Shown: piece after piece, positions 1 through 64,000 of the stretch | How positions within the stretch are numbered: the first letter of the stretch is position 1 | Layout of the letters: each line of letters starts with the position of its first letter | Assembly (NCBI RefSeq): GCF_000829415.1 | Contig: NZ_AP014637.1 | Coordinates: forward strand, 2,864,001-2,928,000 | DNA: 64,000 bases | Direction of reading: 5' to 3' | DNA from: Pseudomonas sp. StFLB209 | GTDB taxonomy: Bacteria; Pseudomonadota; Gammaproteobacteria; Pseudomonadales; Pseudomonadaceae | Notes under the pieces: generated by a model | What the model saw: the letters and a program-made list of their open reading frames with translations, nothing else | Database searches by the model: none | What the model was told of the DNA's origin: nothing | Program-made: the position numbers and the translations under genes

Positions 1-806
1 ATCTGGTGGAAATTCTGCCGCGCAATAGCGATGCAGTGCTGACCCGCCTGCTGCAAGGCCTGGGCCTGAGCGGCCAGGAACCGGTCACGGTCGATGGCTT
101 GCAGGAAACCTTGTTGCAAGCGCTGGGCAGCCGCCAGTTGCCGCAACACCGTGCGCACTTGGTGGGGCTGCATGCGCAGGCACTGGTCGATGCGCTGGTG
201 CCGCTGGCCGCCCGCGAGTATTCGATTGCTTCGACACCGTCAGACGGCGACCTGCAGTTGATCGTCCGTCAAGAGATCCACACCGATGGCGGTCTGGGTG
301 TAGGGTCTGGCTGGCTTACCGAGTATCTGGTTGAGGGCGCCACGATCAGCCTGCGCTTGCGTCGCAATAGCGGCTTCCACCTGCCGCAGGAGCCGGTGCC
401 ACTGATTCTGATCGGTAACGGCACTGGGCTGGCCGGATTGCGCAGCCTGCTCAAGGCTCGGATTGAGCAACAGCAGACACGTAACTGGCTGTTGTTTGGC
501 GAGCGTAACCGTGCCCATGACTTCTTGTGCGGTGACCAGTTGCAAGGCTGGCTGGAGGGTGGCCAACTGGCCCGTCTGGACCTGGCGTTCTCCCGCGATC
601 AGGAGCAGAAAATCTACGTCCAGGACCGCCTGCGCGAAGCCGCCGACGAACTGCGCGCCTGGCTGGCCGACGGGGCTGTGATCTATATCTGCGGCAGCCT
701 GCAAGGCATGGCCGCCGGAGTGGATCAGGCGCTCAACGACCTGCTCGGTGAACAGGCCGTGAGTGAGCTGATCGAACAGGGACGCTACAAGCGAGACGTT
801 TATTGA
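1..806 (+). CDS. Sulfite-reductase-type flavoprotein reductase, C-terminal part (5' truncated by window edge)
   Basis: The reading frame is open from the window edge, so only the C-terminal 267 or so residues are present. It looks like the FAD/NADPH module of CysJ-type reductases. REYSIAS is the FAD-binding arginine-tyrosine-serine motif, GNGTGLAGLR is the nicotinamide-nucleotide loop, SRDQEQKIYVQDR is the conserved NADPH-binding segment, and the protein ends with an aromatic residue (RDVY) as this family does. In Pseudomonas such modules often sit on PepSY-containing membrane proteins beside siderophore receptors, where they are thought to reduce ferric iron. The neighbouring TonB receptor suggests that role here, but the N-terminal half that would settle it lies outside the window. 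Confidence 0.85.
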   Translation, partial: LVEILPRNSDAVLTRLLQGLGLSGQEPVTVDGLQETLLQALGSRQLPQHRAHLVGLHAQALVDALVPLAAREYSIASTPSDGDLQLIVRQEIHTDGGLGVGSGWLTEYLVEGATISLRLRRNSGFHLPQEPVPLILIGNGTGLAGLRSLLKARIEQQQTRNWLLFGERNRAHDFLCGDQLQGWLEGGQLARLDLAFSRDQEQKIYVQDRLREAADELRAWLADGAVIYICGSLQGMAAGVDQALNDLLGEQAVSELIEQGRYKRDVY

Positions 807-824
807 GGCAGCCTCAGGCTGCCA

Positions 825-894
825 GCTACAAGCTACAAGCTACAAGCTACAAGCTACAAGCTACAAGCTACAAGCTACAAGCTACAAGCTACAA
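825..894. repeat. Tandem heptamer array, 10 perfect copies of GCTACAA
   Basis: Ten uninterrupted copies of the 7-base unit GCTACAA start 18 bases after the flavoreductase stop codon. The array lies between two convergent genes. A degenerate inverted array of the same unit follows at 934-968, so a transcript across the region could fold into a long hairpin. Confidence 0.95.
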
Positions 895-933
895 GCGGTG
901 CGGTGAAGGCTCAGCTTCCTCCGACCTGCTTTT

Positions 934-968
934 AGCTTGAGGCTTGCAGCTTATGGCTTACGGCTTAG
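934..968. terminator. Inverted degenerate heptamers, probable bidirectional terminator arm
   Basis: Five consecutive heptamers (AGCTTGA, GGCTTGC, AGCTTAT, GGCTTAC, GGCTTAG) approximate the reverse complement of the upstream GCTACAA array. The last copies overlap the stop codon of the TonB receptor on the other strand. Pairing with 825-894 would give a long imperfect stem between the convergent genes. A terminator role is inferred. Confidence 0.45.
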
Positions 969-3085
969 AACTGGTAGGCCAGCCCTGCGCCGGCGTACCA
1001 CGAGCGGCCCGGTGCGGCTTCGTAGTAGCGGCCGTTGCCGTCGCCGACGATCACTGAACCTACGTACTGGCGGTCGAGCAGGTTGTCCAGGCGCACCATC
1101 TGGTGGAAGGTCCAGGGCCCGTAGTTTTGTTCGAAGCGGGTGCGCCAGTTAAATACCGTGTAGCTCGGGGCGGCCTTGTCGTCATTGCTGTCTTCGACAT
1201 ACACCTTGCTGCGGTACTGGCCTTCGACACCCATGCTGATGCCTTGTCGCGGTTTCCAGACCAGTTCGCCAAACAGGCTGCTGCCCGGCACGCCGGGCAG
1301 TTTGTTGCCTTTGTCGATGGTCCTGCCACTGCTTACATAGGCTTGGTCGTAGGTGGCGTCCAGGCGAGTGTACGCCAGGGTGGCTTGCCACTGGTCGCTC
1401 AACTGGCTTTGCACGCCGAGTTCGAAACCACGACGCAGGGTCTTGCCGGCGTTCTGATAACTGGTGCGACCGTCGGTGGCGCTGGAGACGACGATTTCGT
1501 CATCGGTGCGGATTTCGAAGATGGCCGCATTGATCCGGGTATTGCCGCCGACCCTGGCCTTGAGACCGATCTCATACTGGGTACTGGTGGCTGGCGACAG
1601 GCTGAAGTTGAAGCCTTCGATGGCGCCCGGTGCATAGGCCATCTCGGCCTGGGTGGGGGTTTCGAAGCCCTTGCCGGCACTGATGTAGCCATGTAGGTCA
1701 GGGGTGAAGGCATACATCACCGACAGCGACGGGGTGTTGCGCTGGTATTTCTTCGAGCCACTGGCATCGCCGTTGGCCAGGTAACGGTCATCGACCTCCA
1801 TCTCCATGGTGCTGTGCCGCAGGCCTGCTTCCAGGGTCCAGTCGTCCAGCAGCCAGCGCGCCTGGATGTACGGGTCGAGACTGGTCGCCGTGTCGATCTC
1901 GTCACGGCGCAGTTCACCTTTGACGCCCAGTTGCGTGCCGCTGAAGTTCTGAAAACCACGGCGGTCATCGCGACTGCGGTCGTAGTCGACCCCGGTGGTC
2001 ACGGTCAACTGGCCCGGTACGCCCTGGATTGGCTGGACCCAGCGCAGGGTGCCGCCATGAAACTCGCGGTCAAAGTCCACTACGCCGCCGCCACGCTGGC
2101 TGTTGGAAACCACTGTGCGCGGGATCGACAGGTACTGCACCACGCTGCGCTGGCCGGCATACAGATTGAACTGCAAGGTGGCGTCGCCGAAGCTGCGCTC
2201 GTAGTTCATGCCCAACTGCTGGTGGTCGATGCTTTTGCGCGTGTTGTAAGTCTCGGCCACCGCCGCCACCGAGCGCGGATCATTCTGGTAGCCGGCCCAG
2301 GTCTGGCCCAACGGGTCTTGCGTGCCGTTCTGTTCCAGGCTGCTGTAAATCAGCGCCAGGCGGCTGTCGGCGTCGGGGTTGACATGCACCTTGGCGAAGG
2401 TCTGATCGCGGCGGGCCGAGCTATGGTCGCGGTAGCCATCGGTATCCATGCGCGAGGCATCGACGATAAAGCCCGCCTGGTCATTGCCGCCCTCTGCCGA
2501 CAGGTGGTTCTTGCGATAGCCGTCGCTGCCGAACGTGGTCTCGGCGCCGACCTTGGGCTTGCCTTGGCCGTCGCGGGTGAACATCTGGATCACCCCACCG
2601 GCATTGCTGCCGTAAATGGTCGAGGTCGGGCCGCGCAGCACTTCGATACGCTCGGCCACATCCAGGTTGAGCGTGGCGGCCTGGCCCTGGCCGTCCGGGG
2701 TGCTGGCGGGAATGCCGTCGCTGAGCAGTTTCAGGCCGCGAATACCGAACGCCGAGCGCGCGCCGTAACCGCGCGAGGATATCTGCAGGTCCTGGGCATA
2801 GTTCTGGCGGTTCTGCACGACAAGGCCCGGCACGCGGGGCAGCACTTCGGACAGGTTGGTGCCCAACTGGCCGTCCTGGATCTGCTGCAGGTTGACGGTG
2901 TCGACCGAAAACGGCAGGTCAAAGCTGGAGACCGGCGCATAGGTGCCGGTGACCACGATGGGGGTAAGAATCTCGTAGGTCGAAACCTTGTTGTCATCGG
3001 CCAGGGCCAATGCGCTGACACCCAAACCGCAGGCCAGTGCGTGAATCCGCAAGGCGAGGGCGCAGGGGCTAAGTCGAACAGGCAT
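965..3085 (-). CDS. TonB-dependent outer-membrane receptor (siderophore/metal type)
   Basis: A 706-residue outer-membrane transporter. After the signal peptide (basic start, hydrophobic core, cut near ALA-DDN) comes a TonB box-like segment (EILTPIVVTGTY). A plug domain follows with RIEVLRGPTSTIYGSNAGGV, then a beta-barrel ending in the C-terminal phenylalanine (LAYQF) that marks such barrels for the BAM machinery. The start at 3085 is preferred because GAGAGG lies six bases upstream and the signal peptide begins there; a longer frame to 3136 has no such site. It converges on the flavoreductase, so the two do not form an operon although both could serve iron uptake. The substrate cannot be read from the sequence. 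Confidence 0.88.
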   Translation of the reverse strand: MPVRLSPCALALRIHALACGLGVSALALADDNKVSTYEILTPIVVTGTYAPVSSFDLPFSVDTVNLQQIQDGQLGTNLSEVLPRVPGLVVQNRQNYAQDLQISSRGYGARSAFGIRGLKLLSDGIPASTPDGQGQAATLNLDVAERIEVLRGPTSTIYGSNAGGVIQMFTRDGQGKPKVGAETTFGSDGYRKNHLSAEGGNDQAGFIVDASRMDTDGYRDHSSARRDQTFAKVHVNPDADSRLALIYSSLEQNGTQDPLGQTWAGYQNDPRSVAAVAETYNTRKSIDHQQLGMNYERSFGDATLQFNLYAGQRSVVQYLSIPRTVVSNSQRGGGVVDFDREFHGGTLRWVQPIQGVPGQLTVTTGVDYDRSRDDRRGFQNFSGTQLGVKGELRRDEIDTATSLDPYIQARWLLDDWTLEAGLRHSTMEMEVDDRYLANGDASGSKKYQRNTPSLSVMYAFTPDLHGYISAGKGFETPTQAEMAYAPGAIEGFNFSLSPATSTQYEIGLKARVGGNTRINAAIFEIRTDDEIVVSSATDGRTSYQNAGKTLRRGFELGVQSQLSDQWQATLAYTRLDATYDQAYVSSGRTIDKGNKLPGVPGSSLFGELVWKPRQGISMGVEGQYRSKVYVEDSNDDKAAPSYTVFNWRTRFEQNYGPWTFHQMVRLDNLLDRQYVGSVIVGDGNGRYYEAAPGRSWYAGAGLAYQF

Positions 3086-3202
3086 GTAGACCTCTCGATT
3101 GAATGAAAGTGATGTCACTACGGCGGGCGGATGCAACAGGCAGGATAGAAGACAGCAGGCGGTTCAGATCGTGCACATCCGCTGTGCAGTAATACTGAGC
3201 AA

Positions 3203-3228
3203 TCGCCCGCCCCATCAGGGGCGGGCGA
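3203..3228 (-). terminator. GC-rich hairpin downstream of gcd
   Basis: A perfect 11-base-pair stem (TCGCCCGCCCC with its complement) closes on a four-base loop, about ten bases past the gcd stop codon on the reverse strand. Only a weak T-rich tail follows (ATTGCTCAGTATT), so termination may be partial or may only protect the 3' end. Confidence 0.6.
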
Positions 3229-3237
3229 AAGAACGGA

Positions 3238-5655
3238 TTATGGCAGCGCGTAGGCCACGACGTAATCACCGCGTTGCGTCGCCTGGCGCGCACCACCGGC
3301 GGTGATCACCACGTATTGCTTGCCGGTTTTGGGCGACACGTAAGTCATCGGCCCACCCTGGCTGCCGACCGGCAGTCGGGCTTTCCAGACTTCTTCACCG
3401 TTGGCGCTGTTGAAGGCGCGCAGGTAGAAGTCCTGGGTACCGGCGATGAATACCAGACCGCCTTGGGTCGACAGGGTGCCGCCGAGGGTCGGCAGGCCGA
3501 TCTTGATCGGCAAGCCCATGGCGATGCCAAGGGGGCCGGTGTCTTCCACGGTCCCGACCGGCACTTGCCAGGCGATTTTCTGGGTTTTCATGTCGATGGC
3601 GGTCAGGGTGCCGAACGGCGGCGCCTGGCACGGAATGCCGGCCACCGACAGGAAGCGGTTCTTGTTCACCGCATAGGGGGTGCCTTTGAGCGGCACCGCG
3701 CCCATGCCGGTGTTGATCGCTTCACCGCCGGAGGAAGCCTTGGCATCTTTCTGCGCAGGAATCATCTGCACCCACAGGCCCAGACGCATGTCGTTGACGA
3801 AGATGAAGCCGTGCACCGGGTCGGTCGACAGGCCGCCCCAGTTAAGGCCACCCAGCGAGCCTGGAAAACTCAGCGATTTATCGGTACCTGGCGCGGTGTA
3901 CAGCCCGTCGTAGCGCATCCCCTTGAAGTCGATACGGCACAGCAATTGGTCATACGGCGTGGCGCCCCACATGTCCGACTCGGTTAGCTGCTGGGCGCCG
4001 ATCTGCGGCATGCCCACCGACTTTGGCTGGCTGGGCGAATACGGCTCGTTGGGGATGTTGCCGGCCTTGACCGGCACTTGATCCACTTGGGTCAGCGGCT
4101 GGCCAGTGGCGCGGTCGAGGACGAAGATCTGCCCGGCCTTGGTGCCGATCACCAGTGCCGGCACACTTTTGCCGTCTTTACCGGTGAAGTCGATCAGGCT
4201 CGGCTGCATCGGCAGGTCGAAATCCCACAGGTCATTATGGACCGTCTGGTACACCCACTTTTCTGCGCCGCTGGTGGCGTCCAGGGCCAGGATCGAAGCG
4301 CCATAGGTGTGATCCAGGCGAGTACGCTCGACACCGTATAGGTCGGTGGACGAACTGCCCATCGGCAGGAACACGGTGTTCATCGCCGGATCGTAGGACA
4401 TCGGTGCCCAGCTGTTCGGCGTGCTGCGCACGTAGGTCTGGCCTTCGGCCGGTGCGTTGCGCTCTTGCGGGTTGCCCGGGTCGAAGGCCCAGCGCTGTTG
4501 CCCGGTGACCACGTCGAAGCCACGAATCACGCCGCCTGGCATGTCGGTCTGGACGTTGTCGGCGACACGTCCGCCGACCACCACCGTGGTGCCGGCCATC
4601 AGCGGGGCCGAAGACAATTGATAGTGCGAGTCCGGGACATTGCCCAGACCGGCTTTCAGGTCAACCTGACCGTTGTTGCCAAAGCCCTGGCAGAATTCGC
4701 CGGTGTCGGCGTCGACGGCGATCAGGCGTGCGTCGATGGTGTTGGTCAGCAGGCGGCGCTGACAGTTGGCGCCGGCCGTTACGTTGACTGCGGTCACCGC
4801 TGAATTGCCTGGCTGGCTTGGCTGTACCAGCGCTGCGGTGGCGTCGAAGTACGCCAGGCCCCGGCAGCGCTGCCATACGCCGGATTGAGCGTTGATTTGG
4901 TTTTTCCACAGCTCTTTGCCGGTGTCGGCATCCAGCGCAATGATGTTGTTGTGTGGTGTGCAGATAAACACCTTGTTGCCGATTTGCAGCGGGGTGAGCT
5001 GGTCTTCGGCGCCATTGCCGTTGCTCTGCGCAATATCACCGGTGCGGTAGGTCCAGGCCACTTGCAGCTTGTCGACATTGCCACGGTTGATCTGGTCCAG
5101 CGCAGCAAAGCGGCTGCCACCTTCGGTATTGCCGTAATGCGCCCAGTCTTTCTGCGCGTTGGCCGGGTCCACCGGGGTCAGGCCAGGGCCGCTGCCATTG
5201 GGTGCGACACTGGGATGGGCGACAAACATATTGCCCACCGCGATCACCAGTGCGACTGCCAGTACGCCAGCGATGCCATACGGCGCCTTGCCCGGTACGG
5301 CACCACTGGCGCGCACCAGCTGTGGATAGACCAGCAGGATCACCAGACCCATGACAGAGAACATGAACAGCCGCGAGAACAGCGGCCAGAATTGCAGGCC
5401 GGCGTCCAGCACCGCCCAAATGGCCGTGCCGATCAGGAACACTGCGAACAGTTGTGCGCCGAGCGGCTTGCGCAACGCAATCAACAGACCGCAAGCAGCC
5501 ATAACCAGACCGCCGATCAGGAAATACCAGCTACCGCCCAGACGGACCAGCGAGAAGCCGCCGGCCGCAAGGGCCAGACCAAGCAAAAGGGTAATGATGC
5601 CGAGCCCGAGCAGGATGAACCTGACCAGGCCGGAGAGGGGTTGTGGCTGTGTCAT
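3238..5655 (-). CDS. gcd: Membrane-bound PQQ-dependent glucose dehydrogenase
   Basis: This enzyme oxidises D-glucose to gluconolactone in the periplasm and passes electrons to ubiquinone. It is 805 residues long, close to the E. coli enzyme (796). The first 145 or so residues contain five hydrophobic segments, the membrane anchor with its quinone site. The rest is an eight-bladed PQQ propeller with repeated LDADTGKELW/VDADTGE blade motifs. The catalytic aspartate and the PQQ-contacting lysine match D478 (in NDLWDFD) and K506 (in VIGTKAGQIFVLD). It stands alone, with its own TATAAT box and a palindromic operator upstream. In Pseudomonas this reaction opens the gluconate/2-ketogluconate route and acidifies the medium. 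Confidence 0.97.
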   Translation of the reverse strand: MTQPQPLSGLVRFILLGLGIITLLLGLALAAGGFSLVRLGGSWYFLIGGLVMAACGLLIALRKPLGAQLFAVFLIGTAIWAVLDAGLQFWPLFSRLFMFSVMGLVILLVYPQLVRASGAVPGKAPYGIAGVLAVALVIAVGNMFVAHPSVAPNGSGPGLTPVDPANAQKDWAHYGNTEGGSRFAALDQINRGNVDKLQVAWTYRTGDIAQSNGNGAEDQLTPLQIGNKVFICTPHNNIIALDADTGKELWKNQINAQSGVWQRCRGLAYFDATAALVQPSQPGNSAVTAVNVTAGANCQRRLLTNTIDARLIAVDADTGEFCQGFGNNGQVDLKAGLGNVPDSHYQLSSAPLMAGTTVVVGGRVADNVQTDMPGGVIRGFDVVTGQQRWAFDPGNPQERNAPAEGQTYVRSTPNSWAPMSYDPAMNTVFLPMGSSSTDLYGVERTRLDHTYGASILALDATSGAEKWVYQTVHNDLWDFDLPMQPSLIDFTGKDGKSVPALVIGTKAGQIFVLDRATGQPLTQVDQVPVKAGNIPNEPYSPSQPKSVGMPQIGAQQLTESDMWGATPYDQLLCRIDFKGMRYDGLYTAPGTDKSLSFPGSLGGLNWGGLSTDPVHGFIFVNDMRLGLWVQMIPAQKDAKASSGGEAINTGMGAVPLKGTPYAVNKNRFLSVAGIPCQAPPFGTLTAIDMKTQKIAWQVPVGTVEDTGPLGIAMGLPIKIGLPTLGGTLSTQGGLVFIAGTQDFYLRAFNSANGEEVWKARLPVGSQGGPMTYVSPKTGKQYVVITAGGARQATQRGDYVVAYALP

Positions 5656-5684
5656 TTTGTAGCACCCGTGTTTGAATGCCGGCG

Positions 5685-5715
5685 ATTATAAACATCAAAA
5701 ACTAACCAGTTAGTT
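5685..5715 (-). promoter_or_regulatory. gcd promoter -10 box and palindromic operator
   Basis: Reading toward gcd, a perfect TATAAT (5685-5690) lies 30 bases before the start codon. Just upstream at 5700-5715 is a perfect inverted repeat, AACTAAC-CA-GTTAGTT, occupying the place of the -35 element. No good -35 hexamer is present at 17-base spacing. This is the pattern of a repressor- or activator-controlled promoter. The repeat does not resemble the PtxS site (TGAAACCGGTTTCA). A TetR-family protein is a reasonable guess only. Confidence 0.6.
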
Positions 5716-5784
5716 AATTGTTCGAAAATCGCACACTTTTTTACCCGGAGTTCGGAGCCCGGCACGGATTGTGACTTGAAATGC

Positions 5785-5810
5785 GGTGGGAACGAGCTTG
5801 CTCGTGAAGG
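5785..5810 (+). repeat. REP-like palindrome
   Basis: The segment starts GGTGGGAACGAG, contains the dyad CGAGCTTGCTCG and ends GTGAAGG. It is a typical Pseudomonas REP core. The same 26-base word with one change occurs in inverse orientation at 28730-28755. Confidence 0.7.
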
Positions 5811-5882
5811 CGCAATTACCTTCATCACCATCACCGATGTAGGGTCTATACCGGCCTTTGCGTCGCAGCGTCGCCCGGCCGG

Positions 5883-7133
5883 TTACGGGGTGCGGGGCGA
5901 GGTTTGCAACCAGTGCAGCATGCCTTGCGCTGCGGCGCGCCCGCTGGCAAAGCAGGCGGTCAGCAGGTAGCCGCCAGTCGGTGCTTCCCAGTCGAGCATC
6001 TCGCCGGCGCAGAAAACCCCAGGCAACGCTTTGAGCATCAGGTGCTGATCCAGGCTTTCGAAGGTTACGCCTCCGGCCGTGCTGATTGCCTCGTCCAGCG
6101 GGCGAGTGCGCACCAGTTGCAGGGGCAGGGCTTTGATGGCTTTGGCCAGCGCCTGCGGGTCATCGAACTGCGCCTTGCTGGTCAATTCGCGCAATAGTGC
6201 AGCCTTGACGCCTTCCAGGCCCAGTTGGCCGCTCAGGTGTTTGGCCATCGAGCGTGAGCCGCGCGGTTTTTCCAGCGCCGCCTGCACCGCTTGCACGGAC
6301 TTGCCCGGCAGCAGGTCAATGTGGACAGTCGCTGAGCCAGCGCGATTGATCCCGTCCCGGATCGGCGCTGACAGGGCGTAGACCAGGCTGCCCTCAACCC
6401 CGGTTTCGGTCACGACGCACTCCCCTGTGCGCATCGGCAAGTTATCCACAGACATGGCGATGTTTTTCAGTGGCGCGCCGGCGAATTTGCTGCGCAGCAC
6501 GTCGCTCCAGGTGTTGACCTCGAAGCCGCAGTTACTGGGCTGTAATGCCGCAACCTCAACGCCTTGATCCTGCAGCCAGGGTCGCCAGGCACCGTCGGAC
6601 CCCAAGCGTGCCCAACTGGCGCCGCCTAGCGCCAGCAGTACCGCATCGGCGCGTTCGCCGCGCTCGGCATCAGGGCCGCGCAGGCGCAGGCTGCCGTCAG
6701 GGTTCCAGCCCAGCCAGCGATGCCGGGTGTGCAGATTCACGCCACTGTCGCGCAGACGCTTGAGCCAGGCGCGCAGCAAGGGCGCGGCTTTCATGTCGGC
6801 AGGAAATACCCGCCCAGAGCTGCCGATAAAGGTCTCGATGCCCAGCCCATGAATCCACTGACGCAGGGCATCGGCATCGAACGTCTGCAAAAAAGGCTCA
6901 ATCATCGGCGCGCGCTGAGCATAGCGCGACAAGAATGCCGACCAGGGCTCGGAGTGGGTGATATTCATCCCGCCGACCCCGGCCAGCAGAAACTTGCGCC
7001 CCACCGACGGCATGGCGTCGTACAGATCGACCTTGAGACCAGCCTGGCTCAGCACTTCAGCCGCCATCAGACCGGCAGGACCGCCGCCGATGATGGCAAT
7101 TGATGAGTAGGCTAGGGCGGTGGGTGAGGTCAT
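5883..7133 (-). CDS. HI0933/TIGR03862-type FAD-dependent flavoprotein
   Basis: A 416-residue flavoprotein. The N-terminus carries a dinucleotide-binding fold (IIGGGPAGLMAAEVLSQAGL), followed directly by the family signature SVGRKFLLAGVGGMNITHSEP. The C-terminus has the second FAD-contact region (ISTAGGVTFESLD and GVFCAGEMLDWEAPTGGYLL). The family (HI0933/YhiN-like, Rossmann-fold oxidoreductases) has no established substrate. The gene is monocistronic: about 230 bases separate it from gcd and 439 bases from the next upstream gene. Confidence 0.88.
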   Translation of the reverse strand: MTSPTALAYSSIAIIGGGPAGLMAAEVLSQAGLKVDLYDAMPSVGRKFLLAGVGGMNITHSEPWSAFLSRYAQRAPMIEPFLQTFDADALRQWIHGLGIETFIGSSGRVFPADMKAAPLLRAWLKRLRDSGVNLHTRHRWLGWNPDGSLRLRGPDAERGERADAVLLALGGASWARLGSDGAWRPWLQDQGVEVAALQPSNCGFEVNTWSDVLRSKFAGAPLKNIAMSVDNLPMRTGECVVTETGVEGSLVYALSAPIRDGINRAGSATVHIDLLPGKSVQAVQAALEKPRGSRSMAKHLSGQLGLEGVKAALLRELTSKAQFDDPQALAKAIKALPLQLVRTRPLDEAISTAGGVTFESLDQHLMLKALPGVFCAGEMLDWEAPTGGYLLTACFASGRAAAQGMLHWLQTSPRTP

Positions 7134-7572
7134 GGGCAGGCCGTGGTTGGTGCGAAAAGGGCGGATAGTCTATCCAATCGGAAAATTTTCAAAAGCGTCA
7201 GCTTCGGTGAGTACCACTTAGGACAAGTAGGAAACTGATGAGTGATCCAACACCCGTAGCCCCGGGATTCTCTGGCGCTGAACCTGCGCTTGGGTGGATG
7301 GGCTGTGTACGATCACCCATAGAGCACAGGCGTTGCTCGCGGACACTATCGCCCCTCAATTTGGGAGGTAGTGGTCTAAGGGCGAAGCGCTAATTTACCT
7401 GCTATTTCGCAAGCCTGACATTCTCATCCTCTGGACGGCACATCGATTTTTGATGCCAGGGAGGAAGAAAAGCATCCAGGAGCAAGGCTGAGCCAGCTAA
7501 GAAGAATTGGCCGGCTCGCATGCACACATGCCGCTATGCCATGGATCCGCAAGCCGCCCCTACAGTGCAGGG
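7134..7572. other. 439-base region without a supported gene
   Basis: The stretch holds the promoter side of the flavoprotein gene. A short forward frame at 7238-7393 (51 codons from ATG, with AGGA six bases upstream) starts MSDPTPVAPGFSG and ends GLRAKR. It has no recognisable domain and an arginine-rich end, so I do not call it a gene. Composition is more mixed than in the neighbours, which suggests a decayed insertion. No tRNA or clear terminator is visible. Confidence 0.5.
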
Positions 7573-8214
7573 CTACTTACCTAACTTACGCAACTCATCA
7601 GACTCGACAATCCGTACCCCATCCTGTTCTTCCAGCGCCAGGCGCCACAGGGCGCGGGCCAGGCTGCAGGCTTCGATGGCGCCGTACTTGCCCGGCAGCA
7701 GCTTGGCGATGGGCGCTGCCAACTGTTCTGCCCAGCGTGTCTCAGGACGGTTGCCGACCAGCAGGGAAGGGCGGGCGATGGTCAGTTGTGGCCAGTGCTG
7801 CGCTTGCAGGGCCTGCTCCATCTCGCCTTTTATGCGGTTGTAGAACACGCTGGACTTCGGGTCGGCACCAATGGCGCTGATCACCAGCAGATGCCGGGCA
7901 CCCAGCGCACGGGCGCGGGCCGCGAAAGCCAGTACCAGATCCAGGTCGACGGCGCGGAAGGCTTCCTGGGAGCCGGCCTGTTTGATGGTGGTCCCCAGGC
8001 AGCAGAAAGCGATATCCACCCGGCCATCGAGTTGCGGCAGCAGGCCGGCAAGATCGCCGATAGGGTTTTCCAGGTGCGAATGTTTCACCAGCGGCCGACG
8101 GGTCGGGGCCAGGACCCGGCTGACAGTGGGTTCATTGAGCAGGCGATCGAGCAGGTGTTCGCCTGTCAGTCCTGTGGCGCCTGCGAGCAGGATGTGTTGC
8201 GGCGTCAAGTACAT
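7573..8214 (-). CDS. Atypical short-chain dehydrogenase, NAD(P)H-binding (HTATIP2-like)
   Basis: A 213-residue single-domain Rossmann protein. The nucleotide-binding loop is [18 protein letters not shown] near the N-terminus. Mid-protein features are [24 protein letters not shown] and the [12 protein letters not shown] segment, which carries the YxxxK pair. The overall pattern matches atypical SDRs related to HTATIP2/TIP30 and to ubiquitous Pseudomonas NAD(P)H-binding proteins. The substrate is unknown. It follows the MORN/C13 lipoprotein gene on the same strand with a 42-base gap, so the two may be co-transcribed. Confidence 0.8.
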
Positions 8215-8256
8215 GATGTTTCTCCCTTGATCTGTCAGAAGAACCGGGTTCTTCGT

Positions 8257-9981
8257 CTAGCGGCTACTGGAAATCTTCGCATCCTTGCGAGTCAACGTCG
8301 TATTCAGCGCGCGTTCTGCCTGGTTTTTGCGCAGTTGTTGCCAGCGGGCGACCACCCCCTTTGGCGCCCATATCTGGGGCTCGGATGCCTCGAAATTGTC
8401 TTCGATCTCGCGGCGTGCGACATACGCACTGGCCTGATCGAAAGCCTGTTGCAGGTTATCTGTTTCGACCAGCGCCTTGGCGAATAGTGCATCACCGAAG
8501 TAGGTGAAGTCAGCCTCTTCCGTGCAGCCGAACGAAACCCGGTCGGCGCGTGCGGCGGTCATGATCAGCGTACGTTCGTCTTTGAGCGCCGGAATGAACC
8601 CGCCGGAATAGCAGGCCGAGATCACGATGATCTTGTCGCGATTGTGCAGCGGCGCCATGACTGTGGCCAGTTGGTCGGCCGGCAGGTCGGACAGTGACAG
8701 GCGCGGCTGGTCGAGTACCAGTTGATGATCGTGCGTGCCGTGGCTGGTCAGGTAGATAAAGATCAGGTCTTCCGGGCCGCTGCGCTGGGCCAGGGTCTGG
8801 ATCGCCCGGCTGATGGTCTCGCGGGTTGCCATGGGGCGATCGGCCATGTGGTCGCGGTGGTTGACCAGGCTGACCTGGCCGTGAGCGCCAAAGCGGGTCT
8901 TGAGCAGGTTGCCGACATAATCCGCCTCGCGCTTGAATACGCTCTGTTTGCCGTCGCCGCCGACCACCAGGCTGTATAGCTCCACCGCCGGGGTTGAGGC
9001 CGGCACCGCCTTGAGGGCGTTATCGAGCAGTACACCCTGGGCCAGCAAGCCGGTTTCCAGCGTGTCGGGCAGCAGCTCGCCCTTGGCATCGCGGACCAGT
9101 TGGCCATTGGCCCAGACGCCACGCAGCACCGTGCCGTCGGCTTGAGTCAGGGTGCCTTGGCCCTGATAGGTGTCATTGGCGAAACCACCGGTATAGGTGC
9201 TGCCATCGGCCAAGTGCAATTTGCCTTCGCCGTTGAAGCGCCAGTTGCTGAACTCGCCCTGATAGCGGCTGCCATCGGTGCCGATCAGTTCGCCTTTGCC
9301 GGTGAAGGCGCCTGCGCTGAACTGGCCGCTCCAGACATCGCCGTCGCTGTTCTCATAGCGGCCCTTGCCGTCGAGCTGGTTATCGTGAAAGTTGCCAATG
9401 TATTGATCGCCCTCGGCACTGCTGAACGTGCCCTTGCCTTGCAACTGGCCGTTGACGAAGCGGCCGCTGTACTGATTGCCGCTGGCATCGCTGCGCATCC
9501 CTTCGCCATTGGGTTTGCCGCGGCTGAACTGGCCCTGATACTGGGTGCCGTCATCCAGCTCCAGGCGGCCGGCGCCGTCGTAAAGGTCAGCCTTGAACCC
9601 GCCACGGTAGAGCAGGTCCTTTTCCTTGTAGGTCCCTTCACCCTCACGGCGGCCTTGCTTGAACGCACCCACGTAACTGCTGGTACGGGTGGTCAGAATG
9701 CCCTGGCCGCTGTAGAGGCCGTGCTCGAACCCGCCTTTATAGACATCCCCGTTGCTGGCCCGCCATTCACCCTGGCCATGCCACTGGCCGCGATCGAACT
9801 GACCCTGATACCAGCTGCCATTGGGGTAGTCGATACGTCCCTGACCTTGCAGCAGGCCGTTGACCAGATCGCCACGATAGCGTCCGCCATCCGGCAGGCG
9901 GCCGTCAGGCGGCAGCAGCGACTCGCCGTCTCCGCAGCCAGCGATCAGGAGGGTCAGTGCCAGTGGGGCAAGCGCGCGCAT
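8257..9981 (-). CDS. Lipoprotein with 12 MORN repeats and a C-terminal peptidase C13 (legumain/caspase-like) domain
   Basis: A 574-residue fusion. The signal peptide ends in the lipobox LIAG-C16. Between about residues 34 and 298 lie twelve MORN-type repeats spaced 22-23 residues apart (for example YQGQF, YKGGF, YSGRF, WSGQF). From about residue 335 a clan-CD cysteine peptidase begins (ELYSLVVGGDGKQSVFKREA). Its catalytic histidine is in YLTSHG (H414) and its cysteine in VISACYSGGF (C457). Both catalytic residues are intact. The ATG at 9981 is chosen over an upstream TTG. The predicted place is the envelope, anchored by lipid. In eukaryotes MORN repeats bind membranes or act as protein scaffolds; here neither substrate nor partner is known. 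A 42-base gap leads to the downstream SDR gene. Confidence 0.85.
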   Translation of the reverse strand: MRALAPLALTLLIAGCGDGESLLPPDGRLPDGGRYRGDLVNGLLQGQGRIDYPNGSWYQGQFDRGQWHGQGEWRASNGDVYKGGFEHGLYSGQGILTTRTSSYVGAFKQGRREGEGTYKEKDLLYRGGFKADLYDGAGRLELDDGTQYQGQFSRGKPNGEGMRSDASGNQYSGRFVNGQLQGKGTFSSAEGDQYIGNFHDNQLDGKGRYENSDGDVWSGQFSAGAFTGKGELIGTDGSRYQGEFSNWRFNGEGKLHLADGSTYTGGFANDTYQGQGTLTQADGTVLRGVWANGQLVRDAKGELLPDTLETGLLAQGVLLDNALKAVPASTPAVELYSLVVGGDGKQSVFKREADYVGNLLKTRFGAHGQVSLVNHRDHMADRPMATRETISRAIQTLAQRSGPEDLIFIYLTSHGTHDHQLVLDQPRLSLSDLPADQLATVMAPLHNRDKIIVISACYSGGFIPALKDERTLIMTAARADRVSFGCTEEADFTYFGDALFAKALVETDNLQQAFDQASAYVARREIEDNFEASEPQIWAPKGVVARWQQLRKNQAERALNTTLTRKDAKISSSR

Positions 9982-10111
9982 GTCAGGTCTCAAGGGGTAT
10001 GAATCGGCAGGGGCGGCCCAGGCTCGTTTCGAGCCTTGATGCCGTGATCAGAAGTATGCCGCAGGCTGTCAGGTTGACGAAACAGTCAGTAATGACTGTT
10101 TCGTACCAATA

Positions 10112-10251
10112 GGGCACCTCTAAAAACCACCTTCGTTGCCACCGTTGCGTTGAAAACAGGCTCAAAATGCTCATTTACAATCCGTAAACTGCGCTCTCTC
10201 GCCTGTTTTCGTCTTGCGCTGGCTGCCTCGCCTACGTTTTTAGAGGCACCC
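10112..10251. repeat. Dispersed element, family 1 copy A (140 bases, terminal inverted repeats)
   Basis: The ends are GGGCACCTCTAAAAAC and, inverted, GTTTTTAGAGGCACCC, matching at 14 of 16 positions. The interior holds the word GGCTCAAAATGCTCATTTAC followed by GTAAACTGCGCT. The same ends and core recur at 46032-46166, and the ends alone at 54535-54573. No reading frame is present, so it looks like a MITE-type element. Confidence 0.75.
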
Positions 10252-10259
10252 AATGGCCG

Positions 10260-10715
10260 TTACACGAAACACAAGGTCAGTGGTTCGGCAATGTAGGCCG
10301 GTTTCTCCTGGCCTTCGATTTCCATCGTGGCCGTGCCTTTGAGCAGCCACTGTCCAGGTTTTTTCTCGTTGACCTCGGTCAGCTGCAGCTTCAGGCGCAC
10401 CCGCGAGCCAACCGCCACCGGCTGAATGAAGCGCACGCTGTCCAGCCCGTAGTTAACCACCATCTTCAGGCCTTCAGGCAGGACCATCAGGTCGCCCATC
10501 AGCACCGGGATCAGTGACAGCGACAAAAAACCGTGGGCGATGGTGCCGCCAAACGGGGTCTTCGCGGCCTTGACCGGGTCGACATGGATGAACTGAAAAT
10601 CGCCGGTGGCTTCGGCAAACAGGTCAATACGCGCCTGGTCGATGCTCAGCCAGTCGGAACATCCCAGTTCCTTGCCAATGTATTGCGTGAGTTGGTGTGC
10701 CGGTACATAGGGCAT
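10260..10715 (-). CDS. MaoC-family (R)-specific enoyl-CoA hydratase, PhaJ4-like
   Basis: A 151-residue hot-dog-fold hydratase. The hydratase motif ATGDFQFIHVDP carries the catalytic pair D39 and H44, followed by TPFGGTIAHGFLSLSL, the conserved family segment. This family hydrates trans-2-enoyl-CoA to (R)-3-hydroxyacyl-CoA, linking beta-oxidation to polyhydroxyalkanoate synthesis. From memory the whole protein resembles P. aeruginosa PhaJ4. The start at 10715 is taken because GGAGA lies just upstream; the longer frame to 10862 runs through a dispersed repeat. It is monocistronic, with a family 1 element at its 3' side and a family 2 element at its 5' side. Confidence 0.88.
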   Translation of the reverse strand: MPYVPAHQLTQYIGKELGCSDWLSIDQARIDLFAEATGDFQFIHVDPVKAAKTPFGGTIAHGFLSLSLIPVLMGDLMVLPEGLKMVVNYGLDSVRFIQPVAVGSRVRLKLQLTEVNEKKPGQWLLKGTATMEIEGQEKPAYIAEPLTLCFV

Positions 10716-10763
10716 GGTTCTCTCCTTGATAATGAAATCTGCTATGGGGTGTTGACCTCGGCG

Positions 10764-10906
10764 CAATACTGTTCTGTTAGACCGGTGGTAGCCCGCTTGC
10801 TGGCGAAGACGGCGGCACATTCGCAGTAGATGCTGTGATTTTACCGGCCCTTTCGCGACCAAGGTCGCTCCCGCAAAGGCATGCGGCGCTTATTTGAACA
10901 GTATTG
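10764..10906. repeat. Dispersed element, family 2 copy A (143 bases)
   Basis: A perfect 11-base inverted repeat (CAATACTGTTC at 10764-10774, GAACAGTATTG at 10896-10906) bounds the segment. Its right half (10831-10902) aligns without gaps to 28711-28782, with 59 of 72 positions identical by my count. It includes REP-like hairpin sequence (CGCGACCAAGGTCGCTC). Confidence 0.7.
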
Positions 10907-11067
10907 GACCTCGGCGTGGTTGGGATGAAACGGCAACAGCCCCTAATGCAGGACCGCTGAAGATCAGCAGAGCCTGGCCATTAGGTCAAGTCTGCGGGAG
11001 TGTTATATGGCCGCAGGTTTGCCATGCTTATAATGAGCCCCGTACATTTGCATTTGCCGGAGTACGC

Positions 11068-11430
11068 ATGCTGCTACGAGGACTGACGGCGCTGGTGTTG
11101 TTCCAGTTGCTGGGGACTGCACTCAATCACCTGTTTATCCCCATCCTGCCGGGGCCGATCATTGGCATGATCTTGTTGCTGGGCTTTTTGATGGTGCGCG
11201 GGGAGGTCGATGAGCCGATCAGCCAGGCCGCGACCAGTCTGCTGCGTTACCTGCCATTGCTGCTGGTGCCGCCGGCGGTGGGGGTGATGGCTTATGCCGG
11301 GGCGATTGCCCGAGACTTCTGGGCGATCTTCGGCACCTTGGTGGTGTCGCTAGTGGTGTCGGTGGTGTTTGTCGGCGTATTGATGCAAAAACTCACCGAG
11401 CGCCAGGCCCGCCGTAAGGAAACCCCATGA
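11068..11430 (+). CDS. lrgA: CidA/LrgA-family membrane protein
   Basis: A 120-residue protein with four hydrophobic segments and the family features LFIPILPGPIIGMILL and LPLLLVPPAVGVM. LrgA/CidA proteins are holin-like inner-membrane proteins acting with LrgB/CidB partners. They have been linked to murein hydrolase control, cell death and, more recently, export of small organic acids such as pyruvate. The start ATG at 11068 follows CCGGAG; the frame extends upstream without a good site. It overlaps lrgB by four bases (ATGA), so translation is coupled. The C-terminus is basic (RQARRKETP). Confidence 0.88.
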   Translation: MLLRGLTALVLFQLLGTALNHLFIPILPGPIIGMILLLGFLMVRGEVDEPISQAATSLLRYLPLLLVPPAVGVMAYAGAIARDFWAIFGTLVVSLVVSVVFVGVLMQKLTERQARRKETP

Positions 11431-12143
11431 TGCTCGACTGGCACGGCGCCTGGGGGGCGGTGATCAACCACCCGTTGTTTGGCATCGGTATCACGCTGGG
11501 CGCCTATCAACTGGCGATGGCCGCATACGAAAAAAGCCGCTTGGTGCTCCTGCAGCCAGTGCTGGTGTCGATGGCCATTCTGATTGGCATTTTATTGGCC
11601 TGTGGCCTGAGTTATGAGCAGTACCGCGACAGCACCGCGATCCTCGGCACGTTGCTGGGGCCCGCCACGGTTGCACTTGCCGTGCCGCTTTATCTGAATT
11701 TGCGCCGGATTCGTCAGTTGTTATGGCCAACCTTGACTACGCTGGTGCTGGGTGGTGTGTTGGTGACCGGTCTGTGTCTGGCGCTGGGTGAGTTGCTGGG
11801 GGCCGATCATATGATCCTCATGACCCTGGCGCCCAAGTCGGTGACGTCACCGATTGCCATGCTGGTGGCCGAGCAAATGGGCGGCGTCGCTGCGCTGGCT
11901 GCGGTGTTCGTACTGATTACCGGCGTGCTGGGGGCTATCCTCGGCCCGCTACTGTTGTCATTGAGCGGGGTGGATAATCCTGCTGCGCGCGGCATGGCAC
12001 TGGGCTTGACCGCCCATGCGGTGGGTACTGCCCAGGCGTTGCAGGAAGGCGAGGAGGCGGGTGCGTTTGCCGCACTGGCCATGAGTCTGATGGGTGTGGC
12101 GACGGCGTTGTGTCTGCCGCTGGCGGTCTCTGTTGTCGTGTAA
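11427..12143 (+). CDS. lrgB: LrgB/CidB-family membrane protein
   Basis: A 238-residue polytopic membrane protein of the usual family length. The hallmark is LAPKSVTSPIAML around residues 132-144, followed by a glycine- and leucine-rich transmembrane stretch and the conserved RGMALGLTAHAVGTAQAL segment. It pairs with LrgA, encoded four bases out of register just upstream. A LON-domain protein gene follows after 10 bases, so all three form one operon. The function (hydrolase control or metabolite export) is inferred from the family. Confidence 0.9.
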   Translation: MMLDWHGAWGAVINHPLFGIGITLGAYQLAMAAYEKSRLVLLQPVLVSMAILIGILLACGLSYEQYRDSTAILGTLLGPATVALAVPLYLNLRRIRQLLWPTLTTLVLGGVLVTGLCLALGELLGADHMILMTLAPKSVTSPIAMLVAEQMGGVAALAAVFVLITGVLGAILGPLLLSLSGVDNPAARGMALGLTAHAVGTAQALQEGEEAGAFAALAMSLMGVATALCLPLAVSVVV

Positions 12144-12153
12144 GGAGCTTGTT

Positions 12154-12744
12154 ATGACGTTGCCGCTGTTTCCATTGAACACCGTGTTGTTTCCGGGCTG
12201 CGTGCTGGACCTGCAATTGTTCGAGGCCCGCTATCTGGACATGATCGGTCGCTGCATGAAGCGCAATGAAGGCTTCGGCGTGGTGTGCATCACCCAAGGT
12301 AGCGAGGTCGGTGTTGCGCCGGGCGGCTACTCGCTGATCGGCTGTGAAGCCTTGGTGCGCGACTTCCAGCAACAGGACAACGGCCTGCTGGGCATCCGTG
12401 TGGTGGGTGGGCGACGCTTCCGGGTTGTCAGTGCTGAAGTCCAGCGCGACCAACTGCTGGTCGCCGATGTGCACTGGCTTGAAGATCATCAAGAGCGGCC
12501 TTTGCAGGAAGAAGACGCCGACCTGGTGGCGCTGCTGCATGCACTGGCCGAACACCCGATGGTCGCTTCGCTGGACATGGGCCTGGAAGCGGCAGGCCAG
12601 CAATCGCTGGGTAACCAACTGGCCTACCTGCTGCCATTCGATGAGCAGGACAAGATCGAACTGCTGGAAATCGACGACCCCGAAGAGCGCCTGGTCGCCA
12701 TTCAGAGCCTGCTCGACGAAATGCAGGGCGACCTGCAGGCGTAA
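12154..12744 (+). CDS. LON peptidase substrate-binding-domain protein
   Basis: A 196-residue protein made almost entirely of the Lon N-terminal substrate-recognition domain. It opens LPLFPLNTVLFPGCVLDLQLFEARYLDMI, the domain's signature start, and later shows GIRVVGGRRFRV. There is no AAA+ or protease part. Such stand-alone LAN/PUA-like proteins are common in Pseudomonas and lack a proven role. GGAG lies seven bases before the start at 12154. Its place ten bases after lrgB suggests co-transcription with the holin-like pair. Confidence 0.88.
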   Translation: MTLPLFPLNTVLFPGCVLDLQLFEARYLDMIGRCMKRNEGFGVVCITQGSEVGVAPGGYSLIGCEALVRDFQQQDNGLLGIRVVGGRRFRVVSAEVQRDQLLVADVHWLEDHQERPLQEEDADLVALLHALAEHPMVASLDMGLEAAGQQSLGNQLAYLLPFDEQDKIELLEIDDPEERLVAIQSLLDEMQGDLQA

Positions 12745-12844
12745 GCCCGAGCAACGGCCAACCGCCGTTGATCTTGCTTTTGCTCTACGAACCAAGATGG
12801 CCCAGACGACGCCGAACGCCAAATCGGCACCGGAGCAAGGGAAT

Positions 12845-12922
12845 CCCGCTTGAAGCGGGACTAGCCGTCGCAAGCGTTTTGGTTACTTTGGCGCTCCAAA
12901 GTAACTCGCCCAGCAGGGCGAA
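12845..12922. repeat. Cluster of three short hairpins (dispersed-type intergenic repeat)
   Basis: Three stems follow one another: CCCGCTTGAAGCGGG at 12845-12860, a perfect 10-base stem GTTACTTTGG/CCAAAGTAAC at 12882-12905, and TCGCCC/GGGCGA at 12907-12922. The GTTACTTT...AAAGTAAC block resembles intergenic repeats frequent in Pseudomonas. It lies between convergent genes and could end transcription from both sides. Confidence 0.55.
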
Positions 12923-13008
12923 ACCTGAAGTGCAGACAACACGATGAAGGACTTTTCATCAGTCTAAATGTCAACTCGCAGCCAAAGCGGATCGCTTTCC
13001 AGTCGTCG

Positions 13009-14331
13009 CTACATCAGATACTGATACCGCAACACCGCATGCGACAGCGCATTGACCGCAAAACCACCCAGCAAAGCCGTCACCGCCGGCACCAACAGCC
13101 ACCAGACCCGTGCCGACATGGCCGGCAGCGGCTCGCGGTGCTGAATAATCGTCAGGCTCGCCGCACAGATACCCAGCGCCAGCATCATCCCGGCCAGAAT
13201 GTCGGTCGGCCAATGCACGCCCAGATAAACCCGCGACAGCGCAATGGCCAGCGCCGGAATGCCCCCCAGCACCAGCCACGCCAGGCGCAGCCGCACCGGC
13301 TGACTGCGGCCAGCGAGCACGGCCAGGGTCATGAACAATGCGAACGCTGCCGAGCTATGCCCGCTGGGCATGCTGTAGGTGGTCAGCGGGTCGACCAGCA
13401 CCTCTGGCCGGGCGCGGGCAAAGAACGCCTTGAGCGCACCGTTGGCACAAGCAGTGCCGAGCATGGTGACAACCGCGAATGCCGCATGGCGCCACTGCCG
13501 GGCAACCAGCAGCACCAGTACCACCAGGGCCGCCGCCAGCAACTGGGTGTGGAAATCACCAATACTGGTCACCAGCAGGACAATGTTCTGCGCCGCCTCG
13601 CTGCGATGCTCTTGCACCAGCGTCATCAGGCCCTGATCGAACTTGTCCAGCCACGGCCAGCCGATAAACAGTGCCACCATGGTCACCAGGCACAAGCCAC
13701 TGATCAGCCGGGTCGCATAGCGCTGCTTGCGCATGCTGCTCTGGATGCTCAGGCCAAACACCACTGCCAGAACCCCGCCGACAACAGCGGCCTCACCCCA
13801 GAACCCTTCTGGCAATGGCAGGCGAATGGCAGCACCGGCGGCCCAGCCGGGCAACAGGTAAGCGATTGACCAGCCGATGGTGGCGATGATGCTGACCGCC
13901 AGAAAACGCGGAAAGGGCATGTCGCACATGCCGGCAATCATCGGCAGCATGGGCCGCAGCGGGCCGATGAAGCGGCCGACCAGCAGGCTGGCAATACCGT
14001 AGCGCTGGAAATACGCCTCGGCACCGGTCATCCACTCCGGGTGCGAACGCAGGCCGGGCAGGCGGCGGATATTCTGGTGAAAGCGCCGGCCCACGGCATA
14101 CGAAACCAGATCGCCCAGAATACCCCCGGCAAAACCCAGCAGCAGAACGTCGCTGAGGCCCAGAATCCCGCTGCCGGCCAGCGCTGCGATGGCAAACATC
14201 AGCACCGTACCGGGGACCACGATCCCGGCAATGGCCACGCACTCAATGAACGCGACGATGAAAATGGCTACCGCGACCCAGGAAGGGTTGGCGGTCAGCC
14301 AGCCGGTAATGCCGTTGAGCCATTCGCCCAT
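13009..14331 (-). CDS. DedA-family / PAP2 phosphatase fusion protein
   Basis: A 440-residue fusion membrane protein. Residues about 1-200 are a DedA (SNARE-associated) domain with ECVAIAGIVVPGTVLMF, GILGDLVSYAVGR and RFIGPLRPMLPMIAG. Residues about 225-440 are a PAP2 phosphatase with its three motifs: KAFFARARP, PSGHS and SRVYLGVHWPTD. DedA proteins flip undecaprenyl phosphate or other lipids, and membrane PAP2 enzymes dephosphorylate undecaprenyl pyrophosphate or phosphatidate, so the fusion plausibly couples lipid-carrier dephosphorylation with transport. The start at 14331 has AAGGAAA upstream and follows the mpg stop by two bases, so mpg and this gene form one unit. Confidence 0.88.
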   Translation of the reverse strand: MGEWLNGITGWLTANPSWVAVAIFIVAFIECVAIAGIVVPGTVLMFAIAALAGSGILGLSDVLLLGFAGGILGDLVSYAVGRRFHQNIRRLPGLRSHPEWMTGAEAYFQRYGIASLLVGRFIGPLRPMLPMIAGMCDMPFPRFLAVSIIATIGWSIAYLLPGWAAGAAIRLPLPEGFWGEAAVVGGVLAVVFGLSIQSSMRKQRYATRLISGLCLVTMVALFIGWPWLDKFDQGLMTLVQEHRSEAAQNIVLLVTSIGDFHTQLLAAALVVLVLLVARQWRHAAFAVVTMLGTACANGALKAFFARARPEVLVDPLTTYSMPSGHSSAAFALFMTLAVLAGRSQPVRLRLAWLVLGGIPALAIALSRVYLGVHWPTDILAGMMLALGICAASLTIIQHREPLPAMSARVWWLLVPAVTALLGGFAVNALSHAVLRYQYLM

Positions 14332-14333
14332 GG

Positions 14334-15017
14334 TCAATTTCCTTGATCCAGAATGAGGTAATCGCGGCCTTCGACCTGACCGCGCCTGAGAGGGTTCCGT
14401 GTGCACCAGCGTGCCTGTTCGGCGTCCACGAAACGATACAGCAGGTGTTCGTCACGCCCGGACGGGATGCCCAGGCGGGCAGCCTGAATGATGCGGGGCG
14501 GGCGTAGCCCGACGTCTTCGACAAAGATGCGCTCAGGGTCGAAGCGCTTGGCGTCCCACATTGGCACTTTCAGGCCCATGGCCTTGCACAGCAGGGTTTG
14601 CCCGGCACACAACCGCTCGGGCGCACGCAGGGCACCACTGGCATCAGGGTTGTTCAGTTGCATCTGTGCCAGGGCATTGGCATCGCTGAACGCATCGACC
14701 CAAGGCATGCCCGATTTGATCAGTACGGCGTTGCCCGGCCCTTCGGCGCTGAAGTTGAGCGAGTCGCCGCCACGGGCGTAATACATATAGATGTGCCCGC
14801 CATCAAGAAACAACGCTTTACGCTTTTCGGTGTAACCCAGCGAGGCATGGCTGCCTTTTTCGGCCAGGTAATAGGCTTCGGTCTCGATGATGCGGGCCGC
14901 CAGCCATAAATCACCGACCTTGTGCCGGATGACCTTGCCCAGCAGGTCGCGGGCCAGCAGTTGGGCATCGCGATTGAAGAAGCTGTCGGGCAGGATATTA
15001 GGCAGCGCAGTGGGCAT
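14334..15017 (-). CDS. mpg: DNA-3-methyladenine glycosylase, AAG/Mpg family
   Basis: A 227-residue base-excision enzyme of the AAG fold. It removes 3-methyladenine and related alkylated purines. Typical segments are LARDLLGKVIRH, the catalytic-region glutamate in RIIETEAYY, DGGHIYMYYARGG and LCKAMGLKV. The fold is unrelated to AlkA or Tag. It is first in a two-gene reverse-strand operon with the DedA-PAP2 fusion. A separate Ada-AlkA fusion at 44088 adds an independent glycosylase for alkylated bases. Confidence 0.93.
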   Translation of the reverse strand: MPTALPNILPDSFFNRDAQLLARDLLGKVIRHKVGDLWLAARIIETEAYYLAEKGSHASLGYTEKRKALFLDGGHIYMYYARGGDSLNFSAEGPGNAVLIKSGMPWVDAFSDANALAQMQLNNPDASGALRAPERLCAGQTLLCKAMGLKVPMWDAKRFDPERIFVEDVGLRPPRIIQAARLGIPSGRDEHLLYRFVDAEQARWCTRNPLRRGQVEGRDYLILDQGN

Positions 15018-15274
15018 GGTGGCTCGCGGGCAAGGGCAGGGCGCCGATCATAGCAAGCGTGCGGCTTTCGCTATCGCGGTTTTTTCAGTGCTTTGTTGTA
15101 TCGGAAGATGACAAGCCAGTGTTTCAGCGTCGAGCACCCCCCTGTGGGGCTCGATATACCGGGTATTGATGAAGATTTTGCCAGTATCGTAACCATCCGC
15201 CTGTCTGCGCTGTCGTTAAGTCGGCCTGACAGCTATAATCGACCGCTTTCTTCGCTGCCAAGACCTCTGAGACC

Positions 15275-16546
15275 ATGACTGAGTCCGTTCTTGACTACAT
15301 GACCCGCCTTGGACGTGCCGCCCGTGAGGCGTCGCGCGTGATCGGCCGGGCCAGCACTGCGCAAAAGAACCGCGCCCTGCTGGCCACCGCTGCGGCACTC
15401 GACGCCGCTCGCGCCGAGCTGACCGCCGCTAACGAACAAGACCTGGCCAATGGCCGGGCCAACGGCCTTGAACCGGCCCTGCTCGACCGCCTGGCCCTGA
15501 CCCCCGCACGTATCGACAGCATGATTGTCGGGTTGCGTCAGGTTGCCAGCCTCCCGGACCCGGTCGGCGCCATCCGTGACATGAGTCATCGACCCTCCGG
15601 CATTCAGGTTGGCAAGATGCGCGTACCGCTGGGCGTGGTCGGCATCATCTATGAGTCGCGGCCGAACGTGACCATCGATGCCGCCAGCCTGTGCCTGAAG
15701 TCCGGTAACGCGACCATCCTGCGGGGCGGCTCCGAGGCCATCCATTCCAACCGCGCCGTGGCGACCTGTATCGCCCGGGGCCTCGCCGAAGCCGGTCTGC
15801 CGGCCGGTGTCGTGCAGGTGGTCGAGACCACTGACCGTGCGGCGGTCGGCGCGTTGATCAGCATGCCCGAGTTCGTCGATGTGATCGTGCCGCGCGGTGG
15901 CAAGGGCCTGATCGAGCGCATCAGCCGTGACGCCCGGGTGCCGGTGATCAAGCATCTGGACGGTATCTGCCATATCTATGTCAGCGCCCATGCGGAGCTG
16001 GACAAGGCACAGAAGATCGCCTTCAACGCCAAGACTTACCGTTATGGCATCTGCGGCGCGATGGAGACCCTGCTGGTCGATCAGGCCATTGCCGCCGATT
16101 TCTTGCCGCCGATGGCCGCGCAACTGCGCGAAAAGGGCGTCGAGCTGCGCGGTTGTGAGCGGACCCGGGCGTTGATTGATGTAGTGCCGGCCACCGAAGA
16201 AGACTGGCACACCGAGTATCTGGCAGCGATCCTGTCGATCCGTGTAGTGGCCAGCCTCGACGAGGCCATCGAGCATATCAATCACTATGGCTCGCACCAC
16301 AGTGACGGCATCGTCTCCGAGCATCAGGCGCAGATTCGGCGCTTCATGGCTGAAGTCGATTCCAGTTCGGTGATGGTCAACGCACCGACCTGCTTTGCCG
16401 ACGGCTTCGAGTACGGCCTGGGCGCCGAGATCGGCATCTCCACCGACAAGCTGCATGCTCGCGGCCCTGTGGGGCTCGAAGGCCTGACCTGTGAGAAGTA
16501 CATCGTGATCGGGGATGGCCAGCTGCGTGGACAGGAGCCCGTCTGA
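15275..16546 (+). CDS. proA: Gamma-glutamyl phosphate reductase
   Basis: This enzyme makes glutamate-5-semialdehyde from gamma-glutamyl phosphate with NADPH, the second step of proline synthesis. It is 423 residues, the usual length. Visible features are [33 protein letters not shown] (nucleotide-binding region), the active-site cysteine in [12 protein letters not shown], where G replaces the more usual N after the cysteine, and [22 protein letters not shown] near the end. It opens a long forward cluster and nadD follows after a short gap. Confidence 0.96.
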
Positions 16547-16562
16547 GTTGAGCCTGCCTGAC

Positions 16563-17294
16563 ATGAGTGAGCCTGCGCTCGCCCTGCCCAGGCGTATCGG
16601 CATGTTGGGCGGCACGTTTGATCCGGTGCATATCGGCCATCTGCGTGGCGCCCTGGAAGTAGCCGAGCTGCTCGAACTCGATGAACTGCGTCTGACGCCC
16701 AGTGCCCGGCCCCCGCATCGTGAGTTGCCGAGTGTGACCGCTGAAGACCGCCTGGCCATGGTGCGTAGCGCCGTGGCCGGGGTAGCGCCGTTGACGGTCG
16801 ATGACCGTGAGTTGCGCCGCAACAAGCCGTCCTACACCGTCGATACCCTGGAGTCGATGCGTGCCGGGATGGCTGCACACGATCAACTGTTTTTGCTGTT
16901 GGGCTGGGATGCCTTTTGCAGCTTGCCGTCCTGGCATCGTTGGGAAGAACTGCTGGAGCATTGCCACATCGTGGTGCTGCAGCGGCCCGATGCCGACAGC
17001 GAACCGCCTGAAGCCCTGCGCGACCTGGTCGCCGCTCGGGCGGTCGGCGACCCCAAGGCTCTGGACGGGCCGGGCGGGCAGATTACCTTTGTCTGGCAGA
17101 CGCCGCTGTCGGTGTCTGCCACCCAGATCCGCCAGTCACTGGCGGCAGGCCGATCAGTGCGTTTTCTGGTGCCTGACGCCGTTCTGGCCTATATCGAAGC
17201 ACACGGTCTGTACCGTGCGCCCAATACCGAGGGAGCACCCGACAATGGCTTGCACGGCAAGCCTGCGGATGTATCCACATTGAAGAGTGAATGA
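16563..17294 (+). CDS. nadD: Nicotinate-nucleotide adenylyltransferase
   Basis: The enzyme makes nicotinate adenine dinucleotide from nicotinate mononucleotide and ATP, the penultimate step of NAD synthesis. The product is 243 residues from the ATG at 16563. The nucleotidyltransferase signature [13 protein letters not shown] lies near the N-terminus and [14 protein letters not shown] (the SxTxIR motif) near the end. A TTG at 16548 with AGGAG ten bases upstream is an alternative start giving five more residues. It sits between proA and rsfS, the order usual in Pseudomonas. Confidence 0.93.
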
Positions 17295-17300
17295 GTGTTC

Positions 17301-17687
17301 ATGAGCAAACAGAAACTGAGCAGTGAAGAAATCGTCGACCTCGCCATCGCGGCCCTGGAAGACGTAAAAGGTACCGATATCCTCAAGATGGACGTGCGCG
17401 ACAAGACCAGCATCGCCGATTACATGCTGATCTGCACCGGTAGCTCCAACCGTCAGCTCAATGCGCTGGTCGAAAATGTCCGCGAGAAGGTCAAGGCCGC
17501 CGGAGTCCAGCCGCTGAGTGAAGAAGGCAAGGGCGACAGCGACTGGGTACTGCTGGACCTGGGTGACGTCGTCGTGCACGTGATGACCGCTGCATCGCGT
17601 CAGTTCTATGACCTGGAGCGTCTGTGGCAGGGTGCCGAGCAAAGCCGTGCAGCCAGCGCAGCGCACCATACCCCTGGTCACGAATAA
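17301..17687 (+). CDS. rsfS: Ribosomal silencing factor RsfS
   Basis: A 128-residue DUF143/Iojap-family protein that binds ribosomal protein uL14 and blocks subunit joining when nutrients are short. Diagnostic stretches are [22 protein letters not shown] and [25 protein letters not shown] sequence (here [20 protein letters not shown]). The ATG at 17301 is preferred over an in-frame GTG at 17295. It is followed after nine bases by rlmH, a standard pairing. Confidence 0.95.
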
Positions 17688-17696
17688 GACCTTGCC

Positions 17697-18164
17697 GTGC
17701 GCATACGCCTGATTGCTGTAGGTTCACGCATGCCCAAGTGGGTGGAAGAAGGCTGGCATGAATATGCCAAGCGCCTGCCACCTGAGCTGGCGCTGGAACT
17801 GATAGAGATCCCGCTCAACACCCGTGGCAAGAATGCCGATGTGGCGCGCCTCATCCGGCAGGAAGGCGAGGCCATGCTGGCCAAGGTCCAGCCGGGTGAA
17901 CGGATCGTGACGCTGGAAGTGCATGGCAAGCCATGGAGCACCGAGCAACTGGCGTGCGAGCTGGATCGCTGGCGGCTGGACGCGCGTACCGTCAACCTTA
18001 TGGTCGGCGGCCCGGAAGGGCTGGCACCGGAGGTTTGTGCGCGCAGTGAGCAACGCTGGTCGTTGTCGCCGCTGACCTTGCCGCATCCGCTGGTTCGTAT
18101 CTTGATCGGCGAGCAGATCTACCGCGCCTGGACAGTTCTGTCCGGTCATCCTTACCACAAGTAG
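17697..18164 (+). CDS. rlmH: 23S rRNA pseudouridine-1915 N3-methyltransferase RlmH
   Basis: A 155-residue SPOUT methyltransferase that methylates pseudouridine 1915 in helix 69 of 23S rRNA on assembled 70S ribosomes. The trefoil-knot SAM-binding region [14 protein letters not shown] and the C-terminal [18 protein letters not shown]...HPYHK tail are intact. Translation starts at a GTG (17697), as the family's N-terminal [13 protein letters not shown] begins there. It lies between rsfS and mrdA. Confidence 0.96.
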
Positions 18165-18174
18165 TACGTTTCGA

Positions 18175-20094
18175 ATGTCCCAGCCGATCCGCCTCAAAGA
18201 TCACGAGAAAGACGCCCGCCTGGTGCGCAGCCGTGTTGTGGTCGGGGCTGTGGCCATCGTGCTGCTGGTCTGTGTGCTGATTGCGCGGCTGTATTACCTG
18301 CAAGTCATTCAGTACGACTACCACTCGACACTGTCTGAGAACAACCGCGTCCACGTCCAGCCGATTCCGCCGAGCCGTGGCCTGATCTATGACCGTAACG
18401 GCGTGGTGATTGCTGACAACCGGCCAAGCTTCAGCCTGAGCGTGACCCGCGAGCGGGCCGGCGACTGGGCCAAGGTGCTCGACACCATCGTCGATGTGCT
18501 GCAATTGAGCGCCGATGACCGGGTTATCTTCGAGAAGCGCATGAAGCAGGGCCGGCGGCCGTTCGAGCCGGTGCCGATCCTGTTCGAGCTGACCGAAGAG
18601 CAGATTGCTCTGGTCGCGGTGAACCAGTTCCGTCTGCCAGGGGTGGAAGTGGTCGCCCAGTTGGTCCGGCACTATCCGCAAGGCCCGCACTTCGCCCACT
18701 CGGTAGGCTATGTCGGGCGGATCAACGAGAAAGAGCTCAAGACCCTCGACCCGATCAACTACAGCGGCACGCACCATATCGGCAAGACCGGCATCGAGCG
18801 TTTCTACGAAAACGAACTGCATGGCCAGGTCGGCTACGAAGAAGTCGAGACCAACGCCCGTGGTCGGGTGCTGCGGGTGCTCAAGCGTACCGACCCGGTG
18901 CCGGGCAAGGACATCGTGCTGGGCCTGGACATCCACCTGCAGGAAGCCGCCGAGGCGGCGCTGGGCGGGCGTCGCGGCGCCGTCGTGGCGCTGGACCCGA
19001 ACACCGGGGAAGTGCTGGCGATGGTCAGTGCACCGAGCTTCGACCCGAACCTGTTCGTCACCGGGATCAGCTTCAAGGCCTACGCCGAGTTGCGTGATTC
19101 GATTGACCGGCCGTTGTTCAACCGCATCCTGCGCGGCCTCTACCCGCCCGGCTCGACCATCAAGCCGGCGGTGGCCATCGCCGGTCTGGATGGCGGGGCG
19201 GTGACGCCGACTTCCAGGGTGTTCGACCCCGGTTATTACCAGTTGCCCAACTATGACCACAAATACCGTAACTGGAACCGCTCCGGTGACGGCTGGGTGG
19301 ATATGGACACCGCGATCATGCGCTCCAACGACACCTACTTCTACGATCTGGCCCACAAGCTGGGTATCGACAAGCTGTCGACCTACATGAACAAGTTCGG
19401 GATTGGCCAGAAGGTCTCGCTGGACATGTTCGAAGAGTCTCCCGGCCTGATGCCTTCGCGTGAGTGGAAGCGCACCACCCGCCGCCAGCCGTGGTTCCCC
19501 GGCGAGACCCTGATTCTCGGTATCGGTCAGGGCTACATGCAGGCCACGCCGCTGCAACTGGCCCAGGCCACGGCACTGGTGGCCAGTAAAGGCAAGTGGA
19601 TCCGTCCGCACCTGGCCAAGACCATCGAAGGTCAGACACCGGTGGACGAGAACCCGATACCGGACATCATCCTGCGCGACCCGAACAACTGGGCCAGGGT
19701 CAACCACGGCATGCAGGAAGTGATGCACGGTGCCCGCGGTACTGCGCGCAAGGCGTCGATTGGCGCTCAGTACCGGATTGCCGGCAAGAGCGGTACCGCT
19801 CAGGTGGTGGCGATCAAGCAGGGCGAGAAGTACGACCGCAGCAAGGTTCAGGAGCGCCATCGCGACCACGCCTTGTTCGTCGGTTTCGCGCCGGCCGACA
19901 ACCCCCGGATCGTCGTGGCGGTGATGGTCGAAAACGGTGAGTCCGGTTCCGGGGTCGCGGCGCCGGTGGTGCGGCAGGTGATGGATGCCTGGCTGCTCGA
20001 CGGCAACGGTCATCTGAAAGCCGAATATGCCGGCTCGTTCAATCCTGAGCGCGGCTCTGCGCCTGTTGTGGAGGCCACCGGCCGTGAAGAGTAA
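18175..20094 (+). CDS. mrdA: Penicillin-binding protein 2, elongasome transpeptidase
   Basis: A 639-residue class B PBP that cross-links peptidoglycan during cell elongation. It has a short cytoplasmic start, one transmembrane segment (about residues 20-42), a PBP dimer domain and a transpeptidase domain. The active-site serine is in PPGSTIKP (S327, K330), the second motif is SND (in MRSNDTYFYDL), and the third is KSGT (K538). It acts with RodA, whose gene starts inside the last codons of this one. The two are translationally coupled at 20084-20094. Confidence 0.96.
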   Translation: MSQPIRLKDHEKDARLVRSRVVVGAVAIVLLVCVLIARLYYLQVIQYDYHSTLSENNRVHVQPIPPSRGLIYDRNGVVIADNRPSFSLSVTRERAGDWAKVLDTIVDVLQLSADDRVIFEKRMKQGRRPFEPVPILFELTEEQIALVAVNQFRLPGVEVVAQLVRHYPQGPHFAHSVGYVGRINEKELKTLDPINYSGTHHIGKTGIERFYENELHGQVGYEEVETNARGRVLRVLKRTDPVPGKDIVLGLDIHLQEAAEAALGGRRGAVVALDPNTGEVLAMVSAPSFDPNLFVTGISFKAYAELRDSIDRPLFNRILRGLYPPGSTIKPAVAIAGLDGGAVTPTSRVFDPGYYQLPNYDHKYRNWNRSGDGWVDMDTAIMRSNDTYFYDLAHKLGIDKLSTYMNKFGIGQKVSLDMFEESPGLMPSREWKRTTRRQPWFPGETLILGIGQGYMQATPLQLAQATALVASKGKWIRPHLAKTIEGQTPVDENPIPDIILRDPNNWARVNHGMQEVMHGARGTARKASIGAQYRIAGKSGTAQVVAIKQGEKYDRSKVQERHRDHALFVGFAPADNPRIVVAVMVENGESGSGVAAPVVRQVMDAWLLDGNGHLKAEYAGSFNPERGSAPVVEATGREE

Positions 20095-21229
20095 TTTCGA
20101 CCGGGTGCTGTCCAGCGAAGACGTGATGCGTCGCCGGGCGACGCTGCTGCAGCGCATTCATATCGACGGGCCATTGCTGGTGCTGCTGCTGATTCTGGCG
20201 GCCGGCAGCCTGTTCGTGCTGTATTCGGCCAGCGGCAAGAACTGGGATCTGCTGCTCAAACAGGCCAGTTCGTTCGGCATCGGCATGGTAGCGATGGTCA
20301 TCATCGCCCAGTTCGAACCCCGGTTCATGGCCCGCTGGGTGCCGGTCGGCTATGTGGTCGGCGTGCTGTTACTGGTGGTGGTCGACATCATGGGCCATAA
20401 CGCCATGGGGGCAACCCGCTGGATCAACATCCCCGGGGTGATCCGCTTTCAGCCCTCGGAGTTTCTCAAGATTCTCATGCCGGCCACGATTGCCTGGTAT
20501 CTGTCCAAGCGCAGCCTGCCGCCGCAGCTCAAGCATGTGGTGGTCAGTCTTGGCCTGATCGGCGTTCCCTTTGTGCTGATCGTGCGCCAGCCTGACCTGG
20601 GCACCTCATTGTTGATCCTGGCCTCCGGTGCTTTCGTGCTGTTCATGGCCGGGTTGCGCTGGCGCTGGATTCTGAGTGTGGTGGCGGCCATCGTGCCCGC
20701 TTCTGTGGTCATGTGGATGTTCTTCATGCATGACTACCAGAAACAGCGGGTACTGACCTTCCTTGATCCGGAAAGCGACCCGCTGGGCACCGGCTGGAAC
20801 ATCATCCAGTCCAAGGCGGCGATTGGTTCGGGCGGCGTATTCGGCAAAGGCTGGCTGCTGGGCACCCAGTCGCACCTGGACTTTCTGCCAGAGAGCCACA
20901 CCGACTTCATCATTGCGGTGCTCGGTGAAGAGTTCGGCCTGGTCGGCATCTGTGCGCTGCTGATCGTCTACCTGCTGTTGATTGGTCGTGGGCTGGTGAT
21001 CACCGCCCAGGCCCAGACGCTGTTCGGCAAGTTGCTGGCCGGCGCCCTGACCATGACCTTCTTTGTATACGTCTTCGTCAACATCGGCATGGTCAGCGGT
21101 CTGCTGCCGGTGGTGGGGGTTCCATTGCCCTTCATTAGTTATGGCGGAACTTCACTCGTGACCTTGCTGTCAGCGTTTGGCGTTTTGATGTCGATTCATA
21201 CCCACCGCAAATGGATTGCACAGGCTTGA
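20084..21229 (+). CDS. rodA: Peptidoglycan glycosyltransferase RodA (SEDS family)
   Basis: A 381-residue polytopic SEDS protein that polymerises glycan strands from lipid II with PBP2. Family signatures are MGATRWINIPGVIRFQPSEFLKI, RQPDLGTSLLI, LPESHTDFIIAVLGEEFG and GVPLPFISYGGTSLV. The GTG at 20084 is preferred: GGAGG lies nine bases upstream, and from memory close homologues begin KSNFDRVLSS. It overlaps mrdA by 11 bases. mltB follows after 17 bases. Confidence 0.95.
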   Translation: MKSNFDRVLSSEDVMRRRATLLQRIHIDGPLLVLLLILAAGSLFVLYSASGKNWDLLLKQASSFGIGMVAMVIIAQFEPRFMARWVPVGYVVGVLLLVVVDIMGHNAMGATRWINIPGVIRFQPSEFLKILMPATIAWYLSKRSLPPQLKHVVVSLGLIGVPFVLIVRQPDLGTSLLILASGAFVLFMAGLRWRWILSVVAAIVPASVVMWMFFMHDYQKQRVLTFLDPESDPLGTGWNIIQSKAAIGSGGVFGKGWLLGTQSHLDFLPESHTDFIIAVLGEEFGLVGICALLIVYLLLIGRGLVITAQAQTLFGKLLAGALTMTFFVYVFVNIGMVSGLLPVVGVPLPFISYGGTSLVTLLSAFGVLMSIHTHRKWIAQA

Positions 21230-21246
21230 TTAAGGTGAACTATTCA

Positions 21247-22254
21247 ATGCAAGCAGCGCGCAACCTGGCTCGCTACGTACCGCTGGTCAGCCTGATGAGC
21301 CTCCTGGGCTCGCTTCAGGAGGCTGTGGCCGGTTCCTACGATGGCTCGCCGCAGGTCGCCGAGTTTGTCGCCGAGATGACCCGCGACTACGGCTTTGCCG
21401 GCGAACAACTGGTGGGTGTGTTCCGTGATGTGGAGCGCAAGCAGGCAATTCTCGATGCGATCTCCCGGCCAGCGGAGCGGGTCAAGCCGTGGAAAGAATA
21501 CCGGCCGATGTTCATCACCGAAGCGCGGATCGCCCGTGGCGTGGATTTCTGGCGTCAGCACGAGGCCACCTTGGCACGTGCCGAGCGCGAGTACGGAGTG
21601 CCTGCCCAAGTCATTGTCGCGATCATCGGCGTAGAAACATTTTTCGGTCGTAATACCGGTAATTACCGGGTGATCGATGCACTTTCGACCCTGGGTTTCG
21701 ACTATCCGCCACGCGCCACGTTCTTTCGCAAGGAGCTGCGCGAGTACCTGCTGCTGGCCCGTGAACAGCAGATCGACCCGCTGACCATCAAGGGCTCCTA
21801 TGCCGGGGCGATGGGGCTGCCGCAGTTCATGCCCAGCAGCTTTCGCGCCTATGCGGTAGATTTCGACGGTGATGGCCATATCAACATCTGGACTGATCCG
21901 GACGATGCCATCGGCAGTGTTGCCAGTTATTTCAAGCGTCACGGCTGGGCAGCGGGCCAGCCAGTGGTCAGCCGCGCCAATGTCTCGGGCGCGCAAGCCG
22001 AGCAGGGCCTGAGCCCTGGGCTTGATCCGGTCATGAGCCTGGGAGAGTTGCGAGGCCTGGGCTGGGCAAGTCATGATGCGCTGCGCGATGACCTGCCAGT
22101 GACCGCGTTTCGCCTGGAGGGTGACAACGGGCCCGAATACTGGATAGGGTTGAACAATTTTTACGCGATCACTCGCTATAACCGGAGTGTGATGTACGCC
22201 ATGGCCGTGCATCAGCTCTCCGAATCTCTGGTTCAAGCTCGAGGCGTCAAGTAA
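21247..22254 (+). CDS. mltB: Membrane-bound lytic murein transglycosylase B (SltB1-like)
   Basis: A 335-residue family-3 lytic transglycosylase that cleaves glycan strands to 1,6-anhydro products. The catalytic glutamate is in IIGVETFFGRNTGNYR. SYAGAMGLPQFMPSSFRAYAVDFDGDG is the family hallmark. The N-terminus has a hydrophobic export signal (YVPLVSLMSLLGSLQEAVAG) without an obvious lipobox, as in the soluble SltB1 form. AAGGTGA lies eight bases before the ATG at 21247. The stop codon overlaps the rlpA start (TAATG). Confidence 0.93.
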   Translation: MQAARNLARYVPLVSLMSLLGSLQEAVAGSYDGSPQVAEFVAEMTRDYGFAGEQLVGVFRDVERKQAILDAISRPAERVKPWKEYRPMFITEARIARGVDFWRQHEATLARAEREYGVPAQVIVAIIGVETFFGRNTGNYRVIDALSTLGFDYPPRATFFRKELREYLLLAREQQIDPLTIKGSYAGAMGLPQFMPSSFRAYAVDFDGDGHINIWTDPDDAIGSVASYFKRHGWAAGQPVVSRANVSGAQAEQGLSPGLDPVMSLGELRGLGWASHDALRDDLPVTAFRLEGDNGPEYWIGLNNFYAITRYNRSVMYAMAVHQLSESLVQARGVK

Positions 22255-23261
22255 TGCGGGCAAGTACCTCATTCAAATTGCTGGTGTATGTCGGGATCGG
22301 TCTGGTGCTTGCCAGCTGCTCGTCGTCCAGCCGCTCACCGCAACACAGCGGCAGTCAGGCCGTGCGCTCTGCGCCGGGGCTGGACATCAACCGCGCCCAC
22401 AAGGATGGCGCGCCATGGTGGGATGTGGATATCTCGAAGATTCCCGACGCCACCCCGACCCTGCACACCGGTGCCTTCAAGGCCAACCCCTACACCGTGT
22501 TGGGCAAGAGTTATTTTCCGATGAACGATGGTCGGCGCTATGTGGCCACCGGTACGGCATCCTGGTATGGCACCAAGTTCCACGGCCAGAACACCGCCAA
22601 CGGCGAAGTCTATGACCTGTATGGCATGAGTGCCGCGCACAAGACCTTGCCGCTGCCGACCTACGTGAAGGTCACCAACCTCGACAACAACCGCACTGTG
22701 GTACTGCGGGTCAACGATCGCGGGCCGTTCTATTCGGACCGGATCATCGACCTGTCCTATGCTGCGGCCAAGAAGCTTGGCTATGCCGAAAGCGGCACGG
22801 CGCGGGTCAAGGTCGAAGGCATCGATCCTCAGGAGTGGTGGGCCCAGCGTGGCCGCTCGGCGCCGTTGATGATGGCCCAGGCACAGCCGGCTCCCAAGCC
22901 CGCCGCGCCGGTGATCACTGCCTCGGCCGGGACCATCGAGCAATGGACTCCGCCGCCTCAGCAACACGCCGCGCCGCCTGTACCCTTGCAGGACGAGGCA
23001 AAAAAAAACGCTTCAGGATCAGCCGATGGGCTGTTTCTCCAGGTCGGAGCCTTCGCCAATCCGGATGCTGCGGAGCTGCTGCGCTCGAAGCTGAGCACGA
23101 TGGTCCGCGCACCGGTGTTCGTCAGTTCCATCGCCCGCAACCAGCAGACGCTCTATCGCGTGCGGATGGGGCCGGTGGCGACGCAGGGTGAGGCCCAGCA
23201 ACTGCAGGACAGCGTAAGGTCGGCCAACCTGGGGCAACCCAGTGTGGTAACCGCCGATTGA
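22254..23261 (+). CDS. rlpA: RlpA septal lytic transglycosylase lipoprotein with SPOR domain
   Basis: A 335-residue lipoprotein. The lipobox is LASC near residue 22. A double-psi beta-barrel domain follows (about 95-195; GTASWYGTKFHGQNTANGE, NDRGPFYSDRIIDLSYAAA) and a C-terminal SPOR domain binds denuded septal glycan (about 260-335; GLFLQVGAFANPDAAELL). In P. aeruginosa RlpA is a transglycosylase specific for glycans lacking stem peptides and helps daughter-cell separation. A run of nine A bases at 23000-23008 lies in the linker before the SPOR domain. The frame is intact here. Confidence 0.95.
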   Translation: MRASTSFKLLVYVGIGLVLASCSSSSRSPQHSGSQAVRSAPGLDINRAHKDGAPWWDVDISKIPDATPTLHTGAFKANPYTVLGKSYFPMNDGRRYVATGTASWYGTKFHGQNTANGEVYDLYGMSAAHKTLPLPTYVKVTNLDNNRTVVLRVNDRGPFYSDRIIDLSYAAAKKLGYAESGTARVKVEGIDPQEWWAQRGRSAPLMMAQAQPAPKPAAPVITASAGTIEQWTPPPQQHAAPPVPLQDEAKKNASGSADGLFLQVGAFANPDAAELLRSKLSTMVRAPVFVSSIARNQQTLYRVRMGPVATQGEAQQLQDSVRSANLGQPSVVTAD

Positions 23262-23478
23262 TCCACCGCTGCCGGCGACATGTGCGCCGGTGGTGCGCAG
23301 CGTGCCTCAATCTGCCGTGCAGAGCAGGAGGCGGCGTTGTAGACGGCAATGCCCTGTGGGGCTTGCCTGCCAGGTTTGGCCTGGCATTACGGGACCTCGT
23401 GGGCGGCGCTGCCTGCGACGGATCCTTGAGTTTTGCCCGCGAGGGCATATCTGCCCATTCAGCAATTTCGAGAGACGG

Positions 23479-24639
23479 ATGAACATCACAACCTTCGCAA
23501 AACGTCTGTGCCTGCTAGTGCCACTGATGATCGCCCCCACTGCATGGGCCGTAGAGCAGATGACACCGGCTGCACCGCAGTTGGCCGCCAAGTCCTACGT
23601 GCTGATGGATGCCGCCAGCGGTAACGTTCTGGTGGAGAGCAACGGCGACCAGCGTCTGCCGCCAGCCAGCCTGACCAAACTGATGACCGCCTATATCGCG
23701 ACCCTGGAAATCCGTCGTGGCCAGATCGGTGAAAATGACCCGGTAACCGTCAGTGAAAATGCCTGGCGCACCGGTGGCTCGCGGATGTTCATCAAGGTTG
23801 GCAGCCAGGTCAGCGTCAGTGATCTGCTGCACGGCGTGATCATTCAGTCGGGTAACGATGCCAGTGTGGCGATTGCCGAGCACATCGCCGGCAGTGAAGA
23901 CGCGTTTGCCGACCTGATGAACAAGACCTCGGCCGACCTAAAGCTGACCAACACCCACTTCATGAACCCCACCGGCCTGCCGCACCCCGAGCACTACTCC
24001 TCGGCGCACGACATGGCCAAGCTGGCCCGCGCGATCATCAACGAAGATCCGGCGCACTATGCGATCTACTCGCAGAAAGAGTTCTTCTGGAACGGCATCA
24101 AGCAGCCTAACCGTAACCTGCTGCTGTGGCGCGACAAGACAGTTGATGGCCTGAAGACCGGTCACACCGAAGAGGCTGGCTACTGCCTGGTGTCGTCGGC
24201 GGTACGTGATGGCACTCGTCTGATCGCCGTGGTCTTCGGCACCAACAGCGAGCAGGCCCGTGCGGCTGAAACCCAGAAGCTGCTGACCTACGGTTTCCGT
24301 TTCTTCGAAACCCAGAACTTCTACCAGAAAGGCCAGGAGCTGGCCCAGGCTCCGGTCTGGAAAGGTGCAACACGTCAGGTCAAGGCTGGCCTGGCGTCGG
24401 ATCTGAGCCTGACCATGCCTAAAGGGCAAATGAAGAAGCTGTCGGCCAGCATGACCATGAATCCGCAGCTCATCGCGCCTATCGCCAAAGGCGATGTTAT
24501 CGGCAAGGTTGAAGTGCGCATGGACGACAAAGTGATACACACCGCTGACCTGATCGCACTCGATGCTGTTGAGGAAGGTGGCTTTTTCCGCCGCGTGTGG
24601 GATAGCATTCGCCTGTTCTTCTTCGGCCTGTTCAATTAA
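23479..24639 (+). CDS. dacC: D-alanyl-D-alanine carboxypeptidase (PBP5 type)
   Basis: A 386-residue class C PBP that trims the terminal D-alanine from pentapeptide stems. A cleavable signal peptide ends at AWA. The active-site serine is in PPASLTKLMTAY, the SGN motif is in IIQSGNDASVA, and KTGHTEEAGYC carries the third motif. The last residues (FFRRVWDSIRLFFFGLFN) form the amphipathic helix that anchors PBP5 to the inner membrane. The gene is named dacC in PAO1 and dacA in E. coli. A 217-base gap after rlpA suggests its own promoter. Confidence 0.93.
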   Translation: MNITTFAKRLCLLVPLMIAPTAWAVEQMTPAAPQLAAKSYVLMDAASGNVLVESNGDQRLPPASLTKLMTAYIATLEIRRGQIGENDPVTVSENAWRTGGSRMFIKVGSQVSVSDLLHGVIIQSGNDASVAIAEHIAGSEDAFADLMNKTSADLKLTNTHFMNPTGLPHPEHYSSAHDMAKLARAIINEDPAHYAIYSQKEFFWNGIKQPNRNLLLWRDKTVDGLKTGHTEEAGYCLVSSAVRDGTRLIAVVFGTNSEQARAAETQKLLTYGFRFFETQNFYQKGQELAQAPVWKGATRQVKAGLASDLSLTMPKGQMKKLSASMTMNPQLIAPIAKGDVIGKVEVRMDDKVIHTADLIALDAVEEGGFFRRVWDSIRLFFFGLFN

Positions 24640-24814
24640 TTCGGGTTCGCACGCAGATCGCGAGCCTGGGTCAGGCAAGCCGCTCCGTTACGGCGCCTGA
24701 CCCCGCGTAACCGATTATTGTGTGTGCCCTGATCAATGCCGATCTTTTCGCCGCTTGTCCTTGCCTGGGACCAGCGGCGTGTCCGTCTTTACGGCTTGTG
24801 AGACCTTTACTGCC

Positions 24815-25090
24815 ATGACCGATACCGACGTCCAGTCGCCAAAAATCGAGTTTCCCTGCAACGACTACCCGATCAAGGTGATCGGTGATACCGGTGTGGG
24901 CTTTACTGATACTGTGATCGAGATCCTCAGCAAGTACGCCACGGTGGATATCGACACCCTGGCCGAGCGCCAAAGCAGCAACGGCAAGTACACCACGGTA
25001 CAACTGCACATCGTCGCCACCGGCGAAGAGCAACTGCGCGATATCAACAGCGCCTTGCGCGCGACAGGTATCGTACACATGGTGCTCTGA
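24815..25090 (+). CDS. DUF493 (YbeD-like) protein
   Basis: A 91-residue protein of the DUF493/YbeD family, with an ACT-like alpha-beta fold. The family pattern [17 protein letters not shown] lies near the start and [12 protein letters not shown] in the middle. No biochemical role is settled, but the gene is almost always upstream of lipB, and here it overlaps lipB by one base. The start at 24815 is taken from the family N-terminus. Confidence 0.9.
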
Positions 25091-25737
25091 TGAGCGATGT
25101 ACTGGGCATTCGTGAACTGGGTCTGGTCGATTACCGCCAGGCCTGGCAGGCGATGCAGCGTTTTACCGACACCCGTAGCCGCGAGGCTGCCGATGAGGTC
25201 TGGCTGGTCGAGCACCCGCCGGTATTTACCCAGGGGCAGTCCGGCAAGGCCGAGCATCTGCTGTTGCCCGGAGATATTCCGGTCGTGCAGGTCGATCGTG
25301 GTGGCCAGGTGACTTATCATGGCCCTGGTCAACTGGTTGCCTATCTGCTGCTGGATGTCCGGCGCAAGGGCTGTGGTGTTCGCGATCTTGTTACCCGGAT
25401 CGAGAACAGCCTGATCCAGTTGCTGGGCAGCTACGGTGTTACTGCAGCGGCCAAGGCCGATGCACCAGGTGTCTATGTCGACGGCGCGAAAATCGCGTCG
25501 CTCGGCCTGCGCATTCGCAACGGTTGTTCGTTTCATGGCCTGGCGTTGAACGTCGACATGGACCTGGAACCGTTCCGGCGCATCAATCCCTGCGGTTATG
25601 CGGGGCTGAAGATGACCCAGCTGAGCGAACATGCCGGGTCAATAGAATTTGCCGAGGTAAGTGCCCGGCTGCGTGCGCAGCTCGTCAGACACCTCGACTA
25701 TGCTGAGCAGGCGACCCTTACGGGCGGAATAGACTGA
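25090..25737 (+). CDS. lipB: Octanoyl-[acyl-carrier-protein]-protein N-octanoyltransferase LipB
   Basis: This 215-residue enzyme moves octanoyl groups from ACP to lipoyl domains, the first step of lipoate synthesis. The signature [12 protein letters not shown] is at residues 70-81. The catalytic lysine is K134 (in [12 protein letters not shown]) and the thioester-forming cysteine is C168 (in INPCGYAG). It overlaps the DUF493 gene by one base and is followed by lipA one base after its stop. Confidence 0.96.
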
Positions 25738-25738
25738 T

Positions 25739-26746
25739 ATGACTGAAACCGTGCAAACCCTGATCCCCGCGCTCGACATTTCCGAACGCGCGCCCCGTCC
25801 CAAAGTCGAAGCCGGCGTGAAGCTGCGCGGCGCGGAAAAAGTCGCACGCATCCCGGTCAAGATCATTCCGACCGTAGAACTGCCGAAAAAACCCGACTGG
25901 ATTCGCGTCCGTATCCCGGTTTCGCCGGAAGTCGACCGCATCAAGCAATTGCTGCGCAAGCACAAGCTGCACAGTGTCTGTGAAGAGGCGTCCTGCCCGA
26001 ACCTTGGCGAGTGCTTCTCCGGTGGCACCGCGACGTTCATGATCATGGGCGACATCTGCACCCGTCGTTGCCCGTTCTGCGACGTGGGCCATGGTCGTCC
26101 GAAGCCACTGGACGTCGATGAGCCGCACAACCTGGCGGTGGCCATCGCCGACCTGCGCCTGAAGTACGTGGTGATCACCTCCGTCGACCGCGACGACCTG
26201 CGCGACGGCGGTGCCCAGCACTTCGCTGACTGTATCCGCGAAATCCGCGCCCTGTCGCCCAACGTGCAACTGGAAACCCTGGTGCCTGACTACCGTGGGC
26301 GGATGGACGTGGCCCTGGAAATCACCGCAGCCGAGCCGCCGGATGTGTTCAACCACAACCTGGAAACCGTACCGCGCCTGTACAAAGCTGCGCGGCCGGG
26401 TTCGGACTATCAGTGGTCGCTGACCCTCCTGCAACGCTTCAAGCAGATGGTGCCGCATGTACCGACCAAATCCGGTCTGATGCTGGGCCTGGGCGAGACC
26501 GACGACGAAGTGATCGAAGTCATGCAGCGCATGCGCGAACATGACATCGACATGCTGACCCTGGGTCAGTACCTGCAACCTTCGCGCAACCACCTGCCGG
26601 TGCAACGCTTCGTACACCCCGACACCTTTGCCTGGTTCGCCGAGGAAGGCTACCGCATGGGCTTCAAGAACGTCGCCTCCGGCCCGTTGGTCCGCTCTTC
26701 GTACCACGCTGACGAGCAAGCCAAGATCGCCAAGAAAGCCCTGTGA
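25739..26746 (+). CDS. lipA: Lipoyl synthase (radical SAM)
   Basis: A 335-residue radical SAM enzyme that inserts two sulfurs into octanoyl chains. It shows both iron-sulfur motifs: [12 protein letters not shown] for the auxiliary cluster and [10 protein letters not shown] for the radical SAM cluster. The C-terminal serine typical of LipA is in the [11 protein letters not shown] stretch. It directly follows lipB and ends the forward cluster; a strong terminator follows. Confidence 0.97.
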
Positions 26747-26762
26747 TCCCAGGCTGAAAAGC

Positions 26763-26797
26763 AAAAAGGGCCGGATAGTGATATCCGGCCCTTTTTA
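26763..26797 (+). terminator. Rho-independent terminator after lipA
   Basis: A perfect 15-base stem (AAAAAGGGCCGGATA with its complement) closes on the loop GTGA and runs into TTTTTATTT. It lies 16 bases past the lipA stop and ends the proA-lipA cluster. The A-rich 5' arm would let it work on the other strand too. Confidence 0.93.
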
Positions 26798-26933
26798 TTT
26801 GTGCTGTCTGTTGCTGTTGATCTGCGCTTGCTCCTGGAGCTGTTATTAGCCAGGCGCCGCCCAATGCCGGATCGGCGCCGTGGCAGACAACTGCAGCAGA
26901 CGGCTTATCGCAAGCCGCCCCGGCCGATCTGAA

Positions 26934-28265
26934 TCAGGATGCGGGCTTGCGCAGGGCGTTGAGCAACTCATGGGTCGGATAGCCGTCCGCCGGCCAGCCA
27001 AAGGCCTGCTGGGCGCTACGGATCGCCTTGCGGGTATTGGCACCGATTATCCCGTCCGGCGCGCCAGCGTCGTACTGACGGGCACTGAGCAGGCTCTGCA
27101 GCTCGATACGCTCGGAGCGGCTCAACGGCAGATCGCTCTTTGGCCAGTTGCCTACGATAAAGCCTGCACCCTTGAGCCGATCGGCCAGCAGGTTGATCGC
27201 CATCGCGTAAGAGGTTGAGTTGTTGTACTTGAGCACGGCGCGGAAGTTATCCAGCACCAGGAAGGCCGGGCCACGATAGCCTGCTGGCAAAAGCAGCGAG
27301 GCTTGTTGCTGGCTGGCCGCCAGCGGCAGCGCCGAGCCGTCGGGCAGTTTGACCCCCAGCGCCTGCCACTGCGCCAGGTTCTTGCGCACTGTCGGGTCGG
27401 CCAGGGCATAGTCGAAATCGCCGCCCAGCACCACCTCATAACCCCAGGGCTGGCCACGTTGCCAGCCTGAGCTTTGCAGGTAATGGGCAGCGGATGCCAG
27501 GGCATCGACCGGGCTGTTCCAGATATCACGGCGGCCGTCACCGTCGAAGTCCACCGCATGGGTGTGGTAAGTGGTGGGCATGAATTGGGTCTGGCCCATG
27601 GCGCCGGCCCAGGAACCCAGCATGCGCTCCGGGGTGATATCACCTTGCTGAAGAATCTGCAGCGCCGCGAGCAGCTGGTTTTGCGCGAAGGCCGGGCGCC
27701 GGCCTTCATAAGCCAGGGTCGCCAGCGAGCGGATCACCGACTGTGAGCCCTGGAACTGGCCGAAGTTGCTCTCCATGCCCCAGACCGCTACCAGCGCCTG
27801 GCGGTCGACGCCATAGCGCTGCTCAATGCTCTGCAGCTCGCTGGCGTACTGGGTCAGCAGCGCCTGGCCCTTGCGCACCCGGGAATTGGAAATGGCGTTA
27901 TCGAGGTACTCCCACACCGGCCGACTGAACTCGGGCTGGCTGCGGTCGGCCTTGACCACGCTCATGTCCGGCGTCACGCCGGCGAAGGCCTTGTCGAACA
28001 CCTCACCACGGATGCCGGCCTGCAAGGCCTGGTTGCGAAAGCCCGACTGCCATTCGGCAAAGCTGATGGTCGGCGCGATCGCCAGATTCTGGTCGACCTG
28101 CAGCGGAGCGACTGGCGTCAGAACCGCTGGAGCATTGGTTTTGCTGGTTTGCAGAGGCGTGGCATCGGCGGCGGTGGGCTTTTCAGCGCAGGCGACCAGT
28201 GCAACGAGGCTGGAGGCGGCGATCAGCTGGCGTAACGGCCAGGGCTGGGTCAAACAGAAATGCAT
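26934..28265 (-). CDS. sltB3: Lytic murein transglycosylase, MltB family with peptidoglycan-binding domain (SltB3-like)
   Basis: A 443-residue lipoprotein: the signal peptide ends in a lipobox (LVAC). The catalytic domain has the glutamate in VAVWGMESNFGQFQG and the hallmark SWAGAMGQTQFMPTTYHTHAVDFDGDG. The last 65 or so residues are a PG_binding_1 domain (LQSLLSARQYDAGAPDGIIGANTRKAI). From memory it matches P. aeruginosa SltB3 (PA3992) in domain order and gene position. It converges on lipA and is separate from the first MltB at 21247. The start at 28265 gives the cleanest signal peptide; no strong ribosome site is seen. Confidence 0.88.
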   Translation of the reverse strand: MHFCLTQPWPLRQLIAASSLVALVACAEKPTAADATPLQTSKTNAPAVLTPVAPLQVDQNLAIAPTISFAEWQSGFRNQALQAGIRGEVFDKAFAGVTPDMSVVKADRSQPEFSRPVWEYLDNAISNSRVRKGQALLTQYASELQSIEQRYGVDRQALVAVWGMESNFGQFQGSQSVIRSLATLAYEGRRPAFAQNQLLAALQILQQGDITPERMLGSWAGAMGQTQFMPTTYHTHAVDFDGDGRRDIWNSPVDALASAAHYLQSSGWQRGQPWGYEVVLGGDFDYALADPTVRKNLAQWQALGVKLPDGSALPLAASQQQASLLLPAGYRGPAFLVLDNFRAVLKYNNSTSYAMAINLLADRLKGAGFIVGNWPKSDLPLSRSERIELQSLLSARQYDAGAPDGIIGANTRKAIRSAQQAFGWPADGYPTHELLNALRKPAS

Positions 28266-28350
28266 GCTGGGGTCCAGAAAGGAATACCGTTTAGATGCAG
28301 ACCTTAACATGCCCGCAACGTTGCAGGGGCTTGGAAAGTAACGGCATTTA

Positions 28351-28506
28351 TCAAGCCGCCATAAAGCAGGAAGCCTCCCAGTTTTTTGACTGGAAGGCTT
28401 CGCGCTGGTAACTGCCTTTGCCCTTGGCCGGGCGTTCCTGACGACAGCGGAACAGTGGCTGGGCGACGATGGACTTGGCTTTGTTGGGCCGTTTTTTCTT
28501 GCTCAT
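28351..28506 (-). CDS. arfA: Alternative ribosome-rescue factor ArfA
   Basis: A 51-residue frame, too short for most gene finders. It matches ArfA at the key positions: basic N-terminus (MSKKKRPNKAK), QPLFRCRQERPAKGKGSYQR and NWEAS. ArfA binds ribosomes stalled on mRNA without a stop codon and recruits RF2, backing up tmRNA. Inside the coding sequence lies a 13-base-pair hairpin (28370-28401). In E. coli and relatives such a hairpin truncates the arfA mRNA so that tmRNA keeps ArfA levels low unless trans-translation fails. GGGGAA sits eight bases before the ATG. Confidence 0.88.
   Translation of the reverse strand: MSKKKRPNKAKSIVAQPLFRCRQERPAKGKGSYQREAFQSKNWEASCFMAA
28370..28401 (-). terminator. 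Intragenic hairpin in arfA (terminator or RNase III site)
   Basis: On the arfA transcript, GAAGCCTTCCAGT pairs with ACTGGGAGGCTTC around a CAAAAA loop: 13 pairs, one of them G-U. It lies before the stop codon. Known arfA genes carry such a structure, which produces non-stop mRNA by termination or RNase III cleavage. The U-tract after it is weak (CTGCTTTATGG). Confidence 0.85.
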
Positions 28507-28617
28507 GGCAGGATTCCCCGGTGGGTTGAACGGGGCGCATCATCAGGCTTGTGGGCGGCGTTGTCCAATAGCTCTGCACTATCATGCAGACCGCCACTGC
28601 AAGAGCGGCTTTGGTCG

Positions 28618-28784
28618 CAATAGTGTTCAGTCAAGTGCTTTATGCCCCGCTGGACGCGAGCTTGGTCTGGGGCGGCATACCGACGAAGAGGCCATTGAAA
28701 ACACTGCATCTGCTGTGACTTTGCCGGCCCCTTCACGAGCGAGCTCGTTCCCACCAAGGCATGCAGCGCTTATCCGAACAGTTC
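28618..28784. repeat. Dispersed element, family 2 copy B
   Basis: The left end CAATAGTGTTC (28618-28628) differs by one base from copy A's left end. Its right portion (28711-28782) aligns without gaps to 10831-10902. It includes the REP-like word at 28730-28755 that is also found inverted at 5785-5810. The right end is degraded (GAACAGTTCGT). Confidence 0.65.
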
Positions 28785-28816
28785 GTGATGCGAGGCTTTC
28801 GCGGCTCAAGCCGCTG

Positions 28817-29854
28817 CTACTCGGCAGGCAGTGCCAGGCGCTGGCCTGCCATCAAGAGTGCCAGGCGGCCCAGGCTGCTCCAGGCCGAGCCTGGTGCCTG
28901 GCCCTTGATCTGCTCATCAATGCGCTGGGCTTCGAGCAACAGCTGGTTCCAGCGCTTGCTGGACAGCCGTTGCAGGGCTTTGCTCATCAGCGGCTTGCGT
29001 TTGTCCCAGACCGGCGGGCGCGCTGAGCTGAACACCTTGTCCAGCGGCATGCCCTGGCTGTATTGCATGGCCATGGTCGCCAGCGAGCGCAGCTCGCGGG
29101 TCAGGGCCCAAAGCACAACCGGCGTCTCTACGCCCTCGCCGCGCAACCCTTCGAGAATACGCAGCGCATGCGCGGCTTCGCCATTGAGCACCGCGTCGGT
29201 CAGGCCGAACACATCGAACCGCGCGCTGTCAGCCACCGCAGCCTGCACGGTGTCTACCGTGATCTGGCCGGCTTCGGCCATCAGCTTGAGCTTTTCGATT
29301 TCCTGGGCGGCAGCCAACAGGTTGCCTTCGACCCGTGCGGCAATCAGTTCCACCGCGTCCTGGGTGGCGGCCAGCCCGGCCTGGGACAGGCGTTGGCGGA
29401 TCCACTGCGGCAACTGGCCGGCGTCCACCGGCCAGATCTGGACGAACTGGCAGTGTTGGCCGTCGATCAGTGCCTTGCCCCACTTGGTTTTCTGCGCGCT
29501 ACCGTCAAGCTTGGGCAGGCTGATCAGCAGCAGCGTGTCTTCAGCCGGGCGCGAGCAATACTCGATCAGCGCCGCAGCGCCCTTGTCACCGGGCTTGCCC
29601 GAGGGCAGGCGCAGTTCCAGCAGGCGCCTTTCAGCGAACAGCGACAGGCTGGCGCCGGCCTGGAGCAGGGTGCCCCAGTCGAAGTTGCTGTCGGCGCTGA
29701 ACACCTGACGTTCGTCGAAGCCTTGCAGGCGCGCTGCTGCGCGAATGGCGTCAGCAGCTTCCTGGCAAAGCAGGGGGTCATCGCCACTGATCACATAGAC
29801 CGGTGCGAGAGTCCCTTGCAGGTGTTTGCCGAGTTGGGCGGGGGCGAGCTTCAT
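28817..29854 (-). CDS. holA: DNA polymerase III subunit delta
   Basis: The delta subunit is the clamp-loader wrench that opens the beta clamp. The product has 345 residues, close to the E. coli protein. The N-terminal half matches DNA_pol3_delta (VYVISGDDPLLCQEAADAIR, LLEYRLP-like LLELRLPSGKPGDKG, LLISLPKLD), with the helical C-terminal collar behind it (RFDVFGLTDAVLNGEAAHALRIL). The start at 29854 fits the family N-terminus MKLAPAQLGKHLQ. It follows lptE by 40 bases, as in E. coli and other gamma-proteobacteria. Confidence 0.94.
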   Translation of the reverse strand: MKLAPAQLGKHLQGTLAPVYVISGDDPLLCQEAADAIRAAARLQGFDERQVFSADSNFDWGTLLQAGASLSLFAERRLLELRLPSGKPGDKGAAALIEYCSRPAEDTLLLISLPKLDGSAQKTKWGKALIDGQHCQFVQIWPVDAGQLPQWIRQRLSQAGLAATQDAVELIAARVEGNLLAAAQEIEKLKLMAEAGQITVDTVQAAVADSARFDVFGLTDAVLNGEAAHALRILEGLRGEGVETPVVLWALTRELRSLATMAMQYSQGMPLDKVFSSARPPVWDKRKPLMSKALQRLSSKRWNQLLLEAQRIDEQIKGQAPGSAWSSLGRLALLMAGQRLALPAE

Positions 29855-29894
29855 GGTCAGGCAGCTTCGGGGCCAGCGTACTGGCCCCTGAGGC

Positions 29895-30500
29895 TTAGCG
29901 GCCGGGGATTTCGATAGGTGACTGCTGAGGTGTTTCGTCACGCAGGCGCTGGGCCTCCTGACGCGCTTGTTCCTCGGCACGGGCCACTTCATCAGCCTGG
30001 GCTTGCAATTGGTCCAGACGCTGCGGAGTCAACTGTTGCAGACGGGCCAGCATGCGCTGTACCAGATCGTGACGCATTTCCTGACGGATCTGCGCGGCTT
30101 CCTGGTCGGAGCCGGTCAGGTTGTTGCCGTCGTGAACATAAATGCGATCGACAGAGATCTTGTCAGCCAGCAGGAAGCGATCCTGGATACCGCGGATTTC
30201 GTAGTTGAGGGTCGAGGTCAGCTGGTTCTCGGCAGAACGGCCAGAGCCGGAGTAACTGGCGGTACGCTGGGTCTCGGCTTCGTTGACCAGGACCAGTTTG
30301 TACGGTGCGCCGGTGTAGACCTTGACGCCGCCGGCGGTGAGCAGGCGATTGAGCTGGGTGACGGTCTCGCCGTAAGCATTGCGGGCGCTTACGTCCAGCT
30401 CGGTGATGCTCAACTGGTTGGTGCCGGTACCACGCAACTGGAAGCCACAGGCACTCAATACCACGGCCATGCCGATCACCAGCAGATTGCGTTTGATCAT
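29895..30500 (-). CDS. lptE: LPS-assembly lipoprotein LptE
   Basis: LptE plugs the LptD barrel and completes the outer-membrane LPS translocon. It is a 201-residue lipoprotein with lipobox LSAC at about residue 18, followed by the family start GFQLRG. The C-terminal 35 residues are a charged, alanine/glutamine-rich tail beyond the usual fold. AGGGGAG lies eight bases before the start at 30500. It lies between leuS and holA in a conserved reverse-strand operon. Confidence 0.94.
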   Translation of the reverse strand: MIKRNLLVIGMAVVLSACGFQLRGTGTNQLSITELDVSARNAYGETVTQLNRLLTAGGVKVYTGAPYKLVLVNEAETQRTASYSGSGRSAENQLTSTLNYEIRGIQDRFLLADKISVDRIYVHDGNNLTGSDQEAAQIRQEMRHDLVQRMLARLQQLTPQRLDQLQAQADEVARAEEQARQEAQRLRDETPQQSPIEIPGR

Positions 30501-30586
30501 CTTGATACTCCCCTTGAACCCGTATGGGCACGCTGTGCGTACCCTGGAAATTGGCGGGCGCCCGGACCGGCCGGGCGCCTGGCTCA

Positions 30587-33504
<2,918 letters not shown>

Positions 33505-33873
33505 ATGACAGAGTTGCAGCACACAGTAGTCACTTCTGAGCTGTATGAACGTTTGATCAATCGACTCGGACTTGCGCTGGAAACGGCCAGCACAGCAGTC
33601 CGGCTTCGCAATGAGTTACCCGATGAGCTTGAACTTGATGGGTTGAGCGATGCTGAATTCGAGTGGATCGAGGCCTACCTTGAAAAAGGCGTGAAGGCGG
33701 CAAACGGGGCTGTTAAGGGTAAGTCTGAGGGCAGCTTCAATGATGCACCGGAGCGATCCGTGCCAGTCAGGGTGTCGCAGGATTTGGCCAGAGTCATCTG
33801 GCTCGAAGACAAGAGGCGGACCAACACCGTGGCCAGATCGGGCCGTTATTCACAGAATATCTTCAAGTTCTGA
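33505..33873 (+). CDS. Hypothetical protein, 122 residues
   Basis: I do not recognise this protein. It is acidic in the first half (ELPDELELDGLSDAEFEWIEAYLEKG), basic in the second (VRVSQDLARVIWLEDKRRTNTVARSGRYSQN), and has no signal peptide or membrane segment. The start at 33505 has AGAGGTGA upstream; two earlier in-frame ATGs (33424, 33478) lack one. GC content is lower than in the neighbours, a possible sign of separate origin. It is divergent from leuS. Confidence 0.6.
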   Translation: MTELQHTVVTSELYERLINRLGLALETASTAVRLRNELPDELELDGLSDAEFEWIEAYLEKGVKAANGAVKGKSEGSFNDAPERSVPVRVSQDLARVIWLEDKRRTNTVARSGRYSQNIFKF

Positions 33874-33957
33874 TCATCGCGGGCTGCGGGCCCGTTCAGC
33901 AGGCATTGTTGCCTGGCACCAATCAATCTAGGCTTCGGGCATCGATGGAGATGCCCG

Positions 33958-34719
33958 ATGCCTTTGCGTTATCTGTTCAAAACCCTGCTGTTACCTCCGG
34001 GTGTTCTGTTGCTTCTGCTTGTGCTGGGCTGGTGGCTGCGTCGTTCGCGACCGCGCCTGGCCTTGTTGTGCTGGGTGACAGGGCTGGGCGGCTTATGGTT
34101 GATGAGCCTGCCGGTGGCGGTCGAGCAGGCTGCCCGGCAACTGGAGCGGGTGCCGCCACTGGCGCTTGAGCAGTGGACGACACTTGCCGGCCAGGCCGAT
34201 GTGATCGTGGTGCTGGGCAATGGCCGTGAGCGCAACGCGCCGGCCTGGGGTGAAGATGTGCCCACCGACATGGGCCTGCAACGCTTGCAAATGGCCGCAC
34301 GCCTGGCCAAAGCCAGCGGGCTGCCACTGCTGGTCACAGGTGGTTTGCACTACGGCGAACCGCCCAGTGAGGCGCAGATCATGAGTGAGGTGCTTAACCG
34401 GGATTTCGGCGTCAGTGTGCGCTGGCTTGAGGAGCGCAGCCGCACCACCTGGGAAAACGCGACCATGACCGCGCAGCAACTGGCGCCGTCGGGATTGACC
34501 CGCGTGGTGCTGGTCACCCAGGCCTGGCACATGCCCCGTGCACGCTGGAGCTTCGAGCAGGCGGGGTTTACGGTGATCGGTGCGCCGGTGGGCTTTCTGG
34601 GGGTGGACAACGCCCGGCCGTTCGGCGGCTGGCTGCCGGAAAGCCGCGCCTTTGGCCAGAGCGCCCTGCTGCTCAACGAAGCCGCAGGGGCATTGGTGTA
34701 TCCGTGGGTGTATCCTTGA
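33958..34719 (+). CDS. YdcF family (DUF218) membrane-anchored protein
   Basis: A 253-residue protein with two N-terminal transmembrane segments (about 7-27 and 36-55) and a DUF218 domain. It shows ADVIVVLGNGRERNAP, LPLLVTGGLHYGEPPSEAQIM and EERSRTTWENATMTAQ, the ElyC/SanA/YdcF pattern. Such proteins bind nucleotide-like ligands and have been tied to envelope integrity; the exact role is unproven. The stop codon TGA lies within TTGAC at the very edge of the TnpB element, so the last residues may have been set by that insertion. Confidence 0.88.
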   Translation: MPLRYLFKTLLLPPGVLLLLLVLGWWLRRSRPRLALLCWVTGLGGLWLMSLPVAVEQAARQLERVPPLALEQWTTLAGQADVIVVLGNGRERNAPAWGEDVPTDMGLQRLQMAARLAKASGLPLLVTGGLHYGEPPSEAQIMSEVLNRDFGVSVRWLEERSRTTWENATMTAQQLAPSGLTRVVLVTQAWHMPRARWSFEQAGFTVIGAPVGFLGVDNARPFGGWLPESRAFGQSALLLNEAAGALVYPWVYP

Positions 34720-35900
34720 CATCCTCCCCGTCCTAAAGGGCGGGGATTCCCACAACTGGACGCTCATGCCCGAGCGCGAGAATGTTCTTTGCGGCGTTGA
34801 CGTCGCGGTCGTGGGTGGCACCACACCCACAACAAGTCCATTCCCTTATTCCAAGCCCTGCGATACCTCTCGGCCTCGAGTCCGGCAATTGCTTGCAGCT
34901 CGAACAGGTTTGGGTGGTGTTTCTCTCGCTGACAACCTTGAAAACCGTGCCTGCGTGATCGCATTTGTATTCCAGCATGGTTTTCAATTGGCCCCAGCCG
35001 GCGTCCAGCACCGACTTGGCCATCCTGGTTTTCGCGAGTTTCAGTGAGTTCACATCGCCCACCACAATGACGCCACAACGCGCGACCAGCGCGTTGCTGA
35101 ACTTATGCAGGCAATCCTTGCGGCGGTTCGCAATCTTGGCGTGAATCGCCCGTACACGAGCCTTCTTGCCGGCACGCTGGGCCGTGCCCAGGGCGCTCTC
35201 CAGATCCCGGTAGAACCTGCCGCTTTCAAGGCGATGACCGTCGCTGCAGGTGGCCGTGGTTTTCAGTCCGAGGTCGATACCCACTGCGTCCTGGCCTGGC
35301 GATAACTGGCGGTCGACCTCGACCACGACGTTGAAATACCAGCGTCCACGGCTGTCCTCGTTGAAGCTACCGGATCTGAATTTAAAGCCCGCCAGGCCGT
35401 AGCTGTCCCAGACCTTGAAGGGCTGTTTGTTGAAGACGACCTGGCCGTTTTTCCAGACAGCAGCGCCGACCTTGAAGGGCAGCCAACCCAGACTGCGCCG
35501 GGCGCCGCCCGAGCAGCGCCAGCGGAGCTGGCGCTTTTTGAACTGCTTGCGCCGTGTGACATATTCGTCGGCAACAGCCTGCACCGATTGGCTGTGCAGT
35601 CCCAGGTCTTTGCTGGCCCCGTTGGTGTACTTGTGAATGTCGAACGCCGACAGAAAACGACCACGCTCACGAATCGAGCGACGGCTCAACTCGTTTACGT
35701 AGTTCCACACAAAATTCACAGCACGAGACGCTTCACGCAACTGCGCTGCATGCTTGTCTCGCACTCGAATCTTGAGGGTTCTGGTCGCTTTCATTTCAGT
35801 CATGAAACACAGAATAGGGTCGGTTTTTATGGGTTTTAACCCTTATTACCGCTTCGCGGTGGCGCTTTCATCCCCCACCTGAAGGAAGGGGCTTTTCGCG
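34720..35900 (-). mobile_element. IS200/IS605-type element with TnpB only (IS1341-like)
   Basis: The element carries one gene (tnpB) and no tnpA, so it could only move with a transposase in trans. In tnpB orientation the right end, just past the stop, folds as CCCCGCCC-TTTA-GGACGGGG (about 34721-34748). The left end folds as CCCCTTCC-TTCA-GGTGGGG (about 35872-35891), with two smaller palindromes inside (35831-35842, 35849-35861). Subterminal hairpins without terminal inverted repeats or target duplication are what this family shows. It lies between ydcF and lnt, which I recall as neighbours in PAO1. The outer limits are good to about ten bases. Confidence 0.82.
34733..35803 (-). CDS. tnpB: TnpB-family RNA-guided endonuclease, atypical RuvC-II
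   Basis: A 356-residue TnpB. The N-terminal part is the basic helix-turn-helix/OrfB_IS605-type region. RuvC-I is VGIDLGLKTTATCSDG (D177). A zinc ribbon has C300, C303, C324 and C327, and RuvC-III is HDRDVNAAKNIL (D332/D334). At the RuvC-II site, where a glutamate is expected before Asp, the sequence reads VIVVGDVNSL: glycine 249. A glutamate in VSERNTTQTC (E293) may take over, as described for TnpB lineages with a rearranged catalytic site. TnpB cuts DNA guided by an RNA spanning its own 3' end and the right end of the element. No ribosome site is apparent. Confidence 0.9.
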   Translation of the reverse strand: MTEMKATRTLKIRVRDKHAAQLREASRAVNFVWNYVNELSRRSIRERGRFLSAFDIHKYTNGASKDLGLHSQSVQAVADEYVTRRKQFKKRQLRWRCSGGARRSLGWLPFKVGAAVWKNGQVVFNKQPFKVWDSYGLAGFKFRSGSFNEDSRGRWYFNVVVEVDRQLSPGQDAVGIDLGLKTTATCSDGHRLESGRFYRDLESALGTAQRAGKKARVRAIHAKIANRRKDCLHKFSNALVARCGVIVVGDVNSLKLAKTRMAKSVLDAGWGQLKTMLEYKCDHAGTVFKVVSERNTTQTCSSCKQLPDSRPRGIAGLGIREWTCCGCGATHDRDVNAAKNILALGHERPVVGIPAL

Positions 35901-35922
35901 CCAGCTTGGTAACCCGCGGCGG

Positions 35923-37437
35923 TTATGCGGTTTTGCGGCGGGCGATGAACGCCCAGCCCAGCAGCACGGCGCAGACAATCCCCAGTGGCCAGGAGCGCCA
36001 GCGCAGGTACGGGGTCAGGTGATGCATCGGCACCACCTCGCCATACAGCACGCCACGTTCGAACTGCGGAATTTGCCGGGTGATGCGGCCATACGGGTCG
36101 ATCAGGGCGGTGACTCCGTTGTTGGTGGCGCGGATCATCCAGCGGCCTGCTTCAAGGGCGCGCATCTGCGCCATCTGCAGGTGCTGCAGAGGGCCTATCG
36201 AGGTGCCGAACCAGGTGTCGTTACTCACGGTCAGCAGCAGGTCGCTGCGGGCGGCCAGGCTGGCCGCGAACTCCGGGTAGACCACTTCGTAACAGATATA
36301 CGGCGCGATCTGGTAACCCTTGGCCTGCAACAGCGCCTGGTCATTTGGTCCGCGGGCAAAGTCCGACATCGGCAGGTTGAAAAACTCGATCAGGCCGCGC
36401 AGCACATCCTGCAGCGGTACGTACTCGCCGAACGGCACCAGTTTCTGCTTGAGGTAAGTGCCGTCACCCTCGCCGGTGACGGTGATCGCGTTGTAATAGC
36501 GGTACTCGCCGCGGCCGCTGAGTTCGCGCACCGGCACGCCGGTAATCAGCGCCGAACGTCGCTCGCCGGCGAAGTTGCCCATCATGCTCAGGTAACCTTC
36601 GGCCATTTCCTTGAGCACCGGTACGGCAGTTTCCGGCCAGACAATCAGGTCGACCGGTTGCGAGCGAAAGGTCATGTCGCGGTACAGCGCCAGTTGCGCG
36701 TTAAGGTGCGCCGGGTCCCACTTGAGCATCTGTTCGACGTTGCCTTGCAGCGCCGCGACGCTCAGGGGGTTGCCGGAGGGCGAAGTCCAGGCGTGATCCT
36801 TCAGGGCCAGGCCTGCCGCCCAAGGACCGAGCAGCAGCACGACTGCCGCCGCCAGCAATGAGGGCTGGTTGCGCAGACGCGGCAGGTTGCACAGCAGCGC
36901 AACGCTCAAGGCGAGAGCAAAGGACACCAGCCAGACGCCGCCGACCGGTGCCAGTCCGGCCAATGGACCCTCGAGCTGGCTATAGCCCGAGTACAGCCAC
37001 GGGAAACCGGTCAGGAACCAGCCGCGGAAAGTTTCTTGCAAAACCCACAGTGCCGCGAACGCCAGCGCATCGGCCAGCGGCCGCTCGCTGCGTCGCAGCC
37101 AGCGTGCCCAAAGCCAGGCTGGCAGGGCGAAGAACAGGGCGATCAGTGCGATGAACAGCAGCATCAACAGGCCTGCCAGCAGCGCTGAGGCGCCACCGTA
37201 GGTGTTGATGCTGACGTAGATCCAGCTGGTCCCCGCGCCAAACAGGCCGAAGCCGAAACACCAGCCCCGCACCAGTGCCTGACGCGGACTCACATCGCGC
37301 AGGCCAAGGTAGAACAGTGCAATGGCAACCATGGCCAGCGGCCAGATGTCGAACGGCGCCAATGCCAGGGTGGTGAGGCCACCGGCCGCCACGGCCAGCA
37401 GGTTACCGGGCCAGCCGGGGCGGGTGATCCAGCGCAT
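35923..37437 (-). CDS. lnt: Apolipoprotein N-acyltransferase
   Basis: Lnt adds the third acyl chain to the N-terminal cysteine of lipoproteins. The product is 504 residues: about seven hydrophobic segments in the first 200 residues, then a periplasmic nitrilase-like domain. The catalytic triad is visible as glutamate in IVWPETAVPV, lysine in KQKLVPFGEYVPL and cysteine in YICYEVVYPEFA. A last membrane segment closes the C-terminus. AAGGAAA precedes the start at 37437. It is last in the phoH-ybeY-corC-lnt operon, ending just before the TnpB element. Confidence 0.95.
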   Translation of the reverse strand: MRWITRPGWPGNLLAVAAGGLTTLALAPFDIWPLAMVAIALFYLGLRDVSPRQALVRGWCFGFGLFGAGTSWIYVSINTYGGASALLAGLLMLLFIALIALFFALPAWLWARWLRRSERPLADALAFAALWVLQETFRGWFLTGFPWLYSGYSQLEGPLAGLAPVGGVWLVSFALALSVALLCNLPRLRNQPSLLAAAVVLLLGPWAAGLALKDHAWTSPSGNPLSVAALQGNVEQMLKWDPAHLNAQLALYRDMTFRSQPVDLIVWPETAVPVLKEMAEGYLSMMGNFAGERRSALITGVPVRELSGRGEYRYYNAITVTGEGDGTYLKQKLVPFGEYVPLQDVLRGLIEFFNLPMSDFARGPNDQALLQAKGYQIAPYICYEVVYPEFAASLAARSDLLLTVSNDTWFGTSIGPLQHLQMAQMRALEAGRWMIRATNNGVTALIDPYGRITRQIPQFERGVLYGEVVPMHHLTPYLRWRSWPLGIVCAVLLGWAFIARRKTA

Positions 37438-37460
37438 CAGGTTTCCTTAATAGAGACGGC

Positions 37461-38303
37461 TCATACTCTTGAAACAGGGCTCAGGCGCAGCAGGTGAATG
37501 CGGCGGCTGTCGGCATTGAGAATGCGGAAACGGTAGGCGCCGATCTCGGTGGTCTCGTTGCGCTTGGGCAGATGGCCGAAAGCATTCATGACCAGGCCGC
37601 CGACGGTATCGAACTCGTCGTCGGAAAACTCGCTGTCGAAGAACTCGTTGAAGCTCTCGATAGGGGTCAGGGCCTTGACCAGGAAGTCACCACTGGGCAA
37701 TGGCTTGATGTAGCTGTCTTCCTCGACGTCGTGCTCGTCTTCGATGTCGCCGACGATCTGTTCCAGCACGTCTTCGATGGTCACCAGGCCCGCCACGCCG
37801 CCGTATTCGTCAATGACGATGGCCATGTGGTTGTGATTGGCGCGAAACTCACGCAGCAGCACGTTGAGGCGCTTGGACTCGGGCACGAACGTGGCCGGGC
37901 GCAGCAGGTTCTTGATGTCGTCGGGGTTGCTGTCCTGCTTGAGGATCAAGGGCAGCAGGTCCTTGGCCAGCAGCACGCCAAGCACGTCATCGTGGCTCTC
38001 GCCAATGACCGGGTAACGCGAGTGCGCGGCGTCGATGACGGCCGGCAGAAATTCATGCGGACTTTGCGTCGCCTTGATACTGATCATCTGCGAACGCGGA
38101 ACCATGATGTCGCGCACCTGCAGGTCTGCGACCTGGATGGCGCCTTCGACAATGGCCAGTGCCTCGCTGTCGAGCAGTTTGTTCTGGTGTGCTTCGCGCA
38201 GCAGCTCAAGCAGCTCCTGGCGGTTTTTGGGCTCGTGGGCAAAAGCCTGGGTCAATTTGCCCAGCCATGACTTTTGCCCGTTGCTCGATCGATCTTCGCT
38301 CAT
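37461..38303 (-). CDS. corC: CBS-domain protein of the HlyC/CorC family (YbeX)
   Basis: A 280-residue cytoplasmic protein without the DUF21 membrane domain. Two CBS domains (about 65-185; [44 protein letters not shown]) are followed by a CorC_HlyC domain (about 200-275). CorC/YbeX is tied to magnesium and cobalt efflux and, in recent work, to ribosome-related functions. It lies between ybeY and lnt with gaps of 5 and 23 bases. Confidence 0.92.
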
Positions 38304-38308
38304 GGCCC

Positions 38309-38809
38309 TTACTCGTGGTCCTTGCGTGGTGTGTCTGAATGTTGGGGTTCGTCGCTCTCGTCGTCCGCGTAGGGATCCGGGTAGCCCAGCTCCTCAAGCA
38401 ACGTTCGTTCCAGCGCTTCCATTTCTTCGGCTTCCTCATCGTCGATGTGGTCGTAGCCGAGCAAGTGCAGGCAACCATGGATAACCATGTGCGCCCAGTG
38501 CGCATCAACGCTCTTGCCTTGCTCCTGCGCTTCGCGATTGACCACTGCCACGCAGATGACCAGATCGCCAAGCAGCGGAATATCCAGCAACTCGTCAGGA
38601 ACGTCGGCCGGGAACGACAGAACGTTGGTGGCGTAATCCTTTTGCCGCCAGATGTGATTGAGCTCGCGGCCTTCGGTTTCATCCACCAGCCGGATGGTCA
38701 TTTCCGAGTCGGCCTTGCGCTGGCGCAAGCCCATTTCACACCACAGGCGAAACTGGGCTTGAGTCGGTGCCGCATCCTTGCTGGCGATTTGCAGGTCCAG
38801 CTCAAGCAT
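38309..38809 (-). CDS. ybeY: Endoribonuclease YbeY
   Basis: A 166-residue metal-dependent RNase used in 16S rRNA 3' maturation and ribosome quality control. The zinc motif [15 protein letters not shown] carries the three histidines, preceded by [10 protein letters not shown]. An acidic tail ([13 protein letters not shown]) extends past the usual end. The start at 38809 overlaps the end of phoH by eight bases. Confidence 0.95.
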
Positions 38810-39812
38810 CGCGGTCGCCGCCCCGCTGGTTCGTGGCCGGGTCGGCGTGCTGCGTTTCGAAGCGCTCGTAGGCCTCGACGATGCGTTGCACCAGCGGATG
38901 ACGCACGACATCTTTGGGCTTGAAGTGGGTGAAACTGATACCCGGCACATCCTTGAGCACCTCGATGACGTGCGCCAGGCCCGATTTTGTGCCGCGTGGC
39001 AGGTCGACCTGGGTGATGTCACCGGTGATCACGGCGGTGGAGCCGAAGCCAATACGGGTCAGGAACATTTTCATCTGCTCGACGGTGGTGTTCTGACTCT
39101 CGTCGAGAATGATGAAGCTGTTATTAAGGGTGCGACCACGCATGTAGGCCAGCGGAGCAATTTCGATGACCTGCTTTTCGATCAGCTTGGCTACGTATTC
39201 GAAGCCGAGCATCTCGTAAAGCGCATCGTAGAGCGGACGCAGGTAGGGGTCGATCTTCTGCGCCAGGTCACCGGGCAGAAAACCCAGCTTCTCGCCCGCT
39301 TCGACCGCCGGACGCACCAGCAGGATGCGGCGGATCTGCTCGCGCTCCAGCGCATCGACGGCGCAAGCCACCGCCAGGTAGGTCTTGCCGGTACCGGCCG
39401 GACCGATGCCGAAGTTGATGTCGTTGCCGAGAATCGATTTGACGTAGCGCTGCTGGTTGAAACCCCGCGGCCGGATCATGCCTTTCTTGGTGCGCAGCGC
39501 GACACTGGGGTCAGCGGCGGGACCGGCATTCATGGCCTCGATGCCCGACTCCTGGAGGAACAGATGCACCATGTCCGGGGTCAGGTCAGAGCCTTTGGTC
39601 TCCCGGTACAGCAAGCGCAGCAGGTTTTCCGCAGAAGACGTGCGTTGGGCGTCGCCGATCAGCTCGAACTGATTGCCCCGGTTACGGATCTCGATATCCA
39701 GGCGCTGTTCGATCAGGCGCAGATGCTCGTCGAGTTGTCCGCACAGGTTGGCGAAACGATGGGCCTCGAAAGGTTCGAGGATGAAACGATGAGGTTCTAT
39801 GGGTGCGTTCAA
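38802..39812 (-). CDS. PhoH-like ATPase (YbeZ)
   Basis: A 336-residue PhoH-family protein. The N-terminal region ([20 protein letters not shown]) is followed by a P-loop ATPase core with Walker [16 protein letters not shown] and Walker [12 protein letters not shown]. PhoH-like YbeZ interacts with YbeY in ribosome maturation. The start is difficult: a TTG at 39812 matches where I recall homologues beginning, and an upstream frame to 39974 adds 54 poorly conserved residues. It is the first gene of the phoH-ybeY-corC-lnt operon. Confidence 0.85.
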
Positions 39813-39940
39813 GGTCTTTTTTAGCCGCCCGACGGCTGTTGAATTGAACTGAAGAATAACCCCAGTGTTCGCTGTGGGAAAGCTCTGACTTGTAATTGGT
39901 TGGCAGCGAGCGGGGTGATCTGCCCAGGCCGAGGTCGCCC

Positions 39941-40072
39941 CTACAGGGTAATGCCGATCAGTCAAGGACAACACGGTCCTGTGGGAGGCAGCTTTGCTGG
40001 CGACTGCTCTGGTGAGGCCCGCGCAAATGCACCGGCTTTACTGGCCCTGTCGCGAGCAAAGCTCCCTCCCAC
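39941..40072. repeat. REP doublet (REPIN-like) with flanking GGTAATGCC motif
   Basis: Two 23-base REP words, GTGGGAGGCAGCTTTGCTGG at 39981 and its inverse at 40050-40072, face each other with two mismatches, so the 92 bases between their outer ends can fold as one hairpin. Just upstream (39941-39966) lies a motif ending GATCAGTCAAG that also borders the REP cluster at 61970-62415. Confidence 0.7.
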
Positions 40073-40099
40073 GGGGGCTAGCCAAGCCCGATAGTTGCC

Positions 40100-41428
40100 T
40101 TACTGCAACAACGACCCACGCAACGAGTGCGGCTGCGCATCATCAATATGCACATCGACAAAATGCCCGATCAACCGCGGGTTATCACACGTAAAGTTGA
40201 CGATGCGATTGTTCTCGGTACGCCCCTGCAACTGCCCCGGATCCTTCCTGGAGTAATCGGTCACCAGAATCCGCTGGGTGCTGCCGACCATTTGTCGGCT
40301 GATCTCAAAGCCCTGCTGATTCAGGCGGTGCTGCAAGGCATTAAGCCGCTGCTTCTTCACCTCTTCCGGGGTTTCGTCCTTCAGGTCTGCGGCCGGCGTA
40401 CCAGGGCGCGGGCTGTAGATGAACGAGAACGAGAAATCGAAGCCTACATCCTGAACCAGCTTCATGGTGTTCTCGAAGTCTTTCTCGGTTTCGCCAGGAA
40501 AACCAATGATGAAGTCCGAACTGATGCAAATGTCTGGCACCGCCGCCTTGAGCTTGCGCAACCGCGACTTGTACTCCAGCACAGTATGGTTGCGCTTCAT
40601 CGCCGCCAGAACCCGGTCAGAGCCTGACTGCACCGGCAGGTGCAGGTGTTTGACCAGCTCCGGCACCTCGGCGTGGGCCTGGATCAGGCTGTCGGAGAAC
40701 TCCAGCGGGTGCGAAGTGGTGTAGCGAATCCGGTCGATGCCGTCGATCGCTGCGACCACACGAATCAGGTCGGCCAGATCGGCCACGCTGCCGTCCGGGT
40801 TGGTGCTGCGATAACCGTTGACGTTCTGGCCCAGCAAGGTGACTTCGCGCACACCGTTCTCGGCCAGGTGAATGACTTCACCAATCACGTCATCGAACGG
40901 TCGGCTGACTTCCTCGCCACGGGTATAGGGCACTACACAGAACGTACAGTACTTGCTGCAGCCTTCCATGACCGACACATAAGCGGTCGGGCCATCGACC
41001 CGCGGCTCGGGCAAATGGTCGAACTTTTCGATTTCCGGGAACGAAACGTCAACCTGCGGTTCGCGGCTGACCCGTGCGGCGTCGATCATTTCCGGCAGGC
41101 GGTGCAGGGTCTGTGGACCAAACACCACGTCGACATAAGGGGCCCGGTCGCGGATGGCCGCGCCTTCCTGGCTGGCGACACAGCCGCCGACAGCAATGAC
41201 CATTTCCGGGTTGGCCAGCTTCAGTTCGCGCCAGCGGCCCAACTGGGAATACACCCGATCCTGGGCGCGTTCGCGGATCGAGCAGGTATTGAGCAGAATC
41301 ACGTCGGCATCTTCGGCGCGTGCGGTGACTTCCAGGGCTTGATGCTCGCCCAGCAGGTCGACCATGCGCGAGCTGTCGTACTCGTTCATCTGGCAACCGT
41401 GGGTTTCGATATAAAGCTTCTTGGCCAT
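40100..41428 (-). CDS. miaB: tRNA-2-methylthio-N6-isopentenyladenosine synthase MiaB
   Basis: A 442-residue methylthiotransferase that modifies A37 of tRNAs reading UNN codons. The N-terminal UPF0004 domain has its three cysteines ([34 protein letters not shown]), the radical SAM domain has [16 protein letters not shown], and a C-terminal TRAM domain closes the protein. The start at 41428 matches [12 protein letters not shown]. It is monocistronic and divergent from the DUF1820 gene. Confidence 0.96.
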
Positions 41429-41558
41429 GCTCAAATAATCTGCTGATTCAAAGAACCGCGCATTATAGGGATGAACTGTGCGGTCTTCTAGCGTTGCCGG
41501 TCTGAGCGACGTGCTATAGTTTCGGCCTTTTTTCTGCCAAGCGATCCTTGCCGCAACC

Positions 41559-41885
41559 ATGACCAAACGTGAATCTCCCATCTACAAAGTGATCTTCCTC
41601 AACCAGGGCCAGGTGTTCGAAATGTACGCCAAGCAGATCTATCAGAGTGATCTGTGGGGATTTCTTGAGGTGGAAGAGTTTGTCTTTGGCGAGCGAACCA
41701 CCGTGGTCGTCGACCCCAGTGAAGAAAAGCTCAAGGCGCAATTCGAGGGCGTGGTGCGCAGTTTTGTGCCGATGCATTCGATCGTGCGCATCGACGAGGT
41801 CGAGCGGATGGGCACGCCGAAGATCAGTGAGGCGAAAGGCACCGGCAATGTAATGCCGTTTCCGGTACCGATGCCGGAGAAATAA
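41559..41885 (+). CDS. DUF1820 family protein
   Basis: A 108-residue cytoplasmic protein that I recognise as the DUF1820 family, well conserved in Pseudomonas. Characteristic parts are [23 protein letters not shown] and [26 protein letters not shown]. The function is unknown. It is divergent from miaB with 130 bases between and ends three bases before the convergent SEL1 gene. Confidence 0.88.
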
Positions 41886-41888
41886 TGC

Positions 41889-42440
41889 TTAAGGCAGCGG
41901 CGAGAACGGCGTCCGCCCTTCGGCTGTCTGCAACTCCAGAAGGTACTTGCGGAAGATCTGCCCGAGTACCTGGGTGGCGGCCTCCAGCTCGCTGCGCTGC
42001 ATCTTTGCCGAGACTTCGTCAGCTGCGTCAAGGGCATCTTCTGCGCCGTTGACCGCCGCCATCTTCAGAATCACGTAAGCCTGGATGTTGTTCATCGGCA
42101 CGCCTTCGCCGGCCGCGAACATCGAACCCAGCCGGTATTGCGCCTGGGCATGACCCTGCAGCGACGCTTTCTCGAAGTAATCAAGTGCCTGCGCCAGATC
42201 GCGAGATGTCTGTTTGCCCTCGTAGTAGAACTCGCCCAACTCGTATTGCGCCTGTGCATCCCCGGACTGTGCGGCCTGTTTGCACGCCGCCAGGGCGTCG
42301 GGCAGGTTTTCCGGCAGTGTATTGAGGGTGCAACGACCCATCGCTGGAATCAGCAGCGAGTTGCCACCTGCGGCGTGGGCCAGCAGGGGAAAGATAAGCA
42401 ACAGGCAGCCCAATGCAAGGGTGCGGCCGGTGCGGTTCAT
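41889..42440 (-). CDS. Exported SEL1/tetratricopeptide-repeat protein
   Basis: A 183-residue protein with a signal peptide (hydrophobic LALGCLLLIFPLLAHA, cut after AHA). Two SEL1-like repeats follow at about residues 55-130 (AQYELGEFYYEGKQTSRDLAQALDYFEKAS, AQYRLGSMFAAGEGVPMNNIQAYVILKMA). Such proteins are periplasmic scaffolds; nothing points to a specific partner. The start at 42440 gives the clean signal peptide, and the longer frame to 42521 does not. Confidence 0.82.
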   Translation of the reverse strand: MNRTGRTLALGCLLLIFPLLAHAAGGNSLLIPAMGRCTLNTLPENLPDALAACKQAAQSGDAQAQYELGEFYYEGKQTSRDLAQALDYFEKASLQGHAQAQYRLGSMFAAGEGVPMNNIQAYVILKMAAVNGAEDALDAADEVSAKMQRSELEAATQVLGQIFRKYLLELQTAEGRTPFSPLP

Positions 42441-42620
42441 GGGAGTCGACTTACCTCTGGATAAGGTGCGGGCGAAAAAGGTGCGGGCTGGGCCCGTACA
42501 GCGAAAGGTGCTGGCGCGCATTATGAAATAAGCTGAGGCAACCTTACAAAGTGTTTACGGTTTTTCTGCTGCACGGCTTTTAAAACGCTTGTTTTTAGAG
42601 GGTAAAGCACTAAGCCGGTG

Positions 42621-42647
42621 CCAGCCCTGATGAGTGATCAGGGCTGG
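42621..42647 (-). terminator. Hairpin downstream of hemL
   Basis: A perfect 11-base stem (CCAGCCCTGAT and its complement) with a five-base loop starts nine bases past the hemL stop. No T-run follows directly, so it may act with Rho or as a 3'-end stabiliser. Confidence 0.6.
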
Positions 42648-42655
42648 CCGATGGA

Positions 42656-43939
42656 TTATTTCAGCGCTGCAAACGCCTTTTCAGCCGCATCCAGGGTCAG
42701 TTGCAGCTCGGCTTCGCCGTGGGCGATGGAGGTGAAACCGGCCTCGAAGGCACTTGGCGCCAGGTACACGCCGCCGTCGAGCATCAGGTGGAAGAAGCGC
42801 TTGAAGCGTTCGGCATCGCTGCTCATCACGTCCTGAAAGGTCACGATGTCTTTCAGTTCAGTGAAGTACAGGCCGAACATGCCACCGGCCTGAGTGGTGG
42901 TGAAGGCAATACCGGCGGCATCGGCACGCGCCTGCAGACCGGCGAGCAGACGGCCGGTGAAGGCTTCAAGTTCGTCATGAAAGCCCGGGCGGCTGATCAG
43001 GCGCAGGGTGGTCAGGCCGGCGGCCATCGCCAGCGGGTTGCCCGACAGGGTACCGGCCTGATAGACCGGGCCCAGCGGTGCGATGTGCGACATGATTTCG
43101 CGCTTGCCGCCGAAGCAGCCCACCGGCATGCCGCCGCCAATGATCTTGCCGAATGTCGACAGGTCCGGAGTCACCTCGTAGTAAGCCTGCGCGCCGCCCA
43201 GGGCGACCCGGAAGCCGGTCATCACTTCGTCGAAGATCAGCACCACGCCGTGCTCATCGCACAGGTCACGCAGGCCTTGCAGGTAGCCTGGCGCTGGCGG
43301 TACGCAGTTCATGTTGCCGGCCACCGGCTCGACGATGATGCATGCCACTTCCTGACCCACTTCGGCCAGCATCTGGCGGGCAGCCGACAGGTCGTTGAAT
43401 GGCAGGGTCAGGGTGTGTTTGGCGAACGCCGCCGGTACGCCGGGTGAGCTTGGCACGCCGAGGGTCAGCGCGCCGGAACCGGCCTTGACCAGCAGGCTGT
43501 CGGAGTGACCGTGATAGCAGCCTTCGAACTTGATGATGCTGTCGCGGCCGGTGTAGCCGCGGGCCAGGCGAATGGCGCTCATGGTCGCCTCGGTGCCCGA
43601 GCTGACCATGCGCACCATTTCCATGGACGGTACCAGGCTGCACACCAGGTCGGCCATTTCGGTTTCCATGGCGGTCGGCGCGCCATAGGACAGGCCGTGC
43701 TCCAACTGGCTGCGCACTGCATCGAGCACCTCCGGATGGCTGTGACCAAGAATCATCGGCCCCCAGGAACCCACGTAATCGACATAGCGTTTGTCGTCTT
43801 CGTCCGTTACATAGGCGCCCGCAGCATGTTTGAAGAACAGCGGCGTGCCGCCCACGCTCTTGAACGCTCGCACCGGAGAGTTGACGCCTCCGGGGATGTG
43901 TTTTTGGGCATTGGCGAACAATGTTTCGGAACGGGACAT
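42656..43939 (-). CDS. hemL: Glutamate-1-semialdehyde 2,1-aminomutase
   Basis: A 427-residue PLP enzyme that makes 5-aminolevulinate, the first tetrapyrrole precursor in the C5 pathway. The PLP lysine is K265 in [14 protein letters not shown]. Other marks are [16 protein letters not shown] near the start, [18 protein letters not shown] and [12 protein letters not shown]. The start at 43939 corresponds to MSRSETLF. It is divergent from the Ada-AlkA fusion gene with about 150 bases between. Confidence 0.97.
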
Positions 43940-44087
43940 GATCGGGTCTCTGCTTTTGAAACGGAAATCGGGTTTGCGCCAGTGCTGGTGGCGCAAGAGG
44001 TGGCACTATAACAAATGCCTCGGCAGCCCGGTTGTCGATGTCCGATTTCAGCCAGACTTTCGCCCGGCACAGGGTTACAGTCGGCCC

Positions 44088-45533
44088 ATGAACAGACTCG
44101 ATCCGCAAACCTGCTATGCCGCCTTCGTGGCCCGTGACCGTCGCTTCGATGGCTGGTTTTTCATGGGCGTCTCGTCGACCGGTATCTACTGCCGGCCGGT
44201 CTGCCCGGTGCGCGCACCGCTGGCCAGCAATTGCACCTTCTATAGCAGTGCAGCGGCGGCTGAGCAGGCCGGTTATCGGCCATGCCTGCGCTGTCGTCCC
44301 GAACTGGCCCCAGGGCACGCGGCATTGGATGTTTCCGGACATCTGGCGCAGGCCGCGGCGCGCCTGATCGAGCAAGGCTACCTCAATGGTCGCAGCCTGG
44401 AGGATCTGGCGCAGCGGGTCGGGGTGACGGCCCGGCATCTGCGGCGGATCTTCGAGGCCGAATTCGGTGTGGGGCTGGTCGGCTATGCCCAGACCCAGAA
44501 GCTGCTGACCGCCAAGCGGCTGCTGACTGACACTGGCCTGCCCATGGCCGAGGTGGCCCTGGCTTCGGGGTTTGGCAGTGTGCGGCGCTTCAATGATGTG
44601 TTTCTGGCGCGCTACGGCCTTAACCCATCGCGGCTGCGCAAGACGCGCCAGGCATCACTGACCCAGGGCCTGCGTTTCGAACTGGCCTACCGGCCGCCTT
44701 TCGCCTGGCGAGGGGTGCTGGCTTTTCTGGCGCAGCGCTGCATTGCCGGGGTCGAGAGTGTCGAGCCAGAGCGTTATAGCCGACTGATCGAGGTCGAGCA
44801 GGGCGGCACACGCCTGGCAGGCTGGATCAATGTCAGTCATGTCGGCAAGCGCCATGCCCTGCAAGTCGAGGTCTCCAGCTCATTACAACCGGCCATCGTT
44901 CAGGTGTTGGGGCTGGTTCGTCGGGTGTTCGATACCGGCTGCCGACCCGATCTGGTCGATGAACACCTCGGCACGCTGGTCGATGGTTTGCCGGGCATGC
45001 GCGTGCCGGGGACGTTCGACGGTTTCGAGATTGCCGTGCGTGCGGTGGTGGGCCAGCAGATTTCGGTGCTGCGGGCGCGGCAGATTCTCGGTCGCATCGC
45101 CGAGCGCTATGGCACCCCGGTGGCGGGCGCGCCTGCCGGGCTGCGCCATGCCTTTGCGGCTGCGCCAGTGATTGCCGGGTTGCAATCGCAGGCGCTGATC
45201 GATTGTGGGCTGATCGGTATCCGTGCCGAAGCGATCATCGAGGTCGCCAGGCAAGTGACGGCAGGCGCCATTGTGCTGGAGCCACTGGTGCCGTTGCAGC
45301 CGACCCTGGCCGCGTTGCGGCAGATCCGCGGGATTGGCGAGTGGACCGTGCAATACATTGCCATGCGGGCGCTGGGCTGGCCCAATGCGTTCCCGCAGGG
45401 TGATGCGGTGCTGAAAAAATACCTGGGTTGCGCCACTGCCGCGCAACTCGATGACTACGCCAGCCGCTGGGCTCCCTGGCGCGCGTATGCGGTGGTGCAT
45501 CTGTGGCGGTTGAGTGAGGAGGCAAAACGATGA
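44088..45533 (+). CDS. Ada N-terminal / AraC regulator fused to AlkA DNA glycosylase
   Basis: A 481-residue fusion. Residues 5-75 are the Ada zinc domain with four cysteines (C35, C39, C66, C69). In Ada the first of these takes a methyl group from DNA phosphotriesters, which turns the protein into an activator. Residues about 85-185 are an AraC-type HTH. Residues about 195-300 match AlkA_N, and about 310-478 are HhH-GPD, with the helix-hairpin-helix IRGIGEWTVQYIAMRALG and catalytic D439 in FPQGDAVLKKYLG. Sensor, regulator and repair enzyme are thus one chain. It overlaps ogt by four bases, which supplies the missing C-terminal Ada activity. Confidence 0.93.
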   Translation: MNRLDPQTCYAAFVARDRRFDGWFFMGVSSTGIYCRPVCPVRAPLASNCTFYSSAAAAEQAGYRPCLRCRPELAPGHAALDVSGHLAQAAARLIEQGYLNGRSLEDLAQRVGVTARHLRRIFEAEFGVGLVGYAQTQKLLTAKRLLTDTGLPMAEVALASGFGSVRRFNDVFLARYGLNPSRLRKTRQASLTQGLRFELAYRPPFAWRGVLAFLAQRCIAGVESVEPERYSRLIEVEQGGTRLAGWINVSHVGKRHALQVEVSSSLQPAIVQVLGLVRRVFDTGCRPDLVDEHLGTLVDGLPGMRVPGTFDGFEIAVRAVVGQQISVLRARQILGRIAERYGTPVAGAPAGLRHAFAAAPVIAGLQSQALIDCGLIGIRAEAIIEVARQVTAGAIVLEPLVPLQPTLAALRQIRGIGEWTVQYIAMRALGWPNAFPQGDAVLKKYLGCATAAQLDDYASRWAPWRAYAVVHLWRLSEEAKR

Positions 45534-46027
45534 AACCGGGTTATCTGTTTGTCAGCCCGTTGGGCGATATCGTGCTGCGCGCCGAAGACGACGCATTGAC
45601 CGGCGTGTTCTTTGTTGGTCAGAAGCACTACCCCGAACTGCTGGTGATGCCGGACGACGGCGCATTGCCGCGCATCATTGCCATGGCCCGCGAGCAATTG
45701 CAGGAGTTCTTTAGCGGTGAACGGCAGGTGTTCGAGCTGCCCCTGCGCGCTCGCGGTACGCCGTTTCAGGAACAGGTCTGGCAGGAACTGGCGCGTATTC
45801 CCTATGGCGAACTGCTGTCCTACGGGGCGATGGCAAAAAAAATGGGGCTCAGCGCCGGGCATTCGCGTGCGGTTGGCACCGCCAATGGGCGTAATCCGAT
45901 TTCAATCATCGTGCCGTGTCATCGGGTGGTCGGTGCGGCCGGCGACCTGACCGGCTATGCCGGTGGCGTGGAACGCAAGCGGGCGCTGCTGAGCCTGGAA
46001 GCCGGCAGCGGCTTCAGGCTCATTTGA
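45530..46027 (+). CDS. ogt: Methylated-DNA-[protein]-cysteine S-methyltransferase
   Basis: A 165-residue suicide methyltransferase that removes O6-methyl groups from guanine. The active-site cysteine is C130 in IIVPCHRVVG, with GTANGRNP just before and the asparagine hinge conserved. It is translationally coupled to the Ada-AlkA gene (ATGA overlap), so the pair encodes the functions that E. coli spreads over Ada and AlkA. A dispersed family 1 element follows within five bases of the stop. Confidence 0.94.
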   Translation: MKPGYLFVSPLGDIVLRAEDDALTGVFFVGQKHYPELLVMPDDGALPRIIAMAREQLQEFFSGERQVFELPLRARGTPFQEQVWQELARIPYGELLSYGAMAKKMGLSAGHSRAVGTANGRNPISIIVPCHRVVGAAGDLTGYAGGVERKRALLSLEAGSGFRLI

Positions 46028-46031
46028 TCAG

Positions 46032-46166
46032 CAGGCTGTTGAAAAACTACCTGCTGGCTGGGCGCCTACGGCACTACGCGCGCCATTGCTGCGTTAAAAA
46101 CCGGCTCAAAATGCTCATTTACTGCTCGTAAACTGCGCTTTCTCGCCTACGTTTTTTAACGGCCTG
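46032..46166. repeat. Dispersed element, family 1 copy B (135 bases)
   Basis: The ends CAGGCTGTTGAAAAAC and inverted GTTTTTTAACGGCCTG match at 14 of 16 positions. The interior carries GGCTCAAAATGCTCATTTAC and GTAAACTGCGCT, as in copy A at 10112-10251, but about 30 bases of copy A's right part are missing. It fills the space between convergent ogt and thiE exactly to the thiE stop codon. Confidence 0.75.
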
Positions 46167-46805
46167 TCAGGTGCGGGCCAGCAAATCGTTGAACGCCCGT
46201 GCGCGACGGGTGACTTCGGCCGTGCTGTCGGCGCCGAACAGGCCGTTGACCACCGCCAGCAGGTCGGCACCGTGCTCGATCAGTGGCGCGGCGTTGTCCA
46301 GGGTAATGCCGCCGATCACCGCAATGGGCAGGTTGATTTTGGCACGGACCTGCTCCAGCAACTGCAAGGGCACTGCCGGAGCATCAGGCTTGGTCAGCGA
46401 GTTGAAAAAGCGTCCAAAGGCCACGTAGCTGGCCCCGTCAGCTTTGGCCTGTTCGGCCAGTTCAAGGCGCCCATGACAGGTTGCACCGACGATGGCCTGG
46501 TGACCCAGCAGGGCGCGGGCGCCCGACAGCGAACCGTCGGTCTGGCCCAGGTGCACACCCACACCCAGGCGCGCCGCCAGTTCAGCGTCATCGTTGATGA
46601 TCAATTGGGTCTTGTAGCGTTCGCAGAGCTTCAGCAGCTCACTGGCTTCGCGCAGGCGGCGTGACTCGTCCTGGCTCTTGTCGCGGTACTGCAAGAGCGT
46701 GACGCCACCGTCCAGTGCGGCTTCGACATATGCCAGGAACCTGCCGGCCAGCAACTGGCCGTCGGTGATCGCGTACAGGCCGCGCAGTTTTGAAGGCCGG
46801 CTCAT
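46167..46805 (-). CDS. thiE: Thiamine-phosphate synthase
   Basis: A 212-residue TIM-barrel enzyme that joins HMP pyrophosphate and thiazole phosphate. Typical segments are [72 protein letters not shown] and [27 protein letters not shown]. It overlaps thiD by four bases and is the second gene of a thiD-thiE operon. Confidence 0.95.
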
Positions 46806-47620
46806 GAGCAGAAATCCAGCGGCAGGCGGCGCGGGACAAACTGTCCGCGACCCAGCTGATCGGCGTCGCGCAGGGTGCGCCAGGTGTAGTCCAGGGCTGA
46901 TTGGACAGCGCTGACCAGTTCCTGACCCTGGGCCAGCCGGCCGGCCAGGGCACTTGCCAGGGTGCAGCCTGAACCGTGATAGCTGCCTGGCAGACGCTGG
47001 CAGGTGAAGGTATGCGATGTGCCGCTACGGCTGTACAGGCGGTTATGCACTTGTTGCTCGTCGCCATGCCCGCCGGTAATCAGCAAATGTTCACAGAACG
47101 GCAGCAGGCGTTCGGCGCACTCATCGGCTGTGCCCTCGGGCAACTCCGCAAGAATCCGCGCTTCGGGCAGGTTGGGCGTGGCGATGGTGGCGATCGGCAG
47201 CAGTCGCTCGCGCATGGCAAAGCCGACTTCATCCTTGCCCAGCCGGCCACCGCCGCCAGCGCGCAGCACCGGGTCGCAGACCAGAGGCAGGTGAGGGTGG
47301 GCGCTGAGCAGCGCAACGACGGTATCGACCATCTCGGTAGAACCGAGCATGCCCAGTTTGACGGCGGCCACCGGCGAGTCATTGAGCACGGCGTTGGCCT
47401 GGGCGAGCACCCAGTCACGATCCAGAACGCGGAAGTCGCTGACGTCTACCGTGTCTTGCACGGTCAGGGCCGTCACGGCCGGGGCAGCATGGCAGCCCTG
47501 GGCAAGCAGGGCTTCGATATCGGCCTGCAGGCCGGCGCCACCACTGGGGTCATGGCCGGACAGGCAGAGAACTACGGGGCGGGTGCTATAGATAGTGTTC
47601 ATGGTGCGCGAGCTTATCAT
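46802..47620 (-). CDS. thiD: Hydroxymethylpyrimidine/phosphomethylpyrimidine kinase
   Basis: A ribokinase-fold kinase that phosphorylates HMP and HMP-P for thiamine synthesis. It shows [22 protein letters not shown] near the start, [23 protein letters not shown] and the catalytic [25 protein letters not shown] lies five bases before the ATG at 47620 (272 residues); an ATG at 47602 would give the MNTIYSTRP start seen in homologues I recall. Either is possible. Confidence 0.93.
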
Positions 47621-47905
47621 CAAACCCTCCTGGCGCTGTTGCTGGTGGTATGGAATTTTCGTGGCTGCAGGTCACCCCGCAAATGCGATTTGTGCTGAAA
47701 CGGGAACACACTCTGTGACGATTAACAGCTATGCTTGGCTGTCTAGACATTTGGCATACCAACGACGCCAGGGTTTGCATCTGGTAGATGCGCGTCGGTT
47801 GCCTCACCGCTTTTATGGAATCATTCAGCCTGCTTCACGGATGAAACTACTGCAGGGCGTCGCTTCATGGACCGATGAACCGCGACGGACTACCTTGGGG
47901 CTTTC

Positions 47906-49930
47906 ATGCGCTATTTGCTGATAATGCTGGTTGCCTGCCTGCCGTTACTGGCCGGCGCCGTCGAGTTTGACGAGAGCACCCGCAGCCTTTCTCTGGGCCG
48001 CTGGACTCAGGTGTTGGAAGATGCCAGTGGTCAGGCTGACATCAAACAGATCAGCAGTGCCGAGATGGCCTCAGCGTTTCGCCCCCTGGGTGAGCCGACG
48101 CTCAATGCCGGTTATTCCCGCTCGGCGTTCTGGATGAAAATTGACCTGTCGTACGTCCCGCGTGATGCGCAGCAGCACTCCGACTGGCTTCTGGAACTGG
48201 CCTATCCGCCGATGGACCATGTCGATGTCTATCTGATCGATGCTCAGGGCGAACAGCAGATGGCCTGGAAAACCGGCGACATGCTGCCCTTTGCCAGCCG
48301 CCAGATTCGCCAGAACAACTACCTGTTCGAACTGCCGCTCAAGCCCGGTCAGACCATGACTGCCTATGTTCGCGTGGCAAGCAATGGCTCGGTCCAGGCG
48401 CCGCTGAACCTGTGGTCCAGCCATGCCTATCTCGAAGAACAGCCCGCGCGCATCTATGTGCTCGGGCTGATCTACGGCGTGTTGCTGGGCATGCTGGTCT
48501 ATAACTTGTTCATCTATGTCAGTGTGCGTGACACCAGCTATCTGTATTACATCCTGTATATCGCGTCGTTCGGGCTGTACCAGGTATCGATCAATGGCGC
48601 CGCCATCGAATACCTGTGGCCCGACAGCCCATGGTGGGCCAACGCCGCCACGCCTTTTCTGATCGGCGCCTCGGTGCTGTTCGCCAGCCAGTTCACCCGC
48701 AGCTTTCTGCAAAGCCCGTTGCTTGGCCGCTGGGTCGATAATCTGTTGTTGTGGGTGATGGGCAGTGCGGTGCTGGTGATCGCCCTTGCACTGTTTGCCG
48801 ATTATGGCCTGGCGCTGCGGATGGTCACCCTGCTGGTGCTGGTCTTCACCGTGGTGGTGTTCACCACCGGGATTACCGCCTGGCTGCGAGGCGTGCGGGT
48901 GGCGCGTTACTTTTTGCTGGCCTGGTCGGCATTTTTGCTCGGTGGTCTGGTTAACGCGGTGATGTTGCTCGGTTATTTGCCCAATACCTTCCTGACCATG
49001 TACGCCAGCCAGATCGGCTCGGTGATCGAGGTCGCGCTGCTGTCACTGGCGCTGGCCGACCGGATCAACTACGCCCGCGAATTGCAGGCCCGTACCCTGC
49101 TCGAGGCGGGGCGGGACCTGGAGCGTCTGAACCAGCAACTGGCGACCAGCAACCGGCTCAAGGATGAGTTTCTGGCCACCCTGACCCATGAGTTGCGCAC
49201 GCCGATGAATGGCATTATCGGTTCGCTGGACCTGATGCAGACCGTGCCGCTGGATGGCGAAGTGTCGATGTATCAGCAGACCGCCTCGGCCTCGGCTCAG
49301 GACATGATGCGCATGATCAATGGCATCCTGACCCTCACCGAGCTGCAAGCCGGGGTGCTGCATGCCGAGTGCGGGCCGTTCGAGTTACCGGTGTTGACGC
49401 ATCGGTTGCATCAGCGCTTCATCGGCCCTGCGCAGGCCAAGGGGCTGCGTCTGTCGTTTGAAGTGGACCCCTTCGTACCGCGGTTGCTGCGCGGCGATGC
49501 CGAAAAGCTGTATCAGTGCATTGAGTGCCTGATGGACAACGCGATCAAGTTCACCCGCCACGGCACCGTGACCTTGCGGATGGATGGCATGCGCCGCGAA
49601 GCAGACCATTTCACCCTGCGCATTGAGGTCATCGATACCGGGATCGGCTTTAGCCGCCTGAATGATGCGGTGCTGTATCAACGATTTTTCCAGGCTGACA
49701 GCTCGATGACCCGGGAATATGGCGGCCTGGGGATTGGCCTGGCGATCTGCCGGCAGCTGATCGAGCTGCTCGGTGGCAGCCTCAGTCATCACTCCGAGCC
49801 CGGACGCGGCAGCCGGTTCTGCCTGAGCCTGCCTTTGCAGGCGCAGTCGCTGACGACCGCTGGCGCGCGTCAGGGCAAAAACGCCGACAATTCGTCCAAT
49901 ATGGCGCTGTTTAAGATGCGGGGTGCGTGA
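47906..49930 (+). CDS. ladS: LadS-type 7TMR-DISM sensor histidine kinase, without receiver domain
   Basis: A 674-residue kinase. A signal peptide (about 1-18) leads to a periplasmic 7TMR-DISMED2 domain (about 22-170), seven transmembrane segments (about 182-385), a HisKA domain with H428 (ATLTHELRTPMNG) and a HATPase domain with the N-box LMDNAIKFTRHG, VIDTGIGF and GGLGIGLAICRQLIELLGG. In P. aeruginosa LadS promotes GacA signalling and biofilm growth through a C-terminal receiver that feeds the GacS Hpt domain. Here the protein ends right after the ATPase domain, with no receiver. Position after thiD matches the PAO1 order as I recall it. Confidence 0.85.
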   Translation: MRYLLIMLVACLPLLAGAVEFDESTRSLSLGRWTQVLEDASGQADIKQISSAEMASAFRPLGEPTLNAGYSRSAFWMKIDLSYVPRDAQQHSDWLLELAYPPMDHVDVYLIDAQGEQQMAWKTGDMLPFASRQIRQNNYLFELPLKPGQTMTAYVRVASNGSVQAPLNLWSSHAYLEEQPARIYVLGLIYGVLLGMLVYNLFIYVSVRDTSYLYYILYIASFGLYQVSINGAAIEYLWPDSPWWANAATPFLIGASVLFASQFTRSFLQSPLLGRWVDNLLLWVMGSAVLVIALALFADYGLALRMVTLLVLVFTVVVFTTGITAWLRGVRVARYFLLAWSAFLLGGLVNAVMLLGYLPNTFLTMYASQIGSVIEVALLSLALADRINYARELQARTLLEAGRDLERLNQQLATSNRLKDEFLATLTHELRTPMNGIIGSLDLMQTVPLDGEVSMYQQTASASAQDMMRMINGILTLTELQAGVLHAECGPFELPVLTHRLHQRFIGPAQAKGLRLSFEVDPFVPRLLRGDAEKLYQCIECLMDNAIKFTRHGTVTLRMDGMRREADHFTLRIEVIDTGIGFSRLNDAVLYQRFFQADSSMTREYGGLGIGLAICRQLIELLGGSLSHHSEPGRGSRFCLSLPLQAQSLTTAGARQGKNADNSSNMALFKMRGA

Positions 49931-49978
49931 TTCACTGGCTGTTCCTGATTCTGTTCACTGACAGAGAGGAGGCGTTTG

Positions 49979-51628
49979 ATGAATCTTTACTCACAGGCCA
50001 GCACCCACGAAGTCACCAACCAGCCACCGCCGCTTGATGGCCTCAATCTGTACCGCTGCGACCTGGCTCTGCAAGCCTGGGTCGGGCATTTCGGCGGCGG
50101 CTGGGCGGACCGGCGGCTTGATGCTTACGGCGCACTGGCCGGCGGACCGTTGATGGAAGCCGGTTTTCTGGCCAATCAGCACCCGCCGCAGTTTCACAGC
50201 CACGACCGCTACGGCCACCGTATCGACCTGATCGAGTTCCATCCCGCCTGGCATCTGTTGATGAGAACCGCCATCGAGCATGGTATCCCGTCCTTGCCTT
50301 GGCGCGATCCGCAGCCAGGCGCCCATGTGGCGCGTGCGGCCTTGAGTTATTTGCACACCCAGGCCGAGCCGGGCAGCGGCTGCCCATTGACCATGACCTT
50401 TGCCAGCGTACCGGCCATCAGTGTGCAGCCGGAGCTGGCGCAAGCCTGGTTGCCGAAGATCCTTGCTACACAATACGACCCGCGCAATGTCGGCATGGCC
50501 CACAAGGCCGGTGTGACCATCGGCATGGCGATGACCGAGAAGCAGGGCGGGACCGATGTGCGCGCCAACACCACCCGTGCCTTTGCGCTTGGTGCAGGCG
50601 GGGCGGGCCAGGCCTATGAACTGGTCGGCCACAAGTGGTTCTGCTCGGCACCGATGTGCGATGCCTTCCTGACGCTGGCGCAGACCGATAAAGGGCTCAG
50701 TTGCTTTCTGTTGCCGCGTCATCGGCCGGACGACACCCTCAATGCCTTCCAGATCCAGCGTCTGAAAAACAAGCTGGGCAACCGCTCCAACGCGTCCTGC
50801 GAAGTGGAGTTTCGTGGCGCGCTGGCCTGGATGCTGGGTGAAGAGGGTCGGGGTGTGGCAACCATCATCGAGATGGTCGCCATGACCCGCTATGACTGCA
50901 TGATCGGCTCCAGCGCGCTGATGCGTCAGGCGCTGACCCAGGCCACTCATCACTGTGCGCATCGCAAGGTCGGTGGTCAACTGCTCGGCGAGCAGCCGCT
51001 GATGCAGAATGTGCTGGCTGACCTGGCCCTGGAAAGCGAGGCTGCGCTGGCCCTCACGCTGCGCATGGGGCACGCGCTGGATCACGCCGACGACAGCCAT
51101 CAGGCCCGCTTCATTCGGCTGGTTACCGCAGTTGGCAAATACTGGATCTGCAAACGGGCGCCGGCGATGATCAACGAGGCTGCCGAATGCCTGGGTGGGG
51201 CCGGCTATATCGAAGACAGCATCCTGCCGCGGTTGTACCGCGAGGCACCGGTCAATTCGATCTGGGAGGGTTCCGGTAACGTGCAGTGCCTGGATGTGCT
51301 GCGCGCTCTGTCCCGTGAGCCGGGCATCATCGACGCCTTGCTTGATGAGCTCGACGACGGCCGGGGCGATGCTGACCTGGCGCGGCATGTCCGCCAGCTC
51401 AAGGATGACCTGGCCGATGGCGAAGAGCTGGCGTACCGCGCGCGGCAACTGACCGAAGACATTGCCGTGGCCCTGCAGGCCCGGCTGTTGCTCGATGCCG
51501 GAGTCAGTGCCGTCAGCGATGCCTTTATTGCCGCTCGCCTGCGCGCACCGGCCAGGGTCTATGGCGGGCTGCCCAGAGGGGTGGACTGTGAAACTTTGCT
51601 GGCTCGTGCATCGCCGCAGGTGACATAA
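49979..51628 (+). CDS. AidB-like acyl-CoA dehydrogenase family protein
   Basis: A 549-residue flavoprotein of the AidB branch. Marks are GMAMTEKQGGTDVRANTTRA, LKNKLGNRSNASCEVEF and YREAPVNSIWEGSGNVQCLDVLRAL. In E. coli AidB is induced with Ada and binds DNA, protecting against alkylation, while its dehydrogenase activity is weak. AGGAGG stands before the ATG at 49979. It follows ladS after 48 bases. The link to the nearby Ada-AlkA gene is only suggestive. Confidence 0.88.
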   Translation: MNLYSQASTHEVTNQPPPLDGLNLYRCDLALQAWVGHFGGGWADRRLDAYGALAGGPLMEAGFLANQHPPQFHSHDRYGHRIDLIEFHPAWHLLMRTAIEHGIPSLPWRDPQPGAHVARAALSYLHTQAEPGSGCPLTMTFASVPAISVQPELAQAWLPKILATQYDPRNVGMAHKAGVTIGMAMTEKQGGTDVRANTTRAFALGAGGAGQAYELVGHKWFCSAPMCDAFLTLAQTDKGLSCFLLPRHRPDDTLNAFQIQRLKNKLGNRSNASCEVEFRGALAWMLGEEGRGVATIIEMVAMTRYDCMIGSSALMRQALTQATHHCAHRKVGGQLLGEQPLMQNVLADLALESEAALALTLRMGHALDHADDSHQARFIRLVTAVGKYWICKRAPAMINEAAECLGGAGYIEDSILPRLYREAPVNSIWEGSGNVQCLDVLRALSREPGIIDALLDELDDGRGDADLARHVRQLKDDLADGEELAYRARQLTEDIAVALQARLLLDAGVSAVSDAFIAARLRAPARVYGGLPRGVDCETLLARASPQVT

Positions 51629-51679
51629 GCAGCCGAACCTATCAGGATGCAGTTCTGCACGTCATACAGGACCCGCACC

Positions 51680-53143
51680 GTGACCCAAGCTTTTGTTGTC
51701 GTTGAAACCGCCGAACAAGCCGTCGAACAGTTGGCCGCCCTGCATGAGCGTGCCACCGGCGCACTGAATCAGGCCCTCAAGCGCTATCTGAAAGACCGCA
51801 TCGAGCCTGATGAGCAGCAGCGCGCGCTGTTTCGCTACCCCGAACTGCGCCTGACCTATGTCGTCCATGGTGAGGTGCCGAGCACCACCCGTGCCTACGC
51901 CAAGGTCCAGTTGCCGGGCACCTACAGTGTGACCGTGACCCAGCCGGCGGCGTTTCGCAAATACCTGCTCGAACAGCTCAAGCCGCTGATCCGCGACTTC
52001 AATGTGACGCTGGAAGTCGGCCTGAGTGACAAGACCATCCCGTACCCCTACGTGGTCGAGCAGGGTGATGAGCTGGCCGGCACCGGCGTGACCGCTGCGG
52101 CGCTGGCGCGAGTGTTCCCCAGCACCGACCTGTCGGCCACCACCGACGGTATCGCTGACGGCCTGCACGATTGGGCCAACGCCGACCCGCTACCGTTGGC
52201 GCTGTTCGATGCCGCCCGTACCGACTTTTCCCTGCGCCGGCTGGTGCATTACACCGGCAGTGACTGGCGCCATGTGCAGCCCTGGATTCTGCTGACCAAC
52301 TACCACCGCTATGTCGACCAGTTCATCTTGCATGGCCTGGAAGTCCTGCGTGACGACCCACGTTTCGTGCGTCTGGTACTGCCGGGTAATGTCATCGTCG
52401 ACAAGAGCATGGACGCCGAGGAGGCGCAGAGTGTGGTGGCCAGTGTGGTCTGGCATCGCTATCAGATGCCGGCTTACCATCTGGTGGCCGAAGACGGCAA
52501 TGGCGTAACCCTGGTCAATATCGGCGTCGGCCCGTCCAACGCCAAGAACATCACCGACCACCTGGCAGTATTGCGTCCGCATTGCTGGCTGATGATCGGC
52601 CACTGCGGCGGCCTGCGTCAGTCGCAGACCATTGGCGATTACGTGCTGGCCCACGCTTATATGCGCCGTGACGGGATTCTCGACCGGGTGCTGCCGCCGC
52701 ACATTCCGATTCCGGCGCTGGCCGAGGTGCAACTGGCCTTGCAGGAAGCTGCCGCGCAGGTGACCGGTGAGCGGGGTGAAGAACTCAAAAAACGCCTGCG
52801 CACCGGCACGGTACTGACCTACGACGACCGTAACTGGGAGCTGGCCTGGGCGCAGGAGCGACCTTTGATCAACCTGTCCCGCGCGGTGGCTGTCGACATG
52901 GAAAGCGGCACCATCGCCGCTCAGGGTTATCGCCTGCGGGTGCCCTACGGCACGCTGCTGTGCGTCTCGGACAAACCGCTGCACAGCGAGATCAAGCTGC
53001 CGGGCTCGGCCAACGCCTTCTACAACCGGGCGGTCAGCCAGCATCTGAAAATCGGCATCGCCGCGCTGGACCTGTTGCGTGCCGAGCTCAACTCGCTGCA
53101 CTCGCGCAAACTGCGCAGCTTCGACGAGCCACCGTTCCGTTGA
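51680..53143 (+). CDS. amn: AMP nucleosidase
   Basis: A 487-residue enzyme that splits AMP to adenine and ribose 5-phosphate. It has the Amn N-terminal domain (about 1-170; QRALFRYPELRLTY, PYVVEQGDELAG) and a PNP/UDP-phosphorylase-type catalytic domain (GVTLVNIGVGPSNAKNITDHLAVLRPHCWLMIGHCGG, AVDMESGTIAAQGYR). The GTG start at 51680 fits the conserved beginning (TQAFVVVE); an ATG at 51647 is an alternative. A strong terminator follows. Confidence 0.94.
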   Translation: MTQAFVVVETAEQAVEQLAALHERATGALNQALKRYLKDRIEPDEQQRALFRYPELRLTYVVHGEVPSTTRAYAKVQLPGTYSVTVTQPAAFRKYLLEQLKPLIRDFNVTLEVGLSDKTIPYPYVVEQGDELAGTGVTAAALARVFPSTDLSATTDGIADGLHDWANADPLPLALFDAARTDFSLRRLVHYTGSDWRHVQPWILLTNYHRYVDQFILHGLEVLRDDPRFVRLVLPGNVIVDKSMDAEEAQSVVASVVWHRYQMPAYHLVAEDGNGVTLVNIGVGPSNAKNITDHLAVLRPHCWLMIGHCGGLRQSQTIGDYVLAHAYMRRDGILDRVLPPHIPIPALAEVQLALQEAAAQVTGERGEELKKRLRTGTVLTYDDRNWELAWAQERPLINLSRAVAVDMESGTIAAQGYRLRVPYGTLLCVSDKPLHSEIKLPGSANAFYNRAVSQHLKIGIAALDLLRAELNSLHSRKLRSFDEPPFR

Positions 53144-53151
53144 GCCGGATG

Positions 53152-53182
53152 CCGCCCGGCGGTTCCTGCCGGGCGGTTTTTT
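53152..53182 (+). terminator. Rho-independent terminator after amn
   Basis: CCGCCCGGC pairs with GCCGGGCGG around a seven-base loop and runs into six T bases, nine bases past the amn stop. Confidence 0.93.
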
Positions 53183-53236
53183 CAGGCGGCTCGGGTCAAT
53201 CTGCTAAAGTGGCGCTTTGTTTTTCTGGCCAGATTC

Positions 53237-53887
53237 ATGTCCCGCACTCCACGCCCTCCAGCCAAACCTTCCGCCTCCCGGCGCCCTGCACAGGGCAAAA
53301 GCGGCGCGCCCCGGCGTGTCGCCAAGCCGCGCCCGGCCGAGCCGAAGCTGGTTCTGTTCAACAAACCGTTCGATGTACTGACCCAGTTCAATGACGATCA
53401 AGGCCGCGCCACGCTCAAGGACTTCATCGATATTCCAGGTGTGTACGCGGCCGGGCGTCTGGACCGTGACAGCGAAGGTCTGTTGTTGCTGACCAATGAC
53501 GGCCAGCTTCAGGCGCGCATTGCTGACCCTAAGCACAAGCTGGCTAAAACCTATTGGGTACAGGTCGAAGGTGAACCCAGCGAAGCCCAGTTGCAGCAGC
53601 TGCGTGACGGGGTAACCCTCAATGACGGCCCGACCCTGCCGGCTGAGGCGCGGGCCATCGAAGAGCCTCAGCTATGGCCGCGCAATCCGCCGGTGCGGTT
53701 TCGTCAGAGTATTCCCACGCGCTGGCTGGAACTGATAATCAAAGAGGGCCGCAACCGCCAGGTGCGGCGCATGACCGCCGCAGTCGGTTTGCCGACCCTG
53801 CGGCTGGTGCGGGTCAGGATTGGACCGTGGAGCCTGGACGGGTTGGAACAGGGGCAGTTTCGCGAGCTGGAGAGCTTTGAGCTGTAG
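53237..53887 (+). CDS. rluE: 23S rRNA pseudouridine synthase, RluE-like
   Basis: A 216-residue RsuA/RluE-family enzyme without an S4 domain. After a basic, proline-rich N-terminus (about 35 residues) come [16 protein letters not shown], the catalytic aspartate D76 in [16 protein letters not shown], and the C-terminal [31 protein letters not shown]. coli RluE makes pseudouridine 2457 in 23S rRNA; the absence of S4 favours RluE over RsuA or RluB. Confidence 0.9.
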
Positions 53888-53925
53888 GCTTCAGGAAAAC
53901 GCCAGGCCTGATCATTCGTACCGCA

Positions 53926-54405
53926 TCAGTTGCGCAAATGGGCAAGCGGCATTTCGGTGCTGGCCAGCACCTGATTGAGGACAAAGCTGGATTTGACGCT
54001 GGTGACCCCTTCGATACGGGTCAGGTGGCCGAGCAGCAGCTTCTGGTAGTGATCCATGTCTGGCACCACCACTTTGAGTTGGTAATCGGCGTCCATCCCG
54101 GTCACCAGGCTGCATTCCAGAACCTGAGGCAGGTTGCGGATATGCTGTTCGAAGTTCTCGAATCGCTCTGGGGTATGCCGGTCCATGCCGATCAGCACAT
54201 AGGCGGTCAGGCTCAGACCAAGCTTCTTGCGGTCCAGCAACGCGACCTGGCGCACGATATAGCCGTCGTCTTCGAGCTGTTTGACCCGGCGCGAACAAGG
54301 CGAGGGCGACAGGCCGATGCGTTCGGCCAACTCCTGGTTGGAGATGCGCGCATCGCGCTGCAGTTCAGCCAAAATGCTCAGGTCATATCTATCGAGCTTG
54401 CTCAC
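53926..54405 (-). CDS. Lrp/AsnC family transcriptional regulator
   Basis: A 159-residue regulator. The N-terminal HTH is DLSILAELQRDARISNQELAERIGLSPSPCSRRVKQLEDDGYI. The C-terminal RAM/ACT-like ligand domain includes ECSLVTGMDADYQLKVVVPDMDHYQKLL. Members sense amino acids and form octamers. Two TTGCGCA boxes 31 bases apart lie just upstream (54429-54467), a likely autoregulatory site. The regulated genes are not evident; from memory it corresponds to PA3965. Confidence 0.92.
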   Translation of the reverse strand: MSKLDRYDLSILAELQRDARISNQELAERIGLSPSPCSRRVKQLEDDGYIVRQVALLDRKKLGLSLTAYVLIGMDRHTPERFENFEQHIRNLPQVLECSLVTGMDADYQLKVVVPDMDHYQKLLLGHLTRIEGVTSVKSSFVLNQVLASTEMPLAHLRN

Positions 54406-54428
54406 GATGTTTACCTTTACGAGTTCAA

Positions 54429-54467
54429 TTGCGCATAATTATTTTCTATAAGTGAAAAATTGCGCAA
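54429..54467 (-). promoter_or_regulatory. Paired TTGCGCA boxes upstream of the Lrp-type regulator
   Basis: TTGCGCA at 54429-54435 and TTGCGCAA at 54460-54467 are 31 bases apart, three helical turns, in an AT-rich stretch 24-62 bases before the regulator's start. The second box is a perfect palindrome. Same-face spacing suits an octameric Lrp-type protein; binding is inferred. Confidence 0.5.
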
Positions 54468-54534
54468 GTAATGATTTATTGAGCAATATTAGCAATCATC
54501 TGCCGCGTGGTCGGGTTTATTATTTTTCACAGCT

Positions 54535-54573
54535 GGGCACTTCTAAAAACCTGAGTGATTTTTAGAGCTGCTC
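54535..54573. repeat. Collapsed family 1 dispersed element (terminal repeats only)
   Basis: GGGCACTTCTAAAAAC differs from the left end of copy A (10112) by one base in 16. After only eight or so bases the inverted end ATTTTTAGAGCTGCTCCC follows. The internal core found in the other two copies is missing, leaving a short hairpin. Confidence 0.6.
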
Positions 54574-54579
54574 CCAATC

Positions 54580-54765
54580 ACTGCCCGGACCCAGCGTCCA
54601 CAGCCGCTCGTCGAATCAGATGAGCGGCGGCCCGCCACCCAACAGGGTGGACCCGGCCCCCGGGCTGCATACTGTCCAGAAGACGGTATGAAGTGAGCCG
54701 GCGCCACAAGCGTCGAGCCAGGACGACGTATCCCAAGGGGGCCATCTGGCCCCCTTTTTTATTTT
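54580..54765 (+). ncRNA. Candidate structured RNA with four hairpins and a terminator
   Basis: Between the regulator and the DUF6515 gene there is no reading frame but a run of strong stems: 54603-54628 (10 pairs, one G-U, loop GAATCA), 54635-54650 (CCACCC/GGGTGG, loop AACA), 54668-54690 (9 pairs, one G-U, loop CAGAA) and 54711-54728 (CGTCG/CGACG, loop AGCCAGGA). An ideal rho-independent terminator ends it. GGA occurs three times, once in a loop. The G-U pairs suggest the helices are kept. The 5' end is not defined. It may be a free small RNA or a leader with conditional termination for the gene at 54848. I see no match to a known riboswitch. Confidence 0.5.
54737..54765 (+). terminator. Rho-independent terminator ending the RNA candidate
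   Basis: GGGGGCC pairs with GGCCCCC around ATCT, followed by six T bases and ATTTT. It stands about 80 bases before the DUF6515 gene start and after no protein gene on this strand, so it implies an upstream non-coding transcript. Confidence 0.9.
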
Positions 54766-54847
54766 CTGGCTCTGCTAAAGTGCGACGAACAGCGCCATGG
54801 CTGCGCAGTCTTACTTTTATAAACGTGACATTTCTGGTGAACAAAGC

Positions 54848-55963
54848 ATGACATCCAGTCTCTGGCAGTTAGCGATTTCCGGTCTGCTGTGCCTTGGCTT
54901 CAGTGCCCAGAGCCTGGCCGACGAGCGCCGTGCAGGCTCGCCGCTGGACGAGTTGCGCGATGGTGGGGCGCAACACAATCAGCAGAACCAGCGTCGCCAG
55001 GCTGAGTTGCAGCAGGATCGGCAGATCCAGCAGCAACAGAACCAGATGCGCAATGCCGAGCGTCAGCAACAGCAGCAGATCTACCAGCAACAACAGCAGC
55101 AACAGCGCCAGCTTCAGGAGCAGTACAACCAGCAGCGCCAGGCTGAGCGCCAGCAAGATCAGCAGATCCAGCAGCAACAGAACCAGATGCGTAATGTCGA
55201 GCGCCAGCAACAGCAGCAGCTCTACCAGCAGCAACGCGAGCAGCAGCGCCAGATTCAGGAACAGCAGAACCAGCAGCGCCAGCAACTGCGTCAGCAACAG
55301 AACAATCTGCCGATCCAGGGCCGCCCGGACCAGGTATGGCAGACTCAGCCACCGCGCCAGGGTTACTACCGCGACCTGCCGCGTGACCAGCGCCCTCGTG
55401 ACAATTGGGCCGGTCGCCCCGACGGACGCGGCGATGGCTGGGGGGCGGGGCCGCGCTATCGTCCGGGCCAGCACTTCGACCGCGCACCGCAAGGCTATGC
55501 GCGCATTCCGTGGCGTGGTCAGGATTACTTCTATTCCGGTGGTTACTGGTATCGCCCGCAGGATTCACGCTACGTGGTGGTGACCCCGCCTTACGGTGTC
55601 CGGGTCCGCAGCCTGCCGGACTACACCCGCGAGGTCTGGATCGGTGGTTCGCTGCTGTTTATGGCGGCTGGTACTTACTATGCCTGGCAGGCCGACAGCC
55701 AGGATTATGAAGTGGTCAGCCCGCCGCAGGGCTATGCCCAGCCGGTGCCAGGCAACAACAGCTATGATCCGCAGTTCTCGCCGATTGCCGGGCAGACCGC
55801 CGAGCAGGTCGAATTCGATCGTTACCAATGCTACCGCCAGGCCGTTGACCAGAGTGGCTTCGACCCGGCGAACGTGACCTATCAGCCTTCGGAGCAGGTA
55901 GTGGACACCTACCGTCGCGCGATGGGCGCGTGTCTGTATGAGCGTGGTTACAGCGTCCAGTAG
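54848..55963 (+). CDS. Gln-rich coiled-coil exported protein, DUF6515 family
   Basis: A 371-residue protein with a signal peptide (LAISGLLCLGFSAQSLA). Residues about 40-155 are a glutamine/arginine-rich low-complexity coil containing a 47-residue tandem duplication. After a proline/arginine linker, residues about 215-300 form the conserved part (GYARIPWRGQDYFYSGGYWYRP, VVVTPPYGVRVRSLPDYTREVWIGGSLLFMAAGTYYAW), then a C-terminal YQCYRQAVDQSGFDP helix. The family's role is unknown; an envelope location is predicted. The start at 54848 gives the signal peptide directly. It is preceded by the structured RNA candidate. Confidence 0.82.
   Translation: MTSSLWQLAISGLLCLGFSAQSLADERRAGSPLDELRDGGAQHNQQNQRRQAELQQDRQIQQQQNQMRNAERQQQQQIYQQQQQQQRQLQEQYNQQRQAERQQDQQIQQQQNQMRNVERQQQQQLYQQQREQQRQIQEQQNQQRQQLRQQQNNLPIQGRPDQVWQTQPPRQGYYRDLPRDQRPRDNWAGRPDGRGDGWGAGPRYRPGQHFDRAPQGYARIPWRGQDYFYSGGYWYRPQDSRYVVVTPPYGVRVRSLPDYTREVWIGGSLLFMAAGTYYAWQADSQDYEVVSPPQGYAQPVPGNNSYDPQFSPIAGQTAEQVEFDRYQCYRQAVDQSGFDPANVTYQPSEQVVDTYRRAMGACLYERGYSVQ
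54989..55270. repeat. 141-base tandem duplication inside the DUF6515 gene
   Basis: The word CGCCAGGCTGAG at 54995 recurs at 55136, and the following bases (CAGATCCAGCAGCAACAGAA, then ACCAGATGCG) match nearly exactly. The period is 141 bases, or 47 codons, two copies plus a partial third. It encodes the Gln-rich coil. Confidence 0.85.
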
Positions 55964-55972
55964 CCTAGACCA

Positions 55973-56866
55973 TCAGGCTGGAGCTTGCTTCACCACTTCC
56001 TGCGGGTCGGCGTGCACCAGTACCTCGGCCTGCGGATACTGGGCGGTAATGGTTGCCGCCGCAAGGTCGCATAGCTCATGCGCTACCGACAAGGTGAGCG
56101 AGCCGGGTAACTCCAGATGCACCTGCACGAACCACACTTGCCCGGAAACGCGCGTGCGCAGGTCATGGGCGCCCAACACGCCGGGCACCGTGCAGGCCAG
56201 CTCCAGCATGTGCGCGCTGACATCCGGCGGCAGTTCCTGATCCATCAGCACCGAGAAGGTCTCGCGAGCGATCTGTAGCGCGCTCCAGACGATGTAACCG
56301 GCAATCCCCAGACCGAACCAGGCATCGGCTTGCGGCCAACCTAGCGCACTGAGTGCCAGCGCCAGCAAGATGCTCAGATTGAGGAGCAGATCGGAGCGAT
56401 AATGCAGCGAATCAGCCTTGATCGCGCTGGAGCCGGTGACTTTGATTACCCGGCTCTGAAAGCTGAGCAGCGCGACTGTCAGGGCCAGCGCCAACAGGGT
56501 CACGATGATTCCCGGCCACTGCGACATCAGCGGTTCAGGATTCTGGATACGCTCGATGGCCTGCATGCCGATCAACACACCACTGACACTGATGAACAAC
56601 GCCTGGGCCATGCCCGACAACGCCTGGGCCTTGCCGTGACCATAGCGGTGATCTTCATCGGCCGGGCGCAGCGCGTAATGGACCGCCAGCAGGTTGAGCA
56701 GCGAAGCTGCGCCATCGAGCAACGAGTCGGTGAGGCCGGCCAGCAGGGCCAGCGAGCCGCTCAGCCACCAGGCCACACCCTTGGCAACGATCAGCACCAG
56801 CGCCACGGCCAGCGAAGCCCGGGTCGCCAGGCGCAGCAGGCGTGCATGTTCGGTGTTACGGCTCAC
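55973..56866 (-). CDS. Cation diffusion facilitator, FieF-like
   Basis: A 297-residue CDF transporter that exports divalent metals in exchange for protons. Six transmembrane segments are visible. The metal site is D47 and D51 (LTDSLLDGAAS) in helix 2 with H155 and D159 (HYRSDLL) in helix 5, the DD-HD set of FieF/YiiP-type zinc, cadmium or iron transporters. The loop EDHRYGHGKAQALSG is typical too, and the last 90 residues form the cytoplasmic metal-binding domain. It converges on the DUF6515 gene. Confidence 0.9.
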   Translation of the reverse strand: MSRNTEHARLLRLATRASLAVALVLIVAKGVAWWLSGSLALLAGLTDSLLDGAASLLNLLAVHYALRPADEDHRYGHGKAQALSGMAQALFISVSGVLIGMQAIERIQNPEPLMSQWPGIIVTLLALALTVALLSFQSRVIKVTGSSAIKADSLHYRSDLLLNLSILLALALSALGWPQADAWFGLGIAGYIVWSALQIARETFSVLMDQELPPDVSAHMLELACTVPGVLGAHDLRTRVSGQVWFVQVHLELPGSLTLSVAHELCDLAAATITAQYPQAEVLVHADPQEVVKQAPA

Positions 56867-56896
56867 TCAACCTCCTTGGGGTCATGCCGTGGGGCT

Positions 56897-57316
56897 TCAG
56901 GCAGCAGGTTTCAGGCCCAGGCTTGCCAGTTGCTCGAAGCTGCCCTTGCTCTGGATCAGGCGCGGATCATCCAGCGGCACTTTGCGGCCCAGTTCGCTTT
57001 CCAGAATGACTTGCAGCTTTTGGGTATCGACACTGCCGTCAGCCTGCACCGCAGGTTGCAGCTTCTGCGGATCGACCTGCGCCTGTTCATTCGGGCCGTA
57101 GTAAATGGCGCCGGTGGCGAAGTCCACGCCCAGTGCGATCACCCCTGGAATCACGTAGAACAGCAGACCCAGGGCATCGAGCACGGCAATCGCCGGGTCG
57201 ATCTTGCCTTCGATCTGCCCACGGCGATCAGGATAGAAAATACTGCCGCAGGCCGACAATTGGGTCACCAAAGCGGCAGCCAGAACGCCACCGATCAATC
57301 GGGAAGGAATGCGCAT
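56897..57316 (-). CDS. Small lipoprotein of unknown function
   Basis: A 139-residue protein with a lipobox (LSAC at about residue 23) followed by GSIFYPDRRGQIEGKIDPAIAVLDALGLLFYVIPGVIALGVDFATGAIYYGP. The middle hydrophobic stretch could be a membrane segment. This DPA...YVIPG pattern is found in short Pseudomonas lipoproteins of no known function. AGGAG precedes the start at 57316. It lies 30 bases upstream of the CDF gene and is probably co-transcribed with it. Confidence 0.78.
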   Translation of the reverse strand: MRIPSRLIGGVLAAALVTQLSACGSIFYPDRRGQIEGKIDPAIAVLDALGLLFYVIPGVIALGVDFATGAIYYGPNEQAQVDPQKLQPAVQADGSVDTQKLQVILESELGRKVPLDDPRLIQSKGSFEQLASLGLKPAA

Positions 57317-57437
57317 GGGAAACTCCTGTAGAAAAGTGGCAACTATACAAGGCAAAGACCGCGAGGCTAAGACTGTCTGGCCAGGCACTGGTTCGGCAGC
57401 CATACCGGCATAATGCCCGTATCTTATTGAACACGAG

Positions 57438-57752
57438 ATGAAAATGAGCGAACAAATGCCATTGTCGGCGCGGGAGGTTTATCAAGTTCTCAAAGATGTG
57501 GCCCAGGGTGTGCGTCAGCTTGTTGTTTTATCAGTCTGCAAAACTGACCTGCTTACCATCCGTGCCGAGATTGACGGCTGGCAACTGACCCTGCGCAATG
57601 AGGAGGGTAGCCCCTTGTGTTGTGAATACTGCATGGCGCCGGATGGTCGTGAGGGTTCTTTGCAGCATTGGCATCGCTGCGGCACTGACCCGGCCGCATT
57701 CCTCAGTGGCTGGGAACATTCGCAACTGGAGCGCGCGCTGAAAAACCTCTGA
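57438..57752 (+). CDS. DUF7693-like small protein
   Basis: A 104-residue protein with LSAREVYQVLKDVAQGVRQL at the start, a middle VEIDGW-type stretch (IRAEIDGWQLTLRNEEGSPLCCEYCMAPDGREG), and HRCGTDPAAFLSGWEHSQLERALKNL at the end. The layout resembles a Pseudomonas small-protein family that I recall as DUF7693. The function is unknown. The two vicinal cysteines (CCEYC) are notable. An ATG at 57444 is an alternative start. Confidence 0.7.
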   Translation: MKMSEQMPLSAREVYQVLKDVAQGVRQLVVLSVCKTDLLTIRAEIDGWQLTLRNEEGSPLCCEYCMAPDGREGSLQHWHRCGTDPAAFLSGWEHSQLERALKNL

Positions 57753-57803
57753 GCGGGTATCCATACGTGGCCGCTATACTGCCCGCCCAGCTTTGGAGTG
57801 CCC

Positions 57804-60326
57804 ATGATTTCCCTGCCCATCGACGCCGTATTGCCTGCTCTGCGCCAGGCATTGTCTACCCGCCACGAAGCGGTTCTTGAAGCCCCACCCGGCGCCGGCA
57901 AGACCACACGTGTGCCGTTGGCGTTGCTCAACGAGCCCTGGCTGGCCGGGCAGACCATTCTGATGCTCGAGCCCCGGCGGCTGGCGGCTCGGGCGGCGGC
58001 CGAGCGGCTGGCCAGTGAACTGGGCGAGAAGGTCGGCGAGACGGTCGGTTATCGGATTCGGTTGGACAGCAAGGTCGGGCCCAACACCCGTATCGAGGTG
58101 GTCACCGAAGGTATCCTGACCCGTCGTTTGCAGGATGATCCGGCGCTGGAAGGCGTGGGTTTGCTGATTTTCGACGAATTTCACGAGCGCAGTCTGGATG
58201 CCGACCTGGCCTTGGCGCTGAGTCTCAATGGCCGTGAGCTGTTGCGTGATGACCCGCCGCTGAAAATCCTGCTGATGTCCGCGACCCTGGAAGGCGAGCG
58301 GCTGTCGGCGTTGCTCGACGACGCGCCGGTGGTCAGCAGTGAAGGGCGTATGTTCCCGGTGGACATTCAATGGGGGCGGCCGTTTCAACCCGGTGAGTTT
58401 GTCGAGCCACGAGTGGTGCAGACCGTGCTGGATGCGCTGGGCAACGAGACCGGCAGCCTGCTGGTGTTCCTGCCCGGCCAGGCGGAGATTCGCCGGGTGC
58501 ATCAACAACTGGCCGATGCCTTGGGTGAGCGTCGCGACATTGTGCTGTGTCCCTTGCATGGTGAGCTGGATCTCAATGCCCAGCGCGCGGCCATAGATCC
58601 TGCACCTGCGGGTAGTCGCAAGGTGGTGCTGGCGACCAATATTGCCGAGACCAGCCTGACCATCGACGGCGTGCGGGTGGTGATCGATGCAGGGCTGGCC
58701 CGGGTACCGCGCTTCGACCCCGGCAGCGGCATGACCCGGCTGGACACCCAGCGCATCTCCCGGGCCAGCGCGACCCAGCGTACCGGTCGGGCCGGACGTC
58801 TGGAGCCGGGCGTTTGCTATCGGTTGTGGTCCGAAGCGCAGCATGAACAACTGGCTGGCTACGGCAGTGCGGAGATTCTGCAGGCCGACCTGGCCGGGCT
58901 GGCCCTGCAACTGGCGCGCTGGGGCGTGACCCCGGAGCAGTTGCAGTGGCTGGACCTGCCCCCAGCGGCCGCGATTGCCCAGGCTCGCGATCTGTTGCAG
59001 CGTCTCGGCGCGCTGCAAGCCGATGGTCGTTTGTCGACGCATGGCCAGGCCATGGCCGAAATGCCGGCGCATCCGCGCATTGCCCATCTGCTATTGCGCG
59101 GCCAGGAGCTTGGACTGGCAAACATGGCTTGTGATGTAGCCGCGCTGTTGGGCGAACGCGACATTCTGCGCGGCGCCGGGGCCGATGTGCACAGTCGTCT
59201 GGTGCTGCTGTCGGGTGAACAAAAAGCCCAGCGCAATGCCCAGGGTGGCGTGCAGCGTGCCCGGCAACTTTCCCGCCAGTATCGTGGTTACCTGCGCGGC
59301 AAAGCGGGCCAGGCGGTTGTTGACCCTGACCACCCGCGCTGGCTGGGAGCTTTGCTGGCTTTGGCCTATCCGGACCGGGTCGCCCGCCAGCGCCGCGATG
59401 GCGGCGCGGAGTATCGTCTGGCCAATGGTCGGGCGGCGTTGTTCAGTGAAACCGATGCGCTGATGAAGCATGAATGGCTGGTCGTCGCGGACCTCGGCAG
59501 CCGCCAGGGGCAGCGCGAGGAGCGCATTTATCTGGCCGCCGATCTTGACCCGGCACTGTTCGACAGTGTGCTGGCCGAACAGGTGCTGGCCATCGATTAT
59601 CTGGATTGGGACGAGCGCGAAGGCGTACTGCGTGCTGAGCGCCAACGCAAGGTCGGTGAACTGGTGCTCAGCAGTGAACCGCTGCCGAAGCTGGACGATG
59701 CTGCACGAGGCCAGGCGTTGCTGGGGCTGGTACGGCGCAAGGGCCTGGAGTTGCTGGGCTGGACCCCGGAACTGCGCCAGTGGCAGGCGCGGGTGATGCT
59801 GTTGCGTGAGCTGGATGCGCAGCAACAGGTCAGCAGCGAATGGCCGGATGTCAGCGACAGCGCCCTGCGTGACAATCTGGAGCAGTGGCTGTTGCCGTAT
59901 CTGGGCAAGGTCAGCCGCCTGAGCCACTTCGCCCAACTGGACCTGTCGTCGATGTTGCGCAACCTGTTGCCCTGGCCGCTGCCGCAACGCCTCGACGAAC
60001 TGGCCCCGCAGCATATTCAGGTGCCGTCCGGTTCGTCGATCCGGCTGGACTACAGCGAGCAGCCGCCGATTCTCGCGGTGCGTCTGCAAGAACTGTTCGG
60101 TCTGTCCGACACCCCGCGCATCGCCAACGGTCGGCAGATCGTCAAGTTGCACTTGTTGTCACCGGCGCGACGTCCGGTGCAGGTGACCCAGGACCTGGCC
60201 AACTTCTGGCGCAGCACCTATGCCGAGGTGAAAAAGGATCTCAAGGGGCGCTACCCCAAGCATTACTGGCCGGATGACCCGTTGGTAGCCGAAGCCACGG
60301 CCCGGGCCAAACCGCGCAAGGGTTAA
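57804..60326 (+). CDS. hrpB: ATP-dependent helicase HrpB
   Basis: An 840-residue DExH-box helicase. Walker A is EAPPGAGKTTRVP and the DExH box is FDEFHERSLD. Motif III is SAT (LMSATLEG) and motif VI is QRTGRAGR. An HA2 region and the HrpB C-terminal domain (LPWPLPQRLDELAPQHIQVPSGS, RYPKHYWPDDP) complete it. The role is not well defined; in other bacteria HrpB has been tied to RNA metabolism and, in Xanthomonas, other processes. TTTGGAG precedes the ATG at 57804. Confidence 0.95.
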   Translation: MISLPIDAVLPALRQALSTRHEAVLEAPPGAGKTTRVPLALLNEPWLAGQTILMLEPRRLAARAAAERLASELGEKVGETVGYRIRLDSKVGPNTRIEVVTEGILTRRLQDDPALEGVGLLIFDEFHERSLDADLALALSLNGRELLRDDPPLKILLMSATLEGERLSALLDDAPVVSSEGRMFPVDIQWGRPFQPGEFVEPRVVQTVLDALGNETGSLLVFLPGQAEIRRVHQQLADALGERRDIVLCPLHGELDLNAQRAAIDPAPAGSRKVVLATNIAETSLTIDGVRVVIDAGLARVPRFDPGSGMTRLDTQRISRASATQRTGRAGRLEPGVCYRLWSEAQHEQLAGYGSAEILQADLAGLALQLARWGVTPEQLQWLDLPPAAAIAQARDLLQRLGALQADGRLSTHGQAMAEMPAHPRIAHLLLRGQELGLANMACDVAALLGERDILRGAGADVHSRLVLLSGEQKAQRNAQGGVQRARQLSRQYRGYLRGKAGQAVVDPDHPRWLGALLALAYPDRVARQRRDGGAEYRLANGRAALFSETDALMKHEWLVVADLGSRQGQREERIYLAADLDPALFDSVLAEQVLAIDYLDWDEREGVLRAERQRKVGELVLSSEPLPKLDDAARGQALLGLVRRKGLELLGWTPELRQWQARVMLLRELDAQQQVSSEWPDVSDSALRDNLEQWLLPYLGKVSRLSHFAQLDLSSMLRNLLPWPLPQRLDELAPQHIQVPSGSSIRLDYSEQPPILAVRLQELFGLSDTPRIANGRQIVKLHLLSPARRPVQVTQDLANFWRSTYAEVKKDLKGRYPKHYWPDDPLVAEATARAKPRKG

Positions 60327-60340
60327 TGGTTGGGCATCAT

Positions 60341-60676
60341 TTACCAGCGATGCCGGTCGTAGCGATCATGACGGTAGTAGTGCGGTGGTGGTGGCGCATA
60401 GTGACGCTGTTCATAGTATGGCCGCACCGGCACGTACTGCACGGGCGGGTGATGCCGGCGATAGTGGCGGTATTCGCGGTATTCACGTGGCGGCTTACGA
60501 TAATAACGATGACGATCATCATCGCGGTCGTTGCGGGCAATGAGCGTGGCCGCTACTGCACCGACCGCCGCACCGGCCAGCACGGGCACGATCACGTTAC
60601 GATCTGCGGCGCTGGCGGTACCGGCCACCAGCAGGCTGGCGGACAGCATCAGGATTTTGGTGATCTTCGAAAACAT
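60341..60676 (-). CDS. Exported small protein with His/Arg/Tyr-rich tail
   Basis: A 111-residue protein. A signal peptide (LMLSASLLVAGTASA) is followed by a glycine-alanine hydrophobic segment (VLAGAAVGAVAATLIA, glycine-zipper-like) and a long tail dominated by arginine, histidine, tyrosine and proline. It could insert in a membrane and bind metals or anions. I do not recognise a specific family. It converges on hrpB. Confidence 0.75.
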   Translation of the reverse strand: MFSKITKILMLSASLLVAGTASAADRNVIVPVLAGAAVGAVAATLIARNDRDDDRHRYYRKPPREYREYRHYRRHHPPVQYVPVRPYYEQRHYAPPPPHYYRHDRYDRHRW

Positions 60677-60805
60677 GATGTCTCCTCAGGCGGCAAATGT
60701 ATTCGCCATGTATCCATGAGACACCGGGTTGGCGTAAATCCTGGTACAGAGTCGGTAAAGGGAAGGTAAAGAACCGCTGACAGTGTATTGAAGCCTGGAA
60801 ACAGC

Positions 60806-60831
60806 GGAGGCTGCAGGCAGGGGCAGCCTCC
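60806..60831 (-). terminator. Hairpin downstream of argC
   Basis: GGAGGCTGC pairs with GCAGCCTCC around an eight-base loop, about 20 bases past the argC stop codon. No strong T-run follows on either strand. Confidence 0.5.
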
Positions 60832-60851
60832 GGTGAAGCAGATGCGCGAAC

Positions 60852-61793
60852 TTACAAGCTGGTGGCTTCGTCAGCGCCCAGGTGAATGTTCATGCACTGC
60901 ACGGCAGCGCCGGCGGCGCCTTTGCCGAGGTTGTCCAGGCGGCAGATCAGGTTGATACGCTCATCGTTGCCGAACACGAACAGGTCGGCGCGGTTGGTGT
61001 CGTTGCAAGCCTGTACGTCGAAGAAGCCGCCGTCCAGATTGCCGGCATCGTCGCCGAACGGCAGCACACGAATGAACTGCTCGCCTTCATAGTGCTTGGC
61101 CAGCGCTGCTTGCAGGGCTTGTGGCGTGGCGCCTGGGGCCAGTTGCGAGGTGTGCAGCGGGATGGTCACGGCCAGGCCCTTGAGGAAACTGCCCACGATC
61201 GGATTGAACACCGGCACGTTGTCCAGGCCGGTCTGAAAGCGCATTTCCGGCAGGTGCTTGTGCCCCTGACCCAGCCCGTAAGGACGTGGGCTTTGCAGTT
61301 GTGGGGTCAGCGACTGGTAGTCGGCGATCATCTGCTTGCCGCCACCGCTGTAACCGGTGATCGACGTGGCGCTGAGCAGAGTCGAGGCTGGCAGCAGGCC
61401 GGCATCGACCAGCGGGCGGACCAACAAAATGAAGGCAGTGGCATGGCAGCCGGGGTTGGCGATGCGTTTGCTGGCGCGCAGTTTCTCGCGCTGCCCGGCA
61501 GCCAGTTCCGGCAGGCCATAAACCCAGGACGGATCGGTACGGAACGCGGTGCTGGCGTCGATCACGCAGGTATTGGGGTTTTCCAGCAGCGATACCGCTT
61601 CGCGGGACGCGGCATCGGGCAGGCACAGAAATGCCAGGTCGGCGGCGTTCAGCAGGCGACCGCGCTCGACCGGGTCTTTGCGTTTGGCTTCATCGATGCG
61701 CAGCAGCTCGATATCGTCGCGTTTGCCCAGGTAGTCCAGCAAGCGCAGGCCGGTGGTGCCTTCCTGGCCGTCGACATAGATCTTGTGAGTCAT
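60852..61793 (-). CDS. argC: N-acetyl-gamma-glutamyl-phosphate reductase, short (type 2) form
   Basis: A 313-residue NADPH-dependent reductase of arginine synthesis. It opens [16 protein letters not shown] (nucleotide-binding loop), has the catalytic cysteine C116 in [10 protein letters not shown], and shows [13 protein letters not shown] and the histidine stretch HKHLPEM. The short form differs from the 340-350-residue ArgC that most Pseudomonas also carry, so this is probably a second copy. It is monocistronic. Confidence 0.92.
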
Positions 61794-62419
61794 CTTGAAG
61801 CCTCTGTAATGGGGTGTATGAGCACGAACGACAAGAGTTTAATCGGTTTGCATCCGGTAATGGCCACCTCAGTGGCGAGCGGCATGTCGGTCAGGTTGTC
61901 GTGCGAGAGAGTGCTAGCCGCAGAACGGTGATTATCAACGCATCACCGGCAGGATCGCAAAGCGCAATTACAGGTTAATGCCGGTCAGTTAAGAGATTGT
62001 GAGGCTTGGCTCGGTCTCGGTGGGAGATTCTATGATTTTCGGAAAACTCCTGATTCCAGTTGTGAATGTTCCGCAGTATTCGTCGGCTGAGCCGACTCCT
62101 ACCGGTTTTGTGTCATGCCGATACTGGAGCAAGGCACAAACCTCGGTGGGAGCTGGCTTGCCGGGGTGCCGGACCACAGCGAAAGGGCCGGTGGAACCGG
62201 CACATCTGCTGTGGACTCTTCGCGAGCAAAGCTTCCTCTCACCGGATTGATGTCGAACGCAAGATCCCGGCTCGACTCGGATGTGTGGGAGGCAGCTCTG
62301 CTGGCGAACGCAGGGCATCGCGCTGTCAATGTTCTGAACAATCAAAGACAGTAGCTCCCTCCCACCAGGAACGAGCCAGGCCTGAAATCGCTTGACTGAT
62401 TTGCGTTACCCCTACAGCT
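61794..62419. repeat. 626-base gene-free region with REP cluster bounded by inverted 25-base motifs
   Basis: No gene is seen. REP words occur at 62146-62166 and, inverted, at 62220-62242 (a doublet), again at 62285-62307, with a partial inverted one at 62352-62365. The block is bordered by ACAGGTTAATGCCGGTCAGTTAAG-like sequence at 61970-61993 and its inverse (CTTGACTGATTTGCGTTACC) at 62391-62415. The same border motif occurs at 39941-39966. The argC promoter should be in 61794-61960. Confidence 0.65.
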
Positions 62420-64000
62420 TTAGAACATTACCTTCACCCCCGCCTGCACACTGCGCCCGGCTGCCGGAACTTCATCGCGCAGGATCGAGCTGGCGTAGCG
62501 CACGGTCTGGTTGTTCAGGTTGTCGCCCTTGAGAAACGCCAGCCACTGGCTTTGCCCGACATCGAAGTGGTAACCGAGGCTGGCGTTGAGGGTGGTGTAG
62601 CCGTCGGTATCGGTTTCGGCCTGGGCGACGCGGCGCTGGGCGCTGGCGTGTTCGGCGCCGAGGCTGGCTTGCCAGTGGTTGTAGTCCCACAGCAGCGCGG
62701 TGTTCAGGCGCAGCGGCGAGATGCGCGGCAGCGGCTCGCCGGTTTCGCGGTTTTTGGCGCGGGTGTAGTCGGCTGAGCTTTGCAGGGCAAAATTGCCGTA
62801 CCGGGTTTGCGCCAGGCGCCAGTGGTCCTGGGCTTCCAGACCCCAGAAATCGGCTTTGACGCCGCTGTACAGGTATTCCGGCAAGGCGTCGTCGTCGCTG
62901 GCATCAACCTGTTCGCCGTCATCATTCAGGTAGCGGCCGCTGCCCAGCAGGCCGATATAGTTGGAGAAGCGGCTGTAGAACACCCCAACGCTGCCTTTGT
63001 GGGTGCCATCGTCAAAGCGCAGGGCCAGGTCGGTGGACCAGGATTTCTCCTTCTCGGCATTGGCGTCGCCCACTTCATAAGTGCCAGTGGCTTCGTGCGG
63101 GCCGTTGGCGTACAGCTCATAGAAGGTCGGCGCGCGTTCGGTGTAGCTCAGGGTGCTGGCCAGCGACCAGACGTTGGTCAGGTCATAAATGGCACCGAAT
63201 GACAGGCTGCCGGCGCTGAAGCTGTGGCTGGCGTCGGCGCCTGCAAAGCGTTCGTTGCCTGCGGCGTCCGGGCGCAAACGGGTATGTTCCAGGCGTCCGC
63301 CGAGGGACAGGTCGAGCCGGTCAGTGGCTTTCCAGTCTTCGAGGATGAACAGCGCGGCGCTGTCGGTATCGGTCTTGGGCACGAAGGCTTCTGCGCCCAA
63401 CGCCTGGAACTGGCTGCTGGCGACCTGCGCGCCGACTACGCCTTCGACCGGGCCGATGGCCTGGTGACGGGCTTCGATGCGTGCTTCATAGCCGTCGTTC
63501 TTGAATACCGTGCCGGTTTCGCCGTCTTCGATTTCCCTGTGCTCATAGCGGGTGTGGCCGAAGTTGAGCTTCACCGAGCTGAACGGGCCTTCCAGGTCGC
63601 GGATTTCCGAGGCCAGCGCGTAGTGGCGCTGCTCCATGTCAATGCGCACGTCTTGTTCTGCCGGTGAGCCGTAGTTGCTGTCGTATTCGTCGTAAGACAG
63701 GCCGACATAGCCGTGGTCCCAGTGATAGGCGCCGCCAACGCCGCCGCCGTCCTGGCGACCGTCGCTGTTGTTGACCCGATGCTTGCTATCGTCGCCGTCA
63801 ATCGCACGCTGATCGCGCGAGTGGGCGTAGCCAGGAATGCGCAGGTCGTTGAACTGCCGCGAGTTGGCATCCACATGCAGGGCAAAGTTGCCGTCGCCGG
63901 CTTCGAGCTTGCCCGCTGCACTGCGCGTGGTGTCGGCACCGCCGTAACGCAACTCGCCGCCACCGTGCACGCCGTCCACCGGTTCTGTCGGGATGCGGTT
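62420..64000 (-). CDS. TonB-dependent receptor, ZnuD-like (5' end beyond window)
   Basis: The last 527 residues of a TonB-dependent barrel; the frame is open to the window edge, so signal peptide, TonB box and most of the plug are missing. NRIPTEPVDGVHGGGELRYGG is the end of the plug. The barrel ends VQAGVKVMF with the terminal phenylalanine. The histidine- and aspartate-rich loop (HVDANSRQFN...AHSRDQRAIDGDDSKHRVNN) resembles ZnuD zinc receptors. LRFDDGTHKGSVGVFYSRFSNYIGLL is another ZnuD-like stretch. Zinc is inferred as substrate. Confidence 0.85.
   Translation of the reverse strand, partial: NRIPTEPVDGVHGGGELRYGGADTTRSAAGKLEAGDGNFALHVDANSRQFNDLRIPGYAHSRDQRAIDGDDSKHRVNNSDGRQDGGGVGGAYHWDHGYVGLSYDEYDSNYGSPAEQDVRIDMEQRHYALASEIRDLEGPFSSVKLNFGHTRYEHREIEDGETGTVFKNDGYEARIEARHQAIGPVEGVVGAQVASSQFQALGAEAFVPKTDTDSAALFILEDWKATDRLDLSLGGRLEHTRLRPDAAGNERFAGADASHSFSAGSLSFGAIYDLTNVWSLASTLSYTERAPTFYELYANGPHEATGTYEVGDANAEKEKSWSTDLALRFDDGTHKGSVGVFYSRFSNYIGLLGSGRYLNDDGEQVDASDDDALPEYLYSGVKADFWGLEAQDHWRLAQTRYGNFALQSSADYTRAKNRETGEPLPRISPLRLNTALLWDYNHWQASLGAEHASAQRRVAQAETDTDGYTTLNASLGYHFDVGQSQWLAFLKGDNLNNQTVRYASSILRDEVPAAGRSVQAGVKVMF

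What the first reader, a model, noticed from the sequence alone, without database searches (positions are those of the whole stretch)
8257..9981. MORN-repeat lipoprotein fused to a caspase-like C13 peptidase
Twelve MORN-type repeats at 22-23-residue spacing follow a lipobox and lead into a peptidase C13 domain whose His (H414) and Cys (C457) are both present. A lipid-anchored scaffold joined to a legumain/caspase-type protease is an unusual design in a bacterium, and I know of no established function. It could be an envelope protease with proximity activation or a cell-death effector. The downstream SDR gene is 42 bases away and may be a partner.
Basis: partly seen in the sequence, partly recalled or inferred. 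Interest (0 to 1): 0.7.

Follow-up and report, generated by a model that had tools for sequence, protein, structure and literature searches.

The report
Membrane-tethered legumain-like protease on MORN rod
Pseudomonas carries a lipid-anchored, rod-mounted relative of the legumain/caspase proteases that appears to sit in the cell envelope; databases already list it under its parts, but what it cuts is unknown, and a multi-membrane-span relative in Acinetobacter probably corresponds to a gene reported to alter membrane permeability.

Summary
In detail: a minus-strand ORF (8257-9981, 574 aa) has a lipobox, 11 clear MORN repeats plus a degenerate twelfth, and a Peptidase_C13 domain with an intact His414/Cys457 dyad. 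The model (pLDDT 92.9) matches MORN1 and legumain structures. It is not exotic: 149 of 149 genomes searched in its genus carry it, and databases already name it 'C13 family peptidase'. Elsewhere the same C13 core rides on other anchors: membrane span+MORN, five spans (Acinetobacter, Psychrobacter), DUF4124, or one span. Best reading: an envelope-tethered periplasmic cysteine peptidase for envelope upkeep, with MORN as spacer/scaffold; substrate unknown, legumain-type Asn specificity not predicted. The SDR neighbour is syntenic in 20 of 20 Pseudomonadaceae loci but persists where the peptidase gene is missing, so it is not an obligate partner. I found no support for a cell-death effector. The likely functional relative is Acinetobacter abrp, linked by reviews to membrane permeability.

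The parts
8257..9981 (-). MORN-C13 lipoprotein gene, 574 aa (ATG at 9981, stop 8257-8259)
   Evidence: ORF and translation; Pfam MORN + Peptidase_C13; single C13 locus in its genome
9934..9981 (-). Signal peptide and lipobox, residues 1-16 (C16 is the expected lipidated Cys); following residues G-D-G
   Evidence: Pattern test: 41 of 41 loci L006-L046 and 119 of 120 of P0001-P0120 have it; C-G-D-G in 36 of 41
9085..9882 (-). MORN array, residues 34-299 (11 clear repeats + 1 degenerate; 12 predicted beta-hairpins)
   Evidence: structural match to MORN1
9010..9063 (-). Helix 307-324 directly before the catalytic domain, conserved across anchor types (E309, Q315, L318, L319)
   Evidence: E309 377/381, Q315 370/381, L319 378/381; helix in both models
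8347..8991 (-). Peptidase C13 catalytic domain, about residues 331-545
8740..8742 (-). Catalytic His414 codon
   Evidence: 381 of 381
8611..8613 (-). Catalytic Cys457 codon
   Evidence: 380 of 381; exception P0076
8524..8526 (-). Second invariant cysteine, Cys486 (motif S-F-G-C)
   Evidence: 381 of 381; only other Cys besides C16 and C457
7573..8214 (-). Downstream SDR-type NAD(P)-binding gene, 42 bases away; syntenic, co-transcription possible but not shown
   Evidence: Pfam Epimerase 24.8 bits and NAD_binding_4 22.3 bits over their cut-offs, NAD_binding_10 and HIM1 just below; adjacent in 20 of 20 Pseudomonadaceae loci, 15-42 base gap in 16 of 20
10260..10715 (-). Upstream MaoC-family dehydratase (context, not a part of the system)
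   Evidence: present upstream in 17 of 20 Pseudomonadaceae loci

Best explanation
A membrane-tethered periplasmic cysteine endopeptidase. The lipobox anchors the protein, probably in the outer membrane facing the periplasm (inferred). The 12-hairpin MORN array forms an extended solenoid that holds the C-terminal legumain-fold (clan CD, C13) domain away from the membrane and may dimerise or dock lipid or protein partners (inferred). The His414/Cys457 domain cuts one or few envelope proteins as part of routine envelope maintenance (inferred). Shown by sequence: domains, dyad, lipobox, conservation, exchange of anchors. Not shown: activity, location, substrate.
For: Catalytic residues near-invariant: H414 381/381, C457 380/381. 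High-confidence model with the two expected folds. Export signal in 41 of 41 loci of the family. The same C13 core is tied to membranes in several ways: membrane span+MORN, five membrane spans with positive-inside bias placing C13 outside the cytoplasm in 12 of 17 multi-span proteins, single span. Present in 149 of 149 genomes of the genus, which fits housekeeping. The probable P. aeruginosa orthologue PA4016 is listed in an envelope proteomics table. Acinetobacter abrp, a C13 peptidase gene, is linked by reviews to cell-membrane permeability, and an A. baumannii C13 gene is modestly up early in polymyxin exposure; that genus's C13 core is 41% identical over 231 aa.
Against: No activity, localisation or substrate data for this protein. 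pTM is 0.60, so the placing of the MORN rod against the C13 domain is uncertain. Most MORN-C13 proteins outside the family show no lipobox by the same pattern (11 of 120 of P0241-P0360 do), so the outer-membrane reading cannot be general. Five of the 17 multi-span proteins gave four or six spans, and in two of them (L101, L102) the charge bias is reversed under that count. Genome G168 of the same family lacks the gene, and transposon insertions in PA4016 are viable without a confirmed C. elegans phenotype, so it is dispensable. The reviews disagree on the direction of the abrp effect, and I could not read the primary paper. No conserved neighbour gives a substrate.
Confidence: 0.55

Rival explanations
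1. Transpeptidase or ligase rather than plain protease: like the C13 members PIG-K (GPI transamidase) and plant peptide ligases, it joins a cleaved protein to an amine (lipid, peptidoglycan or protein) at the envelope.
Against: Those matches share the fold only; no C-terminal sorting signal was searched for, and no conserved gene pairing was found outside the family. Ligases and proteases of this family cannot be told apart by fold.
Confidence: 0.1
2. Proximity- or damage-activated death or stress effector: MORN oligomerises on a signal and activates the caspase-like domain, which kills the cell or aborts infection.
For: Caspase-like fold; weak generic caspase hits (PADLOC E 1.3e-5; NCBIfam caspase_w_EACC1 E 4.6e-9 but far under its cut-off); lrgAB (holin/antiholin-like) genes lie close by.
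Against: In all 149 sampled genomes of the genus; conserved chromosomal context in the 20 family loci compared; lrgAB is divergently placed, with MaoC between in most of those loci. An exported protein is badly placed for sensing cytoplasmic infection. Neighbours were not scanned with PADLOC except the SDR (no hit).
Confidence: 0.07
3. Functional unit with the downstream SDR: the peptidase and the NAD(P)-binding protein act in one pathway.
For: Same strand and adjacent in 20 of 20 Pseudomonadaceae loci, kept even where MaoC and lrgAB are gone (L074); gap of 15-42 bases in 16 of 20.
Against: Not adjacent in 20 of 20 loci outside the family although 15 of those 20 genomes have an SDR relative; SDR kept in G168 without the peptidase; [quoted passage not shown] the SDR has no evident export signal (read by eye), so the two products would sit in different compartments.
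Confidence: 0.1
4. Catalytically idle scaffold: MORN and the C13 fold serve as a structural envelope protein.
For: No activity has been shown; one database cluster (P0076) has lost the catalytic Cys.
Against: Dyad kept in 380 of 381 aligned rows, hard to explain without catalysis.
Confidence: 0.05

Closest known systems
Peptidase family C13 (legumain / asparaginyl endopeptidase; PF01650)
   Different: No C-terminal legumain-type prodomain visible; membrane tether and MORN rod; legumain Glu beside A-C is an invariant Ser here, legumain D231 equivalent varies (Q/D/R)
Acinetobacter C13 family peptidase, probably abrp (AbrP)
   Same: C13 core 41% identical over 231 aa; same dyad, S-F-G-C and pre-domain helix; membrane-tethered by prediction
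   Different: Five membrane spans instead of lipobox+MORN; neighbours fghA, tsaB, rpe instead of SDR and MaoC
Eukaryotic MORN1 (Trypanosoma, Toxoplasma, Plasmodium)
   Same: MORN solenoid: 6t4r E 2.7e-21, TM-score by target length 0.84
   Different: Stand-alone repeat protein in eukaryotes (recalled); here exported and fused to a peptidase
GPI transamidase subunit PIG-K
   Different: Works inside a large complex on GPI signals (recalled); no such partners were looked for here

Membership tests
Peptidase C13 (PF01650) | Score above Pfam cut-off | tested here: met
   138.7 bits against 22.8
Peptidase C13 (PF01650) | Catalytic His and Cys in S-H-G and [E/D/S]-A-C contexts | tested here: met
   H414 381/381, C457 380/381; aligns with legumain
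Legumain (asparaginyl endopeptidase proper) | Asn-reading S1 residues (Arg44, Glu187, Asp231; numbering recalled) | tested here: not met
   Glu187 position is S455 in 381/381; Asp231 position D497 is Q 122, D 114, R 105, E 17, K 12, G 9, N 1, A 1; Arg44 equivalent not placed surely
Legumain (asparaginyl endopeptidase proper) | C-terminal prodomain (LSAM) | tested here: not met
   Only a 29-residue, largely helical tail after residue 545; feature recalled
Legumain (asparaginyl endopeptidase proper) | Cleavage after Asn | not testable with these tools
   needs peptidase assay
Caspase (Peptidase_C14, PF00656) | Score above Pfam cut-off | tested here: not met
   Not listed at E <= 0.001 for this protein; relatives such as P0073 and P0096 carry a precomputed PF00656 hit
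EACC1-associated caspase (NCBIfam NF047832) | Score above curated cut-off | tested here: not met
   36.1 bits against 140, E 4.6e-9
MORN-repeat proteins (PF02493) | Repeated 23-residue MORN units above cut-off | tested here: met
   122.7 bits; 11 regular units; 12 hairpins
Bacterial lipoprotein | Short signal peptide with lipobox before Cys | tested here: met
   41/41 loci of the family; crude pattern that also gives false hits inside membrane spans
Bacterial lipoprotein | Lipidation and outer-membrane sorting | not testable with these tools
   +2 is Gly, not Asp; sorting rule recalled
AbrP (Acinetobacter C13 peptidase) | Homologous C13 core | tested here: met
   41% over 231 aa to an A. baumannii record; the published abrp sequence itself was not available
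AbrP (Acinetobacter C13 peptidase) | Same full-length architecture | tested here: not met
   five membrane spans, no MORN
GPI transamidase | Partner subunits and C-terminal sorting signals | not tested
   -
Anti-phage caspase effectors (PADLOC) | Specific model match and defence neighbours | tested here: inconclusive
   weak generic 'caspase' E 1.3e-5; SDR no hit; the other neighbours were not scanned with PADLOC

The most novel reading that the evidence does not exclude
Proteobacteria share a largely unrecognised family of envelope-tethered legumain-fold enzymes, one catalytic core on swappable anchors, that acts as a processing enzyme or transpeptidase for envelope proteins with a specificity different from legumain. 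Catalysis might be gated by redox state through the invariant Cys457/Cys486 pair. Loss of the enzyme changes envelope permeability in both Pseudomonas and Acinetobacter.
Probability: 0.15. Interest if true: 0.8.

Novelty: new variant of a known kind. Interest (0 to 1): 0.45.

Why it matters
It is a near-universal gene of its genus with an apparently intact active site and no assigned substrate. If the periplasmic-protease reading holds, it adds a legumain-type cysteine peptidase to the Gram-negative envelope protease set, and it gives the poorly understood abrp permeability effect in Acinetobacter a biochemical hypothesis testable in laboratory strains.

Tried and rejected
Death effector or defence reading: rejected as the main one. 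Conserved partner outside the family: all-against-all comparison of ORFs in 20 outside loci found only C13 itself in all 20; other clusters (E < 1e-15) join 2-3 ORFs. Attenuator or terminator between C13 and SDR: no hairpin recurring across the 20 loci (judged by eye on single folds); the window's own gap has a short inverted repeat without a T-run. RNA family at 7000-12500: none at gathering score. Foreign origin: G+C of the gene's kilobases (0.61-0.63) is ordinary for the first 20 kb. Fixed ruler idea for MORN: a pattern count gives 10-11 in 51 distinct Pseudomonadaceae domains but 3-11 in 22 other MORN-bearing ones, so length is fixed only within the family. Phage carriage: two 'Acinetobacter phage MD-2021a' records match; the one I opened (H8) holds ordinary chromosomal genes (yeaZ/tsaB, rpe, fghA) in the order of an A. 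baumannii record, so probably host DNA; the other (H9) was not opened. The structure-library rows list no fold for the membrane part of the Acinetobacter protein; only its C13 part filled the list, and that model is weaker (pLDDT 72.3).

Paper searches (10 of 10 used) listed no study of the MORN-C13 fusion that I recognised; the library lacks most subscription papers, including the primary abrp paper. One search found nothing; I saw listings with abstract openings only. Seen as passages only: PMC8003822, PMC11615727, PMC5915739, PMC10203620, PMC5346588, PMC8768575, PMC4872528, PMC10218405, PMC3406104, PMC4148453, PMC7835679, PMC2654510. PMC5915739 (MORN proteins co-purified with Fusobacterium FtsX/EnvC) and PMC4148453 (a predicted BfmR motif at PA4017) were not used.

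Full report
WHAT IS THERE. The ORF lies on the minus strand, 8257-9981, 574 aa. It has a 15-residue signal ending before C16 (L-I-A-G-C), 11 regular MORN repeats at 22-23-residue spacing plus a degenerate twelfth, a short helix, and a C13 domain to about residue 545. Shuffled sequence gives at most 5 such MORN motifs in 2000 trials. Pfam scores are 122.7 bits (MORN) and 138.7 bits (Peptidase_C13), far over the cut-offs. It is the only C13 locus found in its 6.33-Mb genome, and the three places matching the MORN model there all lie in this gene. The genomes searched are unnamed; I take the window's genus and family to be Pseudomonas and Pseudomonadaceae from its named database relatives and from the P. 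aeruginosa protein, 60% identical.

ACTIVE SITE. In 381 C-terminal sequences (the window, 360 database proteins, some of them at 100% to the window, and 20 outside loci), H414 is kept in 381 and C457 in 380. G415, S455, S483, G485, C486, E525, S533 and P535 are kept in all 381. The 360 proteins are the top 120 of three searches and are heavily redundant. The one exception for C457 is P0076. The protein has only three cysteines: C16, C457 and C486; C486 aligns with a legumain cysteine in S-Y-A-C. Two of the three legumain residues that, from memory, read Asn in the S1 pocket are not kept (S455 instead of Glu; D497 variable), so asparaginyl specificity is not predicted; the third I could not place surely.

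DISTRIBUTION. 149 of 149 genomes of the genus have a match; most of the listed ones cover nearly the full length, a few are partial or split, and five listed genomes show a stop codon within the matched stretch (G001, G053, G106, G116, G144), which I did not examine. In a sample of the order, 102 of 293 genomes match the full-length query, but that count includes MORN-only proteins. PF01650 matches 43 of 61 genomes of the family of G360 (Moraxellaceae, judged), 24 of 229 in the class sample (20 over the cut-off) and 39 of 249 in the phylum sample (36 over the cut-off); weak rows there are probably other caspase-like proteins. In IMG/VR, 14 stretches matched a pattern but none encoded a relative. 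Seven plasmid-collection records match, five of them Acinetobacter, three of those of chromosome size (3.7-4.1 Mb).

ONE CORE, MANY ANCHORS. Of 156 loci (L006-L161), 147 held a C13 motif by pattern and 9 were dropped; they give 114 distinct domains: 51 Pseudomonadaceae MORN proteins, 22 others with three or more MORN units, and 41 with none. The ones without MORN include five-span proteins (Acinetobacter, Psychrobacter and others), a DUF4124 fusion (L103, DUF4124 1.3e-13) and single-span or signal-peptide-only forms. The lipobox is a family trait: 41 of 41 loci L006-L046 and 119 of 120 of P0001-P0120, but 11 of 120 of the diverse MORN-C13 set P0241-P0360; the pattern is crude. Of 17 multi-span proteins tested by hydropathy, 12 have five spans, and all 12 have more Lys/Arg on the side of the N-terminus, which puts C13 outside the cytoplasm; 3 gave six spans and 2 four, and two of the six-span ones have the reverse bias under that count. 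On a 77-row tree the three architecture labels need 7 changes against 24.6 in shuffles (least possible 2), and strongly supported branches force at least two changes for MORN; the bootstrap had not settled and deep forks are weak. The helix before the domain (E309 377/381, Q315 370/381, L319 378/381) goes with the core in both the MORN and five-span types.

NEIGHBOURS. In 20 of 20 Pseudomonadaceae loci the SDR follows on the same strand, MaoC precedes in 17 of 20, and lrgA-lrgB is present in 19 of 20; of the nine window neighbours tested, none was found in any of 20 loci outside the family. The C13-SDR gap, measured to the start of the SDR match, is 15-42 bases in 16 of 20 and 69-123 in 4. Genome G168, same family, has no PF01650 match, yet MaoC and SDR lie about 160 bases apart in the same order: the peptidase gene is missing and the SDR is kept. 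SDR relatives occur, unlinked, in 15 of 20 outside genomes with C13. So the two genes may be co-transcribed, but PMC3406104 judged PA4016 most likely a single-gene unit, and functional dependence is not supported.

FUNCTIONAL CLUES FROM PRINT. A P. aeruginosa record has the order mpg-DedA-LON-lrgB-lrgA-MaoC-C13-SDR-yceK-ubiX-mpl. With lrgAB = PA4014-PA4013 (PMC2654510, passage) and PA4016 between PA4015 and PA4017 (PMC3406104, passages), the gene is PA4016 by gene order (inferred, not checked on PAO1 itself). PA4016 insertions are viable; one allele in a delta-exoU background was attenuated in C. elegans, a second allele in wild type was not, and the gene was dropped by those authors. PA4016 is in the envelope proteomics table of PMC7835679, with low ratios in two MFS-overproducing strains as I read the row. 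Acinetobacter: one C13 match each in the 6 sampled genomes of genus g115, named Acinetobacter through; 41% core identity over 231 aa to an A. baumannii-labelled record, itself 75% identical over 456 residues to an annotated A. baumannii 'peptidase C13 family protein'. Reviews tie abrp, 'peptidase C13 family', to membrane permeability, growth and susceptibility, but they contradict each other on direction, and the primary paper was not available. That abrp is this gene rests on its description as C13 and on single copy. ABBFA_002915 (peptidase C13) is modestly up (0.74) in the early-stage column under polymyxin and down (-0.28) in the late one (PMC4872528).

MECHANISM. Shown here: domains, dyad, export signal, conservation, anchor exchange. 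Inferred: outer-membrane site, periplasmic face, proteolysis, substrate among envelope proteins, rod as spacer or scaffold. MORN number is nearly constant in the family (10-11 by pattern) and varies 3-11 elsewhere, which fits a spacer tuned by lineage more than a universal ligand site. This is the best reading at 0.55; rivals are listed with what would refute them.

NOVELTY. Databases already annotate the protein ('C13 family peptidase', 'MORN motif-containing protein'), so the gene and its domains are not new. The ten paper searches listed no description of the fusion or of the exchange of anchors around one core that I recognised. I rate it a new variant of a known kind, interest 0.45.

Noticed in passing
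10109-10254: About 140-bp element with 19-nt terminal inverted repeats just upstream of the gene; 40 matches in the genome are listed (its own included), so a MITE-like repeat.
   Followed up: partly
10077-10104: Perfect 12-nt inverted repeat (4-nt loop) between the repeat element and the gene start; possible regulatory site or hairpin.
   Followed up: no
L250 (G168), about 6087-7335: Locus without the MORN-C13 gene between MaoC and SDR in a member of the same family.
   Followed up: yes
P0076: Database cluster of 56 members (a representative named Pseudomonas amygdali pv. morsprunorum) with Tyr at the catalytic Cys position.
   Followed up: no
L103:5957-6880: DUF4124 fused to a C13 peptidase, with no MORN.
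   Followed up: partly
L090:7024-7398 and L098:5546-5905: A related small ORF of 120-125 aa lies next to the C13 gene in two genomes of family f28.
   Followed up: no
L252 (CAKLQH020000046.1): Record labelled Acinetobacter phage MD-2021a holds ordinary Acinetobacter chromosomal genes, probably host DNA.
   Followed up: partly
L251 (CP109682.1): A 425-kb P. aeruginosa record labelled plasmid carries the chromosomal-type block mpg-lrgAB-C13-SDR-ubiX-mpl.
   Followed up: no
3238-7133: The window has a large quinoprotein-dehydrogenase-like ORF (named by eye) and a TIGR03862 flavoprotein gene after the SDR; neither was found in any of the 20 Pseudomonadaceae loci compared, which reach about 5 kb beyond the SDR.
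   Followed up: no
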